Shown: one piece after another, positions 1-64,000 of the stretch | How the letters are laid out: each line of letters opens with the position of its first letter | How positions within the stretch are numbered: the first letter of the stretch is position 1 | NCBI GenBank assembly: GCA_007694185.1 | Contig: RECD01000100.1 | Location: 62,001 to 126,000 of the forward strand | Direction of reading: 5' to 3' | DNA from: Planctomycetaceae bacterium | Lineage (GTDB): Bacteria > Planctomycetota > Planctomycetia > Pirellulales > Pirellulaceae | DNA: 64,000 nt | The notes under the pieces: generated by a model | Told to the model about the DNA's origin: nothing | Databases searched by the model: none | Seen by the model: the letters and a program-made list of their open reading frames with translations, nothing else | Made by a program: the position numbers and the translations under genes

Positions 1-63
1 GGGACTCGCCTTGGCGGCCACGTGGGGCGCACTCTGGATTTTGTTCTCTTAGGTGAGCGTGGC

Positions 64-966
64 TTGGACCTGTATTACACCGACCACTTTGAGCTGCCGC
101 TGCCGTCCGGGCATCGGTTTCCGATGGACAAATATCGGCGGTTGCGGCGCCACATCGCCACCAGCGATTCGCACCGGGGCGACCCCTTGCTGGTCCCACC
201 TGCGGCCACGGATTGCCAGTTGGCGACTTGTCATCATCGGGAGTACATCGAGCGGGTGGCCGCTGGGCATTTGAGCCCTCTGGAAATCCGGCGGATCGGA
301 TTCCCGTGGTCGCCCCAGATGGTCGAACGCTCGCGACGGAGCAGCGGAGCGACGATCGCGGCCGCACGATCGGCGCTGCGTGACGGGGTCGCGGTCAACT
401 TGGCTGGGGGAACGCATCACGCGCAGCCCGCTTGTGGGGAGGGATATTGTGTTTTCAACGATGCGGCGGTCGCGCTGCGGGTGCTGCAGTCCGAGGGGCT
501 GATTCGCCGCGGCTGTGTCATCGACCTGGACGTGCATCAGGGGAACGGCACGGCGGCGATTTTTGCGGACGATCCTTCGGTATTCACCTTTTCGATGCAC
601 GGGACCAAAAATTTTCCGCTTCGCAAATTTCCCAGCGACCTGGATATCGACTTGAATGACGGCACAGAAGACGAGTTTTACTTGGCGGCACTGGATCGCG
701 GTTTGGAGCGGGTGTTGGCCGCGGGGCCGTATGATTTAGCGATCTACCTGGCCGGCGCCGACCCGTTTGAAGGGGATCGTTTGGGTCGGTTGAACTTGAC
801 CTTGGCAGGATTGCGGCGGAGGGATGAGCGGGTATTCCGATGGTGTGCCGCTGCCGGGCTCCCGGTCGCGGTCGCCATGGCGGGCGGCTATTGTCCTGAT
901 GTCGACCTGATCGTGCAGATCCATGCCACGACGATCGCGATCGCGGCGGGTCAGCGAATCGGGTGA
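64..966 (+). CDS. Histone deacetylase/acetoin-utilisation family zinc deacetylase
   Basis: Zinc-dependent deacetylase of the HDAC/AcuC/acetylpolyamine amidohydrolase superfamily, about 300 aa, the usual size of compact bacterial members. It probably removes an acyl group from a lysine or amine in the cytoplasm; the substrate cannot be read from the sequence. Visible are the His pair H118-H119 (GTHHA), zinc ligands D156 and H158 in DLDVHQGNGT, the third ligand D233 in AGADPFEGD, and MAGGY near the C-terminus with the catalytic Tyr. The frame stays open to the window edge and has a GTG at 22. I chose TTG 64 because AGGTGAG (51-57) lies at Shine-Dalgarno distance and the product then begins at LYYTDHF, where relatives start. 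The start is uncertain; the family is secure. Confidence 0.85.
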   Translation: MDLYYTDHFELPLPSGHRFPMDKYRRLRRHIATSDSHRGDPLLVPPAATDCQLATCHHREYIERVAAGHLSPLEIRRIGFPWSPQMVERSRRSSGATIAAARSALRDGVAVNLAGGTHHAQPACGEGYCVFNDAAVALRVLQSEGLIRRGCVIDLDVHQGNGTAAIFADDPSVFTFSMHGTKNFPLRKFPSDLDIDLNDGTEDEFYLAALDRGLERVLAAGPYDLAIYLAGADPFEGDRLGRLNLTLAGLRRRDERVFRWCAAAGLPVAVAMAGGYCPDVDLIVQIHATTIAIAAGQRIG

Positions 967-1058
967 TCTCGCCCTAGCGGCGCTGCCACCTGGTTTTGGC
1001 CACCGGCTGATGCCGGACGAGATTTCAGTTGTGAGGATTTTCGTGAGGGGGATTTCTG

Positions 1059-2315
1059 TTGACTTCATGTGACCGGATCATCGGCGAGTTCGACCTGGCG
1101 GTTGTTGGCGGCGGGATCGTCGGCTTGGCTTCCGCGGTTCGCGGATCGGAGGAGTTGCCGGGGGCGCGGCTGGTCGTGCTGGAGGCGGAGTCGGAGGTCG
1201 GGCGGCACCAAAGCGGTCACAACAGCGGCGTTCTCCATTCGGGCGTCTACTACCGACCGGGATCGCTCAAGGCGGTCACCTGTCGGGCCGGCAAGGCGAT
1301 GATGGAAGCGTTTTGTGCGGAACACGGCGTGCCGATCGATATTTGCGGCAAGGTGATCGTCGCGACGACGGCGAAGGAAATGGAATCGCTCGAACGGATC
1401 GAGCTGCGGGCGGCGGCCAATGGTGTCCTTTGCGAACGGATCGATTCCGACCGTCTCCGGATTTTAGAGCCGGCCGTCGCGGGGATCGCGGCTTTGCACG
1501 TGCCGGAAACCGGAATCGTCGATTATTACCAGGTCTGCTTGGCGATGCGGCGATTGATCGAACGAACCGGGGGCCGGGTGATCACCGGGGCCCGAGTCGA
1601 CCGGATCGACGTCACGGACGATGGATTGAGGATCGGGACGTCGGCCGGTGAGGTCCGGTCGTCCTGGATGATCAATTGCACGGGGTTGCAAAGCGATCGC
1701 ATTTTGCGGTTAGCGGGAGGAACCCCGCTCGCTCGGATCGTCCCTTTTCGTGGTGAGTACTACGAGTTGGTGCCCGGCCGTCAGCAGCTTTGTCGCAACC
1801 TGATCTATCCCGTGCCGGACCCCGCCTTTCCGTTCCTCGGGGTGCATTTCACTCGGATGATCGGGGGTGGCGTCGAATGCGGTCCGAACGCCGTGTTGGC
1901 GTTGTCGCGAGAAGGATACCGATGGCGTGATCTGAATCCGATGGACCTGGCGGAAACGCTCGCTTTTGGCGGTTTCCGCAGGTTGGCGCTGAGGCATTGG
2001 CGGATGGGGGCGGGGGAGATGTGGCGGTCGGTCAGCAAGGCGGCATTCGTCACCGCCCTGCAACGGTTGATCCCCTCCTTGCGAAGTTCCGACCTGCAGC
2101 CGGGCCGTAGCGGCGTACGAGCGCAAGCCGTTTCGCCCGCGGGTGAAATGATCGACGATTTCGTCATCGACCGGACGCCTCGAGCGATCCACGTGGTCAA
2201 CGCTCCCTCTCCTGCCGCCACCGCCTCGTTGGCCATCGGCCAGCGGGTGATCGACGCGCTGCGGCGGTGCCAGGCCGATTCCGACGTCACGTCAGCAGGG
2301 GGTTTCGATGAGTGA
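1059..2315 (+). CDS. lhgO: L-2-hydroxyglutarate oxidase
   Basis: FAD-dependent oxidase/dehydrogenase that converts L-2-hydroxyglutarate to 2-oxoglutarate, recovering a side product of 2-oxoglutarate metabolism; LhgO is typically membrane-associated and passes electrons to the quinone pool. The 418-aa product has the N-terminal dinucleotide fold VVGGGIVGLAS (about residues 15-25), the LhgO signature HNSGVLHSGVYY followed by PGSLKA (about residues 50-68), and the DAO-fold C-terminal segment VNAPSPAATASLAIG. Start TTG 1059 is preceded by GAGGGGG at 1043-1049. The 3' end overlaps the ATG of the next gene (ATGAGTGA), suggesting translational coupling although the two enzymes have no obvious shared pathway. 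Confidence 0.92.
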   Translation: MTSCDRIIGEFDLAVVGGGIVGLASAVRGSEELPGARLVVLEAESEVGRHQSGHNSGVLHSGVYYRPGSLKAVTCRAGKAMMEAFCAEHGVPIDICGKVIVATTAKEMESLERIELRAAANGVLCERIDSDRLRILEPAVAGIAALHVPETGIVDYYQVCLAMRRLIERTGGRVITGARVDRIDVTDDGLRIGTSAGEVRSSWMINCTGLQSDRILRLAGGTPLARIVPFRGEYYELVPGRQQLCRNLIYPVPDPAFPFLGVHFTRMIGGGVECGPNAVLALSREGYRWRDLNPMDLAETLAFGGFRRLALRHWRMGAGEMWRSVSKAAFVTALQRLIPSLRSSDLQPGRSGVRAQAVSPAGEMIDDFVIDRTPRAIHVVNAPSPAATASLAIGQRVIDALRRCQADSDVTSAGGFDE

Positions 2316-3690
2316 GTTGATCATCAGTGTCAGCGGATTGCGGGGGGTCGTTGGCGATTCATTGACACCCGAGGTGTTGGTTCGTTATGTCGGCGCGTTC
2401 GCCGCGCGGCTGGGGGCGACCGAAGCGGGGCGTCCGGCGGGTGGTGTGCCGCCGCGGGTGATCGTCGGTCGGGATGGCCGGGCAAGCGGCCGGCCGCTCG
2501 CCGATCTGGTGACCGCCACGTTGCAGGCTGCCGGCTGCGAAGCGCTGTCCGCGGGGGTGGTCGCGACGCCGACGATCGGGATTTTGGTTGTGGAAAAGGC
2601 GGCCGCCGGGGCGATCCAGATCACCGCCAGCCACAATCCGGCGGCTTACAACGGGATCAAATTGTTCGGCCCTGATGGGCGGGTGCTCGATGCCCTGGCC
2701 GGCGCGGACGTCGCGGCTGCCTACCGAGAGGGGCGAACCGCCTGGGTGGCTCATGACCGGGCGGGTGGTCGGCAGCAGGTGTCGGACCCTCATGCCAGGC
2801 ACCTCGACCGGGTGTTGGCTACGGTCGATGTCACTCGCATCGTCGCTCGGCGGTATCGCGTGTTGCTGGACAGCAACCATGGTGCGGGAGGCGAATTGGG
2901 CGAACGCTTGCTGCGTCGGCTCGGCTGTGACGTCGTGACCGTGGGACGCGAGCCCGACGGCCGGTATGAACACCCGCCGGAGCCGACGGCGGAGAACTTG
3001 CGTGAACTGGGTGCGCGGGTGTTGGCGGAGGGCTGCGAAGTCGGGTTTTGTCAGGACCCGGACGCCGACCGTTTGGCACTGGTCGATGCGGCCGGGCGTT
3101 ATGTCGGGGAGGAATGCACGTTGGCGCTCTGCGTCCGCCGCGCGTTGGACAACCCGTCCACCCGCGGCCCGATCGTCATCAACCTGGCGACCAGCGGTGT
3201 CAACGAGCGGTTGGCGACGGCCGCCGGCGTTCCGCTGCATCGCAGCGCGGTCGGCGAGGCGAACGTTGTCGATCGGATGTTGCAAGTCGGCGCGGCGTAC
3301 GGCGGCGAGGGAAATGGCGGGCCGATCGATCCTCGCGTGGGGTTGGTTCGAGACAGTTTTGTCGGGATCGCTCAGGTGCTCGACCTGATGGCGACGACCG
3401 GCCGGACGCTAGCCGAATTGGTTGCCGAGTTGCCGCCGTTGGCGATGCACAAATCGAAAGTGACCGTCGCCGACGCCCCCTTGCCGGCGATTTTGAAGGC
3501 GGTGGCGGCGGCCTGTCCGGACGCCCGAGCGGACTGGGGCGACGGTTTGCGTTTGGTTTGGCCGGATTCCTGGCTGCTCGTGCGTGGCAGCAACACGGAG
3601 CCGATCGTGAGGCTGATCGCGGAGGCGGCGACGCCGGCGCTGGCGCGGGAACTCTGTCAGCGGGCGGAAGACATCGCGGCCGCCATCTGA
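2308..3690 (+). CDS. glmM: Phosphoglucosamine mutase / phosphohexomutase
   Basis: Alpha-D-phosphohexomutase superfamily enzyme. As GlmM it would interconvert glucosamine-6-P and glucosamine-1-P for UDP-GlcNAc, feeding LPS and cell-wall synthesis. At 460 aa it has the usual four-domain length. Visible are the phosphoserine loop TASHNPAAYNGIK (Ser108), the metal loop DPDADR (from about residue 250), the sugar-specificity loop GEGNGGPIDP and the phosphate-binding loop RGSNTEPIVR near the C-terminus. The GEGNGG loop resembles archaeal-type GlmM/phosphomannomutases more than the classical proteobacterial GlmM, so the substrate (GlcN, Man or Glc phosphate) is not certain. The ATG overlaps the end of lhgO. 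Confidence 0.85.
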   Translation: MSELIISVSGLRGVVGDSLTPEVLVRYVGAFAARLGATEAGRPAGGVPPRVIVGRDGRASGRPLADLVTATLQAAGCEALSAGVVATPTIGILVVEKAAAGAIQITASHNPAAYNGIKLFGPDGRVLDALAGADVAAAYREGRTAWVAHDRAGGRQQVSDPHARHLDRVLATVDVTRIVARRYRVLLDSNHGAGGELGERLLRRLGCDVVTVGREPDGRYEHPPEPTAENLRELGARVLAEGCEVGFCQDPDADRLALVDAAGRYVGEECTLALCVRRALDNPSTRGPIVINLATSGVNERLATAAGVPLHRSAVGEANVVDRMLQVGAAYGGEGNGGPIDPRVGLVRDSFVGIAQVLDLMATTGRTLAELVAELPPLAMHKSKVTVADAPLPAILKAVAAACPDARADWGDGLRLVWPDSWLLVRGSNTEPIVRLIAEAATPALARELCQRAEDIAAAI

Positions 3691-3704
3691 ACTCATCGCC
3701 GCTT

Positions 3705-3736
3705 GCAATGCTCGCGTTTCGCTCGGCTCGCATTGC
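3705..3736 (+). promoter_or_regulatory. Inverted repeat in glmM-moxR intergenic gap
   Basis: Perfect 7-bp arms GCAATGC (3705-3711) and GCATTGC (3730-3736) around an 18-nt loop, 15 nt after the glmM stop and about 78 nt before the moxR start. There is no T-tract, so it is not a classical intrinsic terminator. It could be a weak terminator/processing hairpin or an operator. Confidence 0.3.
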
Positions 3737-3813
3737 CCGCCGCTTCGGCATACACTAGCGGCCATCACCAGTCGTGCGGCTGGACGAGACTCATACGGGG
3801 AATCGGAACCGAA

Positions 3814-4752
3814 ATGCGGCGTGCGTTTGAGACGGCCCGGGTGCTCCGTGAGAACATCGAACGCGTCGTGCTGGGGAAGCCCGAACTGGTGCGGTCTTTG
3901 GTCGTCGCGATGCTGGCGGGTGACCACGTGTTGTTGGAGGACGTCCCGGGGGTCGGGAAAACCTTGGCCGCCAAGGCGCTGGCGCGAAGCTTGGAAGGGG
4001 CATTCACCCGGTTGCAATTCACCCCCGATCTGCTGCCCAGCGACATCACCGGGAGCATGATCTATCGGACGGACACCCGGGAGTTCGAATTCAGTCGGGG
4101 GCCGGTCTTCGCCAACGTCGTGCTGGCGGATGAGATCAACCGCGCCCCACCGCGGACCCAGAGCGCCTTGTTGGAGGCGATGAGTGAGGGCCAGGTATCG
4201 GTGGACGGGTCGACCTATCCGTTGCCCCAGCCCTTCATCGTCGTCGCCACCCAGAACCCGTTCGAGTTCGACGGGACCTACGTGCTGCCCGAGAGTCAGA
4301 TGGACCGTTTCCTGATGCGTTCGAGCATCGGCTATCCGGTCCGCGAGGTCGAGCGGGACGTGTTGATGTCGCACCGCTTGGGCGAACCGGTCAATCAGTT
4401 GCAACCGGTGGTCTCGGTCGATGACATTCGTCATGCTCAAGAGTGCGTGCGACAGATCGCGTTTGACGCCTCGTTGGTCGAGTACCTGTTAGAGATTGTC
4501 GCAGTGACTCGCCGGACCGAAGGGATCCGGGTCGGCGTCAGCACGCGGGGGGCGTTGAGCTTCTATCGAGGTTGTCAGGCGCGTGCGGTTACCGAGGGGC
4601 GAGAATATGTCACCCCGGATGACATCAAGTGCTTGGCCGTCTCGGTGCTGGCACACCGGATCGTTCCGGATTCGGTCTTGGGTGTGGTTTCGCGGGGCCA
4701 GGTCGAGAATCGGGTTCGAGAGTTGGTCGAGCAACTGGCGGTGCCTGTGTAG
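3814..4752 (+). CDS. MoxR-family AAA+ ATPase
   Basis: MoxR-type AAA+ chaperone ATPase, 312 aa, the usual length. These ATPases are thought to assist maturation of partner proteins, often encoded next to DUF58 and VWA/transglutaminase proteins as here. Walker A is GVGKT (about residues 44-50) in LLEDVPGVGKTLAAKALA, Walker B is VVLADEINRAPP (about residue 103 on), followed by TQSALLEAMSEG and ATQNPFEFDGTYVLPESQMDRF, all hallmark MoxR segments, and a C-terminal lid domain. ATG 3814 was preferred over an upstream in-frame start at 3703 because the family N-terminus aligns from MRRAFETARVL. It is first gene of a moxR-DUF58-transglutaminase-cmk operon. Confidence 0.93.
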   Translation: MRRAFETARVLRENIERVVLGKPELVRSLVVAMLAGDHVLLEDVPGVGKTLAAKALARSLEGAFTRLQFTPDLLPSDITGSMIYRTDTREFEFSRGPVFANVVLADEINRAPPRTQSALLEAMSEGQVSVDGSTYPLPQPFIVVATQNPFEFDGTYVLPESQMDRFLMRSSIGYPVREVERDVLMSHRLGEPVNQLQPVVSVDDIRHAQECVRQIAFDASLVEYLLEIVAVTRRTEGIRVGVSTRGALSFYRGCQARAVTEGREYVTPDDIKCLAVSVLAHRIVPDSVLGVVSRGQVENRVRELVEQLAVPV

Positions 4753-4796
4753 TCCCCGATCAGATCTCGCGTCCCGCGTGCCTGGTGAGGGGAATT

Positions 4797-6260
4797 GTGA
4801 CGCGAATGGGTGACGCGAATGGGTGGCAGAATCGAGTGAACGCGTCGATCTCATTGACCCGATTGGGTTGGCAATTTCTCTTCATCGGCCTGTTCGCGAT
4901 GATCGGCGGGGTGATCCGTGCCTACAACCTGCCGTTGGCGTTGGCGGGGTTGATCATCGCCGCGACGCTGCTGCATTGGAGGTGGTCACGTCATACGGTC
5001 AGGTCGTTGGCCTTGACCCGTGATCTGCCGGAAGAGGCCTACGCGGGTCGCCCTTTCCTGGTCCGGTTTCGAGTGACGAATCGGTCCAAGTGGTTGCCGG
5101 CTTGGTTGATCCGGATCGACGATTCGGTCGTGGGCTCCGAAGCGGAGCAACCGCGATCGGGGGGACGGGTCGCGCGGCTGGTGGCCTGGGCCGTCGGCAC
5201 GCGAATTCCCTTGATGGAGCGGCTCCTTGGCAGCGTCTCCAACCGGCGTCCCCGAGGGGGGGGGCGCGGTTGGCGTCCGAACCGTTCTTGGGTCGGGAGC
5301 GGGATCGGCATGATCCCACCGGGCGGCACCTTGGCGACCTCCTACCGATGCGTCGTTTCGTGTCGTGGGCGTTACGATTTTGGCCCGGCATCCGTGTCCA
5401 GCGGCAGCCCGTTGGGGCTGTTGATCTATTGGCGAAGGGTTCCGCTGGTTTCGAGTCTGTGGGTTTTTCCCGAATGCCTGCCGCTGCGACCCGAATGGCG
5501 AGAACGCTTGTCGTCCCGTGGAGGGGGAGATGCGCTTTCGGCGCGTCGTAGCGGTGGCGTGGACGGTGAGTTTTTTGGGATTCGTGGTTGGCGAGCCGGC
5601 GATAGTCGTCGCTGGATCCACTGGCGGACGACAGCTCGCATCGGTGAACCGGCGGTTCGCCAATTCGAACAGGATCGGCGGTTGCAATTCTGCATCCTCC
5701 TCGATGCCTTCGTTCCCGATCCCGGGCGGTTGCCGGAGGAGCCCTTGGAAGGACTGGCGAAACGGGATGCAGAAGCGGCCCTGGAAACCGTCATCCGAGT
5801 CGCGGCCTCGATCGTGACGCAGTTGAGCGGGGTTTCCGGCAATCGGATCGGTCTGGTACTGGCGGGTGACCGAACGACCCCGATGGTAACCGTCGGCGGA
5901 CGCGAGCAAACGATCGGCATCTTGCGCGCCTTGGCCGAGTTGGCTGGGCACCCGAACCCTGACCTGGAAGAGGCGATCCGGCAGGCTCATCACCAGCTGG
6001 GTAAGCCACGGGCCTGGTTGGTGCTCAGTCCTCGGCGGCAGAGCGACCTGCGAAAAGTAGCGTTCGCCGGTTTGTTCGTCGACGGGGTTTGCACTTGGTT
6101 GAGCACCGCCGATGGTAGTCTGGACGGCCTGCTCGAAGGGTCCAGTTGGGGCCCGGTGGCGGTATCGGGAGGATCGTCCGGGGACGCTTCGCCGGCCGGG
6201 CCGAGCCAGGTGGTTGCCGAGCGAACGGCGACGGATCGGGAGGTCAGGGTGGTCGGATGA
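4797..6260 (+). CDS. DUF58 membrane protein
   Basis: DUF58-domain protein of 487 aa, partner of the MoxR ATPase just upstream (44-nt gap). Two hydrophobic helices lie near the N-terminus (about residues 20-65). They are followed by a beta-rich region and then the DUF58 core, recognisable by FFGIRGWRAGDSRRWIHW and TTARIGEPAVRQFEQD (around residues 255-295), and a VWA-like segment beginning LQFCILLDAFVPD. Function in general is unknown; the context suggests MoxR-assisted assembly of an envelope protein. Start GTG 4797 is chosen because GGTGAGGGG sits 5-6 nt upstream; ATG 4806 is a close alternative. The stop overlaps the next start as ATGA. Confidence 0.85.
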   Translation: MTRMGDANGWQNRVNASISLTRLGWQFLFIGLFAMIGGVIRAYNLPLALAGLIIAATLLHWRWSRHTVRSLALTRDLPEEAYAGRPFLVRFRVTNRSKWLPAWLIRIDDSVVGSEAEQPRSGGRVARLVAWAVGTRIPLMERLLGSVSNRRPRGGGRGWRPNRSWVGSGIGMIPPGGTLATSYRCVVSCRGRYDFGPASVSSGSPLGLLIYWRRVPLVSSLWVFPECLPLRPEWRERLSSRGGGDALSARRSGGVDGEFFGIRGWRAGDSRRWIHWRTTARIGEPAVRQFEQDRRLQFCILLDAFVPDPGRLPEEPLEGLAKRDAEAALETVIRVAASIVTQLSGVSGNRIGLVLAGDRTTPMVTVGGREQTIGILRALAELAGHPNPDLEEAIRQAHHQLGKPRAWLVLSPRRQSDLRKVAFAGLFVDGVCTWLSTADGSLDGLLEGSSWGPVAVSGGSSGDASPAGPSQVVAERTATDREVRVVG

Positions 6261-8815
6261 CGCAGCTACCAAAGCGAACCGGTGCGGGGAGCGAGGCTTC
6301 GGGCCTGTTGGAGCGGCGATTGAAGCTCCGCATGAGCTTTTGCTTTGCCTTGGCCACGAGCCTGGCCGCGCTGACTTTGTCGGGCAATCCGGATACCGAA
6401 TCGCTACCGGTGATCGCCTGTTTTTTCGCACTCATCGGCTTCGTGTTCGTCGACTGGCTAGGCTGGTTCGCGCTGCCGCCGACGGCCGCGTACCTGTCGC
6501 TCGGGGCGATCGCGCTTTACAGCGTGACTCGTTTTCCGCTGCTGTGGGGCGAGGACATCTCGGTCGCTGACGACGTGCAGATGGTTTTGGTAGCCGAATT
6601 GCTGGTGATGGTCCAAGCGGTCCTGATGCTGCAGCGGAAGAACCGGCGGATCTTCGAACAATTGGCGATCTTTTGCCTGTTGGAATTGGTGGTCGCGGCG
6701 ATCTTCAATGATGCCATCAGCTATGGCTTGTTGTTGATCCCGTTGGGGGTGGTCGGTGCGGCCGCGTTGGCGATGCTACAAGCCCACTCGGTCATTGAGG
6801 AGGCGTTCACGAAGGATCCCATCGACCGGGATGGGGGTGTGAATCAGGCGGCTGCGTCTGGGGTAGATGGGTTGCCGGATTTGCGACCGCGGGTGCGCAC
6901 CAGTTCGGTCGGGGCGGCCGATTCTTTTCGCCAATCGGGTCTGATCCTGCCGCGGGTGACCACGATCGTCTTGACCCCGGCTGTCATCTTGGTTTCCTTG
7001 CTCTTTTTCTACGGTTTGCCGCGGACGAATCCGACCGCGCAATCGGCTGGTGGCAGTCGGGTTTTGGTCGGGTTCACCGACAGCATTCGCTTGGGCCAAA
7101 TCGGCAGGATGTTGCAAAGTGACACGCCGGTGCTCAAGATTGAACTTGCCGATCGCGGTTCCGGGAAAGCCTACACCTCGATCGGGCGACTTTACCTCCG
7201 TGGCGCGGTGCTGGAAAAATATCACCCGGAAGACCAAGCCTCCGGGGCTTGGTCAGCTATCCAGACGGCTTCGTTGGCTTTGGGCCGATTGCCGCTCCAG
7301 CCCAACCCCAGCTCCGAGCGGCGGTCGCCGGATGATGTTCGGGTCCGCATCACCGCCGAGCCGACCAACAGCCCGGCTCTCTTTTCCATCGCGCCTTACC
7401 ACAGCGTGGGGCGGGGTGGGAGGATCGCGCACCTGCCGGATCGGTGGTTGTTGCGGCGTCAGGCTGCGGGTGCTTTTTTGCGTTCCAGCCGAGCCGAGTA
7501 TCGATTTGGGACGACCGCTTTTCGCGGCGGTTTGCAAACCCGATTGATCCCCTGGGAGCCTTCACTTGGAACCCGGGGTATCGATGGCCGGCCGTTGGCA
7601 GAGGAAGTTCTTGATGAATATCCCTGGGCCGGGGACCCGTACGTTTGGCAATGTCACGCCTACGATCCCTGGCGGGTGCCGTCGGCAAAGTACGTCAGCG
7701 ACCAGGTGCTGGGCGGTGAGGAACTCAGTCCCTTGCAAACTGCCCTCCGTTTGGAACGGTACCTCGCGTCGTCTCCGGAATATCAATACACCCTCGACTT
7801 GAGCGGGCAGGACGTCCCAGGGCTCGACCCGATCGAACGATTTCTGCGCCAGGATCGGCGGGGTACCTGCCAACACTTCGGATCGGCGCTCGCGTTGATG
7901 CTTCGCAGCCAAGGGATTCCGTCTCGGCTTGTTGTCGGCTACTGCACCGACGAATTCAACTCCTTGGGCGGGTTCCACGTCGCGCGCCAGTTGCACGCTC
8001 ATGCCTGGGTCGAAGCGTTGATCGCATCCCGTTGGATCCGGTCCGAGGATCTGTTGGGAGGCCTGCCGGGTGACCCCGCAGCGGCCTATTGGGTTCGTTT
8101 GGACCCGACCCCTGGTGGGGGTGGGGTTCAGCGGGGGAGCGGCGGACGGGTGTCCGAGGTGTTGGATCTGGCCCAAAACATGTGGACCGATTACGTGGTC
8201 GAACGGGGGGCGATGAATCGGCAATCGGGCGATCCGGGCGACGAACCGGTCGGCGACCTGCGTTCGATACTGAACCGGGGAGTCGACTGGTTAGAAGGAG
8301 CGTTCGCGGCGCTTCCTGTTAGCCGTTCGGCCCCCTCGCAATCGGACGGTTTCGGGCGATTCCGGTCGGTTTTGGCGCTGCTGGCGATCGTCGGTGGTGG
8401 CGGTTTGTTTTGGTTGGGGTATCGGCGGTTGGTCCGGAGTTCGGTCCGAGAGGGAGACGGGGGGACTACCCATGCGGTGCAATCGGAACCTGCCGAGCCG
8501 CACTTCGCCGAAACCGTTCGATTGTTGGAACGGATTGGGATTCGCAGACCGATGGGGCAAACACCGTTGGAGCTGACGACACGGGCGGCGGACGAGTTCA
8601 CCCGACTGGGAAGCGGGTCTTTGGATCGGCCGTTGCGTATCTTGACCGATGCGTTCTACCATGCACGCTTTGGCCGAGAAGTTTCTCCGTCGCCGGCTAG
8701 TACCAAACCCTCGACCGAGGAACTCGAAGCGGCTTTGGACTCGGTCCGCGAGGCGGTCCGTGAGATCCGAACGCAGGCCGCTGCCCACCCGAACTCGACC
8801 CCTGAGAGAAGCTGA
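6257..8815 (+). CDS. Membrane transglutaminase-like protein (TgpA type: DUF3488-transglutaminase-DUF4129)
   Basis: 852-aa integral membrane protein with a periplasmic transglutaminase-like cysteine protease fold. In order: about six hydrophobic N-terminal helices (DUF3488-like, residues 25-185 and 225-255), an extracytoplasmic region, and the transglutaminase core with Cys538 in GTCQHFGSALALMLRSQGIP, His in HAHAWVEA and Asp in WVRLDPTPG. After these come a C-terminal helix (SVLALLAIVGGGGLFWLGY) and a DUF4129-like cytoplasmic tail. The catalytic triad looks complete. This gene habitually follows moxR and DUF58, as here. ATG 6257 overlaps the DUF58 stop (ATGA) and was preferred to the longer frame opening at 6146, which would overlap DUF58 by over 100 nt. 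Confidence 0.88.
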   Translation: MTQLPKRTGAGSEASGLLERRLKLRMSFCFALATSLAALTLSGNPDTESLPVIACFFALIGFVFVDWLGWFALPPTAAYLSLGAIALYSVTRFPLLWGEDISVADDVQMVLVAELLVMVQAVLMLQRKNRRIFEQLAIFCLLELVVAAIFNDAISYGLLLIPLGVVGAAALAMLQAHSVIEEAFTKDPIDRDGGVNQAAASGVDGLPDLRPRVRTSSVGAADSFRQSGLILPRVTTIVLTPAVILVSLLFFYGLPRTNPTAQSAGGSRVLVGFTDSIRLGQIGRMLQSDTPVLKIELADRGSGKAYTSIGRLYLRGAVLEKYHPEDQASGAWSAIQTASLALGRLPLQPNPSSERRSPDDVRVRITAEPTNSPALFSIAPYHSVGRGGRIAHLPDRWLLRRQAAGAFLRSSRAEYRFGTTAFRGGLQTRLIPWEPSLGTRGIDGRPLAEEVLDEYPWAGDPYVWQCHAYDPWRVPSAKYVSDQVLGGEELSPLQTALRLERYLASSPEYQYTLDLSGQDVPGLDPIERFLRQDRRGTCQHFGSALALMLRSQGIPSRLVVGYCTDEFNSLGGFHVARQLHAHAWVEALIASRWIRSEDLLGGLPGDPAAAYWVRLDPTPGGGGVQRGSGGRVSEVLDLAQNMWTDYVVERGAMNRQSGDPGDEPVGDLRSILNRGVDWLEGAFAALPVSRSAPSQSDGFGRFRSVLALLAIVGGGGLFWLGYRRLVRSSVREGDGGTTHAVQSEPAEPHFAETVRLLERIGIRRPMGQTPLELTTRAADEFTRLGSGSLDRPLRILTDAFYHARFGREVSPSPASTKPSTEELEAALDSVREAVREIRTQAAAHPNSTPERS

Positions 8816-8819
8816 GAGC

Positions 8820-9497
8820 GTGATCGTCACGATTGATGGACCTGCCGGCGCCGGCAAAAGCAGCATCGCCCGTCAATTGGCCGATGCCATGGGGTTTGAT
8901 TTTTTGGATACGGGCGCGATGTATCGGGCGATCGCCTTGGCGGCGATTCGTGCCGATTTGAGTTGGCACGACCGCGACGCGATCATCAAGCTCGCCAAAC
9001 GCTGTCAGATCGAGTTCCGCGAACGTCAGGTATGGTTGAACGGAAATGACGTGACGGAACTGATTCGGACCCCATCGGTTACCGACGTGATTCGGCATGT
9101 GGCGGACCTCCCTGAGGTTCGTGAAATCTTGACGCAACGGCAGCGGACGTTTGCCAACGGACGGGATATCGTGACGGAGGGCCGCGACCAGGGGAGTGAG
9201 GTCTTTCCCGACGCGGACTGCAAGATTTTTCTGACCGCTTCCCCCGAGGAACGGGCTAAGCGACGGCAGCAGCAACTGGCCGAAGTCCAGCGGTACGTTC
9301 CGCTCGAAGACATTTTGGCTCAGCAGAACCGTCGAGACCTCGAGGATCAGTCCCGGCCGGTTGGCCGACTGAGGCCGGCCGATGACGCTTTCGTCCTCGA
9401 CAGCGACGGGTTGTCCTTGGAGGACGTATTGTTAGAGGTCTTGCGGGTCGTGAATCGAGTCAGGTCTGAACACGCCGCGTCGGCCGACGAGCGTTAA
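8820..9497 (+). CDS. cmk: Cytidylate kinase
   Basis: (d)CMP kinase, 225 aa, phosphorylates CMP/dCMP with ATP in pyrimidine nucleotide metabolism (cytoplasm). The P-loop [11 protein letters not shown] is at residues 7-17, followed by [13 protein letters not shown], the CMP-binding insert region with [19 protein letters not shown], the segment [19 protein letters not shown] and the lid with [15 protein letters not shown] 8820 is used because the protein then begins [10 protein letters not shown] as in the family and GAGAGAAG lies 10-17 nt upstream. The long N-terminal extension possible from 8649 would overlap the previous gene. It sits 4 nt after the transglutaminase gene, so it is probably co-transcribed. 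Confidence 0.95.
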
Positions 9498-9640
9498 ACG
9501 TTTTTTCGGCTGTCGGATCGACGTTCGGTCGGGTAGGCTGTCGGTTAGGAAAAAACCGGTGGCGGTTGGCCGCGCGGCGGACTGGCCGTCGCCAGCCACT
9601 TCAGGCCAGCCGTCTTTGTCCCGTTCTTTGCTGCGGACCC

Positions 9641-11086
9641 ATGCAACTGCCGATCGTCGATGATACCCAAGCCCCGAACCGTCGCTTGGATGCCGGGGTT
9701 GATCCGGCAGGGGCCGCAGGCCCACCTTTGGGTGGCAGACGGTACGCCGTGATCAGCCTGGGGTGTCCGAAGAACCTAGTCGATACGGAGCAGATGCTGG
9801 GGCGGTTGCAGGCCGACGGATATCGGCTGACCGATTCGGTCGACGGGGCCGATTTCGTCGTTGTGAATACTTGCGGCTTCATCGAATCGGCTCGCGAAGA
9901 GTCGCTTGGTGCGATCGACGAGATGCTCGAGTTGAAACGTGCGGGCAGGATTCGTGGGGTCGTGGTGACCGGCTGTTTGGCGGAACGCAGTCGCCAAACG
10001 CTGTTGGAGCAGCGTCCCGAGATCGATGCCTTGGTCGGGGTTTTTGGCCGCGATGAAATCGTCACGGTCGCGGATCGCTTGTTCGGTGGTTTGGAGGAGC
10101 AACGGACGGTATTCCGGCCGGCCCCGATCCGTGCTTTGGCAGACAACGTGCGCGTCGCGGTCACGCCCCGGCACTTCGCGTATCTGAAAATCAGCGAAGG
10201 GTGCGATCGGCTGTGTACCTTTTGTGCGATCCCCAAAATGCGTGGCAAGCATGCCAGCAAGCCGCTGGAGCAGGTCGTCCAAGAGGCGAAGATGCTCGCC
10301 GACTCGGGGGTTCGTGAAATGGTGATTGTGGCCCAGGACACGACCTACTATGGCCTCGATCTGTACGGCGAGCCGAGGCTCCGCGAGTTGCTGGAACGAC
10401 TTGACGAGGTCGACGGGATCGACTGGATCCGACTGATGTACTTCTACCCGATGTACATCGATCAACCGCTGTTGGACACGATCGCCCAGGCTCGGCGAAT
10501 CTTGCCCTACATCGACATGCCGCTCCAGCATGCCAGTGATCGGATGTTGAAACGAATGGCGAGGCGGGTCGATCGACAGGCGATTGTCGACATCATCGCG
10601 CAGATCCGGAGCACCATTCCGGCCGTTACTTTGCGAACGACGATGATCACAGGGTTTCCTGGGGAAACCGAATCGGACCATCGGGAATTGGTCGATTTTG
10701 TTCGGAAACAGCGTTTCGAGCATCTCGGTGTGTTCCCTTATTCGGTCGAACCTGGAACTCCGGCGGAGAAGTTGCCCGACAGGGTTCCCGCTGGCGTGAC
10801 GCAGCGGCGACAGGATGAACTGATGGCCATGCAGCAGAAAATCGCCTTTCGGCGAACCCGCGCCCGGGTCGGGTCGACCGAGGAAGTGCTGTTGGACCGC
10901 GAGCTTCCTGACCAGGCGGGGGTCTGGATCGGCAGGACCAAGGCTGAAGCTCCCGACATCGACGGGTTGGTCTACGTCACGGCTCAGCCGGACCAGCCGC
11001 TATCCGCCGGTCAGTTCGTGCCTTGTGAAATGGTCGCGGCGGATGGCTATGACCTGATCGGTGTGCCGGTCGGGAACGTTCGCTGA
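9641..11086 (+). CDS. rimO: Ribosomal protein S12 methylthiotransferase RimO
   Basis: Radical-SAM methylthiotransferase that adds a methylthio group to the conserved Asp of ribosomal protein uS12. The 481-aa product has the N-terminal MTTase cluster cysteines Cys42 ([12 protein letters not shown]), Cys78 (NTCGFIESA) and Cys112 (TGCLAER). The radical-SAM triad is Cys188, Cys192, Cys195 ([11 protein letters not shown]), and a C-terminal TRAM-like region ends the protein. [12 protein letters not shown] and [12 protein letters not shown] separate RimO from the tRNA enzyme MiaB. ATG 9641 gives a roughly 30-residue leader before the domain; no convincing Shine-Dalgarno is visible, so the exact start is uncertain. 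Confidence 0.93.
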
Positions 11087-11227
11087 TTTCGCAAGAATTT
11101 TTTGCCGCGGGGTGCCCGGCTTCGGGTGCCGTTCAGCGGGATAAAGCCACTCCGGCCCGCGTTGCCTCGAACCACCCATAGCGCCTGCTTGGACTTTGGC
11201 GACCGGCTGTCAAAACCGGACTGGATA

Positions 11228-11248
11228 ATCGGCCCGCTATCGGCCGAT
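11228..11248 (+). promoter_or_regulatory. Inverted repeat upstream of secreted-protein gene
   Basis: Perfect 7-bp arms ATCGGCC (11228-11234) and GGCCGAT (11242-11248) with a 7-nt spacer, about 90 nt before the 11338 start in the 251-nt gap after rimO. It may be an operator or leader hairpin; there is no T-tract. Confidence 0.3.
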
Positions 11249-11337
11249 ACCGGAAAACGAGGCGAAAGGTGTCTGCGAGTCGCTCGCACCACCCGGAAAG
11301 GAATTCGTTCGCTGTGACGGGAAGCGAGTCATTCATC

Positions 11338-13428
11338 ATGCATTTACAGTTTCGGCGTCAACGGTTGCCGTTGCATACCTGGTTTTTCGGCAGTTTGACG
11401 CTGGTTGCTAGCCCCTTGGCTCGGGCTGGTGACGACGGGAATTGGATCAGCCGCGGCATGGGAGCGACACCCGCTGAGGCTGGCCAGGCCTTCGGTGGCG
11501 TGCGGACACTTCCATTCTGGAGTGACGAAGCGCTGTTCCCTTGGGTTGTCCCGGTTGCGCATCCCTCCACGCCGCTGTCGCAGACGGGCCGCAGCACGCT
11601 GAAGCTGGTCGTCGAACCGTCTTCCGTGGCGGCTACCGAGACGACCGAGCACGGTGGGATTGGCCAGTTGGAACTGGCAGCACCCCTGACGGCATCGTCC
11701 CCGATCGCTCCAACACCGATCGGTGGAGGCCCGGCGCAAGAGGCAACCACCGCGACGCCAGCCGCACCGGACTTCGGTTTGGCGTTGGAGGGGCCGCAAA
11801 ATCAGGCGGAGGATGTGCCACGTGTCGCTGTGAAGCCGTCCCCGAGCCAGCCATCCGAAGGACCTGGTGGGCCCGTTCCGGTCGGAAAGGTCGGCGAGGA
11901 GAAGCTCGCCGATCTCCCTTCGATTTCTGTGGAACCAGAGGCGCGGAAGGCTTCGGACCCTAGCTTGGTCGCTGAAGACCGACCGCTCCAGATGCGGCGA
12001 TTGAGCGGTACGGCGGTTTCTCAGGTTGTCGGAGACCTGCAAGATGACTCGGGCGAGCGAGGGGCTCCGGGGCGACGTGCCTTCATCGGTGATTGGGATC
12101 CGACCACGGGGGGGCAACGCCTCGCGGATGCGGGGAGTCGACAGGCCGATCGTCCGGCGGGGCTCGAGCGGAGCCGGCAGCAGGCGGCCACGGGTGGCGA
12201 CACGTCGGCAGTCGATGAGCGAACCGAGCCGGAGTTGTCGATCGGCGAAGACGAAGACGGCTGGGCGGAACCTTTGTTACTTAAAGAACTCGCTGGAGAT
12301 TCGGGCGAGGTTGCCGTCGAGCCTGATCAGATCGATCAACCTATCCGAGGTGATCGCATCACCGCTGCGGGTGAATTGATGCTGGCATCGGGTCGGACGG
12401 CCGCGTCTGCCCCGCTGACTCCTCAGGCGGCGAAGCTGAAGCCGATCATCGAGCGAGTTCTGAAGCACCACTGGGAGCGGCCCGAAGATGCCGCGATCCG
12501 AACCCACTGGGGTATGATGCATACGATCATGGTGTTCGACAAAGACACCGACATCCTGTGGAAGCAAGATCGGTACAACGCGGTCGCCTGGATGGCGGGC
12601 AACAACCCGTGTCGAAACGAATTGCTCTTCTCCGAGGACGAGTACGGGATCTCGGTGCGAACGGGCGTCGGTTTGCAGGGGCACCAAGCCCAATTGTTGG
12701 CGATCTTTGGCCAGATCAACGTGCCGATCCGTTACCCGCTGTATGTCGGCAAGAACCAGTACTCCGTTGCCGACGTCCTGCAGCGTGAAATGCGGGACTG
12801 CAAGGAAAAGTCCGAGCTGACCTTCACCCTGATCGGGCTGTCGCATTATGCCGACACGGACTCGACGTGGGTTGCCGCAGATGGCCAGGAATGGGATTTC
12901 GAGCGGTTGCTAAAGGAAGAGCTGGCCCAACCGGTCGTCGGCGCCGCTTGCGGCGGCACCCATCGTCTGATGGGGTTCGCGCACTCCCTGCGGCGACGAC
13001 GCGCGGAAGGGAAGCCGATCACCGGCCAATGGGATCGGGCGGATCGATACCTGCACGACTTCGTCAACTACACCTGGACGCTACAAAACCGGGATGGGTC
13101 GATGAGCACCGCCTGGTTTGAGCGACGCGAGGACAACGGGAATGTCGACCGTAAGATCCAGACGACCGGTCACTTGCTCGAGTTCTTGTTGGTGACCACG
13201 CCGGACGCCGAATTGCAGGATCCCCGGTTGCTCCGCACAGTCGAGTTCCTCAGCACGACGATGCAGAACGAACGCGGTAGGGATTGGCAGGTCGGGCCCA
13301 AGGGGCACGCGCTGCGATCGTTGGCGATGTACTACCAACGGGTTTACGGGGATTCGACTCCCTGGCGAGCCGCGGAAGTGGAGCGTGCCACGAGTCGGCC
13401 GGTCGGGACGGGTGGTCGAACGCGGTGA
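11338..13428 (+). CDS. Exported protein of unknown function with alpha-toroid-like C-terminal domain
   Basis: I do not recognise a named family. The 696-aa product begins with a Sec-type signal peptide (basic MHLQFRRQRLPL, hydrophobic FFGSLTLVASPLA, likely cleavage near ARA-GDD). Residues of about 60-330 are a low-complexity Pro/Ala/Glu/Gly-rich stretch, probably disordered. From about 360 to 680 there is a compact, mostly helical domain with repeated helix-turn units (for example YLHDFVNYTWTLQNRDGS, GHLLEFLLVTTP, TVEFLSTTMQNE, ALRSLAMYYQRVYG). This pattern recalls the alpha/alpha toroid of prenyltransferase/squalene-oxidase-like secreted proteins, without a recognisable active site. ATG 11338 is preceded by GGGAAGCGAG; longer in-frame starts would place charged residues before the signal peptide. 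Confidence 0.7.
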   Translation: MHLQFRRQRLPLHTWFFGSLTLVASPLARAGDDGNWISRGMGATPAEAGQAFGGVRTLPFWSDEALFPWVVPVAHPSTPLSQTGRSTLKLVVEPSSVAATETTEHGGIGQLELAAPLTASSPIAPTPIGGGPAQEATTATPAAPDFGLALEGPQNQAEDVPRVAVKPSPSQPSEGPGGPVPVGKVGEEKLADLPSISVEPEARKASDPSLVAEDRPLQMRRLSGTAVSQVVGDLQDDSGERGAPGRRAFIGDWDPTTGGQRLADAGSRQADRPAGLERSRQQAATGGDTSAVDERTEPELSIGEDEDGWAEPLLLKELAGDSGEVAVEPDQIDQPIRGDRITAAGELMLASGRTAASAPLTPQAAKLKPIIERVLKHHWERPEDAAIRTHWGMMHTIMVFDKDTDILWKQDRYNAVAWMAGNNPCRNELLFSEDEYGISVRTGVGLQGHQAQLLAIFGQINVPIRYPLYVGKNQYSVADVLQREMRDCKEKSELTFTLIGLSHYADTDSTWVAADGQEWDFERLLKEELAQPVVGAACGGTHRLMGFAHSLRRRRAEGKPITGQWDRADRYLHDFVNYTWTLQNRDGSMSTAWFERREDNGNVDRKIQTTGHLLEFLLVTTPDAELQDPRLLRTVEFLSTTMQNERGRDWQVGPKGHALRSLAMYYQRVYGDSTPWRAAEVERATSRPVGTGGRTR

Positions 13429-13505
13429 CGACCGATCATCGATACCGATCGCGAGTTCTGCGGTCGTGGCGTGATTGCGAGCGTTGCTGACATTTCGTAA
13501 AACAC

Positions 13506-13530
13506 GAGCGGAAATTCTTTCTTTTCGCTC
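13506..13530 (+). promoter_or_regulatory. Stem-loop in leader of diadenylate cyclase gene
   Basis: Arms GAGCGGAAA (13506-13514) and TTTTCGCTC (13522-13530) form a 9-bp stem with one G-U pair and a 7-nt pyrimidine loop, 45 nt before the ATG. It could act in the mRNA leader or as a weak terminator for the upstream gene; no T-tract follows. Confidence 0.35.
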
Positions 13531-13575
13531 GGGGTTGGCCTGCTGCCGGTCCCTCGGATTCGGCTCGGTACTCGC

Positions 13576-14520
13576 ATGGCCGCTCAAAGACTGACGAAAT
13601 CGAGTGCGGCGATCATCAAGGCCGCCGTGACGCTGTTAGCGGAGCCGGGAGGCGACGCGATGCTGCTGCTCTTCGAAGGTTCGGCGGATTGGCGACGGGT
13701 TGCCGAACTGACGGCGGGGACCAACAAGCCGATCATTGTCGCCACGGATAGCGAAGCTGAGCTGGACGGGGCGAAAGAGGCCGGTTTGCATCCGCTTCCG
13801 CTCAACAAGGAAAAAGCGCCACTGCTGGAGCGGTTGCAGCACGCCTTGTTGGAGGCTGCTGCTGACGAATTGATCCGCCCCGATGGTGCCGTTGTTGCCG
13901 TCTACGGCGGTTTCCACCAAGGGCGGTTTGACTCGATCAGCCATCTCCAACTCGATGAGCGGATGCGACGATTGACCGTCCGTGACTTGCAAAGTCTCGA
14001 AAGCAGCGTCCCCTTGAAGACGGTCAAGGCGGTTGTCGATTTGGCCGTGCAGATCGGTCGTGAAGGGCGGGAAGGGAAGCCGGTGGGGGCGATCTTCATC
14101 GTTGGTGATACCCGTCGCGTGCTCGAACATTGCAACGATGGCGGTGCCGATCCGTTTCGCGGTTACAACAAGAAGCATCGTTATCTGCTCGACCCGAAGG
14201 TCCAAGAGGACGCGAAGGAGATCGCGCAGTTGGACGGGGCGTTCGTGGTCAACTCCGATGGTTATGTCGAGCGCAGTCGCCAGATGTTGGAGGTCAGCCA
14301 TGAGAGCTTGACCATGAGTAAAGGTCTCGGGTCTCGACATTGGGCCGCCGCGGCGATCACCCAACGGACCAAGGCGTTGGCCGTTGTCGTCAGTCAGTCG
14401 ACCGGTACCGTTCGGCTGTTCCAGAACGGGCACCTCGTGCTCCGCATCGAACCGATGGACAAAGCGGTCAAGTGGCAGGAGTTCACCTTTGTTTCCCCTG
14501 GCCAAGGCGGTGACCACTGA
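13576..14520 (+). CDS. Diadenylate cyclase (c-di-AMP synthase), DacZ/CdaZ-like
   Basis: Protein of 314 aa with a C-terminal DAC (DisA_N) domain that condenses two ATP into cyclic di-AMP, a second messenger controlling ion and osmotic balance. Both catalytic signatures are present: DGA at residues 220-222 (LDGAFVVNSDGYV) and the RHW form of the ATP-binding motif at R254-H255 (GSRHWAAAAITQRT), with the strands LAVVVSQSTGTVRLFQNG after it. Residues 1 to about 145 form an alpha/beta domain (SAAIIKAAVTLLA, KPIIVATDSEAEL, GAVVAVYGG) resembling the pyruvate-kinase C-terminal-like domain of archaeal DacZ. There is no membrane helix (unlike CdaA) and no DNA-binding HhH domain (unlike DisA). It is monocistronic between a secreted protein and a pseudokinase gene. 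Confidence 0.8.
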   Translation: MAAQRLTKSSAAIIKAAVTLLAEPGGDAMLLLFEGSADWRRVAELTAGTNKPIIVATDSEAELDGAKEAGLHPLPLNKEKAPLLERLQHALLEAAADELIRPDGAVVAVYGGFHQGRFDSISHLQLDERMRRLTVRDLQSLESSVPLKTVKAVVDLAVQIGREGREGKPVGAIFIVGDTRRVLEHCNDGGADPFRGYNKKHRYLLDPKVQEDAKEIAQLDGAFVVNSDGYVERSRQMLEVSHESLTMSKGLGSRHWAAAAITQRTKALAVVVSQSTGTVRLFQNGHLVLRIEPMDKAVKWQEFTFVSPGQGGDH

Positions 14521-14626
14521 GGCCGCTATCCTGTCCCGAACCGACGGTGGGCGACCGGGGTGGTAAAATGGACGGCGTGGTTTGTCTGGCGACTCGGTCG
14601 TCGCGAGTGGGTGGGGGAATTACCGG

Positions 14627-17600
14627 ATGGCCTTTTCCGTTCAGGATCTCTGGTTCAGGTTGATCGGTCTGGGCATGATCGATGCCCGGCAGGCGGAGTC
14701 CTGGGCGGCTCGGTCCGCTGCGTCCGCCAAGGCGGCGGGAGCTGATCCGAACGACCCGCTCGTGATCGCCAAGCTGCTGATCGAACAGCGTGTCCTGACG
14801 AGCTTCCAAGCCAAGCAAATCTTGTCCGGTCGCGGAGAAGAGCTGGTCCAAGGCGATTACCAACTCCTCGAGCGGATCAAGCGAATCCCGTTGGGGCGAT
14901 GGTATCGCGCCCGCCATTTGCCGACCGATCGGTTGGCACTCGTTTGTCCCTGCGGCTACTCGGGCGAGGCACGGGATCACGTCGACCCGAATTGGCTGCT
15001 GCCTCATGTGGCCGTCGAGGCCGATGGCCTGCAGCCACTCGCTTGGGTGGAACTCGATCGGGCCCCCGGCGCTCCGGAGCACCTGCGTCGCGGGTTGGTT
15101 CTCTCTCGGTTGCCCGATGGTCAGACGTTGACCCAATGGCTTGATCGGCCCGAATCGGGGGGAAACAAGACCGCCCTGGCGATCGGCGAGGTGGTGGGAG
15201 GAGCCCTGGTGGCCATGCATCGGGCATCCTTGTTCCATGGTGGCGTTAGGCCGGGGCGAATTTGGGTCGCGGGAGATGGTTCGGTCTTTTTGCTCAGATG
15301 CGGTGGCGGACCGCCGATTTTTCCCGGCGATCCCGTCGCACCAGGCTATGACTGGTTCGAAGACGATGGCCAGGCCGGGCTGTTCGCGGCTCCTGAGTGG
15401 CTGGCGGGGCGAACCCATGCCGACGCTGCCACCGACGTCTGTTCGCTGGGTAAGTTGCTGTATCAGGTTGCCACGGGGAAATTGCCCCCGCCTCAGGGGT
15501 TGCCACCGGAAGCCGTCCAAGCCGTTGCGGCAGGGGCTGCCGGTGACCCACTGATGCGAGTCCTCGCGGCCGCGATGCAACCGGACCGGGCGGAGCGATT
15601 TGCTGATGTCGAGGGATTTCTGCGAGCCCTGCGTGCCGCTGGAGAACTGCTCTTCGACCAGCCCGTTCAGGTGCCGGCTTCGCCTCGGCAAGCCGTTGAA
15701 CCGGTTGTCGCTCCTATCCCCACCCCCAGGCCGGATCCAGCCCCTATCTCGGCCCCAACCCCGGCCCCTTCGCCGGTGAGTGCCGGCCCAGCCGATCGGC
15801 CGTCGAAAACAGTTGGCGACAGAGCGGCTCCAGAAATCGCTGCGACTTCTGCTCCGGATAGCAGGTCCACGCAAGCTGCGGTACCGACACGTGTCGCTGA
15901 GACCCGGGTTGACCCTGTATCCACAAAATCCCGCTCGAATACTCCCGCAGCCACGGATCCGGCGACTGCGGCGAAATCTGCAAATCCCTCGAGTCCGACG
16001 GGATCGGAACCTGCTGTGAAGCGATCACCAGAACGCTCTCCAGCCGCACCCGCTCGGCCTGCTGCCGGTAGGGCGGTCCGACGTCGCAAGCGTCGCAACT
16101 TGAAGGGGCCGATTGTGGTAGGGGCCACGTCTGCTGGTATTTTATTGGTTCTGCTGGCATTTTTGGTGCTCCGCCAACCTCCCGCCGAGCCCCCGTCCCG
16201 CCCTCGCCCAACGCCACGGCCGACGCCACCAGTGGCCCAACAATCGGGTTCGGAGGATTCTGAACTGAGTTCGGCCGCATCGGCGACGGGTGACCGCTTC
16301 GAAATCGTGCAAGACGACCGCGTGCTATGGGCTCCGCCTTGGCCGGCCGACTCCGCTCCACCACCTCTCGATTTGTTGGTACCGGGTGCCCAAACGATCG
16401 TTTCGTTTCGCCCCGGCTTGCTGTTGCGTGCCGATTCCCCAGCCGATTGGAGGGGTTGGTTCGGTCCCGAACTGGAGCCCGCACTGGCTGACCTGTCCCG
16501 CCGTTTCGGGGTCGATATCGATGGCATCGATCGCCTGACACTCAGCCTGCTGGCGGGGCAGGATGGCGAGGCGGAAGCCGCTTGGGCGGTTCAACTGGCC
16601 ACGCCGATTCGCTTGCAGGAATTGAAAGACCGTTGGGGGGCTTCGGCCTCACAAACCGCGGATGGCGAGGTGATCTGGGCCACCGAGTCGGCCACGGCGG
16701 ACGTGTTTTTCATCCCCGGAGAGAACTTGGTGGATGAGACGGAAGTGACGGCATTCGCAACCGGTGGGCTGGAGGCGATCCGCTGGGTTGCCGAAGGCGG
16801 CGGTGGGCCGATCCCTCTGCCCCGTGCCTTGCAAACCGCCTGGGACAGCACGAGCCAAACGGCGGAGATCGTGGCGTTGATCAGCCCTAATTTTCTGTTT
16901 GCCGACGGCCGGGAGATTCTCAAACGGTATGCCCCTCGCGCCATCGAGCCATTGCGGAACGCGTTGATTCCCGATGTCATGGCAGTCGCTGTCGCCCTGG
17001 ATACCCAGCGTGATTTCTATGTCGAGGTCCGAATGATTCCGGGGGGAACCGCCTCGTCGGCAAAGCCGCTTCACACCCTGCGGGAACTGATCTCCGGGTT
17101 GCCGGAAGCCGCCGAGGCGTTGCTGGTCGGTGCCGACATCGCGGCTTCCTGGAAATTGCTGGCGATCCGTCTTCCCCAGTCCTTGCGGGCCGTGCGCGAT
17201 CAAACCCGCTTCGGCATCTCTGACTCTCAGGCGACGGCGAACCTTTATTTGCCGGCACCCGCCGCACCCCAGCTGACGCTCGCCTCGCTGCTGGCCCTTT
17301 CCGCGGTCGAGGGAGCCGTGGCGGACGTCTCGGTTGCCGCGGTTCCGGCAGGTCAGATGAAGTCGATGGATGAGTTGCTGGCTTCGCCGTTGTCGATCAG
17401 TTTTGAGCAGGAGTCGCTGGAGTTCGCGATCAACATGATCGGCGAAGAATTCGCCGGAAGCTTGCCAGCGGAACAACCTCGACCTCAGATCGTGATCTTG
17501 GGAGGTGACCTCGAAAAGTCGGGCATCACTCAGAACCAACAGGTTCGCGATTTCAAGTTGCGTGACGTTCCGTTGCGGGAGGCGTTGACCCGCTTGGTGG

Positions 17601-17773
17601 CGGGAGCCAACCCGGACAAGACCGCGACCAGCCCCGCGGATGAGAAGCAAAGCTTGGTCTGGGTCGTTGACCCGAACTCGACCGACACCGCCCCGGCCCT
17701 GTTGATCACGACCCGCCCCGAAGCGGCCAACAAGGGGTATGTTTTGCCACAGGAGTTCACGGCGAGTCCCTAG
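14627..17773 (+). CDS. Transmembrane pseudokinase with STN-like periplasmic domain
   Basis: 1,048-aa protein. Residues 1-55 carry the planctomycete kinase leader (LLIEQRVLTSFQAKQILSG, then GDYQLLERI). Residues 75-345 have a protein-kinase fold that looks catalytically dead: no glycine-rich loop, the HRDxKPxN loop is HGGVRPGRIW (from residue 204), and DFG is replaced by LRCGGG, although APEWLAG and the DVCSLGKLLYQVATGKLP helix remain. A long Pro/Ala/Thr-rich linker follows. There is one membrane helix at about 496-518 (GPIVVGATSAGILLVLLAFLVL) and a large extracytoplasmic region. The region ends in an STN-like module (about 915-1000: SISFEQESLEFAINMIGEEF, then RDFKLRDVPLREALTRLV), a module found in secretins and TonB receptors. 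The gene converges on the pseudopilin operon. GGGGGA precedes ATG 14627. Probably a membrane signalling or assembly scaffold (inference). Confidence 0.75.
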   Translation: MAFSVQDLWFRLIGLGMIDARQAESWAARSAASAKAAGADPNDPLVIAKLLIEQRVLTSFQAKQILSGRGEELVQGDYQLLERIKRIPLGRWYRARHLPTDRLALVCPCGYSGEARDHVDPNWLLPHVAVEADGLQPLAWVELDRAPGAPEHLRRGLVLSRLPDGQTLTQWLDRPESGGNKTALAIGEVVGGALVAMHRASLFHGGVRPGRIWVAGDGSVFLLRCGGGPPIFPGDPVAPGYDWFEDDGQAGLFAAPEWLAGRTHADAATDVCSLGKLLYQVATGKLPPPQGLPPEAVQAVAAGAAGDPLMRVLAAAMQPDRAERFADVEGFLRALRAAGELLFDQPVQVPASPRQAVEPVVAPIPTPRPDPAPISAPTPAPSPVSAGPADRPSKTVGDRAAPEIAATSAPDSRSTQAAVPTRVAETRVDPVSTKSRSNTPAATDPATAAKSANPSSPTGSEPAVKRSPERSPAAPARPAAGRAVRRRKRRNLKGPIVVGATSAGILLVLLAFLVLRQPPAEPPSRPRPTPRPTPPVAQQSGSEDSELSSAASATGDRFEIVQDDRVLWAPPWPADSAPPPLDLLVPGAQTIVSFRPGLLLRADSPADWRGWFGPELEPALADLSRRFGVDIDGIDRLTLSLLAGQDGEAEAAWAVQLATPIRLQELKDRWGASASQTADGEVIWATESATADVFFIPGENLVDETEVTAFATGGLEAIRWVAEGGGGPIPLPRALQTAWDSTSQTAEIVALISPNFLFADGREILKRYAPRAIEPLRNALIPDVMAVAVALDTQRDFYVEVRMIPGGTASSAKPLHTLRELISGLPEAAEALLVGADIAASWKLLAIRLPQSLRAVRDQTRFGISDSQATANLYLPAPAAPQLTLASLLALSAVEGAVADVSVAAVPAGQMKSMDELLASPLSISFEQESLEFAINMIGEEFAGSLPAEQPRPQIVILGGDLEKSGITQNQQVRDFKLRDVPLREALTRLVAGANPDKTATSPADEKQSLVWVVDPNSTDTAPALLITTRPEAANKGYVLPQEFTASP

Positions 17774-17776
17774 CCA

Positions 17777-17794
17777 CCCGCCGTAATGGGCGGG
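17777..17794. terminator. Candidate terminator between convergent genes
   Basis: GC-rich hairpin CCCGCC (17777-17782) / GGCGGG (17789-17794) with a 6-nt loop, four nt after the pseudokinase stop and 40 nt before the end of the opposing gspM-like gene. Neither strand has a T-tract, so termination is inferred from position only. Confidence 0.35.
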
Positions 17795-17833
17795 CGGGGC
17801 AGCTTCTCGGCACCCAAAGACAACGCACGGAGA

Positions 17834-19033
17834 TCAGTCGCTGACCGCCGAGCGGGCGGCTTCGGCGAGGTTCCCGGCGGGTCGGAGTTCGAATCGTTTG
17901 CCGTCGATTTCCAGGGTGACGAAGCGGGCGTTCACGTCGACCACCGTTCCCACCAAGCTGCCGATTTCGAACGGGTCACCCGGTCGTAATTTTAGGGTGG
18001 TCCCCTGCGTTCGAACCTTCATCCAGGCCGTCCAATCGCCGCCGCCCTGAACGAGAGCGGTCAAGACGGTTTGGGTCGAATCATCGAACCCGGCGCGAGT
18101 TGGTGGCGCGGTGGGTGTCGGAGGATCGACCACCGCGATTTGAAAGGTCTGTTCAGCGCTGGCGGAAGGGTAGCCGTCATCGGCAACCCGCACGGTCAAG
18201 CGGTATTCACCGACTTCGCTCGGTCGCCAAAGGAGTTCACCGGAACGCGGATCGATTTGCATTCCGGCCGGAGCTTCGTCGACGATCGAGTACCGCAGCC
18301 TACCCTTTTCAGGGTCCTCAGCCGACAGGGCCAAAGGCGTCGAATCGCCTCGATTGACGGTCAGTTGAGCAGGGGCGGTGAACCGTGGAGGTTGATTGGG
18401 TGGTGAGAAAAAGTTGCGATTGAGGATGGTGTCGGCGTACTTGTCGAAATCCCCGATCAGCGGCGAAACCTGTTGGCGTGACTCCAAATCGGGGCTGGCG
18501 GCGTCCAGGCCGATCGCTTCGATCGTCAGGTCGATCGCCAGGCCACCTTCTTGCGTGGGCGTCGCTGACCATGTGGTGATCCGGTGAAGGTAGTCCTTTG
18601 CGTGAAACAGGTACAGCAATTCGACCCAACCCCGTTGGTCGGTTTTGCCGGTGACCTTAAACCCGTGATTGCGGTAGAGCGACGTTCTCGGGTTCGAGTC
18701 GGCGGCTTCCACTGCGGTCGAATTGACGAACTGAACCTTTGCGTCGCTCAGGTCGACGAGTGTGATCAACTCGAACAACCAGCGGTTGTAGTCCGACCTC
18801 GCGATTTCGGGGTCGCCGGGGAGTGACCGAGCCAGGTATTCGCCCATCATTCGGTCGGCGTAAGCCCCTTGGATCAGCCGATCATTCGCTTCCATGATCT
18901 GTTGATCGAGGGCTTCGATCTGAGATTCGCGCGACGCGACCGCGGTCCGGTACTTCGACCACACGACTTGGAATCCGGCGAGAACTAAAATTCCGCCCAC
19001 TCCGATGCCGAGGACTTTTTCTCTGGGTGTCAT
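17834..19033 (-). CDS. GspM/PilO-like protein with Ig/cadherin-like domain and PilP/GspC-like tail
   Basis: Last gene of the pseudopilin operon, 399 aa. One N-terminal membrane helix (VLGIGVGGILVLAGFQVVW, residues 7-25) is followed by a coiled-coil-prone segment and a PilO/GspM-like region to about 175 (WVELLYLFHAKDYLHRITTWS). An Ig/cadherin-like beta domain then spans about 205-285 (FTAPAQLTVNRGDSTPLALSAED, SGELLWRPSEVGEYRLTVRVADDG). The last 60 residues (LRPGDPFEIGSLVGTVVDVN, FVTLEIDGKRFELRPAG) resemble the PilP/GspC homology region that contacts the secretin. It would form part of the inner-membrane platform linking assembly ATPase to secretin. The combination of domains is unusual. ATG overlaps the upstream stop (ATGA). 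Domain calls are by eye. Confidence 0.65.
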   Translation of the reverse strand: MTPREKVLGIGVGGILVLAGFQVVWSKYRTAVASRESQIEALDQQIMEANDRLIQGAYADRMMGEYLARSLPGDPEIARSDYNRWLFELITLVDLSDAKVQFVNSTAVEAADSNPRTSLYRNHGFKVTGKTDQRGWVELLYLFHAKDYLHRITTWSATPTQEGGLAIDLTIEAIGLDAASPDLESRQQVSPLIGDFDKYADTILNRNFFSPPNQPPRFTAPAQLTVNRGDSTPLALSAEDPEKGRLRYSIVDEAPAGMQIDPRSGELLWRPSEVGEYRLTVRVADDGYPSASAEQTFQIAVVDPPTPTAPPTRAGFDDSTQTVLTALVQGGGDWTAWMKVRTQGTTLKLRPGDPFEIGSLVGTVVDVNARFVTLEIDGKRFELRPAGNLAEAARSAVSD

Positions 19034-20946
19034 CGGGCTTCACTTCCTAAATTCGGTTCACTCGGTTCGCTCTCCTCTGCCGGAGGACTTTCCACCGTCG
19101 GAGGTCCCTCCACCGACGAGGTACTTTCCACTACCGGGGGGCTTTCAACGGGAGGTGCCGTTTCCGAAACCGAGTTGTCGTCATCGTCGCTCGCCGTTTC
19201 GTCCGTCGGAGCGGGTTGCTCGGTTGGCGTATCGTTGTCAACCGACTCTACGGAGGGTTGTTCGGAAGCGGTCGGAGCGGTTTGGGGTTCGACCGGCACC
19301 AATGGCTCGACAGGCAACGATCCTTCGGCAGGTTCCGTCGAAGTTGCCGGGCTGAGCGGGACGGGATCCGACGTGGATTCAGCCGTTTCCGGCGAGTCCG
19401 AATCATCGGAAGGCGAATCCTCCATCGGCTCCGCTTCGGATTCCTCCAGCGCCGCGGTGAAAGCCTCGTAACGCGCCTCGCGGATGGTGGTGGGACGCAC
19501 GGTGACGCTTTGGGTGAATCCCCAACGGTATTCATTCTTATCGCCCAAATCATTCGCCCCGGTTCCGCTGACGCTGTGGTCCTCATCCCGCAAGGCGGTC
19601 TCCATTTGATCGACGACAACAGGCAATTTGGCGGCCGCCTGGAGGGTCAGTCGGGAACCGCCCTCGCGGGCGAGCAGGCCGCCGGACATGTTTTTGAGAA
19701 TCGCCCGCTCGGAAGGCGGCATCCGCTCGGCGAGACGCTGGAGTTGATCGAGCCAAATCACGTTGCCATCTAGGAACTGATCGATCTGTTCCGTGCGAGC
19801 GAGGCCGGTTTCGGCCTGAGTCACGGCGGGGCGGAGCTCGGCGAGCTGCGCGCGGCGTTCCTCAATTTGAGCGGTTTTGGAACTCAGCGAGGACCATGCC
19901 AAAAACGCCAGGAGTAAAGCGACAGCGAGTGCCCCGGCACCCGCACCGATCCAGAGCCGATCGTCACGTTGGACCTCGACCGTCTTGCGAGGGTTCAAAA
20001 AGTCGATCAGCAGCGGCGACTGCCCGCCGATCGCCTCGGCCGCAGCGTCGGCGGCCATCAGCCCGATCAGTGGGGCAAACCGGCCGGTGTGTTCGGCGGT
20101 CGCGTCGTTCCGGCCGCCCGACTTGTTGCCCCGCCAGTCGAGAGTCACGAGAGACAGCGGGTCGAGGGTCGCGACTTCACAGCGGAGCGTTTCGCGAAGG
20201 CTTTGAGCCTCCGATTCGTGGGTTTTTGCCTGTCCCCAAATGATGACGCGGGTCGGAGTCGTTTCGGAGGCTTCCGTGCCGCAGGCCATCAGGCTGCGGC
20301 GGATCTCACCGGCGATTTGAGTCGTCCGTCCGGCGGTCTGCTGGGGCATCCTGACCGACCGAACGAACACCACCTTGGCGTTGCGGAAGACCACGATCTC
20401 GACGTCGTCGGCAAGCAGGTCGACCAGCACACAATCGGCGATCTGACCGTTCGCACCCGCCGAATAAAGGGCGGCCGCGGCGACCGGTCGGAGCGCGACA
20501 CGCTTCAATTCGATCGAGATGCTTTCCGAGATATCAGCGATATGCTTCATCGTGGCCGGAGCGACACCACCGGCGATAACCGAGGTCGACTGGTCGGACG
20601 ACTCGATCGGCAAATAATCGACCGCCGCGGAATCGCTGGAAATGCTCAGGCTCTGAAGTGCCTGAAACCGGACCAACGCGGGCAATTCTTCCGGGGGGAC
20701 CGGCGGCAGATTGAGCTGCCTCAGTTCCGCCTTGCCACGACCGATCGCAACCAACAGCCTCGTCTTAGATCGGGAGGGGTTGATCTGATTAAGCCACCCC
20801 GTCAGCGCCGCGCTCACCTGAGCGGGTTCCTCGCCGGGGAGCGGTATGATCGTCATGTCGGTGAGCGTGATTCCGCCCGAGCCGCCGCGTCCGAGGACGG
20901 CGCGGAGTTCGTGGGAATCCCAATCGATGGCGAGCAGGTTTGCCAT
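19030..20946 (-). CDS. PilM-PilN (GspL-like) fusion protein of pseudopilin operon
   Basis: 638-aa inner-membrane platform protein. Residues 1-320 have an actin-like PilM/GspL cytoplasmic fold: MANLLAIDWDSHELRAVLG as the first phosphate loop, CVLVDLLADDVEIVVFRNAKV as the second, and a RVIIWGQ strand. A single helix at about 334-352 (GAGAGALAVALLLAFLAW) is followed by a PilN/GspL-like coiled coil and ferredoxin-like region (QIEERRAQLAELRPAVTQAE, LPVVVDQMETALRDEDHSV). Residues from about 510 onward are a Pro/Ser/Glu/Thr-rich tail with repeated VES-PP units, likely disordered in the periplasm. In type IV pili PilM and PilN are separate; T2SS GspL is a fusion, so the GspL name fits. It starts 9 nt after gspK and overlaps the next gene by four nt. 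Confidence 0.75.
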   Translation of the reverse strand: MANLLAIDWDSHELRAVLGRGGSGGITLTDMTIIPLPGEEPAQVSAALTGWLNQINPSRSKTRLLVAIGRGKAELRQLNLPPVPPEELPALVRFQALQSLSISSDSAAVDYLPIESSDQSTSVIAGGVAPATMKHIADISESISIELKRVALRPVAAAALYSAGANGQIADCVLVDLLADDVEIVVFRNAKVVFVRSVRMPQQTAGRTTQIAGEIRRSLMACGTEASETTPTRVIIWGQAKTHESEAQSLRETLRCEVATLDPLSLVTLDWRGNKSGGRNDATAEHTGRFAPLIGLMAADAAAEAIGGQSPLLIDFLNPRKTVEVQRDDRLWIGAGAGALAVALLLAFLAWSSLSSKTAQIEERRAQLAELRPAVTQAETGLARTEQIDQFLDGNVIWLDQLQRLAERMPPSERAILKNMSGGLLAREGGSRLTLQAAAKLPVVVDQMETALRDEDHSVSGTGANDLGDKNEYRWGFTQSVTVRPTTIREARYEAFTAALEESEAEPMEDSPSDDSDSPETAESTSDPVPLSPATSTEPAEGSLPVEPLVPVEPQTAPTASEQPSVESVDNDTPTEQPAPTDETASDDDDNSVSETAPPVESPPVVESTSSVEGPPTVESPPAEESEPSEPNLGSEAR

Positions 20947-20955
20947 GAGTTCGGT

Positions 20956-22761
20956 TCAATTCTGGTCGGGTATGAAATTGCGGATCCCGAGGATGGATAA
21001 ATCGAAACCACGACCCAGGTGCGACAGGTCTCGGTATTGAACCACTCGGGGGTTCGGGGTGGTGGCGTCGATGACAACTTCCAACCGCGTCGCCGCCGCC
21101 GAGGTTTCGAAGTAACCGATGATTTGGGCCGTGTAGACATCGCCCCCGGCGGTCACCAAGGGCATCAGCGACCGCATCGTCTCCAGTGTGATCAACCCCT
21201 CGACCAAGGGCCAGGTTTCGTAAAGCCGATTTTCACTTTCACCCGGTTGGGCACGAGCTTCCAAAATCGCTGCCGCCGTCTCGGGATCGAGCCCGGGGAT
21301 GCCGTACAGCAATTCGGCAGGGCATTCGTTCAGATTGATCCTGCCGGGCATTTTCTCGTACGCCTGAGTCGTCAAGGAACCCATCAAAACCGGCATGTAG
21401 AGCGCCATCTGGATCGGGTCCGAGGTGAACGGGGATTGGTACGCCCGCCCGTCGATCGTCACGGTGGCATCGATCAGATCGAGCAGCTGCGTCAGCTTCG
21501 TTCCGCCACCCCCAGTCAGATCGACTTGCCCCATGTTCTCGGCAGTCCACGGTTCGGCGGACTGGCCGGTCGCCGCGGCGGTGCCGGTTGCAATTCCCCC
21601 TCCGGCCATGCCGCCGCCGTCCCGGGTCCCGAAACGCCGTTCCCCCGTTGCTGATCGGCCTGCATCGGTGCCCCCGGCCGCTCCACGCCCGCCGCCGGCA
21701 GCACCTCCACCCGCACCCGCACCGCCACCACCCGAACCGCCGGCTGCGGGGGATTGGCCGCCGACGCGGAAGGCGACGATGAAAGATGCGTAGTCCGGGT
21801 TCTCGATCACCGCGGACAATTCGTCGAGCAGCATTTCGAGATCATCTTGATTGACATCCACCCGGGGGGTGCCGTCGCGTCTCCGATTGGCTTCCTGGCC
21901 ATGGACGGTCAGGAAAGCGGACCAACCGAGCGACGCCATCGAGCCGACATCGACCATCGCCATCTGCTGCTCTGCCGGATCGATCACCCCGTTGCGATTG
22001 GCGTCGATGCCGAACAGCAATTCGGGTGTCACGCCCCGTACCAAGAGCAACTCCTCCACACTGTCGATCGGGCCATTTTTGGGGGCATAAGGGGTCGGCA
22101 GGGCCGAGTAGTATTCCAGCTCGGCGCCGAAGGGCCGAGGTTCGTCGTCCTCGTCGAGCCAATCGAGGATCGCGTCCGCGATGTCGATCGTCATTCCCGG
22201 CAGCGACAGCAGCAACGCTTGGGCCAAGCCGACTTCCGTCTCAGCCGATCCGCCGGTACCCAGCAACCCGTCCGCTAACGCCGACATGTCCCCGGTCATG
22301 GCGCCCATCGCCGGCATCAGCAGATCCGAATTTTTGTCCAAGGCGATCAGGGCGTTCACATTCAGTTTCGCGGATTCGTTCCGCAGCCCGAATCGGACAC
22401 CTGCCAATCGCCCCAATTCGTCCATCCCTGGGGCCAGAATCGAAAAGTTGATTCCTCGGCCGTCCGCTTCCGGCGAGACGACCGTGATCGCCTGGAAAAG
22501 CACCGGATTGTTTTGGATTCCCCCGAAAGAGTCACGGACTTCGGCGGGCTGTGCCAACATCATCCGCGTCATTTCGATCGCCGATTCGGCGGCGGCGCGG
22601 GTTTGCACGTGATCGCCACTGAGGTGCGAGGCTTCGTCATAGGCCAGCATCGTTTCGGTGAACGAATAGGCGGCCAAAGTGGCGACCGCCACCACGACCA
22701 ACACGAGGATCAAGAAGAAGCCGTTGCGATGCCGGGGGGATTTCCGTCGAGGTCGAGTCAC
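20956..22761 (-). CDS. gspK: Type II secretion minor pseudopilin GspK
   Basis: GspK-family minor pseudopilin that caps the pseudopilus tip with GspI and GspJ. The 601-aa product (longer than the usual ~320) has a class III prepilin-like N-terminus: basic leader, then GFFLILVLVVVAVATLAAYSFTE with cleavage after the Gly of RNG. The Glu+5 position is not conserved, as is typical of GspK. SAM-like repeats include NVNALIAL, TIDIADAILDWLDEDDE and GPIDSVEELLLVRGVTPELLFG. An EF-hand-type loop DANRNGVIDPAE suggests calcium binding. A Gly/Ala-rich insert at about 340-400 (GGGAGAGGGAAGGGRGAAGG) accounts for the extra length. The C-terminal INLNECPAELLYGIPGLDPETAAAIL is a second helix-hairpin module. ATG overlaps gspJ stop. 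Confidence 0.85.
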   Translation of the reverse strand: MTRPRRKSPRHRNGFFLILVLVVVAVATLAAYSFTETMLAYDEASHLSGDHVQTRAAAESAIEMTRMMLAQPAEVRDSFGGIQNNPVLFQAITVVSPEADGRGINFSILAPGMDELGRLAGVRFGLRNESAKLNVNALIALDKNSDLLMPAMGAMTGDMSALADGLLGTGGSAETEVGLAQALLLSLPGMTIDIADAILDWLDEDDEPRPFGAELEYYSALPTPYAPKNGPIDSVEELLLVRGVTPELLFGIDANRNGVIDPAEQQMAMVDVGSMASLGWSAFLTVHGQEANRRRDGTPRVDVNQDDLEMLLDELSAVIENPDYASFIVAFRVGGQSPAAGGSGGGGAGAGGGAAGGGRGAAGGTDAGRSATGERRFGTRDGGGMAGGGIATGTAAATGQSAEPWTAENMGQVDLTGGGGTKLTQLLDLIDATVTIDGRAYQSPFTSDPIQMALYMPVLMGSLTTQAYEKMPGRINLNECPAELLYGIPGLDPETAAAILEARAQPGESENRLYETWPLVEGLITLETMRSLMPLVTAGGDVYTAQIIGYFETSAAATRLEVVIDATTPNPRVVQYRDLSHLGRGFDLSILGIRNFIPDQN

Positions 22762-23741
22762 GGCATGGTCTCCATCATCAGGTCATTCATGGGAACCATC
22801 CGGCCCGCCGGCAGTTGGATGATCTGCACGAAAGTTTGAGCGGTGGCCCCCGCGTCCGCGAGCGACGCGTCCGCGTCATCCCTGGGCCGTTCGCCGAGCG
22901 TCAGCGTCACTTGGACCGCCAGCGGTAACGCCTGCATTTGGTCGCTGTTCCAGAACGGCTGCCAAATCATCCCGTCGAAATAGGAGAACTCGATCGCCAG
23001 GATTTCCGTCGCGATCAAATCCCCGGTCGACAGCAACCGCGCGATCCCGCCCGATTCGATCGCCCACTTGTTCGCGGCGCGATCGAGTTCACGTCGCACC
23101 AAACCGCCGGGTACGGGGGCCCCCACCCCGCTCTGGGAGAGGCCGGCTGGCAGGATGCTTTGCAACGGATCGGGGACCCCATCGATGGAACCTGGGGGTT
23201 GCACGTAGTAAGTGACTGTCTTGATGTCGCTGGGAATATCAGCCAGTTTGCCGGACGCATCAGGGTCTGACCCTTGGCCCATTTGCCACTGTTCGAGTCG
23301 TGGCAACCGGCTGATATCGATTTGCAATTGGTCTTGGCCGCCGATCAACCCGGGTTGCTGCAACGTCATGGTCGAGGAGATCAAATCGAGCGATAAGTCC
23401 GGTTCGAGCGACAGGTCGGACGGCATCAGATCCGAGCCTCCGATTCCTAACGTTTCGGCGATGGCAGGGTCGATCGCACCCTCGACCGCACCGCCCACGG
23501 CACCCGCCAGAAAGCTTTCCAAGGTCGAATCGTCGAAGGGTTCGGCGTGCAGGCCGGCTCGCAAGTCATCCGAAATCATCTGCAGGATCGACGCCGCCAG
23601 ATGGATCCGGCGGACCTCTAAATTACGCAGGTTCATGGTCACCGCGTAAAACTGCAACGTCGAACCGATCAAGGCCATCAGCATGGCGGCCATCGCTAGG
23701 GTCAAAACGACTTCCAGCAGGGTGAATCCGCGTCGGATCAT
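22758..23741 (-). CDS. gspJ: Type II secretion minor pseudopilin GspJ-like
   Basis: Prepilin-type protein of 327 aa with the short leader MIRRG and a canonical cleavage/methylation site FTLLEVVLTLAMAAMLMALIG (Glu at +5), processed by prepilin peptidase PilD/GspO (not in this window). Position between gspI and gspK and the greater length point to the minor pseudopilin GspJ. A disordered acidic segment lies around residues 70-130. The rest is a soluble beta-rich domain with no named motif. Its ATG overlaps the gspI stop and its stop overlaps the gspK ATG, so translation is probably coupled. Confidence 0.8.
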   Translation of the reverse strand: MIRRGFTLLEVVLTLAMAAMLMALIGSTLQFYAVTMNLRNLEVRRIHLAASILQMISDDLRAGLHAEPFDDSTLESFLAGAVGGAVEGAIDPAIAETLGIGGSDLMPSDLSLEPDLSLDLISSTMTLQQPGLIGGQDQLQIDISRLPRLEQWQMGQGSDPDASGKLADIPSDIKTVTYYVQPPGSIDGVPDPLQSILPAGLSQSGVGAPVPGGLVRRELDRAANKWAIESGGIARLLSTGDLIATEILAIEFSYFDGMIWQPFWNSDQMQALPLAVQVTLTLGERPRDDADASLADAGATAQTFVQIIQLPAGRMVPMNDLMMETMP

Positions 23742-24232
23742 GGTGTGAATCCTGTCGCAGGGCTGGTCGAGCTACCCGATCCGGAGGTCCCGAAACCGGC
23801 CGCTTGATCGGCTGCGGCTTGCTCCAGGCCCATCAAGGGATCGATGATCCAACGCGTGATGCTGTAGCTGGCGATCGCCGGTCCGCCGTCCGGGTTCACC
23901 GCCTCGACCGAAACTCGCAGTGCCAGCAGGCCGTCCATCGGTGCCGTGCCGATCTCTACCGCGTAATTGAACTGAGTGTCCGAATCGGAGTCGGGACCGG
24001 AGAGCGGTGTGCTCACGACCGCGACCGGGGTCAGGTTGGATACCAGGATCTCCGACAGCTTGCTCTGACAAAGCAGTCTCGCCATCGCCAGTTCCCGTGC
24101 GCTCCGACTGGCGTCACCACCGAGGCCGACGATTTGAGACAGGACGGCCAGGGTCCCACCCAGGATCGCGAGCGCCAACAAGATTTCGAGTAGCGAAAAC
24201 CCGCTGCGGGCTGGCACGTGATGTCGGCTCAT
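23738..24232 (-). CDS. gspI: Type II secretion minor pseudopilin GspI-like
   Basis: 164-aa pseudopilin with leader MSRHHVPARSG and processing motif FSLLEILLALAILGGTLAVLS (Glu +5). This is the short minor pseudopilin GspI by size and order (gspG-H-I-J-K). The longer frame opening at 24919 is only read-through over gspH in another frame. ATG 24232 is chosen because it gives the standard leader and overlaps the gspH stop (ATGA). C-terminal half (YAVEIGTAPMDGLLALRVSV, SITRWIIDP) is consistent with the GspI ferredoxin-like domain. Confidence 0.82.
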   Translation of the reverse strand: MSRHHVPARSGFSLLEILLALAILGGTLAVLSQIVGLGGDASRSARELAMARLLCQSKLSEILVSNLTPVAVVSTPLSGPDSDSDTQFNYAVEIGTAPMDGLLALRVSVEAVNPDGGPAIASYSITRWIIDPLMGLEQAAADQAAGFGTSGSGSSTSPATGFTP

Positions 24233-24903
24233 GGAACACCCCCCGTTTCTGCCGGGCCGAACCGATCGGTTACGCTCGCTTCGCCTGTCAAGCCACGCAA
24301 CAGCACGACCACACGGCCCACCCCTTCGCTGGAAAGGGTCACCGCCGCCGTGCTGCTGGTCCCGTCGGGATAAAACAGGATCGGTTGCCCCCAACCCTCC
24401 TGAGCGCCCGCCCGCGCCTGGCTGTCGATCATGAAGCTCCGCGGGCTCGACTGGACTTGGACCTCGGCGACCGTCGTCGATTCGGGTAGGGTCGATTCCT
24501 TCGATTCGGCCTCGACATCGACTGCTTGCAGCGTGCTGCCGATCGCATTTCCGCCCATCAGTAAGGCGGAAGAGCCACCCGTTTGGTCCAACGTCTCGGT
24601 CATGTCGTTCATGTCCACCCAAGGACGCAGCCGCACCTCGTCCGTGGCGACCTTGAGTTCCAGCATGTAGATTCGCCCGGTCCGCATCGCGGCTAAGCGA
24701 GCCTGCATCATTTCGACCCGTAACTGGTCGCCGGCTCGGGCCAAGCGGCGGTCGTTCAACAAGCCGGTGAAAGAGGGGACCACCACGGCGGCCAGGCTGA
24801 CCAAAATCGTGAGCGCCAAAAGCAACTCGACGATCGTGAAACCAGCACTGCCCCCTCCCCGCCGATTTTGAGGGGGATACCAGCAAAGAGAGGGGGCAGT
24901 CAT
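24229..24903 (-). CDS. gspH: Type II secretion minor pseudopilin GspH-like
   Basis: 224-aa prepilin-like protein. After a 21-residue leader ending SAG comes FTIVELLLALTILVSLAAVVV (Glu +5), then the alpha-helix FTGLLNDRRLARAGDQLRVEMMQARLAAMRTG, typical of GspH/FimT pseudopilins, and a beta-rich C-terminal domain (FMIDSQARA, ILFYPDGTSSTAAVTLSSEG) seen in the GspH/FimT family. It starts 40 nt after gspG. This is the first gene of a block of four overlapping pseudopilin genes. Confidence 0.82.
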   Translation of the reverse strand: MTAPSLCWYPPQNRRGGGSAGFTIVELLLALTILVSLAAVVVPSFTGLLNDRRLARAGDQLRVEMMQARLAAMRTGRIYMLELKVATDEVRLRPWVDMNDMTETLDQTGGSSALLMGGNAIGSTLQAVDVEAESKESTLPESTTVAEVQVQSSPRSFMIDSQARAGAQEGWGQPILFYPDGTSSTAAVTLSSEGVGRVVVLLRGLTGEASVTDRFGPAETGGVP

Positions 24904-24943
24904 GGTTCGATGTCGCCAAGCAACCGGAAAAAACCGAATCGGA

Positions 24944-25429
24944 CTAATTGGTGACGATGATGTCGTCGTCCGTATTCATCTGGCCGTCCAACCCGCCGCT
25001 ACGGAGTTCGTAGCTGTTTCCCTTGAGCGTGTAGTTGATCGAGTTTCCCCACGCATCCTCCGGGATCCGTTCGATGATCGGACCGGTCCACTTCGACTTT
25101 TTGGCCGAATCACTTGGGCCGTCCTTCAGTTCGTCCAGCGACTTGGGAAGGGAGTTCATGCGGATTTGGTAAAACTGAACCGCCTGCTTCAGCGAGTTCA
25201 ATTGCGAGATCGTCGTTTTGACGTTCGCTTCGTCTTGGGCTCCGCCGAAATTGACTAAGACGATGCCGCCCAAAACCACCAGAATTGCGAGCACCAACAG
25301 CAATTCCAACAGCGTAAAGCCTGATCGGCGGTTCGAGCGCACCCGGTTTTGGCGGCATCTCGCGGCCGGCTTCACCACTGGCGGTTGGCAGGTTCGCGGC
25401 AGCGTCATTTTCAGACAGTTGGGTTTCAT
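24944..25429 (-). CDS. gspG: Type II secretion major pseudopilin GspG
   Basis: Major pseudopilin, 161 aa from ATG 25429. The processing site RRSG/FTLLELLLVLAILVVLGGIV is preceded by a long 37-residue leader; GTG 25342 (VRSNRRSG) would give a standard 8-residue leader and may be the true start. The mature part has the GspG helix (ISQLNSLKQAVQFYQIRMNSLPKSLDEL), a conserved WTGPIIERIPEDAWGNSINY and a C-terminal DGQMNTDDDI that matches the calcium-binding GspG tail. It is first gene of the minus-strand operon that continues to 17834. GspC, D, E, F and O are not in this window. Confidence 0.88.
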   Translation of the reverse strand: MKPNCLKMTLPRTCQPPVVKPAARCRQNRVRSNRRSGFTLLELLLVLAILVVLGGIVLVNFGGAQDEANVKTTISQLNSLKQAVQFYQIRMNSLPKSLDELKDGPSDSAKKSKWTGPIIERIPEDAWGNSINYTLKGNSYELRSGGLDGQMNTDDDIIVTN

Positions 25430-25827
25430 GCTGACAACGTCGATTTGTGGGAGGGGATGGGCAGGTCACCAGTTGATCGGGACCCGGAGGGAGCCGTCTA
25501 GGGCAGTCCAGCAGCTAGGCAGCTAATTCAACTGGTAATCAGTTTAACCAGCCGAATGCCTAAGGGTTTCGCCGGGGCACGATAAATCGTCAAAACGCGA
25601 TCTTCCCGTGGTTCCAGACACCTCAATGCTTTCCGGTTAGGGCGATCGTTGCAACCCCCCAACTTGCCCACGCTTGACTCATCGGAATGCGAGGCATTCG
25701 AATTGACGTTCCCAACCGCTACAGCCGATGAAATCAAAAATTGCGCGGGCGGCCGGGTGCGGGGGGCAATCCGGACGGCTAGGCCCGACGACTCTGTACA
25801 CGTCCGACCAGTCGAGGATTCAAGGCG
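25430..25827. other. Gene-free divergent gap between gspG and an orphan gene
   Basis: 398 bases that should hold the promoters of the pseudopilin operon (leftward) and of the gene at 25828 (rightward). I see no convincing sigma-70 pair. It contains a small perfect inverted repeat GAATGC-gag-GCATTC (25685-25699) and the repeated word CAGCTA near 25511-25522. A TTGACG occurs at 25703 without a good -10 partner. Small ORFs here are antisense or overlap the next gene and look spurious. Confidence 0.5.
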
Positions 25828-26706
25828 ATGGCTTTGGGAAAGCTTTGGCAAGCGTTTTTTGGTAAGCGGACGGAAGCGGGGGCGTCGCCCGAAACGGGTT
25901 CCAAAACCGATTTGACCCCGCTCCAGAAGGGTGCGGCCGGATCGCCGGGGCTGCGCAATTCCGCCGTTGCCGAACTGCCACCGTCGCGACCAGCGGTGAC
26001 CGTGTCGGCAACTTCCGTGGAGCCGCTTTCGAACACGCGGGGCAAGGGGCCACGGCGAAGCACACGGCAACGGGGGGCCGAACGAAGCCCGTCAACAGAC
26101 GATGGTCGCGAAACGAACGAAATTACGGCGATGGAATCGCTGCCTCCAACCGACCGTCGTCCGGCGCATCCCAAGCGAAACGCTTGGTCGGCATGGGTCA
26201 CGGGTCGTTCGATCCGCTCGATCCTCGATACCCAACCGGGAGATGGTAACCGAGCGGTACCGTTGCTCGAAGCGATTGTCTGCCGCAGTTCACCCGAAAC
26301 CCGGTACATCGCCATCGGCAATTTCGAGTTAGCGGACCCGGCCCTTTCCATCCGTGGCTTCCACAAAATGGTCCGCCAAGTCGGTGGCGTTCCGGTGCCG
26401 ATCCCGGGGGATCTGCCTACCGGGCTCCGGCACCTCGCCCACACTCACGGGACGGTGGATCTGATCCTGCTCGAAGAAGCGGCCGCATCGCTGACCAACC
26501 CAGACGTATCTCGCTGGCTCGATCGCGTTGCTCACCCAGGCACCTTGATCCTACAATTAACTCAAAAAGGCAAGTGGGAAACGGTCACACGCTCCCAACT
26601 CTTGTCGTCCCTCTCGGCTGGCAGCGATCGGCTGTCAACAGCAGGTCGTCACGTCGATCTGAGCGACTGCGACCGTGCGAAGCACCCCTCCGTACGGGCC
26701 GCCTGA
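25828..26706 (+). CDS. Hypothetical protein
   Basis: 292-aa protein that I do not recognise. Residues 1-115 are basic and low-complexity (Arg/Ser/Pro-rich), likely disordered. Residues of about 120-275 look folded: alternating helix and strand segments (AVPLLEAIVCRS, TRYIAIGNFELADP, LSIRGFHKMVRQVGG, HGTVDLILLEEAAA, PGTLILQLTQ). This pattern suggests a Rossmann-like fold, reminiscent of a degenerate methyltransferase but without the Gly-rich SAM loop. There is no signal peptide or membrane helix. It is divergent from the pseudopilin operon and converges on the cytochrome c gene with a 20-nt gap. Coding is supported by the lack of a better frame and by codon bias typical of neighbours. Confidence 0.6.
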   Translation: MALGKLWQAFFGKRTEAGASPETGSKTDLTPLQKGAAGSPGLRNSAVAELPPSRPAVTVSATSVEPLSNTRGKGPRRSTRQRGAERSPSTDDGRETNEITAMESLPPTDRRPAHPKRNAWSAWVTGRSIRSILDTQPGDGNRAVPLLEAIVCRSSPETRYIAIGNFELADPALSIRGFHKMVRQVGGVPVPIPGDLPTGLRHLAHTHGTVDLILLEEAAASLTNPDVSRWLDRVAHPGTLILQLTQKGKWETVTRSQLLSSLSAGSDRLSTAGRHVDLSDCDRAKHPSVRAA

Positions 26707-26726
26707 ACCGCCAGAAACGAGCCCAC

Positions 26727-28067
26727 TCAATCTCGTTCCGCTACCAACGCCTCGCCGGTTCCTGGACTCAAAGCGGTCGTGGGTTCAGCCGGAGCGGCCG
26801 GTTTTTCGAGCGACCTGACAAAATTGATCAAGTGCCAAATGTCTTCCTCTTCCAACTGGCCGGAAACGAGGGTGACGGCGGGCATTGGTGTGCCGGCGAT
26901 TCCTTGGTTGAGCCGGCGGTAAAGGTCTTCGGGAGACGCCCCACCTCGAAACACCCCCTCTTCAAAATTTCGTGGCTTGATCGTCCGCGGGGGGAGACCG
27001 CCGCGGGCGATCAGCGGGATCAGGTCGGACTGCTGATCCGGCTTCAAGCCGATGCGGGTGGTCCAATCCTTCGTCCAATCGTCGTAATCGGCCTCTTGGC
27101 CGTCACCGCGGCCGTTGGTGCCGTGGCATTTCGAGCAACTCGCGACCGTGCCGACGAACAGTTCGCGGCCCCGTTCGATCGACTGTGTCAGCATTTCGCC
27201 AGAGTCGCCTGCGAGCATCGCGACCAATTCTTCGTGCGATCCCGGAATCGGTAGCCCTTCCGGGATTTCCACCTCGACGATCTCGTCTTCCGCTTCCAAC
27301 CAGGAAACGGCGACCTCCTCGACGATTTCCTCAATCAGTTCCCACTGATCTGCAAACTCTTCCGACCCCGACGCTGCCAAGCTGGGATCGATCAGCCGCT
27401 CGCCACCCTCCAAGTCGAATTCCAGAGCGGCCTCGTCAATCAGGGCCCGTTCGGTCTCACCCCGGATCGACAGGTAAATCACGTAATCGACCAACTTCTC
27501 GATCGCTTCCTCCGGCAGCGGCCCCAACGTGTCGTCGTCGAGGCGGTATTCGGCAACCATGGATGAGCCGGCGATACCGTAACGAATGACCTTAGCCAAA
27601 TCGCTCTTCAGCGGCTTGGAGGCTCGCCGCGTGCTCTTGAATTTGAAAATGCCCGGCCGGAAGTCCCGCGGGTAGGGTTCGATCAAAGCGGCTGTTTCTC
27701 CGCGGCCGTTGCCGGTGATTCCGTGACAGCGGGCGCAGTGTTGGCGGTACAGCCCGCGGCCTTCGAGCAATTCGTCTCCCGAGGCCGCCTGCAGGCGCTC
27801 GAGCGCGACCAAGCTCTTTAGGTCCTCGTCTTTTTCCATAACTGCCGGGATTCGCGGCTCGTCAGGGGTCCCGAACAATTCGGCCAACGCCCACTGGCTA
27901 TCCCGCAGCACCTGATCCATAGGCGAACCGGACTGCAACTCCCACTTTTTGACATGCACGAGGTTTTCCTCGAACGCGACCGGTGTTTCGGTGCGGCAAC
28001 CGATCGTCACCAGGACGCAAGCAAGCAAACCGGGGTATGGCACCCAGGCGACATCGAGACGGTTCAT
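26727..28067 (-). CDS. Dihaem c-type cytochrome
   Basis: 446-aa exported cytochrome with two haem c sites, CARCH (C111, C114, H115) and CSKCH (C311, C314, H315). Each is followed by a cytochrome-c-like domain; candidate Met ligands are M170 in GSSMVAEY and the Met of GTPMPAV. The N-terminus has a hydrophobic segment ending VTIGC24, a possible lipoprotein signal, so the protein may be anchored outside the inner membrane. An acidic spacer of about 205-275 separates the domains. It follows ccoS by 18 nt and ends the cbb3 maturation operon, so it probably carries electrons to, or is a subunit of, the cbb3 oxidase, but it is not a typical CcoO or CcoP sequence. Confidence 0.82.
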   Translation of the reverse strand: MNRLDVAWVPYPGLLACVLVTIGCRTETPVAFEENLVHVKKWELQSGSPMDQVLRDSQWALAELFGTPDEPRIPAVMEKDEDLKSLVALERLQAASGDELLEGRGLYRQHCARCHGITGNGRGETAALIEPYPRDFRPGIFKFKSTRRASKPLKSDLAKVIRYGIAGSSMVAEYRLDDDTLGPLPEEAIEKLVDYVIYLSIRGETERALIDEAALEFDLEGGERLIDPSLAASGSEEFADQWELIEEIVEEVAVSWLEAEDEIVEVEIPEGLPIPGSHEELVAMLAGDSGEMLTQSIERGRELFVGTVASCSKCHGTNGRGDGQEADYDDWTKDWTTRIGLKPDQQSDLIPLIARGGLPPRTIKPRNFEEGVFRGGASPEDLYRRLNQGIAGTPMPAVTLVSGQLEEEDIWHLINFVRSLEKPAAPAEPTTALSPGTGEALVAERD

Positions 28068-28085
28068 CTGAGCTCGTTTCCAGTA

Positions 28086-28400
28086 TCAGAAAGGAGGAGA
28101 ATTGGTCACATAGGAAGGTACATCAGGCTCGCCCGCGGGGCCGGGCTCGGCATCACCGTCACTCGCGGCCTCCGGTACGGGAACGTGAGCGTTTCGCCCA
28201 CCGTCGCCACGAGCGTCTCGCGCGTTGCCACCGCGAGCGGTCACGCAGCGGCCGGTGGCAGGACGTTCATCGATCAGCATTCGAACCGGAGGGGTTTCTA
28301 AGTCGTCGAATTGTCCCCGACGGATGCAGATCACGCAGGCGACCATCGCGGCGGCCCCCAACAAGATCGCCGCCGGCAATGCGACATACAATACGCTCAT
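28086..28400 (-). CDS. ccoS: cbb3 oxidase assembly protein CcoS
   Basis: Small single-helix membrane protein, 104 aa, needed to insert cofactors into cbb3-type cytochrome oxidase. The N-terminal helix (VLYVALPAAILLGAAAMVACVICI) is followed by the CcoS signature RRGQFDDLETPPVRMLID. The tail from about residue 48 is Gly/Arg/Asp/Pro-rich and longer than in typical CcoS (50-70 aa). ATG overlaps the ccoI stop by four nt. Confidence 0.9.
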   Translation of the reverse strand: MSVLYVALPAAILLGAAAMVACVICIRRGQFDDLETPPVRMLIDERPATGRCVTARGGNARDARGDGGRNAHVPVPEAASDGDAEPGPAGEPDVPSYVTNSPPF

Positions 28401-30988
28401 GCCTCGTCCTCACGGAAGGTTGCCGAAGCCAAAATCATCGCCAGCACGGTCAACGAACTGATCGGCATGATCAACGCTGCGGTCAACGGACCGACCCGAC
28501 CGGCCATCGCCAGCAAGATCGCGATCGAATTGTAGGCTAGGGAGACGGCAAATGTCTGCCGAATTAACCGCACGGTGCGCCTCGCCGCCAACATCAGTTC
28601 GGGTAGCCTGCCCAGATTACCGTCGGCGAGGAACACCGGGGCTGCCTCCAGGCTCGTTTCCGCCCCGCCTCGGATGGCGATCCCCACGCCGGCAGCCGCG
28701 AGCGCTGCGGCGTCGTTGACCCCGTCTCCGACCATGGCGACCGAGCCCGGTGTTTGGCGGATTTGGGCCAATTTCTCCTCGGGCGAAAGGTCACCCAATG
28801 CCAAATCCGGCCGGATACCCAATTCAGCCGCAATCCGGCTGACACAAGCCTGGTGGTCACCGGACAAAATCCCGACTTGCCAACCGGCTTTTCTCAGCCC
28901 CAAAAGCGCCTCGAGCGCGGTCGGCCGCAATCCGTCACTAACCCCGAAGACGCCGACCGGTTGTGTGTCGATCGCATACAAAATGGGGCTGATGCCCGTC
29001 CGGGCGAACTCCGTGGCCTGTGGCTCGATCGGCTGGGGGTCGAATCCCTGGCGACGAAGGTAACCGGCGTTGCCGATCACCACCCGGTGACCGTCGGCCG
29101 TCCCGTCGATACCCCCGCCCGTCTGTTGGTCGATGGGGCGGTCGAGTGCGGGAGGTCGAAAATCGGACACGTCGTCCCCGCAGACCAATCCGCGAGCGAC
29201 GGCCAAGTCAACGACGGCCCGCGCGACCGGGTGATCGCTCGATCGCTCCAATTCAGACAGCAGGCGGAGCGTCTCGTCATCACCGGACCAACGGGTGACC
29301 CGCAGTCGGCCGTCGGTCAGCGTTCCCGTCTTGTCAAACCAAGCCATGCCCGGCGTCGCGAGTCGCTCCAGCACGTCGCCGCCACGGACCAGAATCCGTC
29401 TGCGGGCCGCACGGCCGATGCCGACCGCGAGGGCCATGGGGGTGGCCAGCGCGAGCGCGCACGGACAGGCGACGATCAGCAACGCGACGGCATGGGTGAC
29501 CGCGACGGACGGCCCACGCGACCACCAAGCGACGGCGGTCACGGCGGCCAAAAACAGCACCACGGCGACAAACCAACCGCCGACCCGATCCGCCAAATGC
29601 ACGATCGGGGCCTTGTTCTGGGCCGCGTCCTCGACGAGCCTCATCAGCCGACCGACGCGGGTATCTGTCCCGGAGGCAGCGACACGGATGTCGATCGGTG
29701 CCCGCAGGTTTGCCGTCCCCGCTTCTACCTCGTCCCCCGGACCGATTTCGACCGGCAGGCTCTCGCCGGTCAGCAGCGAACGGTCCAGCATCGAGTTTCC
29801 CGAGATCACGATCCCGTCGGCCGCGATGCCTTGGCCGGCTCCTACGCGAATCGTCTCTCCGGCAATCAAGTCCTCCGCCGGGACTTTGCGGGTCGAGCCG
29901 TCGGCTTCGACCCTGCGTGCCGTCCTGGGCGATATTCGCATCAACAGTTGGACGGACTGGGCCGCCCGTCGCTGCTGGCGAAACTGCACCCATCGTCCGA
30001 CGAGCAGCAAGAAGACGAGCATCGTGATCGAGTCGAAGAAGACCTCCCCCCGTCCCGAGATCGCGCCGGCCATGCCGGCGACCGCGCCGACGACGAGGGC
30101 GAGGGCCAACGGCAGGTCCATGTGGGGCGTGCGGGTGCGAAGGGAAGCCCAGCCGCCACGAAGGAACAGGCCGCCCGGACCGAAGACGGCGAAGACCCCG
30201 AGCCCCGATCCGACCAGCCGCAGCAGATTGGCATCGCCAACCGCGATGCCGCTGAAGTGTCCGGCGTACAGCGCGACGGCGATCCACATCGCGTTGGCCG
30301 CGCAGAAGGCCGCGACGGCGATCCGCATCAGCAGTCGGCGGTTCTCCTCTCGAGCCGCTGCCGCCCCCGAATCGCTCAGCAAGGGGCCCAGCCGATATCC
30401 GAGGCGGGACAACCAACGGGCAATTTCACTGAGTCGAGTCCGGTCGGGATCGTAAACCAGTTCGACGGAGTGGTCGTTCATCCTGACCCGCGCGGAGTGC
30501 CAACCGGGGACCAGCGGTGCGGAACGCTCGATTAGCCAAGCGCAGGCCCCACAGTGCAAGCCACGGATGCTGCAGGTCGACGCGACCAGCCCGCTGCCGA
30601 CATCCCGCGGTGCGGACTCACCGAGCAACGCGGGGTCATCCAGGTCCTCCCAAGCTTCGTCACGGTCGGCCACCGGGCCGATTTCCGCGACGCCTGATCC
30701 GGACGTGAGCCGATCTCGCAGCGCGTAGTAATCGTCGAGCCCCCAGCCGTGGATCAGTTGATAAGCACCCAGGCACCCCGAACAACAAAAAGTCGGCTCA
30801 TCGGGAGCGGTGGGCGGTGGCGACGGCAGGCCGCAATGCGTGCAGGGATAGCCGGAGTCAAGCGGATCGAGACGGCCGAGGATACCGCCGGAATCAGTTC
30901 CTGCGGGCTCGTTCCCCTGAGCCGAAAAGCGATCGTTTGATTCCGCCACCGATCCCGCTTTGGGGGTCTCGGTCCAATGCGTGCTCAC
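28397..30988 (-). CDS. ccoI: Copper-exporting/maturation P-type ATPase CcoI (FixI)
   Basis: P1B-type copper ATPase that supplies copper for cbb3 oxidase assembly; 863 aa. N-terminal CTHCG (49-53) and FCCSGC (67-72) form the ATPase metal-binding leader. A heavy-metal-associated domain has GLHCGACAW (C146, C149). Membrane helices begin at about 221. The TGES actuator loop is at 408-411, the membrane CPC motif at 508-510, the phosphorylation loop DKTGT at 552-556 and the hinge GDGVND at about 754-759. The DUF2318-like cysteine leader and operon with ccoG, H and S distinguish it from CopA. The start is GTG 30988, which overlaps the upstream stop. Confidence 0.93.
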   Translation of the reverse strand: MSTHWTETPKAGSVAESNDRFSAQGNEPAGTDSGGILGRLDPLDSGYPCTHCGLPSPPPTAPDEPTFCCSGCLGAYQLIHGWGLDDYYALRDRLTSGSGVAEIGPVADRDEAWEDLDDPALLGESAPRDVGSGLVASTCSIRGLHCGACAWLIERSAPLVPGWHSARVRMNDHSVELVYDPDRTRLSEIARWLSRLGYRLGPLLSDSGAAAAREENRRLLMRIAVAAFCAANAMWIAVALYAGHFSGIAVGDANLLRLVGSGLGVFAVFGPGGLFLRGGWASLRTRTPHMDLPLALALVVGAVAGMAGAISGRGEVFFDSITMLVFLLLVGRWVQFRQQRRAAQSVQLLMRISPRTARRVEADGSTRKVPAEDLIAGETIRVGAGQGIAADGIVISGNSMLDRSLLTGESLPVEIGPGDEVEAGTANLRAPIDIRVAASGTDTRVGRLMRLVEDAAQNKAPIVHLADRVGGWFVAVVLFLAAVTAVAWWSRGPSVAVTHAVALLIVACPCALALATPMALAVGIGRAARRRILVRGGDVLERLATPGMAWFDKTGTLTDGRLRVTRWSGDDETLRLLSELERSSDHPVARAVVDLAVARGLVCGDDVSDFRPPALDRPIDQQTGGGIDGTADGHRVVIGNAGYLRRQGFDPQPIEPQATEFARTGISPILYAIDTQPVGVFGVSDGLRPTALEALLGLRKAGWQVGILSGDHQACVSRIAAELGIRPDLALGDLSPEEKLAQIRQTPGSVAMVGDGVNDAAALAAAGVGIAIRGGAETSLEAAPVFLADGNLGRLPELMLAARRTVRLIRQTFAVSLAYNSIAILLAMAGRVGPLTAALIMPISSLTVLAMILASATFREDEA

Positions 30989-31983
30989 AGGCCGCTCCCT
31001 CGGGGAACGGTGGATGTGTCGACCCGAGTCGGGGATGTCGGCTGGGCTGGCGAAGTCACCAGCGGTTCCCCCGCCGGTTCACAGCAGGGCAGCGGTTGGG
31101 CACCCAGGCCGTCCAGCCAATGCCGAGCGTCGGAGCCATCGTTGGAAGTGCCCCACTGCCTCGCCGCTTCGCCCAGCGGCCGCAGGTCGGCAGCCGCCCG
31201 GCCGCTGATCGTGTAGCTGCCGCTAACCAACAACACCACCGCGATCAACAGCGGCATCGCGGATCGCAATCGGGGGGCCACGCCGACCGTGCCGATCGCG
31301 CCGCCGACCAAGGCGGTTAGGGCCGGGAGGGTGCCGAGCCAAAAGGCGGTCATTACCAAAACAGCCGTCAGTGGCGAAGCGGTCGCCGCCGCGACCAAGA
31401 CGAACAGGTACAGCCAACCGCATGGCAACCAGGTCGTGACCAGGCCGATGGCGAAGGCCCGGGACAGTCCCGGCAAGCGGGTGATGGTGGGCCGGAGTCG
31501 AGCGAGCTGAGCGGAAACGGCGAGCGACCAGCGACGATTCCAAGCAGGCCCGGGGTAAGGGGCAAGCCCCGATTGGCTCGCAAATTTTGGGCGGCTTGCT
31601 GGTGATGCGGCGACTTGCCCGGCGGCCGCTGGGTCGGACGTCTGATGATCCTGCCAGACGCTCGGCCGGAGCCAATTCAGCAACCGCCACACGCCCATGC
31701 CGATCATCGCGGCGCCGGCCAGCCGGGCGGCGGACTGTTGCCACCCCAGCCAGTCGCCACCAGCGGTCACCAGACCGCCGAACCACCCGGCTGCCAACCC
31801 GGCGGCCAAGAAAGTGACGGCGCGACCACCGTGGTAGGCCGTCAGTCTGGCCCAAGCTCCCCCACGATTGACGCCTGATTGGCCCACGCCGCCCGCCCAC
31901 AAGGCCATCGGACCGCACATGCCGACGCAATGCATGCTACCTAACAAGCTGGCCACCAGGATCGCGCCCGCCAAGCCGATCAT
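30985..31983 (-). CDS. SafE/TauE-like membrane protein of the cbb3 maturation operon
   Basis: 332-aa polytopic membrane protein of the sulfite exporter TauE/SafE (urease-accessory UreH-like) group, commonly found in ccoGHIS clusters. Signature GSMHCVGMCGPMALW (from residue 15) contains the CxxMCGP Cys pair, a potential metal ligand. There are about six hydrophobic helices and a soluble stretch at about 110-150. In such clusters it is suspected to help copper or haem delivery for cbb3 oxidase, but function is unproven. Its start overlaps the ccoH stop and its stop overlaps the ccoI GTG. Confidence 0.75.
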   Translation of the reverse strand: MIGLAGAILVASLLGSMHCVGMCGPMALWAGGVGQSGVNRGGAWARLTAYHGGRAVTFLAAGLAAGWFGGLVTAGGDWLGWQQSAARLAGAAMIGMGVWRLLNWLRPSVWQDHQTSDPAAAGQVAASPASRPKFASQSGLAPYPGPAWNRRWSLAVSAQLARLRPTITRLPGLSRAFAIGLVTTWLPCGWLYLFVLVAAATASPLTAVLVMTAFWLGTLPALTALVGGAIGTVGVAPRLRSAMPLLIAVVLLVSGSYTISGRAAADLRPLGEAARQWGTSNDGSDARHWLDGLGAQPLPCCEPAGEPLVTSPAQPTSPTRVDTSTVPRGSGL

Positions 31984-32651
31984 GGCGCCGCTCCGACGCG
32001 TCCGGTGTCCGCAGCGAGTCCTGAGCTCAACTTTGGGTCGGCCTCGGAATCGATTTCGAGACGTTGGTCGGTGGCAAGATCGACCGTACGTGTCCAGCGA
32101 AAACGCTCGGATTCACCCCGGCTGAGTGTCAGATGCAGGTCCCACAAGCCGAGACGGGCCAGCGGCAACCGGGCCGAGTAGACCCCCGGTGCCGACTCCG
32201 CCAAGGGCCGAATCGTATGATCGCCCGCCCGAACGTGATGAAAGAAGGCCAGTTCCACTTCACCGCCGAGGATCGGCTCACCGGAGGCGTCGAGCACACG
32301 TACCTCAAAATCTCGGAACTCACCCGCTTCATCGAGCTGGCCGATCAGGGCGGTCGCTTGCCAGCCCAACGCATCGCTCAGCTTACGGCTGGCGACCTCG
32401 TCATCCCAGCGCAACGCCCGCTCATGGTAGTCCGGCATCACCGCGACACTCGGGTCCCGTGACGCCAGCCGGTAAGCCAGGCCGCCGATGACCAATTGCA
32501 GGGCCAAAAAGGCCACGACGACGCAACCCCATAACCAAGCCGCACGCTTCGCGGCCGGGCCACGCAATTCGGGACGGTCCGATCCGTCCTCTCCGTTCGG
32601 GTTGTTCGACGACGCGAGTGCTGATGGCGACCGGTTAGGGGCCTGGCTCAT
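31980..32651 (-). CDS. ccoH: FixH/CcoH family protein
   Basis: CcoH (FixH) single-pass membrane protein that assists cbb3 oxidase assembly. 223 aa with an N-terminal soluble stretch, a helix at about 37-60 (AAWLWGCVVVAFLALQLVIGG) and a periplasmic domain beginning PSVAVMPDYHERALRWD, the characteristic FixH region. Later VRVLDASGEPILGGEVELAFFHH and GLWDLHLTL match the family fold. ATG 32651 is preferred; a TTG at 32657 would overlap the ccoG stop as TTGA and is possible. It sits between ccoG and the SafE-like gene. Confidence 0.85.
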   Translation of the reverse strand: MSQAPNRSPSALASSNNPNGEDGSDRPELRGPAAKRAAWLWGCVVVAFLALQLVIGGLAYRLASRDPSVAVMPDYHERALRWDDEVASRKLSDALGWQATALIGQLDEAGEFRDFEVRVLDASGEPILGGEVELAFFHHVRAGDHTIRPLAESAPGVYSARLPLARLGLWDLHLTLSRGESERFRWTRTVDLATDQRLEIDSEADPKLSSGLAADTGRVGAAP

Positions 32652-32653
32652 GG

Positions 32654-34168
32654 TCAACGCTCCGGGCCGAGCAAGCGGAAGGTCAGTTCACGGACGCTGC
32701 CGGTGTCATCGGTGATTCGCATCCGACCATCGACGTAACCCGACTGGGCAGTTATCCGTGAGGAAAAATCGATCACCACCGGGATCACCGCCGATTCGCC
32801 ATCCGCCAACCGGAGCTTTTCCGGTTCGATCACTTCCAATGCCACCCCGGCCGGCTCGGGAGCGGTCACCGCATAGACCCGTTCGGCGCCGCTGCGATTG
32901 ACCAGTCGCAAACGCAGGGTATTGCGTACCTGTGCCCCCGCGATTCGGGTGAAAGGGTTGCCCGGGCCGCGAGTGACGCGCGCATCGAAGCTGTATTTTT
33001 GGCTCAGCTCACGGGCGAACCCGACGCCGATCAACAGCAGGATCATCGGGTAAATGACGGTTCGGGCGCGGAGCAAACCACCGGCTTTACCGTCGATCCC
33101 GTCTTGCGAATCGTAACGGATCAGACCCCGTGGCCGACCGATGCGGTCCATCACGTCGTCGCAGGCGTCGATGCACTGGGTGCAATTCACGCATTCCAGC
33201 TGCAACCCGTCGCGGATGTCGATCCCGGTTGGGCAGACGGCGACACAGCGGTTGCAATCGATGCAATCACCCGCTTCGCGAGGGGCGTCTGACCCTTCGG
33301 CGGTGGCGGGCCGCCGGCCTTTTTTTCGGGGTTCGCCCCGATGGTGGTCGTAGGAAATGATCAACGATCGCCGGTCCAGCATGACCGATTGGAAGCGTCC
33401 GTAGGGGCATGCGATCAGGCAGAGTTGTTCGCGGAAGAACAAGAAATGGAATAGCATCAAGCCGGTCGTGATCGCCATCACCAGAAAGGCCGTCGGATGT
33501 TCCCAGGGAGGGGTGCGGATCCAACGCGCCAGCGATTCGACGCCGACGAAGTAGGCCAAAAACGTATGCGCCAAGAGCATGCAGATGACCAGGTAGACCG
33601 CCCATCGGGCAATCCGACGAGCCCCAACCAAGGGCCGTTTGGGCCGTCCGCCCCGACCCGCTGTTCCTTCGAAGAACCGGTCGATCGGGCGAAACAGAAA
33701 TTCCATGTAGACCGTTTGCGGGCAAGCCCAACCACACCACAGTCGCCCGCCGATCGCCGTGACCAACATGATCGCTAGGAAGACGAGTAGCATCCCCAGC
33801 GCGAGCAGCAGGGTGTCGGTCGCACGGAACACCGAACCGAGGATGATGAACTGACGGGCCGCGATGTCGAGCAGAATCGGCGGCTTGCCGCCGATACTCA
33901 GGTGCGGCAGCGCAATGAACACGACCGCCAACACATAGGCCACTACCCGGCGACGCTTCCAAAACCGACCGGTCGAAAGCAGCGGGTACATCCAACGCCG
34001 CGATCCGTCGCTTTCCAGCGTGCTGAGCACATGTTCTGGAGAGGCGAGCATCGTCTCCTGGGAGCCGTCTTCGCGACGAACGCGATCGTCAGACTCCGCG
34101 GTGACCACCGGAAGGGTTCGCGATTGCTGCTCGTGATCCCCTGTGGGGCCGCCGGTTGCCGGGTTCAT
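32654..34168 (-). CDS. ccoG: Cytochrome cbb3 oxidase accessory protein CcoG
   Basis: Polytopic membrane iron-sulfur protein that reduces copper for cbb3 oxidase maturation. Membrane helices include VVAYVLAVVFIALPHLSIGG and LGMLLVFLAIMLVTAIGG. Conserved GRLWCGWACPQTVYMEFLFRPID is followed by CLIACPYGRFQSVMLD and two 4Fe-4S motifs: CIDCNRCVAVCP and CVNCTQCIDACD. The C-terminal Ig-like domain (RNTLRLRLVNRSGAERVYAV) is typical. ATG 34168 is chosen because AAGG lies just upstream; ATG 34186 is possible. The frame extends further to 34324 but that stretch has no homology I recognise. First gene of the ccoG-H-SafE-I-S operon. Confidence 0.9.
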   Translation of the reverse strand: MNPATGGPTGDHEQQSRTLPVVTAESDDRVRREDGSQETMLASPEHVLSTLESDGSRRWMYPLLSTGRFWKRRRVVAYVLAVVFIALPHLSIGGKPPILLDIAARQFIILGSVFRATDTLLLALGMLLVFLAIMLVTAIGGRLWCGWACPQTVYMEFLFRPIDRFFEGTAGRGGRPKRPLVGARRIARWAVYLVICMLLAHTFLAYFVGVESLARWIRTPPWEHPTAFLVMAITTGLMLFHFLFFREQLCLIACPYGRFQSVMLDRRSLIISYDHHRGEPRKKGRRPATAEGSDAPREAGDCIDCNRCVAVCPTGIDIRDGLQLECVNCTQCIDACDDVMDRIGRPRGLIRYDSQDGIDGKAGGLLRARTVIYPMILLLIGVGFARELSQKYSFDARVTRGPGNPFTRIAGAQVRNTLRLRLVNRSGAERVYAVTAPEPAGVALEVIEPEKLRLADGESAVIPVVIDFSSRITAQSGYVDGRMRITDDTGSVRELTFRLLGPER

Positions 34169-34411
34169 CGTTTTGCCTTGATCCATCACCGCGCGAACGT
34201 CGACAGCGATAGCGGGGAGCAGGTGATCCGTTTCAACGCGAAGGAAGCCGCTGAACGGCGAGGGCGGGCGTTGGAGGCAAGACTCGCAGACGTCGGCGAG
34301 CCCAAACACCTCGGTGTCGGTCACCCGCTCCGTTACATTCTTTCGCGACCGGTGGGAGCCTGCAAGTGGAATCGGATCGGCAGCGACAATTCACCACTGC
34401 CGGTCGTCGGC

Positions 34412-35584
<1,173 letters not shown>

Positions 35585-35605
35585 TCACGGGGTCCATCCG
35601 TCACT

Positions 35606-36883
35606 TCAATACCGACCCAAACAGAGGCAGACGTTTTGGCCCCCGAAGCCGAAGCTGTTGTTGAGGGCGTAATCGATTTTGGCCTCGCGGGCGGCGTTGG
35701 GGACGTAGTCCAGGTCGCAGTTCGGGTCCGGATACTCTTGGTTGATCGTCGGGGGTAAAACCCCGTCGCGGATGGCCAGCAAGCAGACGATCATTTCGGT
35801 CACGCCGGCGGCGGCGATCAGGTGTCCCATCATGCTCTTGGTGCTGCTGACCGGGACCCGCATGGCGTGTTCACCGAAGACCTGTTTGCAGGCGAGCGTT
35901 TCGACTTTGTCATTGACCTGGGTGCTCGTGCCGTGGGCGTTGACGTAGCCGATCTGCTCGGGCTGCAGAGCGGCGTCAGCGATCGCCATCCGCATCGCGG
36001 CGATCCCGCCATGCCCGTCCGGCGGGATGTCGGTGATGCGATAGGCATCGGCCGTGGTGCCGTACCCGAGGACTTCGCCGTAAATCGCCGCTCCGCGTTT
36101 CTGGGCCTGTTCCAGTTCTTCGAGGACGACCATCGCGGCCCCTTCGCCGAGCACAAAGCCGTTCCGTTTGCCGTCAAACGGACGGCTCGCCTTGGTCGGC
36201 TCCTCGTTGCTCGTCGAGAGCGCGGTCAACAGGTTGAAGCCGGTCACGCCGAAGGGGTGGATCATGCTGTGGGTACCGCCGGCGAGCATCACGTCGGCGT
36301 CACCGCGGCGGATCATTTCGGTCGCCTCGCCGATCGCCTGGCTGCTCGCGGCACAAGCGGTCAGGCAGTTGAAGTTCGGCCCTTGGGCATTGAACATCGT
36401 CGCCAGATGAGCCGCCGGCATGTTCGGTTCCTGCTCCAATTCCTTGATCGGATTGAGCACTTTCAAACCCTGGCGAATGAACTCGGCGGCGTCGTACTCG
36501 CCTCCCCGCATGGCGGCTGACATCATCTGGGTGAACGTGCGAAAGTCCTGGTTTCCTTCGCCACTACCCAAATAGATTCCGAAACGGATCGGATCGATCG
36601 CGGCATCGGCCAACCCGCTATCGGCGATCGCCTGTTTGGCGGCACCGACGGCGAACTTGGTGTGCCGCCCGCGATCCCGCCAAACTTCCGCCGACTCGCC
36701 CGCGTCGGTGATGTCCCAACCCTTGACTTCGGCCGAGATCTTCGTGGGGAAACCGCTGGCATCGAACAGCGTTGTCGGGGCCACGCCACTGCCTCCCTCC
36801 CGGAGTCCGGCCCAGACGGTGGCGACATCATGCCCCATCGGGTTGATCATTCCGAGACCGGTAACAACGACGCGACGACGCAT
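35606..36883 (-). CDS. Beta-ketoacyl-ACP synthase (FabF-type KAS)
   Basis: Condensing enzyme of the KAS I/II family, 425 aa. The catalytic triad is visible: Cys177 in CLTACAASSQA, His317 in NAHGTSTQVND and His354 with Lys349 in TKSMMGHLIAAAG. The N-terminus RRRVVVTGLGMINPMG is typical. The conserved SSFGFGG-type C-terminal loop appears as NNSFGFGGQNV. ATG 36883 is the likely start; an in-frame TTG at 36916 overlaps the preceding stop. It lies downstream of a hot-dog protein, ACP and FabZ on one strand, indicating a dedicated acyl-chain cassette. Whether it is the housekeeping FabF or a specialised paralogue cannot be decided here. Confidence 0.88.
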   Translation of the reverse strand: MRRRVVVTGLGMINPMGHDVATVWAGLREGGSGVAPTTLFDASGFPTKISAEVKGWDITDAGESAEVWRDRGRHTKFAVGAAKQAIADSGLADAAIDPIRFGIYLGSGEGNQDFRTFTQMMSAAMRGGEYDAAEFIRQGLKVLNPIKELEQEPNMPAAHLATMFNAQGPNFNCLTACAASSQAIGEATEMIRRGDADVMLAGGTHSMIHPFGVTGFNLLTALSTSNEEPTKASRPFDGKRNGFVLGEGAAMVVLEELEQAQKRGAAIYGEVLGYGTTADAYRITDIPPDGHGGIAAMRMAIADAALQPEQIGYVNAHGTSTQVNDKVETLACKQVFGEHAMRVPVSSTKSMMGHLIAAAGVTEMIVCLLAIRDGVLPPTINQEYPDPNCDLDYVPNAAREAKIDYALNNSFGFGGQNVCLCLGRY

Positions 36884-36912
36884 GACTGGGGTAGGCTCCG
36901 CAAAGAAAGTTG

Positions 36913-37419
36913 TCAAAGTTTGTCAGAGACGCCCAACGGTTGCCCGTCGCGGCCGATCCCACAGTCAAAAAGCTTCATGATTCGCAGCATCTCTGCGAGA
37001 TCGCCCGAATGGAACAAGGAACCTTCCGCGAACCGACCTGCTTCCAAGAAGGCGAACATCAGGTCGATCTCGGCATGCGGCTGTCCGTCAATCTGGCTGG
37101 TCGCGGTCACCCGCGCACCGTGTTCCTGGGTCCCTTCCAGTCTAACCCAGTAATCCATCCGATCGCCCGGCGTCGCCTGGCGATGGAATTTGGCGTTGCC
37201 GATCTTGGCGAGGACGACGCGTTTGTCCCAATCGAAATGCTCGGCCACCAAAATCCCCCCCAACTGCGCGATCCCCTCAATGATCAACGTCGACGGAAAG
37301 AATGGGAAGCCGGGACAGTATTCATCGACCACTTCCTGATCGAGCGTCACGTTCTTGATCCCACGGGCGTGGGATCCGCTGACGAACTCGGTAAAGCGAT
37401 CGATCCAAAACCAACGCAT
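36913..37419 (-). CDS. FabZ/FabA-like hot-dog protein lacking the catalytic His
   Basis: 168-aa single hot-dog-fold protein related to 3-hydroxyacyl-ACP dehydratase FabZ. The central helix reads YCPGFPFFPSTLIIEGIAQLGG. Glu48 is kept in the position of the catalytic Glu, but Tyr34 replaces the catalytic His of HFPxxP and the surrounding GHP is GFP. Otherwise length and fold fit FabZ (VVLAKIGNAKFHRQATPGDRM is the FabZ-like strand). It may be a structural partner of the intact FabZ two genes away, or have another chemistry. It overlaps the KAS gene start region and follows the ACP gene with 16 nt between. Clearly expressed together with them by layout. Confidence 0.78.
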   Translation of the reverse strand: MRWFWIDRFTEFVSGSHARGIKNVTLDQEVVDEYCPGFPFFPSTLIIEGIAQLGGILVAEHFDWDKRVVLAKIGNAKFHRQATPGDRMDYWVRLEGTQEHGARVTATSQIDGQPHAEIDLMFAFLEAGRFAEGSLFHSGDLAEMLRIMKLFDCGIGRDGQPLGVSDKL

Positions 37420-37435
37420 CGGAATCTCAGCCTAG

Positions 37436-37819
37436 TCAGATCTTGGAAGCGACGTAGTTGCACATATCGCCGACGGTCAGCAGATTGCCGAAGTCCTGGA
37501 CCCGAGGATTCTGCTCGAACTTGGACAGATTCGCCCATGGCATCCGCTGCTTGAGGACCTGCATCCCCTCGGGCGTCACCAATCCGTCCTGAACGTACTG
37601 GCTGTTGGTCAGGATGTCCTCGGGCGACAACTCTTCGCGGGGGATCGTGATCCCGAAGCTCTTCTCGAGCTTGAACACGATGTCCAGAAAATCGATCGAT
37701 TCGGCACCCAAATCACCCACCAGCGTGGCCTCGGGGGTGACCTCGTCATCGTCAACGCCCAAGGCATCAACCAACGACGCACGGACCTTATCGAACACTT
37801 CTTCGCTACTCATGCTCAT
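37436..37819 (-). CDS. Acyl carrier protein, C-terminally extended
   Basis: 127-aa acyl carrier protein. The ACP fold occupies residues of about 1-75 with the phosphopantetheine attachment Ser41 in DLGAESIDFLDIVFKLE. This is followed by an extra 50 residues (from about QYVQDGLVTPEGMQVL to the end) that standard 77-aa ACPs lack; they are helical and charged and end with FGNLLTVGDMCNYVAS. It lies between the intact FabZ and the His-less hot-dog protein. It is probably the carrier for this cassette instead of the housekeeping AcpP. An internal ATG at 37813 is equally possible. Confidence 0.88.
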   Translation of the reverse strand: MSMSSEEVFDKVRASLVDALGVDDDEVTPEATLVGDLGAESIDFLDIVFKLEKSFGITIPREELSPEDILTNSQYVQDGLVTPEGMQVLKQRMPWANLSKFEQNPRVQDFGNLLTVGDMCNYVASKI

Positions 37820-37996
37820 TCTGGATTCCTCATTTCCGATCGTTGGGAACCGCCGTCACCGCGACGTGTTTCCCCAATGGACTCGATTTCGATACCGATT
37901 CGCCGGGAGTCTGACCAGCCAAATCGGCAAAACTCACGGTTTTGGACTGCCTCGTCACCAACCGACGGCCTGAAGGCCAAGCCGGACCGGCAAACT

Positions 37997-38518
37997 TTAA
38001 CTGATTTGCCCATCCTGGGGACACGGAGATTTCACGGCCCGAACAAGATTTTCAAGGGGGCCGAACAGTTTCTGAAACTGCTCTCGCACCAAACCTCGCA
38101 CGCGTTCGTCTGTATCGATTGCCGAACCCTGAGGAGTCGAGCATTTTTCCAGAACCAAACGGGCTAATACCGTCGTCCGTCCGCCTTTCTCTCCGCTAGC
38201 CTTCACCGAAACGAACTGACCCTCTTCCTTGGTTCGCTGGACTTTTACGGTCAGCGTCTCACCGGGACAGAGAAAATCACCGAACTTGACGCTCTTGACT
38301 TCGCTGAGCACGACGAGCGGGTCGGCGAAATCGTTTCCCGTCCGGATCATCCAGGCCGCCGCTTGGTGCAAAGCCTCGAGCATCATCACGCCCGGCATCA
38401 CCGGAAACTTGGGGAAGTGATCCGCCAAGTACTCTTCATCGGCACGCAGGGTTCGCTCGGCGACCAGCCGTTCGCCCGGCACCAGTTCCACGATTCGATC
38501 CAACTGGCAGTACTTCAT
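37997..38518 (-). CDS. fabZ: 3-hydroxyacyl-ACP dehydratase FabZ family
   Basis: 173-aa hot-dog dehydratase with the complete active site: His34 in DHFPKFPVMPG and Glu48 in VMMLEALHQ. It converts 3-hydroxyacyl-ACP to trans-2-enoyl-ACP. Strands VLSEVKSVKFGDFLCPGETLTVKV are typical of FabZ. The C-terminal 40 residues (after VLEKCSTPQGSA) are an extension. First gene of the fabZ-ACP-hot-dog-KAS cassette; a 177-nt gap separates it from the ACP gene. Divergent from alaS across a 294-nt region with two inverted repeats. Confidence 0.9.
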   Translation of the reverse strand: MKYCQLDRIVELVPGERLVAERTLRADEEYLADHFPKFPVMPGVMMLEALHQAAAWMIRTGNDFADPLVVLSEVKSVKFGDFLCPGETLTVKVQRTKEEGQFVSVKASGEKGGRTTVLARLVLEKCSTPQGSAIDTDERVRGLVREQFQKLFGPLENLVRAVKSPCPQDGQIS

Positions 38519-38812
38519 GGCGACCGATGGGTTGGGACCAGCAGGAAACGAAAAACGTCACGCGAGCCCGCCAACTCGCTGCACGCGGGCGGTAAAGACA
38601 ACCGATCCCCGAGTGAAACACGACGTGTGCCGGTCGGCTCAGGCAAGAGAATAGTGTTCTCTGGCTTTCGTCTCAACCGGACCATCGCTCGGTTTCGGAC
38701 GCCGGTTCCGGCCGTTATCATCGCAGCGATTCGGGCGACCTGGCCGAGTCCGTCACTCGGCAGGACGGCCCCTCCGAATTGTTCCACACCCGCACCCGCC
38801 CCGGCGATCCTG
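38519..38812. promoter_or_regulatory. Divergent intergenic region fabZ/alaS with two inverted repeats
   Basis: 294 nt between divergently transcribed fabZ and alaS. GCCCGC (38566-38571) pairs with GCGGGC (38585-38590), and AGAGAA (38646-38651) with TTCTCT (38657-38662) around 5 nt. These are possible operator or leader hairpins; no clear -35/-10 pair was found. The frame from 38363 running into alaS here is not convincing as coding. Confidence 0.35.
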
Positions 38813-41704
38813 ATGAAGACCGACGAACTGCGCGAAAAGTACCTGGCATTTTTCGAGACGAAGGGCTGCGTTCGGCAACCGAGTGACGTGTTGGTCCCCA
38901 CCTGGGACCCCTCCGTGCTGTTCACCCCGGCGGGAATGAATCAGTTCAAGGATCACTTCCTGGGCAAGGTGAAGCTCGATTTTACCCGCGCGACGACCTG
39001 CCAAAAGTGCCTCCGTACCGGGGACATCGACAACGTCGGGCGGACGGCTTATCACCACACCTTCTTCGAAATGCTCGGCAACTTCAGCTTCGGCGATTAC
39101 TTCAAGCGAGAAGCGATCCACTGGGCGTGGGAGTTTCTGACCGACCGGCGGTGGCTGGGGATCGATCCCGATCGGCTCAGCACGACCGTCTACAAGGACG
39201 ACGCAGAGGCCAGGCGGATCTGGTGTGACGAAGTGGGGCTCCCGTCGGCGCGGGTCGTCGGGATGGACGAGGACGAGAACTTCTGGCCGGCCAGCGCCCC
39301 GAGTCTCGGCCCGGATGGGGTCTGTGGCCCGTGCAGCGAGATCTATTACCAATTGGATGGCGGCGGGGCGGTCGAGATTTGGAACCTCGTCTTTACCCAG
39401 TTCAATCGGGTGGGGGAGCCGCCGGATAACCTGCGGCCGCTGCCGAGCCAAAACATCGATACCGGGATGGGGTTGGAACGCTGTGCGAGCGTCCTGCAGG
39501 GGGTTCCGACCAACTACCACATCGACATCCTGCGGCCGATCGTCGAGGCGGCGGCTGAGGTCACGGGGGTCCCTTACGATTACCGTAGCGATCATGGTCG
39601 CCGGCTCCGGCGGATCACCGACCACGTCCGGGCCTGTACCTTCGCTGTTCATGAAAACGTCTACCCCGGGGCGAACGGGGCCAAGTACGTTATCCGGCGG
39701 CTGATCCGGCGGGCGGTTTTGGACGGGCACCAAATGGGGCTCCGTGACCCGTTCCTGTTTCGGCTGGTCGAATCCGTTGCGGAGGCGATGAAGGGACAAT
39801 ATCCCGAGCTTTCCGACACGATCCCTCGGGTCGCGGACGTGATTCGCGGGGAGGAACAGCGATTTTTCGGCACCATCGACGGTGGCTTGGAAAAAATCGA
39901 GCGGCTGTTCGATCAGATGCGATCGGATAACACCTCGATCGTGGCCGGGGGACGAGCGGCCGAACTCTACACGAGCTTCGGTGTGCCGCCGGAATTGCTT
40001 CAGCAGTTGGCGGCCGAACGCGGCTTCACGTTCGACTGGGCCGGCTATCAAGCGGCGATGCAGACCCATGCCGAGATCAGCGGTGGCGAACAGGCTCGGT
40101 TGTTTCAGACCGGCCCGCTGGAAACGCTGAAGGAGGCGCTGCGTGAAACCCCCTTCGTCGGATATGAGCAATCGGACTGCCAAGCTGTCGTGAAGGGGAT
40201 CATTTTTGGAGATGGCGAGGCGGCCGAAGACGGCGGCCTGCTGCTCGGGCACATCGCGGCCGAAGCCGATCCGGTCGGCAACGCTTCGTCAGAGCTCGCA
40301 TCGCCGGATCCTGCGGCGCCGAAACCTACGTTTCCGAAGTTAAGGGTCGTGTTGTCGCAGACCCCGTTTTATGCCGAATCGGGGGGCCAGGTCGGCGACA
40401 CCGGCACGATCCGCGGGGACGGTTTTCGGTTTTTGGTAACCGACACCCAGAAGCACGCCGGCCTGATCGTCCATCACGGGCAACTCGTCGAAGGCGAATT
40501 GCGGGAGAACGTCGAGTGCACGGCCGAGGTCGATCTGGAACGCCGTGACGCGCTTCGCCGAGCCCATTCGGCGACCCACATTCTGCACTACGCGTTGCAG
40601 AGAAACATCGGCAAGCACGCCCAGCAGCAGGGCAGCAAGGTGGACGCGGATTGGTTGCGGTTCGATTTTTCACAGCCTCAGGGGCTAGATGAAGAGACGC
40701 TCGCCAAGATCGTCGCCGATGTCACGGCCAAGGTCGCTGAGGACGAGCCGATCGGTTGCCAAATCGTGTCGCTAGCGGATGCCCGGCAGGCCGGGGCGAT
40801 GATGCTGTTCGGCGAAAAATACCCAGATCCGGTACGGATGGTTTCCATGGGGGAATTCAGCCGTGAGCTTTGCGGCGGGACCCATCTTGATTCGACCGGT
40901 CAGGTCGGCCCGTTCGAACTGATCGCCGAGGAGAGCGTCTCGGCGGGGACTCGCCGTGTCGTCGCCCTCACCGGCGCTAAGGCGACGGCTTACCGGGAAG
41001 CGATCGCGGCCGCGGTCAGCGTGGCTTGTGAACGGCTGGGGTGTGCCCCGCAGCGGCTGGTCGAGCGGGTTGCGGAGTTGGTCGCAGAGGTCCGTTCGAT
41101 CAAAAAAGACATCGCCGCCGGCAAAGGAGGTCAACTGCCCACTGCGGCTAAGCCTACCGCAGCCCCGCCCGCGACCGCGGTCGACTACGAACTTGCGAAG
41201 GGCCAACTTCGTGATGCGGCCCGACTGCTCAACGTGACCGCCGTCGACGTTCCGCAGCGGATCGCCGGTCTGTTGGAGGAACGCGAGAAGCTGGTGAAAG
41301 AGTGGCAGGAATTGACTTCCGGCGGTCAGCTTTCCGCTGAGGATCTGCTCGCCCAGGGCGAAGCGGTCGGCGACGTGATCCTGGTCGTTGCCCAAACGCC
41401 AGGTGGCAATCCGAATCGGATGCGCGGCTGGATCGATTCGATCCGCAAGACCAGCCCCAAGCCGGTGGCCGTCCTGCTGGCGTCGACGCAGGATGACAAG
41501 GTGTTGTTGGTGGGAGGTCTCAGCCACGCGTTGGTCGAGCAGAAATTGAGTGCGGGCAAGTGGGTCGGCGACGCCGCGCGGGCCGTTGGTGGCGGGGGCG
41601 GAGGTCGCCCCGATCTGGCGCAAGCCGGCGGTAAGGATGTCGCCAAGCTGCCCGCGGCGTTGGCCGCGGCCCGGGATCAAATGCGGTCCTGGCTGAAGGG
41701 CTGA
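38813..41704 (+). CDS. alaS: Alanine--tRNA ligase
   Basis: Class II alanyl-tRNA synthetase, 963 aa (typical about 875). The catalytic core starts at MKTDELREKYLAFFETKG with AGMNQFKDHFLG, TCQKCLRTGDIDNVGRT and FFEMLGNFSFGDYFK. The editing domain has the zinc site HSATHILH and ELCGGTHLDSTG. A C-Ala region with GGGGGRPDLAQAGG ends the protein. A short insert (about 30 residues, beginning AAEADPVGNASSELASPDP) separates the core from the editing domain. ATG 38813 fits the family N-terminus; the extended frame back to 38363 is excluded for lack of homology and because of the divergent fabZ gene. Confidence 0.96.
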   Translation: MKTDELREKYLAFFETKGCVRQPSDVLVPTWDPSVLFTPAGMNQFKDHFLGKVKLDFTRATTCQKCLRTGDIDNVGRTAYHHTFFEMLGNFSFGDYFKREAIHWAWEFLTDRRWLGIDPDRLSTTVYKDDAEARRIWCDEVGLPSARVVGMDEDENFWPASAPSLGPDGVCGPCSEIYYQLDGGGAVEIWNLVFTQFNRVGEPPDNLRPLPSQNIDTGMGLERCASVLQGVPTNYHIDILRPIVEAAAEVTGVPYDYRSDHGRRLRRITDHVRACTFAVHENVYPGANGAKYVIRRLIRRAVLDGHQMGLRDPFLFRLVESVAEAMKGQYPELSDTIPRVADVIRGEEQRFFGTIDGGLEKIERLFDQMRSDNTSIVAGGRAAELYTSFGVPPELLQQLAAERGFTFDWAGYQAAMQTHAEISGGEQARLFQTGPLETLKEALRETPFVGYEQSDCQAVVKGIIFGDGEAAEDGGLLLGHIAAEADPVGNASSELASPDPAAPKPTFPKLRVVLSQTPFYAESGGQVGDTGTIRGDGFRFLVTDTQKHAGLIVHHGQLVEGELRENVECTAEVDLERRDALRRAHSATHILHYALQRNIGKHAQQQGSKVDADWLRFDFSQPQGLDEETLAKIVADVTAKVAEDEPIGCQIVSLADARQAGAMMLFGEKYPDPVRMVSMGEFSRELCGGTHLDSTGQVGPFELIAEESVSAGTRRVVALTGAKATAYREAIAAAVSVACERLGCAPQRLVERVAELVAEVRSIKKDIAAGKGGQLPTAAKPTAAPPATAVDYELAKGQLRDAARLLNVTAVDVPQRIAGLLEEREKLVKEWQELTSGGQLSAEDLLAQGEAVGDVILVVAQTPGGNPNRMRGWIDSIRKTSPKPVAVLLASTQDDKVLLVGGLSHALVEQKLSAGKWVGDAARAVGGGGGGRPDLAQAGGKDVAKLPAALAAARDQMRSWLKG

Positions 41705-41733
41705 ATCCTCGTCTATGATCGCGAAGCAGCCGG

Positions 41734-41747
41734 GGCCGCCGGCGGCC
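41734..41747. repeat. 14-bp perfect palindrome between alaS and dgcN
   Basis: GGCCGCC/GGCGGCC, a loopless perfect palindrome in the 74-nt alaS-dgcN gap. It could be a protein-binding site or simply GC-rich chance; no T-tract is present. Confidence 0.25.
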
Positions 41748-41778
41748 GTGTTACCCTTTCCAGTCCCGAACCGCCGAG

Positions 41779-42918
41779 ATGCTCGTGACCGACGTCGTTG
41801 ACCCGTTGATCGTACCGCCCCACGGCTCGGGAGATGGGGAGCCCGGTTCGGGCTCCGCCGACCTAGTGCGGCTGAGCGGGCACCGCTCGATCGTGCTGTT
41901 GACCGAAGGCTTCACGACGCCGTTTTTGGCGAAGACCGCGATCAACCTGCTGAAGTATCGCAGCGACGACATCGCGGCGCTGGTGGAGCGGGGTTCGTCG
42001 GTGAAGACGACCGGCGAGTTGCTCGGGGTCGGCGATAGCGTGCCGGTCATCGATCGTTTGTCCGCCGTGGCTCGCGCCGACGCCCTGTACGTGGGGATCG
42101 CACCCCCGGGTGGGAAACTGCCGGAAGCTTGGCGGCCGATCATCCTGGAGGCGATCGCCCGGCGGCTTGACATCGTCTCCGGACTGCACGAATTTCTGGT
42201 CGACGATCCCGAGTACGTCGCGGCGGCACGAACTCACGGCGCCCGGCTGATCGACGTCCGCAGGAACCGGTTCAAGGCGACCGGCACCGGAAAAAACTTT
42301 CGCCCGGGCTGTGTTCGCGTGCATACCGTCGGCCACGATTGCAGCATCGGCAAGATGGTCGCCTCGCTCGAAGTTCAATTGGGGTTGGTCGCCGCCGGGC
42401 ACGATGCGGCCTTTTTGGCAACGGGCCAAACGGGGATCATGATCTCGGGTCGGGGCGTGCCGATCGATTGTGTCGTCTCCGATTTCGTCAGCGGCGCCGC
42501 GGAACAGTTGGTCGCGGAGCATGAGCAGCACGATTACCTGCTGGTCGAGGGGCAAGGCAGCCTGACGCATCCGGCTTTCTCCGCCGTCACGCTCGGCCTG
42601 CTGCATGGCTGTGCGCCGGACGGACTGATTTTTTGCTACGAGGCTGGCCGGAAAGTGGTGAAGGGGTTCGACCCGATCCCGATTCCCGATCTGGAAAAGC
42701 AGCTCGATTTCTTCCTCGCTGCCGCCAATTTTCGCCACCCTTGCCGGCTGATCGGCGTCGCGATCAATTCCCGCACCTGGACGCCGGACGAGGCGGCGCA
42801 AGAGGTCGAGCGGGCGGAGCGACGGTTCGGTGTCCCGGCCTGTGACGTCTATCGGCACGGCCCCGACAAGTTGGTGGACGCCACCATTCGACTCCGTCAA
42901 CAACTCGTGGGTGAATGA
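41779..42918 (+). CDS. dgcN: DUF1611 P-loop protein, DgcN-like (D-glutamate N-acetyltransferase)
   Basis: 379-aa DUF1611 protein. DgcN of this family acetylates D-glutamate as the first step of a two-enzyme D-Glu catabolic route (established for marine bacteria and haloarchaea). A Rossmann-like N-terminal domain (DDIAALVERG, ARADALYVGIAPPGG) precedes a P-loop-like HTVGHDCSIGKMVASLEVQLG (about residues 187-207). Later segments DYLLVEGQGSLTHPAFSAVTLGLLHG and PDGLIFCYEAGR fit the family. The next gene is an enolase-superfamily epimerase and overlaps it (ATGATGG), which is the genetic arrangement of dgcN-dgcA. Substrate is inferred from this pairing, not seen directly. Confidence 0.72.
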   Translation: MLVTDVVDPLIVPPHGSGDGEPGSGSADLVRLSGHRSIVLLTEGFTTPFLAKTAINLLKYRSDDIAALVERGSSVKTTGELLGVGDSVPVIDRLSAVARADALYVGIAPPGGKLPEAWRPIILEAIARRLDIVSGLHEFLVDDPEYVAAARTHGARLIDVRRNRFKATGTGKNFRPGCVRVHTVGHDCSIGKMVASLEVQLGLVAAGHDAAFLATGQTGIMISGRGVPIDCVVSDFVSGAAEQLVAEHEQHDYLLVEGQGSLTHPAFSAVTLGLLHGCAPDGLIFCYEAGRKVVKGFDPIPIPDLEKQLDFFLAAANFRHPCRLIGVAINSRTWTPDEAAQEVERAERRFGVPACDVYRHGPDKLVDATIRLRQQLVGE

Positions 42919-43964
42919 TGGAACTGCGTCTGCACCAATTGGAACTCCCGCTGGCTGACCCGTTCACGATCGCTCGCGGTACGATCACGCACCAGTTGAG
43001 CTTGCTCGTCGAACTCCGTGACGGGCCGTTGGTGGGGCTGGGTGAGGTCACCGTCGACCACTATTACGGGCACACGTTCGAGTCGATGACCCGGTCGCTC
43101 AAAGCCGCCGAGGAGGAACTCGATCGTTATGCCGACTCACCCCCGGAACAGGTCTGGGAGCGGATGTTGCAGCGGATGGACGGCGATCACTTCGCCCTGT
43201 CGGCGCTCGATTTGGCCGCCCACGACCTGTGGTCCAAGAAGCTGGGGCAGCCCTGTTGGCGAACCTGGGGATTGGCTTGGACGGCTGTCCCCGAATCGAG
43301 CTACACGATCGGCATCGACCGGATCGAGCGGATGGTCGAGAAACTCGAAAAGCGACCCGGTTGGAGAATCTACAAGGTCAAGCTCGGGACGGACGAAGAC
43401 GTCGAAATCGTCCGTAGCCTCCGGGAACACACCGCCGCCCGTTTTCGCGTCGACGCAAACTGTGGCTGGACGGTCGAGCAGACGATCGCCATGTCGCGGG
43501 AATTGGCGGGGCTGGGAGTCGAATTCATCGAGCAGCCGCTGCCGGCCGAAGCGTCGGAGGCGGAGCGTCGTGCGGCATTCGAAGGCTCTCTCTTGCCGCT
43601 GATCGCCGATGAGAGCTGCCGGATCGAATCGGACGTTTTGGCCTGTCATGGCAGTTTTCACGGGGTCAACGTCAAGCTTTGCAAGTGCGGTGGCTTGACC
43701 CCCGCGTTGGGCATGCTGCGGCAAGCTCGAGAACTCGGTCTGCAAACGATGGTCGGTTGCATGGTCGAAACCTCGGTCGGAATCAGCGCGGCGGCCCAGT
43801 TGTTGCCGCTACTCGATTACGCCGACTTGGACGGCGCGATCCTGCTGGCCGCCGATCCGGTGGACGGGGTGCGGATCGATCATGGCAAGGTCGCTCGTCC
43901 GGACTCGCCCGGGTTGGGGGTCCGCTGGGCCGGAGCGTCCTCCCCAGAGCCACTCTCATTTTAG
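42915..43964 (+). CDS. dgcA: Enolase-superfamily epimerase, DgcA-like (N-acetyl-D-glutamate racemase)
   Basis: 349-aa member of the enolase superfamily, dipeptide-epimerase/MLE branch. The second KxK catalytic Lys is in YKVKLGTDED; metal ligands are in RVDANCGW, EFIEQPLP and LIADESC; the opposite Lys is in VNVKLCKCGG. A capping domain with ITHQLSLLVELRD is at the N-terminus. With its partner DgcN it would convert N-acetyl-D-glutamate to N-acetyl-L-glutamate; alternatively it is an L-Ala-D/L-Glu or other dipeptide epimerase. The ATG overlaps the dgcN stop. Family assignment is firm, substrate is inferred from the neighbour. Confidence 0.75.
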   Translation: MMELRLHQLELPLADPFTIARGTITHQLSLLVELRDGPLVGLGEVTVDHYYGHTFESMTRSLKAAEEELDRYADSPPEQVWERMLQRMDGDHFALSALDLAAHDLWSKKLGQPCWRTWGLAWTAVPESSYTIGIDRIERMVEKLEKRPGWRIYKVKLGTDEDVEIVRSLREHTAARFRVDANCGWTVEQTIAMSRELAGLGVEFIEQPLPAEASEAERRAAFEGSLLPLIADESCRIESDVLACHGSFHGVNVKLCKCGGLTPALGMLRQARELGLQTMVGCMVETSVGISAAAQLLPLLDYADLDGAILLAADPVDGVRIDHGKVARPDSPGLGVRWAGASSPEPLSF

Positions 43965-43971
43965 GTGACCG

Positions 43972-44730
43972 ATGCGTGTTCAGGTGGTGATCCCCGCGCG
44001 GTTGGCGTCGACGCGGTTGCCGGAAAAGTTGTTACTCCCGGTGGGTGGAAAATCGATCCTTCAACATACCTACGAGGCGGCGACGCGGTCCCTTGTGGCC
44101 GATGGGGTGATCGTAGCGGTCGACGATCCTCGGTTGGCCCATGAGGTCAGCTCGTTCGGTGGCGTCGCCCGCTTGACCAGTCCCGACTGCCAAAGCGGAA
44201 CCGACCGCATCGCGGAGGTGGCGGCGGAGATGCCCGCAGCCGGCATCTTCGTGAACGTTCAAGGGGATGAACCGGAGATCGACCCGGCGGCGATCGATTT
44301 AGTCGCGCAGACGCTGATCGATTATCCCGAGGCCGACGTGGCCACCGTCGCCAAGCCGATCCGCGATCCTCAGGCCCTGATCGACCCGAACTGCGTCAAA
44401 GTCGTCATCGGCCATGGCAACCGGGCGATCTTGTTCAGCCGCGCGGCCATCCCTTTCCCCCGCGACGGGGCGACGCTCGATTGGTTGCGGCGCGAACCTC
44501 CGATCTACTGGCACCACATCGGGCTGTACGCCTATCGCCGCGATTTTTTGTTATGGTTTGCCCAGCAGCCTCCCGCCGACATCGAGTTGGTCGAGAAGTT
44601 GGAGCAACTCAGGGTGATCCATGCCGACCGCCACATCGTCGTGGCGAGGCTCGATGAGGCGGCGGGCGGGATCGACACCTTGGAAGATTATCAAGCCTTT
44701 CGGGCCCGCTTCGAAGGCGATTCAGGCTGA
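43972..44730 (+). CDS. kdsB: 3-deoxy-manno-octulosonate cytidylyltransferase
   Basis: CMP-Kdo synthetase that activates Kdo for LPS inner-core assembly. The 252-aa product has the family N-terminus VIPARLASTRLPEKLLLPVGGKS, the second conserved block DCQSGTDRIAEVAAEM with NVQGDEPEIDP, and HHIGLYAYRRDFLLWF with EKLEQLRVIHADR. All motifs are intact. Presence of KdsB implies Kdo-containing LPS, consistent with a diderm planctomycete. It follows dgcA by 7 nt and may share its transcript; its 3' end overlaps the opposing methyltransferase by 9 nt. Confidence 0.95.
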   Translation: MRVQVVIPARLASTRLPEKLLLPVGGKSILQHTYEAATRSLVADGVIVAVDDPRLAHEVSSFGGVARLTSPDCQSGTDRIAEVAAEMPAAGIFVNVQGDEPEIDPAAIDLVAQTLIDYPEADVATVAKPIRDPQALIDPNCVKVVIGHGNRAILFSRAAIPFPRDGATLDWLRREPPIYWHHIGLYAYRRDFLLWFAQQPPADIELVEKLEQLRVIHADRHIVVARLDEAAGGIDTLEDYQAFRARFEGDSG

Positions 44731-45576
44731 ACGTCGAAACACGTATTCGTTGCAGCCCCAGCCGCCTCCGACCGTCTTGAGCATCCGTAATTCGAAGCCG
44801 GATCGGATCAGCGGGTTGATGATCCCGTCTGGGCTGGAAACCTCGAACGGCCAACCACCGATCCAGTCGACCCAGTCGTGCCAGACCGACATGCCGCGGT
44901 CACGCTTCTTGGATCTCCAATCCTCCAGCGGCAAAGGATTTCGCCCGGAACACAAGCGGGCGAGTGAAAAACGAAGTTCCCAGCCAGCCGCGATCGATGC
45001 CACGTAGACGGGACGGAGCCACGGGGGCAGCCGGTGATAAAACCGCTTGACCCGTGCCCAGCGGCGGCTCGGTCCTCCTTGGTCGTGGTAGATCGCCAAC
45101 ACCAATCGGCCCCCGGGCGCGACCAGGTCGCAAGCGGCCTCGATCGCTGGCCACATCCTGCCGGTATGATGCAGCACTCCCCAAGCGTAGGCGATGTCGA
45201 AGCGGCCCAGCCCTGCGATGAAGTTCTGGTCGAGGATCGAGCCGTGGAGGATTCGCCACGGGGGGCCGGGCGCGGTGCCCGAATCGACAGTCCCCCGCGG
45301 TTCGCATCGTTCTCGAAGCGTTTCGGTGCAACGGACGCTCTGCTCATCGAAATCGAACGAGGTGACCTGCGCCCCGGCCAGGTGTGCGGCCAAGCTGACC
45401 AGGCCACTACCGCAGCCGATGTCGACGAAGCTGCGGCCGGCCAGGTTCGTGTCGGCGCCGAGCAGTCGTTCGAGGCCTACGGCCGCCGCTTCCACCCGGT
45501 CGCGATCGATCGTTGAGAGGAAGTCCTTCCAATTCTCACCAAATCGGAAGCGGGTCGAATCGGCGGTGGGAGGCAT
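44722..45576 (-). CDS. Class I SAM-dependent methyltransferase
   Basis: 284-aa methyltransferase with SAM motif I VDIGCGSGLVSLAAHLAG, acidic motif II TSFDFDEQSV, and motif IV in FDIAYAWGVLHHTGRM. Residues of about 165-225 (HRLPPWLRPVYVASIAAG) could include a membrane-adjacent helix. The substrate cannot be inferred; similar proteins methylate quinones or small molecules. ATG 45576 was chosen over a GTG at 45588; no Shine-Dalgarno helps decide. It overlaps the end of kdsB (tail-to-tail). Confidence 0.85.
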   Translation of the reverse strand: MPPTADSTRFRFGENWKDFLSTIDRDRVEAAAVGLERLLGADTNLAGRSFVDIGCGSGLVSLAAHLAGAQVTSFDFDEQSVRCTETLRERCEPRGTVDSGTAPGPPWRILHGSILDQNFIAGLGRFDIAYAWGVLHHTGRMWPAIEAACDLVAPGGRLVLAIYHDQGGPSRRWARVKRFYHRLPPWLRPVYVASIAAGWELRFSLARLCSGRNPLPLEDWRSKKRDRGMSVWHDWVDWIGGWPFEVSSPDGIINPLIRSGFELRMLKTVGGGWGCNEYVFRRSA

Positions 45577-45818
45577 GGCCAGGTTCACCCCAGCAGCTGG
45601 GGCGGGGAGCGGAGCGGCGAAGTTTGCAGGGGTGGATCGGCGTTGCGGCCGGTCTTACGAGCCGGGCCGGTCGCCAACGGTTCGCGCAGTCTAGTCGATC
45701 GCACCGCCCTCGTCTCGGACGGCCGGGGTTTGGTAGTCTGATGCCGGTTGTCGCCATCCCGACGCCCGGTCTGACGAGCGGTCGGCCGATCCGTCTCCAC
45801 CGGCCCCTTGCCGTCGAC

Positions 45819-47084
45819 ATGCGCCGCACCCTGCTGCTGATTCCTCACGAGATCGCCTCCGTTCCCCTCTTCGGGTTCGGTTTGCTATTCGCCTTACTCG
45901 CGTTGGCGGCCTTGGTCGTTTCGATCCGGGTCGTCCGACAAGGCGGGAGTTTGTTAGACCATTGGTCTCGCAGCGGGCTGATTTGGGCTTTGTCCGCTGC
46001 CGCGATCGTCTGGGGGGTGCCCGCGATCGAATTGACGAACATCGATGGCGACCCGGTCGGGCTGCCGGTCCGTGGCTACGGTGTGATGCTACTGCTGGGT
46101 GTCGTCGCGGCGGTCGCGCTCGCGATCGCCCGGGGACGGCGATACGGGCTGCGGGACGAATTCATTTGGGGGCTCGCGCCGTGGGCGATCGTCGGGGGGC
46201 TGATCGGGGCCCGCGCGTTCTACGTGATCGAGTACCGCGACCAATTCTTCGTCAGCGACCCACTGACGACGCTGCGGCGGATCGCCAATTTCACCGAGGG
46301 CGGCTTGGTGGTTTACGGCTCGTTCATCGGCGGCTTTCTGGCGGGTTGGATTCACGTGTATCGAAATCGTGTCTCCGCCCTGACGGTAGGGGATGTCGTG
46401 CTCCCGACCATGTTGCTCGGGTTGGCGCTGGGTCGGATCGGCTGCCTGCTCAACGGTTGCTGCTATGGCGGCTCATGCCAAGACGGTTGGGCGGCATTGC
46501 ACTTTCCCAACGGCAGTCCGGTTTATCAGGATCAACTCGCCAGTGGCGGGCTTGTCGGGATCGAGTTGTCAGCCGATCGGACCGAGGTGCTGGCGGTCCG
46601 TCCCGGTTCGCCGGCTGCGGCTCGCGGGATCCTGCCCGGACAAGCGGTCAGGCATTTCAACGTGGTCCGGTCAATCGAGTCGGCCGATCCTCGGCGGCCG
46701 GCGGAGGAAACGCCGTTCGGCCTCGTCGCCGAGATCGGCGGGCGGGAGCACTACTGGTCCGCTCTTGACCTGCCGGCCACGGCCAATCCGGTGTGGCCGA
46801 CCCAAATCATCAGCGCGATCGGGGCGATCACGTTGTGTGTGATGCTCTGTTTCGCCTCCCGGTTCGTCACCCTCCCTGGAGTGATCCTGTTCGCCGGCGC
46901 GATCGGGTACGCGATCATGCGGTTCCTGATCGAAAGGCTCCGCAGCGACGAGCCGGGGCAATTCGGCACCCAGTTGACCATTTCTCAGTGGGTTAGCTTG
47001 ATCGTATTCGTCGTCTCGGCCGTTTCCCTGATCGCGTTGGCCATTCGCGGCCAGCCGATTCGTCCGGCGGATTCGTCGGCCTGA
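45819..47084 (+). CDS. lgt: Prolipoprotein diacylglyceryl transferase with periplasmic insert
   Basis: Lgt adds a diacylglyceryl group to the lipobox Cys of prolipoproteins in the inner membrane. At 421 aa it is longer than the usual ~280. Helices include FGFGLLFALLALAALVVSI, GYGVMLLLGVVAAVALAIA and VLPTMLLGLALGRIG; the signature GGLVVYGSFIGGFLAG and GRIGCLLNGCCYGGSC are present. Residues of about 240-322 form an extra soluble segment (EVLAVRPGSPAAARGILPGQAV) that looks PDZ-like and is inserted before the last helices. ATG 45819 is preferred because the product begins like family members (MRRTLLLIPHE); ATG 45741 is in frame upstream. Confidence 0.85.
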   Translation: MRRTLLLIPHEIASVPLFGFGLLFALLALAALVVSIRVVRQGGSLLDHWSRSGLIWALSAAAIVWGVPAIELTNIDGDPVGLPVRGYGVMLLLGVVAAVALAIARGRRYGLRDEFIWGLAPWAIVGGLIGARAFYVIEYRDQFFVSDPLTTLRRIANFTEGGLVVYGSFIGGFLAGWIHVYRNRVSALTVGDVVLPTMLLGLALGRIGCLLNGCCYGGSCQDGWAALHFPNGSPVYQDQLASGGLVGIELSADRTEVLAVRPGSPAAARGILPGQAVRHFNVVRSIESADPRRPAEETPFGLVAEIGGREHYWSALDLPATANPVWPTQIISAIGAITLCVMLCFASRFVTLPGVILFAGAIGYAIMRFLIERLRSDEPGQFGTQLTISQWVSLIVFVVSAVSLIALAIRGQPIRPADSSA

Positions 47085-47101
47085 CGGTTCATCCCGAACC
47101 G

Positions 47102-47130
47102 CGCGAGCGATCGGCCATCCCGTTCGCTCG
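47102..47130. terminator. Candidate bidirectional terminator between lgt and smpB
   Basis: Arms GCGAGCGA (47102-47109) and TCGCTCGT (47123-47130) pair over 8 bp with one G-U, loop 13 nt, between two genes that converge. No T-tract on either side, so it is only a positional candidate. Confidence 0.4.
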
Positions 47131-47204
47131 TTAAGCCGGGTCGATCGCAAGTCCCGCCCGATTGCCGGTCTGCCATGCTGCTTAAAGGGGAGTGAGCGAA
47201 TCCG

Positions 47205-47756
47205 TCACCGCGCCCGCATCGCCCTTTGCAGGCCACGTTCGGTGTCCCGCTTCTTGATGGTTTCCCGTTTGTCATGCAGCTTCTTGCCGCGAACGAGTCC
47301 CATCACGCATTTCGCGAATCCCCGCTCGTTGAAATAGACTTTCAGCGGGATCAGCGTCAGGCCGCGTTCCTTGGCCAGCCCGGCGAACCGTTCGAACTCA
47401 CGGGCATGCAGCAGCAGTTTGCGGGGCCGCCGCGGATCATGGTTCCACAACCCCGCGTTGAAATAGTGGCCGATGTCGGCCCCGATTAGCCACAATTCGC
47501 CTCGCTGAACGCGGATGTACGCCTCGTCGAGTGACAGTTTTCCGTCACGCATCGACTTGACTTCGCTCCCCATCAACACCAGCCCGCACTCGACACTGTC
47601 GATCACTTCGTATTGAAACTTCGCTTTGCGGTTCTCGGCGATCGACTTGAAACCTGCGGCGGCCGATTTTTTCTCGCCCGACTTTTTTCCGCCTCCCTTT
47701 TGCTTTGCCGAACCGCCGGGGGACGCGGGAACGGTTACCGATTTTTTTTTCGACAT
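47205..47756 (-). CDS. smpB: SsrA-binding protein SmpB
   Basis: tmRNA-binding protein that loads tmRNA on stalled ribosomes. The 183-aa product has a basic 38-residue N-terminal extension (Lys/Gly/Ser-rich) before the family core NRKAKFQYEVIDSVECGLVL. Conserved segments are GSEVKSMRDGKLSL, IGHYFNAGLWNHDPRRPRKLLLH and LIPLKVYFNERGFAKCVMGL, and the C-terminal tail KKLHDKRETIKKRDTERGL enters the decoding centre. ATG 47756 is the natural start; the upstream frame to 48647 is antisense to the next gene. No tmRNA gene was found in the neighbourhood. Confidence 0.95.
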   Translation of the reverse strand: MSKKKSVTVPASPGGSAKQKGGGKKSGEKKSAAAGFKSIAENRKAKFQYEVIDSVECGLVLMGSEVKSMRDGKLSLDEAYIRVQRGELWLIGADIGHYFNAGLWNHDPRRPRKLLLHAREFERFAGLAKERGLTLIPLKVYFNERGFAKCVMGLVRGKKLHDKRETIKKRDTERGLQRAMRAR

Positions 47757-47969
47757 GATGCGGGGGGCGAAGGGGACGACGGGTCGGGGGACGCGGTGAC
47801 GGCCGTCGGTCATGGCGGCCACTCGTCGAAGTGTATCGCAAGGACCCGGCAGAGGACGAGCGCTGTAACATATCGGCACCGCCGCCCGAGCCACCCGAAT
47901 CCCTGAGCGGTTCGGATCGTTTCGGTTCGGAACGGGGGGCGATCCGAGAGCGAAACCTAGGAACCTGCG

Positions 47970-48728
47970 ATGTTGCTTCAAGAACAGAATTGGCCGACCA
48001 TCCGGGGGCTGTCTCCGGACACCCCCGTCATCATCCCGATCGCCGCGGTGGAACAGCACGGTCATCACCTGCCGGTGGATACCGACAGCCAGCTGTTGGG
48101 CGAGATCGTTCGTCGGGTGCATGCCGACTTGGGCGACAAAATCCTGGTTGCCCCGCTGATGTGGCTCGGCAACTCTCACCATCACCTCGACTTTCCCGGC
48201 ACGCTGTCCTGCTCGCCACGGACCTACCTCGATCTGCTCGGCGGGCTGATCGACAACCTGGTACACCACGGCTTCCGCCGGCTGTTGCTGATCAACGGCC
48301 ATGGCGGCAACGACGTCCCCGGCAAGCAGGCGGCCTTCGAGGCTCGTCAGCGTTATCGGGATCGCGGTGACCTGTTGTTGCTGTTCACCACCTATTGGTC
48401 GCTCGGTGCCGGCCCGGCGACCACCTTGGCGGAACTCCACCAGCGAGAGATGGGGCATGCTTGCGAATGGGAAACGTCGATGATGCTGCGAATCGCACCC
48501 CACTTGGTCGGTGATTACGCTAGCCTCGAACCGATACCGCATGGCAATTCGTTCTTGCCTGCCACCCGGGGCTGGTTGACGCAGGATCGCTCCGAACCGG
48601 GGTACATCGGCTGGCCACACCTGGCGTCGACCGAAAAAGGGGAGCACCTGTTGGCAACCTTCAGCGGCGACTTGGGGGCTTGGGTTCAGCGGGTCTTGGA
48701 CTGGGACGGTAACTCTTGGGAGGGTTAA
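47970..48728 (+). CDS. Creatininase-family amidohydrolase
   Basis: 252-aa metal-dependent hydrolase of the creatininase/MftE family. Typical metal-binding blocks are AAVEQHGHHLPVDTD (Glu, His, Asp ligands), NSHHHLDFPGTLS and LLLINGHGGND. The family cleaves cyclic or open amides; no substrate is identifiable. RBS-like AGGA precedes ATG 47970. The downstream genes at 48733-52909 encode exported oxidoreductases and may act in the same degradative pathway, but this is inference from layout. Confidence 0.85.
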   Translation: MLLQEQNWPTIRGLSPDTPVIIPIAAVEQHGHHLPVDTDSQLLGEIVRRVHADLGDKILVAPLMWLGNSHHHLDFPGTLSCSPRTYLDLLGGLIDNLVHHGFRRLLLINGHGGNDVPGKQAAFEARQRYRDRGDLLLLFTTYWSLGAGPATTLAELHQREMGHACEWETSMMLRIAPHLVGDYASLEPIPHGNSFLPATRGWLTQDRSEPGYIGWPHLASTEKGEHLLATFSGDLGAWVQRVLDWDGNSWEG

Positions 48729-48732
48729 ACGG

Positions 48733-50043
48733 ATGATTTCGCGTAGACAGTTGGTGAAAGGGATTCCGGCCGCGGCCGCCGCGTTTTGGGGTGCCGGCGG
48801 AGCGAAGCCGACGGGCTACGGTCGAGCCGCCGCGCAGACGCCAACGCCTGCCGCCGGGGGTGAGCCGACACGGCGGAAGCGGATCGCCTTCTTGGGGACG
48901 AGCGTCTATCAGCATTCTCATGCCCAGCACTTCCTCGATCGCCTTTCGGCCGGCTACGCCATGGGAGGCCGGTGGGTCGATCCGCCGCTGGAGATCGCCT
49001 CGGTTTATCTCGACCAATTCCCCGCGAATGACGTCGGCCGGCAAAGGATCGAAAAATACGGCCACCGGCTCTTCCCGTCGGTTGCCGAAGCCTTGACGTT
49101 GGGTGGTTCGGAGCTGGCGGTCGATGGCGTCGTGATCATTGCCGAGCATGGCGACTATCCCGACAACGATCGCGGGCAAAAACTCTATCCCCGGTATCGC
49201 TGGTTCAAGGACGCGGTCCGGGTATTCGAGGCGAGCGGCCGCAGCGTCCCCGTGTTCAACGACAAGCACTTGTCGACCGACTGGGACGAATGCGTCGAAA
49301 TGGTCGCCGACAGTGAGCGGTTGGGGTTCCCTTTCTACGCCGGCTCGTCACTGCCGGTTACCTGGCGACTGCCCGAGTTTGAGATCCCTTACGACACGCC
49401 GTTGGTGGAGAGCGTTTGTGTCGCCTACGGCGGGATCGATAGCTACGACTTCCATGCCTTCGAGACGGCCCAGTGCATGTCCGAGCGAAGGCCTGGGGGC
49501 GAGGTCGGTATTCGCTCGGTACACGCCCTGCGAGGCGACGCCTGTTGGCAGGCGCTGCGTCAACGAGAAGTCACACGAAAGCTATTTCTGTCCGCGTTGA
49601 TGCGCAGTCACAACCTGCCGGTTGACAACGGATACCCTTCCGCCCCGGTCAGCCTCGAATGGGCCGAAGCGAATTTGCCCAACACGACGGCCTGCTTCAT
49701 CGAGCATCTCGACGGGTTTCGAACCTCGACCTTTCTCACCGACATCCGTGATTTCAATTATGCCGGGATGCGGGGGGATACCGGGGAAATCATCGGTTGC
49801 CAGTTCATGCTGCCGATGCCGGGTCGCGGGGCGACCACGGCCGACTTCTTCACCCCGTTGGTGCAGCACATCGAGCGGATGATCTTGGACGGATCGACCG
49901 ACTATCCGATCCGCCGCACGCTGCTGACGTCCGGCATGGTGATCGGCGGCATCGAGTCGCTGCACACCGGGCAGCCCCACGCGACGCCGGCGATGGACAT
50001 CGCTTACCGCGGTCCACGTGAATCGATGTTTTGGCGACAATGA
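48733..50043 (+). CDS. Tat-exported protein of unknown function
   Basis: 436 aa with a Tat signal at the N-terminus (SRRQLVKGIPAAAAAFWGAGGA). I do not recognise the mature domain, although RIAFLGTSVYQHSHAQHFLDRL resembles the start of an oxidoreductase-like Rossmann domain and the text DGVVIIAEHGDYPDNDRGQ suggests alternating alpha/beta structure. Conserved HSHAQHF and EHGDYP may bind a metal or substrate. It starts 4 nt after the creatininase-family gene, so they are likely co-transcribed. Function unknown. Confidence 0.75.
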   Translation: MISRRQLVKGIPAAAAAFWGAGGAKPTGYGRAAAQTPTPAAGGEPTRRKRIAFLGTSVYQHSHAQHFLDRLSAGYAMGGRWVDPPLEIASVYLDQFPANDVGRQRIEKYGHRLFPSVAEALTLGGSELAVDGVVIIAEHGDYPDNDRGQKLYPRYRWFKDAVRVFEASGRSVPVFNDKHLSTDWDECVEMVADSERLGFPFYAGSSLPVTWRLPEFEIPYDTPLVESVCVAYGGIDSYDFHAFETAQCMSERRPGGEVGIRSVHALRGDACWQALRQREVTRKLFLSALMRSHNLPVDNGYPSAPVSLEWAEANLPNTTACFIEHLDGFRTSTFLTDIRDFNYAGMRGDTGEIIGCQFMLPMPGRGATTADFFTPLVQHIERMILDGSTDYPIRRTLLTSGMVIGGIESLHTGQPHATPAMDIAYRGPRESMFWRQ

Positions 50044-50288
50044 TCGTCCGATGATCTCGGGCAGGCGACCTTGGATAGTCGGCCTCGGGCAGTCGACCTC
50101 CGTCACCTGCTCGGTGATGCCCCGACCCTGTCGTTCCCGACCGGCCACCACGCGCCGGCCCCGCTGCTTCGCGTTATGCTAAAGCGTTCCTCGATCGGTT
50201 GCGGCTTTGCCCGTGGCCGGTCGCGACTCCCCTGCCCTGCCCTCCCCTGCTCTCCCCTTTCCTTTCGATCGTTTCAGAGGATCCCACC

Positions 50289-51332
50289 ATGCGACGTCAT
50301 CTGTTGGCCCTGTCTTTCGGTTTTTGTCTGCACGCGATCGATGCCGGCGGGGTTTTGGGGGCTCAACCCGCCGACACCCCGCAGGTGATCCGCGTCGGCA
50401 TGATCGGCTTGGACACGTCGCATGTGCCGGCCTTCACCAAGATCTTCAACAAAGAAAACGCGGAAGGAAATTTCGCCAAGCTGAAAGTCGTCGCGGGCTA
50501 TCCCGGTGGGACTGACATCCCCGCCAGTCGCGATCGCGTGGCGGGTTTTACTGAACAGGTCCGAGGGATGGGGGTCGAGATCGTCCAGACGATCCCCGAA
50601 TTGCTCGAGCGGGTTGATGTCGTGTTGTTGGAGAGCGTCGATGGGAGGATCCATCTCGAGGAAGCGGTGCCGGTGATTCTGGCCGGCAAGCCGCTGTTCA
50701 TCGACAAGCCGGCGGCTGGGTCGCTCGCCGACACGATCGCGATTTACGACTTAGCCAAAAAACATGGCGTTCCGATCTTCTCCAGTTCGTCGCTGCGATA
50801 CAGCCCTTCGATCCAGGAGTTGTTGACCGACGAATCGCTCGGTGAGATCGTCGGCGCCGTCACTTGGGGACCCTGCTCCTATCAGTCCGGCATCCCGGAT
50901 CTGTTTTTCTACGGGGTTCATGGGGTCGAAATGCTGTACGCGTTGATGGGCAGCGGTTGTGAGACGGTGACCCGGCTCGATTCCCCGGATGCCGATGTGG
51001 TGTCGGGTCGCTGGTCCGACGGCAGGATCGGTACCTACCGCGGGATTCGCAAGCACGCCGCCCCCTTCGGTGCGATCGCGTTCGGCACCAAGGCGGTCAA
51101 GCCGGCCGAGCGGACCGGCGGATATCAGGAATTGTGTGAGCAGATCGCAGAATTTTTTGTCTCGGGCAACACCCCCGTGGACGCCGAGACCACCATCGAG
51201 TTGTTCGCGTTCATGGAAGCGGCCGATGAGAGCAAGCGATTGGGCGGACAACCTGTTTCGATCCCAGCATCGATCGCCGCGGCCCGCGAACGTTCCGTCG
51301 GTCGCTTGGCCGAGTTCTTGCCGGCCGAGTGA
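50289..51332 (+). CDS. Exported Gfo/Idh/MocA-like oxidoreductase
   Basis: 347 aa with an N-terminal Sec-type signal (MRRHLLALSFGFCLHAIDAGG). The Rossmann fold begins VIRVGMIGLDTSHVPAF: the usual GxGxxG is replaced by GLDTSHV. The next catalytic loop is FIDKPAAGSLAD (EKP-like) and a C-terminal alpha/beta domain follows (VGAVTWGPCSYQSG, FYGVHGVEMLYALMG). It may bind NAD(P) differently or act on sugar-like substrates in the periplasm. ATG 50289 is chosen as start of the signal peptide; the frame back to 50199 has no homology. Same-strand neighbours encode similar exported proteins. Confidence 0.8.
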   Translation: MRRHLLALSFGFCLHAIDAGGVLGAQPADTPQVIRVGMIGLDTSHVPAFTKIFNKENAEGNFAKLKVVAGYPGGTDIPASRDRVAGFTEQVRGMGVEIVQTIPELLERVDVVLLESVDGRIHLEEAVPVILAGKPLFIDKPAAGSLADTIAIYDLAKKHGVPIFSSSSLRYSPSIQELLTDESLGEIVGAVTWGPCSYQSGIPDLFFYGVHGVEMLYALMGSGCETVTRLDSPDADVVSGRWSDGRIGTYRGIRKHAAPFGAIAFGTKAVKPAERTGGYQELCEQIAEFFVSGNTPVDAETTIELFAFMEAADESKRLGGQPVSIPASIAAARERSVGRLAEFLPAE

Positions 51333-51460
51333 GTGGCCGCTGTTGAGTCGCATGTCGTGATCTCGACGGGCAGCCTCGTTACCCGTTCGCCATCCGGATT
51401 GTCCGCCCCCTCGCCACCTATCCGATTCCCGCACCACCCCTCCCCTTTCGGAGTTCCCTG

Positions 51461-52909
51461 ATGTCTCACCTCAATCGCCGTGATTTCTTCGAGCAATCGT
51501 TGTTTGCCGCCGCTGCCGCCGCGGTCACCGTCGGGGCCGACGAATGGGTGTCCGCAGCCGATGCCGTGGCCACCGGTCCTAACGACACGATCCGGCACGC
51601 GATCATCGGCTGCCGAATTCGCGGCCGCGCTCATGCCCAAGAGTTCACGAAGATCCCGGGCGTCGACGTGAATTACGTTTGCGACCCCGATCAGGAACTC
51701 GCCAATGAACTCGCCGAGCAGGTCGAGAAACTGCAGGGACGCCGGCCCAAGGTGGTGCGGGATATGCGGGAGATCTTCGACGATCCGGCGATCGACACGG
51801 TTTCGGTCGCCGCCCCCAATCATTGGCATGCCTTGGCCGCGATCTGGGCGATGCAGGCGGGCAAGGATGTCTTTGTCGAAAAGCCCGTCAGCCACAATTT
51901 GGTCGAGGGTCGGCGGACGGTTCAGGTCGCTCGAAAGACGCAAAGGATCTGTCAAGCTGGAACTCAGAATCGGTCTTCCGGTCCGCTGACTGGGGCCGCC
52001 GAGTTCATCCGGGCGGGAAATCTCGGCGAGATCTCGCTGGCCCGCACGGTGATCTATGGCCGTCGCGGTTCGATCGGGGCGGCCGGCAAGTGTGAGATCC
52101 CGGCTCACGTCGATTTCAACTTGTGGCTCGGGCCCGGTACCGTCGAGCAGCCAACCCGCCCCCAGTTGCACTACGATTGGCACTGGGTCTGGGATACCGG
52201 CAATGGCGAACTGGGCAACAACAACATCCACATGATCGACATCACCCGTTGGTTGCTGGGCCTGGAGGGGCTCGGCGACTCGGTGATCAGCGTCGGTGGG
52301 CGGTTGGGCTACGAGGATGCCGGCGAAACGCCCAACACCCAGATGGTCGTCCATCGCTTCGGGCCGACGACAGTGATCCAAGAGGTCCGAGGGCTCAAGA
52401 CCGAGCCCTTCGCCAAGCCGGCCAAATCGGGATACGTGATCTATGGTTCGCAAGGCATCGTCGCGGACGGTTCGTTGTTCACGCCGGAAGGCGAGTTGGT
52501 CCGCAAGTTCACTGGCGTCGGGGAAAACCACTTCGCCAACTTCATCAAGGCGGTTCGCAGTCGTCAGCGGGAAGACCTGCGGGCAGACATCCTCGAGGGC
52601 CATGTCTCGACCGGGCTCTGTCACGTCGGCAACATTTCGCATCGACTCGGGCAACCCCAACCGGTCGAGGAGATCGCCAAGGTGCTGGACGCCCCGTCGT
52701 TCGACCCGGCGGTCCGCGAGACTTTCGACGGCATGGTCGATCACCTGCGGGAGAACGAGGTCGATCTGCGTCGCACGCCGTTGACCCTCGGCCCGTCCTT
52801 GGCGATCGACTCCGACGCGGAAAAGTTCGTCGCGGCGCCGGCGGCCGACGCGCTGCTGGGGCGCGAGTACCGCCGGCCCTTCGTGGTTCCGTCGGAACAA
52901 GAAATCTGA
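51461..52909 (+). CDS. Tat-exported Gfo/Idh/MocA oxidoreductase
   Basis: 482-aa oxidoreductase with a Tat signal (LNRRDFFEQSLFAAAAAAV), common in planctomycete carbohydrate metabolism. The catalytic segment VEKPVSHNLVEGRRTVQVARK has the EKP motif, followed by NRSSGPLTGAAEFIRAGNLGEIS and a C-terminal domain with DWHWVWDTGNGELGNNNIHMIDITRW. The dinucleotide loop reads AIIGCRIRGRAHAQEF, with a Cys-Arg insertion in place of GxGxxG. It probably oxidises a sugar or sugar acid in the periplasm or on export. Located 129 nt after the other exported oxidoreductase and on the same strand. Confidence 0.88.
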   Translation: MSHLNRRDFFEQSLFAAAAAAVTVGADEWVSAADAVATGPNDTIRHAIIGCRIRGRAHAQEFTKIPGVDVNYVCDPDQELANELAEQVEKLQGRRPKVVRDMREIFDDPAIDTVSVAAPNHWHALAAIWAMQAGKDVFVEKPVSHNLVEGRRTVQVARKTQRICQAGTQNRSSGPLTGAAEFIRAGNLGEISLARTVIYGRRGSIGAAGKCEIPAHVDFNLWLGPGTVEQPTRPQLHYDWHWVWDTGNGELGNNNIHMIDITRWLLGLEGLGDSVISVGGRLGYEDAGETPNTQMVVHRFGPTTVIQEVRGLKTEPFAKPAKSGYVIYGSQGIVADGSLFTPEGELVRKFTGVGENHFANFIKAVRSRQREDLRADILEGHVSTGLCHVGNISHRLGQPQPVEEIAKVLDAPSFDPAVRETFDGMVDHLRENEVDLRRTPLTLGPSLAIDSDAEKFVAAPAADALLGREYRRPFVVPSEQEI

Positions 52910-53066
52910 TCGTCAACGGCAGAGGGGGCCGGTTACGGATCGTCAAAACGCCGAAGGTCCGTTAGATTTCTAGCAGCGGACGTCCGGCGCCAACTGTGGC
53001 TTCCGCTCGTCACCGTTCCCAGCCCCGCCCTTCCGACCGACGCAGCCATCGGATGCTGCCGCATTC

Positions 53067-54755
53067 ATGTCGACCAAGCACTACATCTTTCAGATCGAGA
53101 ATCTGACCAAAAAACACGGCCAAAAGGTCGTGCTGCAGGACGTCAGTTTGGCGTTTTATCCCGGTGCCAAAATCGGCGTGCTCGGCCCCAACGGGGCCGG
53201 CAAGTCGACCCTGCTCAAGATCATGGCGGGCCAGGATAAGGAGTTCGAGGGAACGGCGGCGCTCGGGAAGAAATTCACGGTCGGCTACCTTTCTCAAGAG
53301 CCGGGGCTCGATCCCAACCTGACGGTCGAGCAGAACGTGATGACCGCTGTCGCCGAACGGCGGGCGATCCTCGACCGTTACAACGAAATCTCGTCACTGC
53401 TGGGCGAAGTCTCCGACGACACCGAGATGACTCGGCTGTGCGACGAGATGGCGGAACTTCAAGACACCATCGATGCCGGTAACCTTTGGGAACTCGATCG
53501 GCAGGTCGAAGTCGCGATGGCGGTGATGAATCTGCCGCCCGGTGATTGGCCGGTGACCAACCTGTCCGGGGGTGAGCAACGCCGGATAGCGCTCTGCCAA
53601 TTGTTGATCCGTCAGCCCGACTTGCTGCTGCTGGACGAACCGACCAACCACCTCGATGCCGAGAGCGTCGCCTGGTTGGAGAAGCACCTCGACGATTATC
53701 CGGGAACTGTCGTCGCGGTGACCCACGACCGGTACTTCCTCGACAACGTCGCCAAGTGGATTTTGGAAGTCGACCGGGGGCGTGGTATCCCGTTCGAAGG
53801 GAACTACTCCGCCTGGCTCGAGGCTAAACAGAAGCGGGCGGAGTTGGAAAAGCGACAGCAAAAAGCCCGCGACCGAATGCTGTCTCGGGAATTGGAATGG
53901 ATCCGGATGAGCCCCAAGGCGAGGCAGGCCAAAAGCAAGGCCCGGATCAAGGCCTACGAGCAGTTGTCTCAAGAAGCCTACCACGAGCAACCCGACGAAC
54001 TGGAGATCCAGATTCCGCCTGGCAAGCACCTCGGTTCGCTCGTGATCGAGGGCATTCACATCCACAAAGCGTACGGTGAGAAGGTACTGATCGATGACCT
54101 CTCGTTCCGTTTGCCGCCGGGTGGGATCGTCGGCGTGATCGGTCCCAACGGCGTCGGCAAGACGACGCTATTCCGAATGCTGACCGGCCAGGAGTCGCCC
54201 GACAGCGGCGAAATCCGGATCGGCGAGACGGTCGAACTGGGCTATGTCGACCAAAGTCGCGACAGCCTCGATGACACCAAGACCGTCTATCAGGAGATCA
54301 GCGGTGGCCACGACACGTTGGAAATCGGCGGCAGTGGCGGCAAGACGATGCATTCCCGCAGTTACGTCTCGAAGTTCAACTTCAAGGGGCCTGATCAAGA
54401 GAAGAAAGTCGGTATCCTGTCGGGCGGTGAACGCAACCGAGTTCACCTCGCCAAACTGCTCCGGCGGGGATGCAACGTCCTGCTGCTGGACGAGCCGACC
54501 AACGACTTGGATGTCGATACGCTTCGCTCGCTAGAGGAAGCGATCATGAACTTCGTCGGCTGCGTGGTGGTGACCTCCCACGACCGCTGGTTCTTGGATC
54601 GCTTGGCCACCCACATCTTGGCTTTCGAGGGTGATGGCAAGCTGTATTGGTGCGAAGGCAATTTCGAAGTTTACGAGCAAGGGCGTCGGCAACGCTTCGG
54701 AGAGGACCTTGAGGAAGGTGCCAAACGACGATACAAGAGCATCCACGCCGGTTGA
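53067..54755 (+). CDS. ettA: Energy-dependent translational throttle protein EttA
   Basis: ABC-F ATPase that gates the ribosome E site according to ATP/ADP ratio. 562 aa with two ABC domains: Walker [10 protein letters not shown] and GPNGVGKTT, signatures LSGGEQRR and LSGGERNR, and Walker [13 protein letters not shown] and [12 protein letters not shown]. The inter-domain linker ([18 protein letters not shown] style Arg/Lys-rich helices, [17 protein letters not shown]) and the EttA arm after the first Walker A ([26 protein letters not shown]-like) fit the family length. Start ATG 53067 yields the usual [18 protein letters not shown]. Confidence 0.95.
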
Positions 54756-54872
54756 TGCCTGTGGCCAACGGTTCGCCTTCGCGCGAATCCGGCGGGCTGA
54801 GACGGCTTCCTGTGGAAAATGATTTCGCTAAATCGGCAGCACCTTGAACGGGTGCGGAGTCGATCTGGTCAA

Positions 54873-54891
54873 GGCTTCAACGATTGAAGTC
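54873..54891 (+). promoter_or_regulatory. Hairpin upstream of H1-like gene
   Basis: GGCTTCAA (54873-54880) and TTGAAGTC (54884-54891) form an 8-bp stem with one G-U pair and a 3-nt loop, about 39 nt before the ATG 54930. A run of six T lies at about 54909-54914, too far downstream for a clean terminator. Could terminate ettA weakly or regulate the next gene. Confidence 0.35.
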
Positions 54892-54929
54892 GCCAGGTGA
54901 ATCGGTCCCTTTTTTACCCCTGATTTGAA

Positions 54930-55262
54930 ATGACGATCCTGCGAGTTGGTCCCAACGCGGCTTATTCCGACGGTTGGGAATCCGCGTTTGGCGGCAAGAA
55001 GAAAACGAAGGCCGAAGCCAAACCGGCCGGCAAATCCAGCGGCAAGGCGACGTCCAAGAAGGCGACGGCCAAGCCGGTGACCGTGAAGGCCAAATCCGGC
55101 CAGGCGGCTCCTAAGCAAGCGGCGTCGAAGAAGTCGTCGCCCAAGGGGGCCACCGTGAAGGCGGGGGCGGCGAAGTCGGCTGCCGCTGCCAAGACTTCAC
55201 CCAAGTCAGCCGCAAAAAAGGCGGTGTCGAAAAAGTCGGTGACCAAGAAGGGCAAGGCCTAG
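54930..55262 (+). CDS. Small basic histone-H1-like protein
   Basis: 110 aa. The first 25 residues (MTILRVGPNAAYSDGWESAF) are a short folded or conserved head; the rest is a Lys/Ala/Ser/Thr/Pro-rich tail of irregular AKK/SKK units, strongly basic and low complexity. The composition resembles eukaryotic histone H1 C-terminal tails and bacterial H1-like proteins (HctB, AlgR3-type), which bind DNA. DNA binding is inferred from composition only. It lies between ettA and a very large unknown gene. Confidence 0.72.
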   Translation: MTILRVGPNAAYSDGWESAFGGKKKTKAEAKPAGKSSGKATSKKATAKPVTVKAKSGQAAPKQAASKKSSPKGATVKAGAAKSAAAAKTSPKSAAKKAVSKKSVTKKGKA

Positions 55263-55310
55263 CACGGGTTGCCCCGGTTCGATTTTCCCACCTCAACCCC
55301 ACCGGTTTTG

Positions 55311-58300
55311 ATGTCCGCTCCGTCGCCTTCGTCATCTCTACGCGACGCGCTGCATCAAGTCGTGAGTTACCTGAACTTCTCCAGCGGCACGTCCGATCCC
55401 AAGACGCTCGCCGGCTGGGATCGGTTGTTCGCCGATGCCGCCGCAGGTGAGCCGCTGGCGGGGCCGCCGGCGTGGCTGGTGATCCGCCAATGGTTGGAAG
55501 AGACCGCGGCCGATTTGGCGGAGGCTTCGAATCGACCAGGGCATTACGAGCAAGCCTTCCGGATGATCCGGCTGATCTTCAGCAAGGCCCTGCCTGCCTA
55601 CCTTGATCGCCACAAGGATCTGCTGTTCCACCAACCCCCGGAACAGATCTTCACCGGGTTCTTCATCGGCCGTGTTGCCGAGCGGGTCCTGCAGGCGTTG
55701 CCCCAGCATCCCGCCGGTGCCGAGCCGCAGCAGCCCGAAGGGGACGAACCTCAGCGGCCCGATGGCTCCGAACCGGGCGGGACCGGTGTCCCGTCGCCCG
55801 ATCGCCAGATCATCGCCGAGGCGCTGTCGCGACTGGATGATTACGTCGGCTACCGCCCCTTGCCGCTGCTCGACAAAGCCCCCGGGATGCCCTACCCGGG
55901 TGAATGGGTTCGCCCGGTACCGCTTTACATCACCGGTGCGGGGGTCACCAGCGGCCCCTACTGCGAGATCGTCACGCGTGCGCTGGAAGCGCTCCGCGGC
56001 ACCGACCCGGCAATCTTGCAAGCGGCTTCTTTCGATCCCCAGCGGCTGGCCGAATTGTCCTTCGACCCCCGCGCCTACGATTTCGACCATCCGGTCCACC
56101 GGCGGGCCAACTTCATCTTCGGCGAGTGGGACCCGCACCACATCGACTCGCAGGGCCGCTACGACCGCTATGTGGTCCGGCAAGTCGTTTTGGTGGCGCT
56201 GCTCGACCGGGTCCGCGAGGACTGTGGGCCGGAGATGTCGGCGGAGGAGTTGCTCGAGGAAGCCGCCGGTGTGCTCGCGGGCACCATCCTGATGGGGTGT
56301 GGGATCAGCGGTTGGGGGCCGACGGCCTATTCCAGTGACGTGACGCTCAAGTCGCTGATGGACCCGATCGCGACCTACCGCGACGAGTTCTATCACGACC
56401 TGATCGGGCGGCTGTCGACCCGCCACCAGCAGCGGTTGCGGAAGGAGATGCGGATCCGTCGACAGCCCTTTGGCGCGGCGCGTCAACACCTGAATGCTTC
56501 GCTCGCCCAACTTCGGGCGAAGCAGTTGCAGCATGTCCAGTTGGCCCGTATCTACGCCCGGATGGGCTATCCGGACGCCGCTCAGAAGCAGGCCGACGCG
56601 GTTCCGGTCACCTCCGCCCGGCTGATGTGCCGGATCGATTGCCTGATGTCGGGCGGGCTCCGTAGCCTGCGCGCCGGCGACTTGGCGGCGGCCTCCCTCA
56701 TCCCCGAGCAGGTTTTCGGGCTGCTGCTTCGGGCGGTCGATTGTGGGGCCTGCGTCGATCCCTGGAATATCCTCTATTTCGCTGGGAACTTCAGCCTCTT
56801 TCCGGGCCCGGAGCACAGCGTTCAGGACCATCGCGTCGATGACCTGGTCCAGTTGGTCGAACAGCATTTTGGGTACATGGCGAGGGTGTGGAGCGAAGCG
56901 GCGGCGCGCGACGACGAAGCGGTCGATTCTCGGATCGATCGTCAGTTCGAACTCGCTTCGAAATGGTGGCGAAAGTATGCGGCTCATACGGTGGAGGCGG
57001 TGGAGGCCGTCGATCCGGCGGAATCTTACGAGTCGGCTAAACGTGTGGCACGGGCCTTGCGGCTGTGGCATCGCGGTGGGGCCGCTGCCGGGGACATCGG
57101 TTTCTGGGCGCCTCACGCGGAACTGTTCGATTCGCCCCGAGCCTACGCGTTGGTCATCGGCTCGTTGCTCGATCGCCGCGATTTCGTCGCTTCGATGGCG
57201 TTGCTGATCCATTGGCTCGAGAACGCCCCGCGAATCGGGTTGAGGTTGGGTGGTAGTTCGCTGCCGCTGTTGGCGGTCCGGTGGTTGGTGCGTCTTCGCG
57301 CCGCGGCGGGGATCGGAACGGACGACACCGCAGTGATCGCCTGCCCTGTGGGCGCCGCCGAGGAGGAGTCGGTCTCACCCGATCGGGCCTGGGCGTTGGC
57401 CCGAAAGTTTCTCGATTACCTTGAGGCCAACGCGGAGTCCTTTTGGGCCGCACCGACCTTTGCTCTCGTCAAGCCGCGGCGTGAACCTCGTGACTGGGAT
57501 GCCGAATTGACGGCCAGTGGCAGCCGGGACGACGGGGACGAACCCGCGGGGCCCGATGACCCAGATGAGGACCCCGAATCACAGGATTTGTTTCGGGCGG
57601 CATACGAGGATGTCGTCTATCAGGACACCACCGACGACGGCCACGAAGGGGCGGTGTTCGGCGCGACCGGCTCTGAGGCCGAGCAGAGCCGAGACGATTT
57701 GGAAGCCGAATCGAAGCGACTGGTCGAGCACCTGATCTTTTTGGAATCGCTGGCGCGAATGTGGGCGATCGCTGCCGATATTGGTCACGCCGGCGGGGCG
57801 GAACTTGGCGCGGCGGCTAAGCCGCCCGCAACCCAGGCCGATCCCCAGCCGGATGGGGACGACCCCGTTTCGGACGCGACCCCTGCCCCGCGCGATTTGT
57901 TGGGGCAGGAGCGATTTGAACAGCGTCTAGCCGCTTTCACCGGATGGACGACCCGGGCCGCCGAGAATCGCCAGGGGCTGTTGGAATTGCTCGACGCCGT
58001 CCGTGGTTATCGGGTCGCGCCGCAGGGGTCCGACAACGACGCGATGCGAGATTACGATCGTCGCCGGATGCTCCGGGATACTTTGTTGGAGCGGATCATC
58101 GGGACGGCGGTCGAGATGTCCGACGCCCGACGGATCCTCACCGGCGTCTTGCTGGCCTACCGCCAGCGGCACCCGGATCTGGCCGGTGAGCCGACCGATT
58201 CGATCCCCGCGATGGGGACCGATGATGCCGTCGCCGTGCAGATGTTCGCCGCACTGATCGCCGGCGACCACGATTCGGCCCGCCGTCAGTTTCCGGCGAC

Positions 58301-59612
58301 GCTCGCTTCCCTTCGCAAAGCGAGTCTGCTGTATATCCCGCTGTCCCGTGGTGGCGACCCGGTCAAGATTTTTGCAACCCGATTGCGGCAACGGATGTTG
58401 CACCACCTGCTGCACCGCATGCCGCGTCGCGGCCTGTTCGTGGAAGCGTGTCGCTTGGTCGAGGCGGCCCGGTTGATGGAGCAACACAATCCGATCGGAA
58501 TGGGCGCCGTGACCGAGTTCGACGGGCTGTTTCGCATCGGTTTCCGTTCCTTGGTCACCTCGCTGGTCGCCACGGTCCGTGCTTGGCCGGAGAGCGATTC
58601 CGGCAATCGGACCCAAGAGCTGATCTCGATGTTGGAATCGTTGACCGAGACGATGTTGTCGAGTTGGCTGGCTCACAGCCAAACGCTCCGGCTCTCCTCA
58701 TTAGAACTCGTTGCCGACGACCGCAGTTGGGAGCAATTGGTCTCGTTCATCCGCCGCTACGGCGACCCCCTGTTCACTCAAGGGTTTTTGAAGCTCTCCA
58801 ACGTCCGGGCGATTCTCCATCAGGGTGTCGGCCACTGGATCGAGACGGTGTTGCGATCCGAACAAGAAGTCAGCTCGATCGCCCTGTTCGAGGACATCGT
58901 CGCCGGTGACTTGAGTCGGGCGGAGGCGGAGAAGTGGTTGTCGTTGGTGTTCGAATCGATCCTGGACCACCATGCCGAGTTCCTCGATTACAACAGCACG
59001 ACGACGCAGAGTGATCGGGGCGACCTGATTTACATGTTCCACGACTTTTTGCGGTTGCGGGTCCGTTACGACCGTGTCGCCTGGAACCTGAAGCCCGTCT
59101 TTTTGGCTCACGAAATACTGGTTCGAAATCGTCTCGATTCCGCCGCCGACATTTGGCGGCATAGCCTGTCCGAGCGGATCGGGGGGAAGGCTGAGGTCTA
59201 TGTCGGCAAACTTCGTGAGCTCCAGCGTGAGTACGCGATGCGGATGCCGACCGTGGCCGACCGGATCCTCGAGCGGTTTGTACAACCGATGACGATCGAT
59301 CGGATGCGGTCCCTGGTCGAACCGGCAACGCGGGATGCCGAGGCGAACCTGCCGAGCGAAGCTTTTGATCTGTTGGAACGCGAAGCCAGCTTGCTGACCC
59401 AGCACCCTACCGGGGTCGGTATCGACATGCCGGTCTGGCTGGCGGCGCTCGACGAAGAAACCGAAATGGTCGCCAAGCGGCAAGGCGGGAACGAGGTCGA
59501 TGTGATGTCGCTGGTCACGATGCCGATCCGCCCGCTAGGACGCGACGACTTGCAGGCCCAACTCGCTTTGGCCCGGCGTCAAGGCCGCCGATTGCCCTTC
59601 ATGGGTCACTGA
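55311..59612 (+). CDS. Very large conserved-looking hypothetical protein
   Basis: 1,433-aa protein that I do not recognise. It lacks a signal peptide, membrane helices and identifiable catalytic motifs. It is probably mainly alpha-helical with repeated Ala/Leu/Arg-rich helices (AFRMIRLIFSKALPAYLDRHK, QLAELSFDPRAYDFDHPVHRR). An acidic low-complexity segment (DDGDEPAGPDDPDEDPESQD) lies at about 740-800, between N- and C-terminal folded halves, and the C-terminal half (SIALFEDIVAGDLSRAEAEKWL) is also helical. Codon use matches neighbours. Position 6 codons after the H1-like gene suggests co-transcription. TTG 55269 is an alternative start, ATG 55311 is preferred. The 3' end overlaps the CPBP gene on the other strand by 14 nt. 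Confidence 0.6.
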   Translation: MSAPSPSSSLRDALHQVVSYLNFSSGTSDPKTLAGWDRLFADAAAGEPLAGPPAWLVIRQWLEETAADLAEASNRPGHYEQAFRMIRLIFSKALPAYLDRHKDLLFHQPPEQIFTGFFIGRVAERVLQALPQHPAGAEPQQPEGDEPQRPDGSEPGGTGVPSPDRQIIAEALSRLDDYVGYRPLPLLDKAPGMPYPGEWVRPVPLYITGAGVTSGPYCEIVTRALEALRGTDPAILQAASFDPQRLAELSFDPRAYDFDHPVHRRANFIFGEWDPHHIDSQGRYDRYVVRQVVLVALLDRVREDCGPEMSAEELLEEAAGVLAGTILMGCGISGWGPTAYSSDVTLKSLMDPIATYRDEFYHDLIGRLSTRHQQRLRKEMRIRRQPFGAARQHLNASLAQLRAKQLQHVQLARIYARMGYPDAAQKQADAVPVTSARLMCRIDCLMSGGLRSLRAGDLAAASLIPEQVFGLLLRAVDCGACVDPWNILYFAGNFSLFPGPEHSVQDHRVDDLVQLVEQHFGYMARVWSEAAARDDEAVDSRIDRQFELASKWWRKYAAHTVEAVEAVDPAESYESAKRVARALRLWHRGGAAAGDIGFWAPHAELFDSPRAYALVIGSLLDRRDFVASMALLIHWLENAPRIGLRLGGSSLPLLAVRWLVRLRAAAGIGTDDTAVIACPVGAAEEESVSPDRAWALARKFLDYLEANAESFWAAPTFALVKPRREPRDWDAELTASGSRDDGDEPAGPDDPDEDPESQDLFRAAYEDVVYQDTTDDGHEGAVFGATGSEAEQSRDDLEAESKRLVEHLIFLESLARMWAIAADIGHAGGAELGAAAKPPATQADPQPDGDDPVSDATPAPRDLLGQERFEQRLAAFTGWTTRAAENRQGLLELLDAVRGYRVAPQGSDNDAMRDYDRRRMLRDTLLERIIGTAVEMSDARRILTGVLLAYRQRHPDLAGEPTDSIPAMGTDDAVAVQMFAALIAGDHDSARRQFPATLASLRKASLLYIPLSRGGDPVKIFATRLRQRMLHHLLHRMPRRGLFVEACRLVEAARLMEQHNPIGMGAVTEFDGLFRIGFRSLVTSLVATVRAWPESDSGNRTQELISMLESLTETMLSSWLAHSQTLRLSSLELVADDRSWEQLVSFIRRYGDPLFTQGFLKLSNVRAILHQGVGHWIETVLRSEQEVSSIALFEDIVAGDLSRAEAEKWLSLVFESILDHHAEFLDYNSTTTQSDRGDLIYMFHDFLRLRVRYDRVAWNLKPVFLAHEILVRNRLDSAADIWRHSLSERIGGKAEVYVGKLRELQREYAMRMPTVADRILERFVQPMTIDRMRSLVEPATRDAEANLPSEAFDLLEREASLLTQHPTGVGIDMPVWLAALDEETEMVAKRQGGNEVDVMSLVTMPIRPLGRDDLQAQLALARRQGRRLPFMGH

Positions 59613-60294
59613 CCGCCGGTCCGGATTCTGCCAGCCGGCGACGGCGTGAGTCGAGCAATTGGACGGCATCGTATGCCGCATGGGCGACGATCGCGATCAA
59701 CAGGTTTTCGGTCCAGATCACAACCCAGCCGAGGTAGATCCCCATCAGCGTGGCCAACACGACGTAGATCGGCGTTACCGGATGCATCAGCCCGAACACC
59801 AAGGCGCTACCGATCAAGGCGACCGCCAACCGCACCGGCGTAGCCGACTCGAGTGGCCCGATCCACCACGCCATCAGCCAGCCGCGGACCAGCAATTCCT
59901 CGCCGACCCCCGCCGCGATCGAGATCGCGATCAGCTCCATCGGCCGGAGGCTTAACAGCGTCGCGACCAGCGGCGAGCGGTCGAGTTCGTGGAGTTCACG
60001 GAGCGGTGCCCAATCGATCCGTTGCAAGGCCTCCACCACCACAATCATCGGCAACGCGGCCAACAGCCCCCAGCCGGACGCTACCAAAATCGGCCACGCC
60101 TGGCCCGGTGCGAGTTCCGGGAGCCAGCGCCGGACGTCGACACCGGTCAGCCAGCCGAGGAACAGGGCGACAAAGCCGAGCCCCAGTTCGATCAGTATCG
60201 CGTTGCGGAACACTTCGTCCGCATCCCCGGGAACCCTCGGCGGGGCATCCGGCAGTCGCGTTTCCTGATCGTCGTTCGGGTGGGGGGCACTCAT
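59599..60294 (-). CDS. CPBP family intramembrane metalloprotease
   Basis: 231-aa membrane protein of the CPBP (CAAX protease/bacteriocin-processing, Abi) family. Conserved motifs: E132-E133 with R137 in GEELLVRGW (EExxxR), H171 in VFGLMHP (FxxxH), and H205 with D209 in HAAYD (the HxxxN/D motif). About six helices, including LIELGLGFVALFLGWLTG and WPILVASGWGLLAALPMIVV. Members cleave prenylated or signal-type peptides or act in immunity to bacteriocins. ATG 60294 is used; the frame to 60453 includes sequence in the divergent region. 3' end overlaps the opposing large gene. Confidence 0.88.
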   Translation of the reverse strand: MSAPHPNDDQETRLPDAPPRVPGDADEVFRNAILIELGLGFVALFLGWLTGVDVRRWLPELAPGQAWPILVASGWGLLAALPMIVVVEALQRIDWAPLRELHELDRSPLVATLLSLRPMELIAISIAAGVGEELLVRGWLMAWWIGPLESATPVRLAVALIGSALVFGLMHPVTPIYVVLATLMGIYLGWVVIWTENLLIAIVAHAAYDAVQLLDSRRRRLAESGPAVSDP

Positions 60295-60482
60295 CTCGCT
60301 TCGCCAACGGGTCAATTGAGCCGGGGTGGGGGAAACGATAGATTGACAGCCCGTCGGCTCCAGGAAAACCGGTTGATCCCCGACGGGCTCCCGACGCCGA
60401 TGGCCTCGCCAACCGTTGGACCCATGCGGCGTCGGTCCCGGAACGAATCGCAAGGGGCAATCCGCGGGTTGTCAAAATCTTC

Positions 60483-61487
60483 ATGGCACAGTGTCTGGTC
60501 AGCTTCGGCGCTAACTTGGGGGCCCGAGAAACGGTGATCGCCCAAGCCGCTCGCGAACTGGCGAGACGTCCTGATGTAGCCAATTTTCGTGCCAGCCGCT
60601 TGTATGAAACCCCACCGATCGGTGGTCCGAGCGGTCAAGAGCCCTTTCTGAATGGGGTCGCCGCGTTCGACACCACCGCCGATGCCCGTCAGGTGTTGGC
60701 CTGGTTGCAAGACCTAGAAACCCGACTGGGACGTCAGCGTCGGCATCGCTGGGGGGCGCGAGCGATCGATCTCGATGTGGTTCTGCACGGCCGGCTGATC
60801 GGCGGGGCCAGCGACCTCACCGTCCCGCATCCGCGGTACACCGCGCGGCGATTTGTCCTTTTGCCTGCTTGCGACGTGGCGGCGGAATACCTAGATCCGC
60901 GGTTCGGTTGGACGATCGCGCAGCTCTGCCGACACCTCGAATCCGGAAGCCCCTCGCTCGCCCTTACCGGCTGCGATGTCGCGACCCGATCCGAACTTTG
61001 TCGACTGTTGACCGAGCGATATGGGCTGCGGACCTTCGCCGAGCCACCCTTGCCCGCGCCGATGACTGTGCGGGCCAACGCCCCCTCACCCGTTGCCGCA
61101 GACTTTGTTGACACACGGCCGGCCGAAAATTTCCTGCCCCCGTCGTGCCTTTTTCCGCCCGAAGGTGACGCCCCGTGGGTTTCGGCTTTTGTCCCGCCGT
61201 TGCCGCCACTCGTTTTGCAGAACGAGAACGGTGCGAAGGCGATCGAACGGATTTTACAGGCGGGAAGCTCGGTCGCTTTCCCCCGACTGATCGCCCGGGT
61301 CCGGCGGACCCGCGAGCAAGAACGCTGGCCGGCACCCCACCAGATCTGGCCTTCCTCCGGTCGCTGGCCCGAATACCGCTTGGAGTTCGAGGACCTCGAC
61401 TGGGCGGCTGGGGAAGTCCGCTCCGCGCTCGATTCGATGCGGTGTCCCACCCTGCCGATCACCCCGGATGGCTGCTGGTGGGTTTGA
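60483..61487 (+). CDS. folK: 2-amino-4-hydroxy-6-hydroxymethyldihydropteridine pyrophosphokinase with C-terminal extension
   Basis: FolK pyrophosphorylates 6-hydroxymethyl-7,8-dihydropterin with ATP in folate synthesis. Residues 1-150 contain the family pattern: CLVSFGANLGARETVIAQAAREL, ETPPIGGPSGQEPFLNGVAAF, the ATP-binding GRQRRHRWGARAIDLDVVLHG and VPHPRYTARRFVLLPACDVAAEY. The remaining about 180 residues (from about SALDSM-containing end back to EPPLPAPMT) are an extension of unknown function, longer than usual FolK (160 aa). Start ATG 60483 lies 188 nt from the divergent CPBP gene. Confidence 0.88.
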   Translation: MAQCLVSFGANLGARETVIAQAARELARRPDVANFRASRLYETPPIGGPSGQEPFLNGVAAFDTTADARQVLAWLQDLETRLGRQRRHRWGARAIDLDVVLHGRLIGGASDLTVPHPRYTARRFVLLPACDVAAEYLDPRFGWTIAQLCRHLESGSPSLALTGCDVATRSELCRLLTERYGLRTFAEPPLPAPMTVRANAPSPVAADFVDTRPAENFLPPSCLFPPEGDAPWVSAFVPPLPPLVLQNENGAKAIERILQAGSSVAFPRLIARVRRTREQERWPAPHQIWPSSGRWPEYRLEFEDLDWAAGEVRSALDSMRCPTLPITPDGCWWV

Positions 61488-61822
61488 GTTCGGGGCGACA
61501 AGTTTCGAGCCTGCTAGCGACTTTTCGAATCGGCCGGTCCGTTCGCTGCTGCACACGTGGGTTGTGACGATGGCTGCGACGGTCGACCTGAGTGGCGCGT
61601 CCTTGCGGAAAGTAGCGAGGATGAGCGAAGCGAGCTCTGGTGCTGATGCAGCGGCTGATCCCGAGGAAACGTCTATGCTCGTCGTCCGGCGCCGCATCCG
61701 TTTTGTCGTCCGCCGTCGATCGAACGCCGAAGACTGAATCTACGAGACACGATCGTCGCGGGCTGACCAGCCTTCGGATCGTGTCGAGAACCCCTCGACT
61801 TTCGTTTGCCGGTTTTTTGAGC
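61488..61822. other. Gene-free stretch between folK and a small gene
   Basis: 335 bases. A 9-bp perfect inverted repeat near its right end is listed separately. The left part contains only small ORFs that I judge spurious (the 90-residue plus-strand frame 61468-61737 has no homology and overlaps folK). No promoter could be named with confidence. Confidence 0.5.
61746..61785 (+). promoter_or_regulatory. Inverted repeat upstream of small gene
   Basis: GACACGATC (61746-61754) and GATCGTGTC (61777-61785) are perfect 9-bp arms around 22 nt, with inner GGCT (61761-61764) / AGCC (61769-61772) able to stack a second stem. The repeat lies 38 nt before the ATG at 61823. Candidate operator or leader hairpin. 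Confidence 0.4.
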
Positions 61823-62143
61823 ATGGCCCAAAAAGACACCTTCAGGATCGTGACGCGAGCCGCCGACGGTTCTCTGTTGATCCGAGATTATCCGAGTCTC
61901 GAACCGCTCATGCACTCCTACCATCAGATCGGGGTGGATGATTGCAGCACGGACCTCGGCTTGCGGGGGATGCCGGTCTTTCGCGGCCTGGTCGGGCCGA
62001 TGCCCGAGGGGAAAAACGTGGTTCGCTACGAAACGGGAGAAGTCTTCGAGATGCTGACGAAGGAGTGGGGCTTAGCCAAGCCACGGAAACGTCAGCGGGC
62101 TCCCGCCGCCAGCGGCTCGAAAAAAGTCGGCGCCTCCATCTGA
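61823..62143 (+). CDS. Small hypothetical protein
   Basis: 106-aa protein that I do not recognise. The first 75 residues look folded (TFRIVTRAADGSLLIRDYPS, HSYHQIGVDDCSTDLGLRGMP, VFRGLVGPMPEGKNVVRYE), the last 30 are basic and Ala/Lys/Arg-rich. No signal peptide, membrane helix or catalytic motif. ATG 61823 is used because upstream in-frame sequence is Arg-rich and lies in the gene-free gap. No neighbours clearly belong with it. Confidence 0.55.
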   Translation: MAQKDTFRIVTRAADGSLLIRDYPSLEPLMHSYHQIGVDDCSTDLGLRGMPVFRGLVGPMPEGKNVVRYETGEVFEMLTKEWGLAKPRKRQRAPAASGSKKVGASI

Positions 62144-62602
62144 CTCCTCCTCCGTGCCACGCTCAGCTCTCGGCTGAGACCGGCTCCTACTGAGTATACA
62201 TCGGGTTCGTTTCGGAAATCCCGCCGGGTTCTCTTGTGCGTCCACAACCCGGACCGAACGAGCCAGTCGGACGCGCGTCGCCAGGCTGCTCCGCCTCCAG
62301 CAGTCGGATCAGGGTGGCGCGCGATGGGCTCGGAGGTTTCGTTCTCCGGTTGATCCGTGACTGAAGTCGACTCACCCGCGACTTCATCAGCGGATCACTC
62401 TCCCAGCCGGGGAGCGAAACCTCCTCCCCCGACCGCGTTTTGCTTGAGTTAATCGCGGTGGGATCGTCGGCTCCGGCTTCCCAGCCCTTCACGGCTGGCT
62501 AAGATAGAAGAAATCGGGTCGCTGGCGCGGCGGTTTTTCCCGCCTTGCTGTAACTTGTCGGAGCTGCGTGACCGGATGCCTAATGAATGCAGGGATGGCG
62601 GG
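62144..62602. other. Gene-free stretch containing a long imperfect hairpin
   Basis: 459 bases between the small gene and the kinase gene. It holds the 62332-62424 hairpin, a small stem CTCAGC (62162-62167) / GCTGAG (62173-62178) 18 nt after the previous stop (candidate terminator, no T-tract), and CCAGCC (62481-62486) / GGCTGG (62493-62498). A 101-residue ORF on the minus strand spans the hairpin and looks spurious. Confidence 0.55.
62332..62424. repeat. Long extended hairpin element
   Basis: An outer 18-bp stem (GGAGGTTTCGTTCTCCGG, 62332-62349, with CCGGGGAGCGAAACCTCC, 62407-62424; 16 Watson-Crick and 2 G-U pairs) encloses GATCCG (62352-62357) / CGGATC (62391-62396) and GAAGTC (62363-62368) / GACTTC (62380-62385). 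The 93-nt element lies in a gene-free region and could be a structured RNA, a MITE or REP-type element, or a processing site. The G-U pairs lie on the rightward transcript. Function unknown. Confidence 0.7.
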
Positions 62603-63727
62603 ATGAGGACGCAATCGACGACCCGGCACGAACCGTACCCTACGTTGACCGCTCACGGCACCGCCGTTCGGGAAACCGACGAGAAGCTGCTGGCCGCCTA
62701 CAAGCAAACGCTCCAGGGGCACAAGCTGAGCTGGACCGGTCACTATCACCTGCGAAAGCTGCTCGGGCGGGGTGGCCAAGGCGAGGTCTATCTCAGCGAA
62801 TACCGGGGGACGGACGAGTTCACCCTGCCGGTTGCGATCAAGATTTTTTCACCCGAGCGGTACCCGTCTGCTAGGCGCTACGACGAGGCGATGGTCCGGA
62901 TCGCCCGGATCGCGGCCCGGATCGCCCTCATCCAGCATGACAACGTGCTCGACGTGCAGAACTTCTTCGAGCGCGATCGGATCCGGCTGATGATCATGGA
63001 ATGGGTCGACGGGTACGATCTCCGTCGACTGGTGATGCCCGACTGCTTGCGAGCCCTGGAGGGGCGTGTCACGTCGCGACGTTGGCGGTACATCAACGAA
63101 GTGATCCTGACCGATGGCCCGGTCCAGTCCCGGTTCAAGGCAGGCGTTGCCGTCGCCATCGTCCGCGAATGTCTCGGCGCCTTGGCTGCCTTGCATCGCG
63201 AAGGGATCGTTCACGGCGACGTCAAGCCCGCGAACATCATGCTGAAACGAACCGGACACGCCAAACTGATCGACATGGGTTCGGCGCTCGATTTCAACAA
63301 TCCCCCCCGCGATCGGGATTGCACACCACTCTATGCGGCCCCCGAATTGCTCGAAAATAACGAGATTTCGCCACGCAGCGACCTGGCCAGTGCCGGATAC
63401 GTGTTGATCGAGTTGCTCAGCGGTCAGAATCCCTTTGCCGGTAACCTTAATTTTCGCGAGCTGCTCGAAGCCAAACGTGAATTGCCCCATCGGCTCGATC
63501 AACTGTTGCCCGACGAGGTGCTGCGCAACGAATTGTTGATGAACTTTCTCCGCGGCTTGATCGCTCCCGATCCGAACCGGCGATTTCCGAGCGCCGAGGC
63601 AGCTGAGTTGGTCGACCAGGGTGCCGCCGCATTCCAGCGCCAATTGATCATGGGTAACATGGCGACGGAATACGACAACGACATCCGCGTCTGGCTTGAA
63701 GAATTACGGCATCTTGAGATCGGTTGA
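62603..63727 (+). CDS. Ser/Thr protein kinase
   Basis: 374-aa cytoplasmic Hanks-type kinase. The Gly loop is GRGGQGEVYL, catalytic Lys80 in VAIKIF, the HRD motif appears as HGDVKPANIM with Asp206, the metal-binding DFG is DMG (Asp224) and the APE motif is AAPELLE. The substitution of Arg by Gly in HGD and of Phe by Met in DMG is common in bacterial kinases and does not necessarily abolish activity. A C-terminal tail of about 60 residues (LVDQGAAAFQRQLIMGNM) has no named domain. ATG 62603 is chosen with AGGGA upstream; TTG 62555 is possible. It starts after the long hairpin and precedes the IMPase gene by 8 nt. Confidence 0.88.
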   Translation: MRTQSTTRHEPYPTLTAHGTAVRETDEKLLAAYKQTLQGHKLSWTGHYHLRKLLGRGGQGEVYLSEYRGTDEFTLPVAIKIFSPERYPSARRYDEAMVRIARIAARIALIQHDNVLDVQNFFERDRIRLMIMEWVDGYDLRRLVMPDCLRALEGRVTSRRWRYINEVILTDGPVQSRFKAGVAVAIVRECLGALAALHREGIVHGDVKPANIMLKRTGHAKLIDMGSALDFNNPPRDRDCTPLYAAPELLENNEISPRSDLASAGYVLIELLSGQNPFAGNLNFRELLEAKRELPHRLDQLLPDEVLRNELLMNFLRGLIAPDPNRRFPSAEAAELVDQGAAAFQRQLIMGNMATEYDNDIRVWLEELRHLEIG

Positions 63728-63735
63728 CCGCACAG

Positions 63736-64000
63736 ATGGAAGCTCAGCATTTGGACGTGGCGATCTCGGCCGCCAAGGCCGGCGCGGCGGAATTGATGGC
63801 CCGACGCGACAACCGGATTGTCTCCGAAAAGGCCCCCCGAGATCTGGTGACCGACGCCGACGTCGCGGCGCAAAAGGCGATCCGACGTGTTCTTGAAGAG
63901 GCTTACCCGGGCTACGCCTTTGTGGGTGAGGAGCAGGGTGAAAACGATCCCCCGGCGGCGGTCCGACGCGGTGATCCCGACGCGCCGCCCTGTTGGGTTG
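63736..64000 (+). CDS. Inositol monophosphatase family protein, partial
   Basis: 5' part of an inositol monophosphatase (IMPase/CysQ-like) gene, running off the window after 88 codons. The sequence begins MEAQHLDVAISAAKAGAAEL, followed by KAPRDLVTDADVAAQKAIRRVL (the DxVT-type metal region) and FVGEEQGE (the conserved GEE). The fold then leads into PPCWV, where the VDPxDGT metal motif would follow. The reaction would be dephosphorylation of inositol-1-phosphate or a related phosphate. ATG 63736 is 8 nt after the kinase stop, so co-transcription is likely. The stop is not in the window. Confidence 0.82.
   Translation, partial: MEAQHLDVAISAAKAGAAELMARRDNRIVSEKAPRDLVTDADVAAQKAIRRVLEEAYPGYAFVGEEQGENDPPAAVRRGDPDAPPCWV

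Follow-up and report, generated by a model that had tools for sequence, protein, structure and literature searches.

A histidine-less FabZ-like protein as the probable glutamate-donating partner of a FabZ-type dehydratase in Planctomycetota

What does a FabZ-like protein that lacks the catalytic histidine do in the same gene cassette as an intact FabZ? The question is raised by a locus on the minus strand of a 64,000-nucleotide stretch of DNA of a Planctomycetaceae bacterium (the whole analysed stretch is called the window below). An earlier note had placed there a FabZ-like protein with Y34 and E48, and had proposed either a heterodimeric dehydratase with one inactive subunit or a changed reaction. 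The coordinates were found to be right: the FabZ-like hot-dog protein, designated DHY, is encoded at 36913..37419 (stop codon included, minus strand), consists of 168 aa, reads VVDEYCPGFPFFPSTLIIEGIAQ and, besides Y34 and E48, has a serine at position 43. The FabZ-type hot-dog protein that the note had called intact, designated DHH (37997..38518, minus strand, 173 aa), reads LADHFPKFPVMPGVMMLEALHQ and indeed has H34 and E48, together with G43. A long acyl carrier protein (ACP; 37436..37819, minus strand) of 127 aa with Ser41 in GAESIDFLDIV lies between the two, as had been noticed, and a FabF-type beta-ketoacyl-ACP synthase (KS; 35606..36883, minus strand) with C188, H328, K360 and H365 completes the order DHH, ACP, DHY, KS. 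Since only 16 bases separate ACP from DHY (37420..37435, minus strand) and 29 bases separate DHY from the start of KS, the gene spacing suggests a single transcript. KS most likely starts with the ATG at 36883, since an N-terminus extended to the TTG at 36916 is missing from nearly all orthologues; the KS residues are numbered according to the longer reading.

DHY and DHH are paralogues (26% identity over 109 aa, E 2e-13), and residues 34, 43 and 48 of the two can be treated as equivalent, since the active-site region aligns without gaps. Both have the FabA/FabZ hot-dog fold, with Pfam FabA matches of 49.5 bits for DHY and 61 bits for DHH (cutoff 23), and both remain below the NCBIfam FabZ equivalog cutoff of 113, their best scores being 78.6 and 77.4, respectively. 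A catalytic His and Glu within one protein are present in DHH and absent from DHY owing to Y34. The AlphaFold monomer models had a mean pLDDT of 89.7 (DHY) and 90.0 (DHH), and the best 50 PDB matches listed for the DHY model were FabZ chains, for example 6n3p (E 9.7e-12). KS passes the KAS II subfamily model NF005589 (477.5 bits, cutoff 387), and its Cys-His-His site (C188, H328, H365) is complete. In the ACP, residues A39-D46 show a conservation of 1.00 over 80 aligned rows, and the phosphopantetheine motif is an ESID that is invariant across these rows. Residues F101, P105, F110 and L114-V116 are conserved in the C-terminal extension of the ACP, and this conservation suggests that the ACP may have a specific partner.

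To place Y34 in context, position 34 was read in 373 DHY loci, which were reduced to 319 unique proteins by their first 130 residues: 188 have His, 112 Tyr, 11 Leu, 5 Asn, and Phe, Gln and Val occur once each. The 112 proteins with Tyr rule out an isolated substitution, and nearly all of them belong to the family of the window, which answers the earlier call for a search in other planctomycetes. Among the tree rows that carry a family code, this family (f1) has 40 Y34 and 9 H34, the remaining Pirellulales families have His, and the only Y34 outside f1 comes from one distant genome of the other class (L308, family f129); L34, in turn, marks family f119. A count over the window and 80 public loci (81 rows: Y 72, H 7, F 1, Q 1) was disregarded for bias: Tyr is part of one of the six peptides used in the search, which inflates the Tyr share of the public loci. 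Whole-genome searches, by profile or within the relatives set, yielded 247 of the unique DHY, and of these 183 have His, 47 Tyr, 11 Leu, 5 Asn and 1 Val. The expectation that Y34 always accompanies an intact FabZ held in 95 of 95 Y34 pairs, in each of which DHH has H34 and E48; Tyr itself is not general, however, as most relatives outside the family have His. Gly43 of DHY has been lost more widely than H34, with Gly left in 27 of the 319 proteins and Pro found in 49, and position 48 is Glu in all 318 readable sequences.

DHY is retained on a scale well beyond the family of the window. It was matched in 38 of the 40 genomes of the relatives set, own genome included (E ≤ 0.001), and in 37 of these at E ≤ 2.2e-30, the match in the remaining one (G021) being in pieces owing to a masked stretch. 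With a 43-row profile (E ≤ 1e-28), DHY was found in the order in 280 of 296 genomes and in a second class, that of genome G165, in 282 of 298; with genomes restricted to at least 90% completeness and at most 5% contamination, the counts were 202/206 and 223/230. In the class of the window, all 40 genomes among the matches listed have DHY (E ≤ 2e-45). The phylum tally of 355/392 at E ≤ 1e-12 was set aside for DHY, as other FabZ homologues pass that threshold too. Phycisphaerae and Planctomycetales, as names for the class and order of the relatives, are guesses from gene content. The 80 public loci include some whose sequence stops early; 79 of them contain ACP, 73 KS and 66 DHH, and 60 carry the complete set of four on a single strand. 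Loci L076, L098 and L107 extend several kb downstream without KS. Of 14 genomes with no DHH near DHY, 13 carry DHH elsewhere (E 2e-56 to 8e-65), with H34 and G43, and one (G954) gave no clear DHH elsewhere. With antisense shadow frames set aside, no further gene family adjoins the cassette in more than 28 of the 80 public loci. These data bear on the idea that Y34 is neutral local decay with no functional partnership behind it. Position 34 and the loop around it do vary widely within the family of the window, as such decay would have it; the retention of DHY throughout the order and the second class, the kept gene order and an E48 that is never lost make the idea hardly credible.

In the FabZ of Helicobacter pylori, the active site is formed by His58 and Glu72', the prime denoting the other subunit, according to a passage of PMC2692856. 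Since the His and Glu of FabZ come from opposite subunits, a DHH/DHY dimer would hold two sites: site A, with H34 and G43 of DHH and E48 of DHY, and its mirror image, site B, with positions 34 and 43 of DHY and 48 of DHH. DHY may then be expected to be co-catalytic, because its E48 would complete the site of the partner's His. From the sequences, the gene order, the conservation and the losses on trees we infer a physical association of DHH with DHY, an activity, a partnership with ACP and KS and, as discussed further below, a product. In the proposed mechanism, DHH would contribute the loop, carrying His34 as catalytic residue and Gly43 for the oxyanion, and DHY the helix with the catalytic Glu48, which would make it the co-catalytic half of the enzyme and not a passenger. 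Site B would be dispensable and would have been disrupted repeatedly; the disruptions in the window would be H34Y and G43S of DHY. The substrates would be 3-hydroxyacyl chains on the long ACP, dehydrated by the complex and elongated by the adjacent FabF-type KS. The changed reaction that had been suggested need not be invoked, since one complete His, Gly and Glu set remains.

The two sites have fared very differently. After 59 of the 319 unique DHY that had no DHH in the stretch (many stretches being short) were left out, 260 unique pairs remained. Site A is complete in all 258 readable pairs, whereas site B is broken at DHY 34 or DHH 48 in 122 of the 260. Glu48 of DHH is present in 247 of 259 readable pairs, and the 12 DHH without it retain H34 and G43. 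Changes were counted on a tree of 256 rows built without columns 34, 43 and 48; loci L034 (DHH cut), L217 (masked), L216 (joined frame) and L199 (low DHH score) were left out. The fewest changes required were 10 at DHY 34 and 8 at DHH 48, and none at DHY 48 or DHH 34. A 157-row IQ-TREE quick tree of all odd rows and a random draw of others gave 10 and 7, respectively, and none at DHY 48, DHH 34 or DHH 43. Glu48 of DHH was replaced by Gln at least 7-8 times. If the two sites were equally free to decay, the two-sided chance of 18 losses versus 0 would be about 8 in a million, provided that changes are independent; the counts are parsimony counts, and the trees have many weak branches and are built from DHH and DHY themselves. 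Both residues of site B are lost in locus L327 (N34, Q48). In the genome of L091 (Pirellulales), a DHH outside the counted pairs (L406) has Gln48 and retains H34 and G43, about 10 kb from its DHY (His34, Glu48); judged by its sequence, this is a further loss of the spare site.

The same division was observed around the catalytic residues. At loop positions 34, 35, 36, 43 and 44, the changes number 0, 0, 2, 0 and 1 in DHH versus 10, 47, 36, 68 and 37 in DHY; at helix positions 48, 51, 52 and 55, they number 0, 0, 1 and 0 in DHY versus 8, 49, 8 and 49 in DHH. Positions 31, 33-36 and 42-44 of DHH have 0-2 changes each, and those of DHY 10-68, except for 3 at the shared P42. The mean number of changes over positions 1-63 is alike in the two proteins (34.4 and 39.6). 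R2, W3 and D7 of DHY, which lie away from the site, are frozen as well, and this counts against the composite site. As a control, we used a profile-based set of 22 other FabZ homologues, namely 2 from the own genome and 20 with longer frames from other genomes, the latter being probably LpxC-FabZ fusions: H34, G43, E48 and Q52 are present in all 22, A51 in 21 and G55 in 20. On these counts the split is regional, the frozen His loop belonging to DHH and the frozen Glu helix to DHY, and the two proteins look like complementary remnants of one ancestral active site.

Two explanations without a shared site have to be weighed against these results. According to the first, DHH acts as a usual FabZ homodimer, and DHY forms homodimers of its own with a different activity (that of an isomerase, a thioesterase or something else) in which E48 works without His. 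Hot-dog enzymes without His can act, an example being a thioesterase with a Glu base (as given in part of PMC516016), and both the 318 of 318 readable DHY with E48 and the 247 DHH that retain E48 agree with this explanation. It is improbable, in our opinion, as the 12 paired DHH and L406 have lost E48 yet kept H34 and G43, the helix half of DHH (positions 51 and 55) has drifted in general, Pro has replaced Gly43 in 49 of the 319 DHY, and the residue at DHY 34 varies from lineage to lineage (Y, L, N, V, F, Q), which is more readily expected of loss than of a new chemistry that depends on a particular residue. According to the second, DHY is a scaffold or an ACP-docking subunit whose E48 and helix are kept for folding or packing, and catalysis is left to DHH homodimers or other dimers. 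The frozen A51, Q52 and G55 near E48, of which A51 and G55 also count against our reading, and the conserved C-terminal extension of DHY past the hot-dog fold would suit this explanation. Nevertheless, a purely structural E48 in DHY is unlikely because Gln is tolerated at the same position of the fold in DHH, and the helix residues kept by DHY are exactly those kept by other FabZs; we give this explanation little chance.

The comparative evidence thus strongly supports a DHH/DHY heterodimer, and it is highly probable that the heterodimer is of the FabZ type with one essential composite site made of H34 and G43 of DHH and E48 of DHY. The heterodimer of the earlier note is supported by the complementary degeneration and by the DHH found elsewhere in 13 of the 14 genomes; its inactive subunit calls for revision, since E48 is present in every readable DHY. 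A simple dead subunit was therefore dropped in favour of a Glu donor, in agreement with the frozen helix, and FabZ homologues without His should not be labelled inactive on that ground. What appeared to be a single odd residue would be part of a phylum-scale natural experiment, in which paralogous subunits share out catalytic residues, the spare site is lost repeatedly and the shared site never, and a route from homodimers to obligate heterodimers can be followed. It also yields residue-level predictions for the bench on two proteins. Against a strict heterodimer counts the fact that E48 of DHH would be idle in the 95 partners of Y34 DHY, all of which keep it; DHH homodimers or a structural role of this Glu are therefore possible. 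DHY has His34 in 147 of the 256 tree rows, so that both sites, or homodimers of DHY, could remain functional in many lineages.

The closest to direct evidence for the association of DHH with DHY is locus L216 (4019-5233, minus strand), where the two are found in one open frame with no stop between them. It is a second copy without ACP or KS in 6.4 kb, the same genome has a normal cassette (L018), and an internal GTG could start DHY separately, so we regard it as suggestive. In the double hot-dog DH domains of polyketide and animal fatty acid synthases, His comes from one half and the acidic residue from the other, giving one site. These domains are one polypeptide, whereas DHH and DHY are two genes, and the joined frame of L216 is a possible one-polypeptide form.

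Among the known systems, the principle is best matched by ApeI/ApeP of aryl polyene biosynthesis, a heterodimer with one active site that replaces the homodimeric FabZ, as described in a section of PMC8041823. As in our pair, one subunit has His and the other has none but keeps an acidic residue: the putative ApeI of E. coli CFT073 retains His and Gly (GHFAVQPLLPG), and the putative ApeP lacks His and retains Glu (FALELMAQ). Unlike DHH, ApeI has Asp at position 48. Sequence similarity of DHH to ApeI is too weak for orthology (24% identity, 83 aa, E 4e-6), DHY and ApeP showed no BLAST similarity and an hhalign probability of 5%, and the 80 public loci have no recurrent aryl-polyene accessory genes next to the cassette. 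Membership in the aryl polyene family is accordingly unconvincing, with a weak DHH/ApeI match and no convincing DHY/ApeP one; the cassette would work like ApeI/ApeP, by a principle already known, and sequence does not place it in that family. The best explanation is a planctomycete variant of the ApeI/ApeP principle with its own long ACP and ketosynthase. Mycobacterial HadAB and HadBC also combine two different hot-dog proteins into one active site for an ACP-borne substrate, and in HadAB the His-Asp dyad lies wholly in HadB, HadA binding the chain (excerpts of PMC4491049). The HadAB proteins belong to another hot-dog family, and, unlike there, His and Glu of DHH/DHY would come from different proteins, as in FabZ. 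No description of the planctomycete DHH/DHY pair was found among the literature matches listed, in which subscription journals are thinly covered.

As for the product, the rhizobial acpXL-fabZXL-fabF2XL-fabF1XL cluster makes very long acyl chains for lipid A, as a portion of PMC11901934 describes. It resembles our cassette in having a dedicated long ACP, a FabZ and FabF beside a housekeeping set, and differs in having one FabZ. The ACP of the window scored 53.1 bits, below the cutoff of 83, against NF005079, which we take to be the AcpXL model, with the match extending past the usual ACP end to residue 90. A lipid A acyltransferase does not stand out next to the cassette, where the neighbours, counted as unannotated families, each occur in at most 28 of the 80 loci. 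The cassette is not the sole FAS II set of its genome, since a separate ACP and FabF pair is located on contig C242 (44% and 46% identity), and C69 and C111 carry two further homologues of FabZ in which His and Glu are intact. Another ACP and ketosynthase pair (30% and 39% identity) was noticed in the same genome at C171:49367-50915. An envelope lipid would be a likelier product than a specialised metabolite, given how widely the cassette recurs and that it exists in addition to housekeeping FAS II genes; the cassette points to conserved lipid synthesis in a phylum with unusual membranes. The LPS of Planctomyces limnophilus contains 74.1% 3-OH C14:0, 22.5% C20:0 and 3.4% C18:0 (PMC3035269, in a passage citing Kerger 1988). 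A role in the long 3-hydroxy acyl chains of lipid A is our leading guess, though a doubtful one; a 3-hydroxy product needs no final dehydration, which is a difficulty, and the dehydratase would serve earlier rounds of elongation. In a broader form, which we find plausible but would not rate at even chances, most Planctomycetota would have a second dedicated type II acyl-synthesis module, comprising DHH, the long ACP, DHY and KS, and in some lineages a ketoreductase or a chain-length-factor-like second KS, with the split FabZ at many stages of spare-site loss and the pairs as a two-gene natural series toward the single-site double hot-dog. The product of the module would be a conserved lipid of the envelope, for which the long 3-hydroxy acids in planctomycete lipid A are a candidate. 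Ladderane/anammox clusters contain SAM-radical enzymes according to the part of Rattray et al. (PMC2649909) consulted. Such a cluster was rejected, as no SAM-radical enzymes were seen among the recurrent neighbours, a set counted as unannotated families.

Several cassettes differ in composition. In locus L163 (family f18, which we think is Planctomycetales), a FabG-like reductase was seen by eye between DHH and ACP (2214-2966), which suggests that this reductase was lost or moved in the order of the window. In L171, DHY is followed by a second ketosynthase-like protein (4531-5847), in which Glu replaces C188 and Thr replaces H328. Such two-KS cassettes, where the second KS adjoins an intact one, occur in several genomes of the other class. 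Chain-length factors lack Cys, and the residues of the second KS of L171 suggest a chain-length-factor-like protein, that is, a second pseudo-heterodimer in the same cassette. Locus L211 (family f113) has a larger cluster, with four dehydratase-type matches and two ketosynthases around an ACP. In the window itself, genes for a metal P-type ATPase, a ferredoxin-type protein and small membrane proteins, recognised by eye, lie at 28397-34324 on the minus strand, and this group resembles a cytochrome oxidase assembly cluster.
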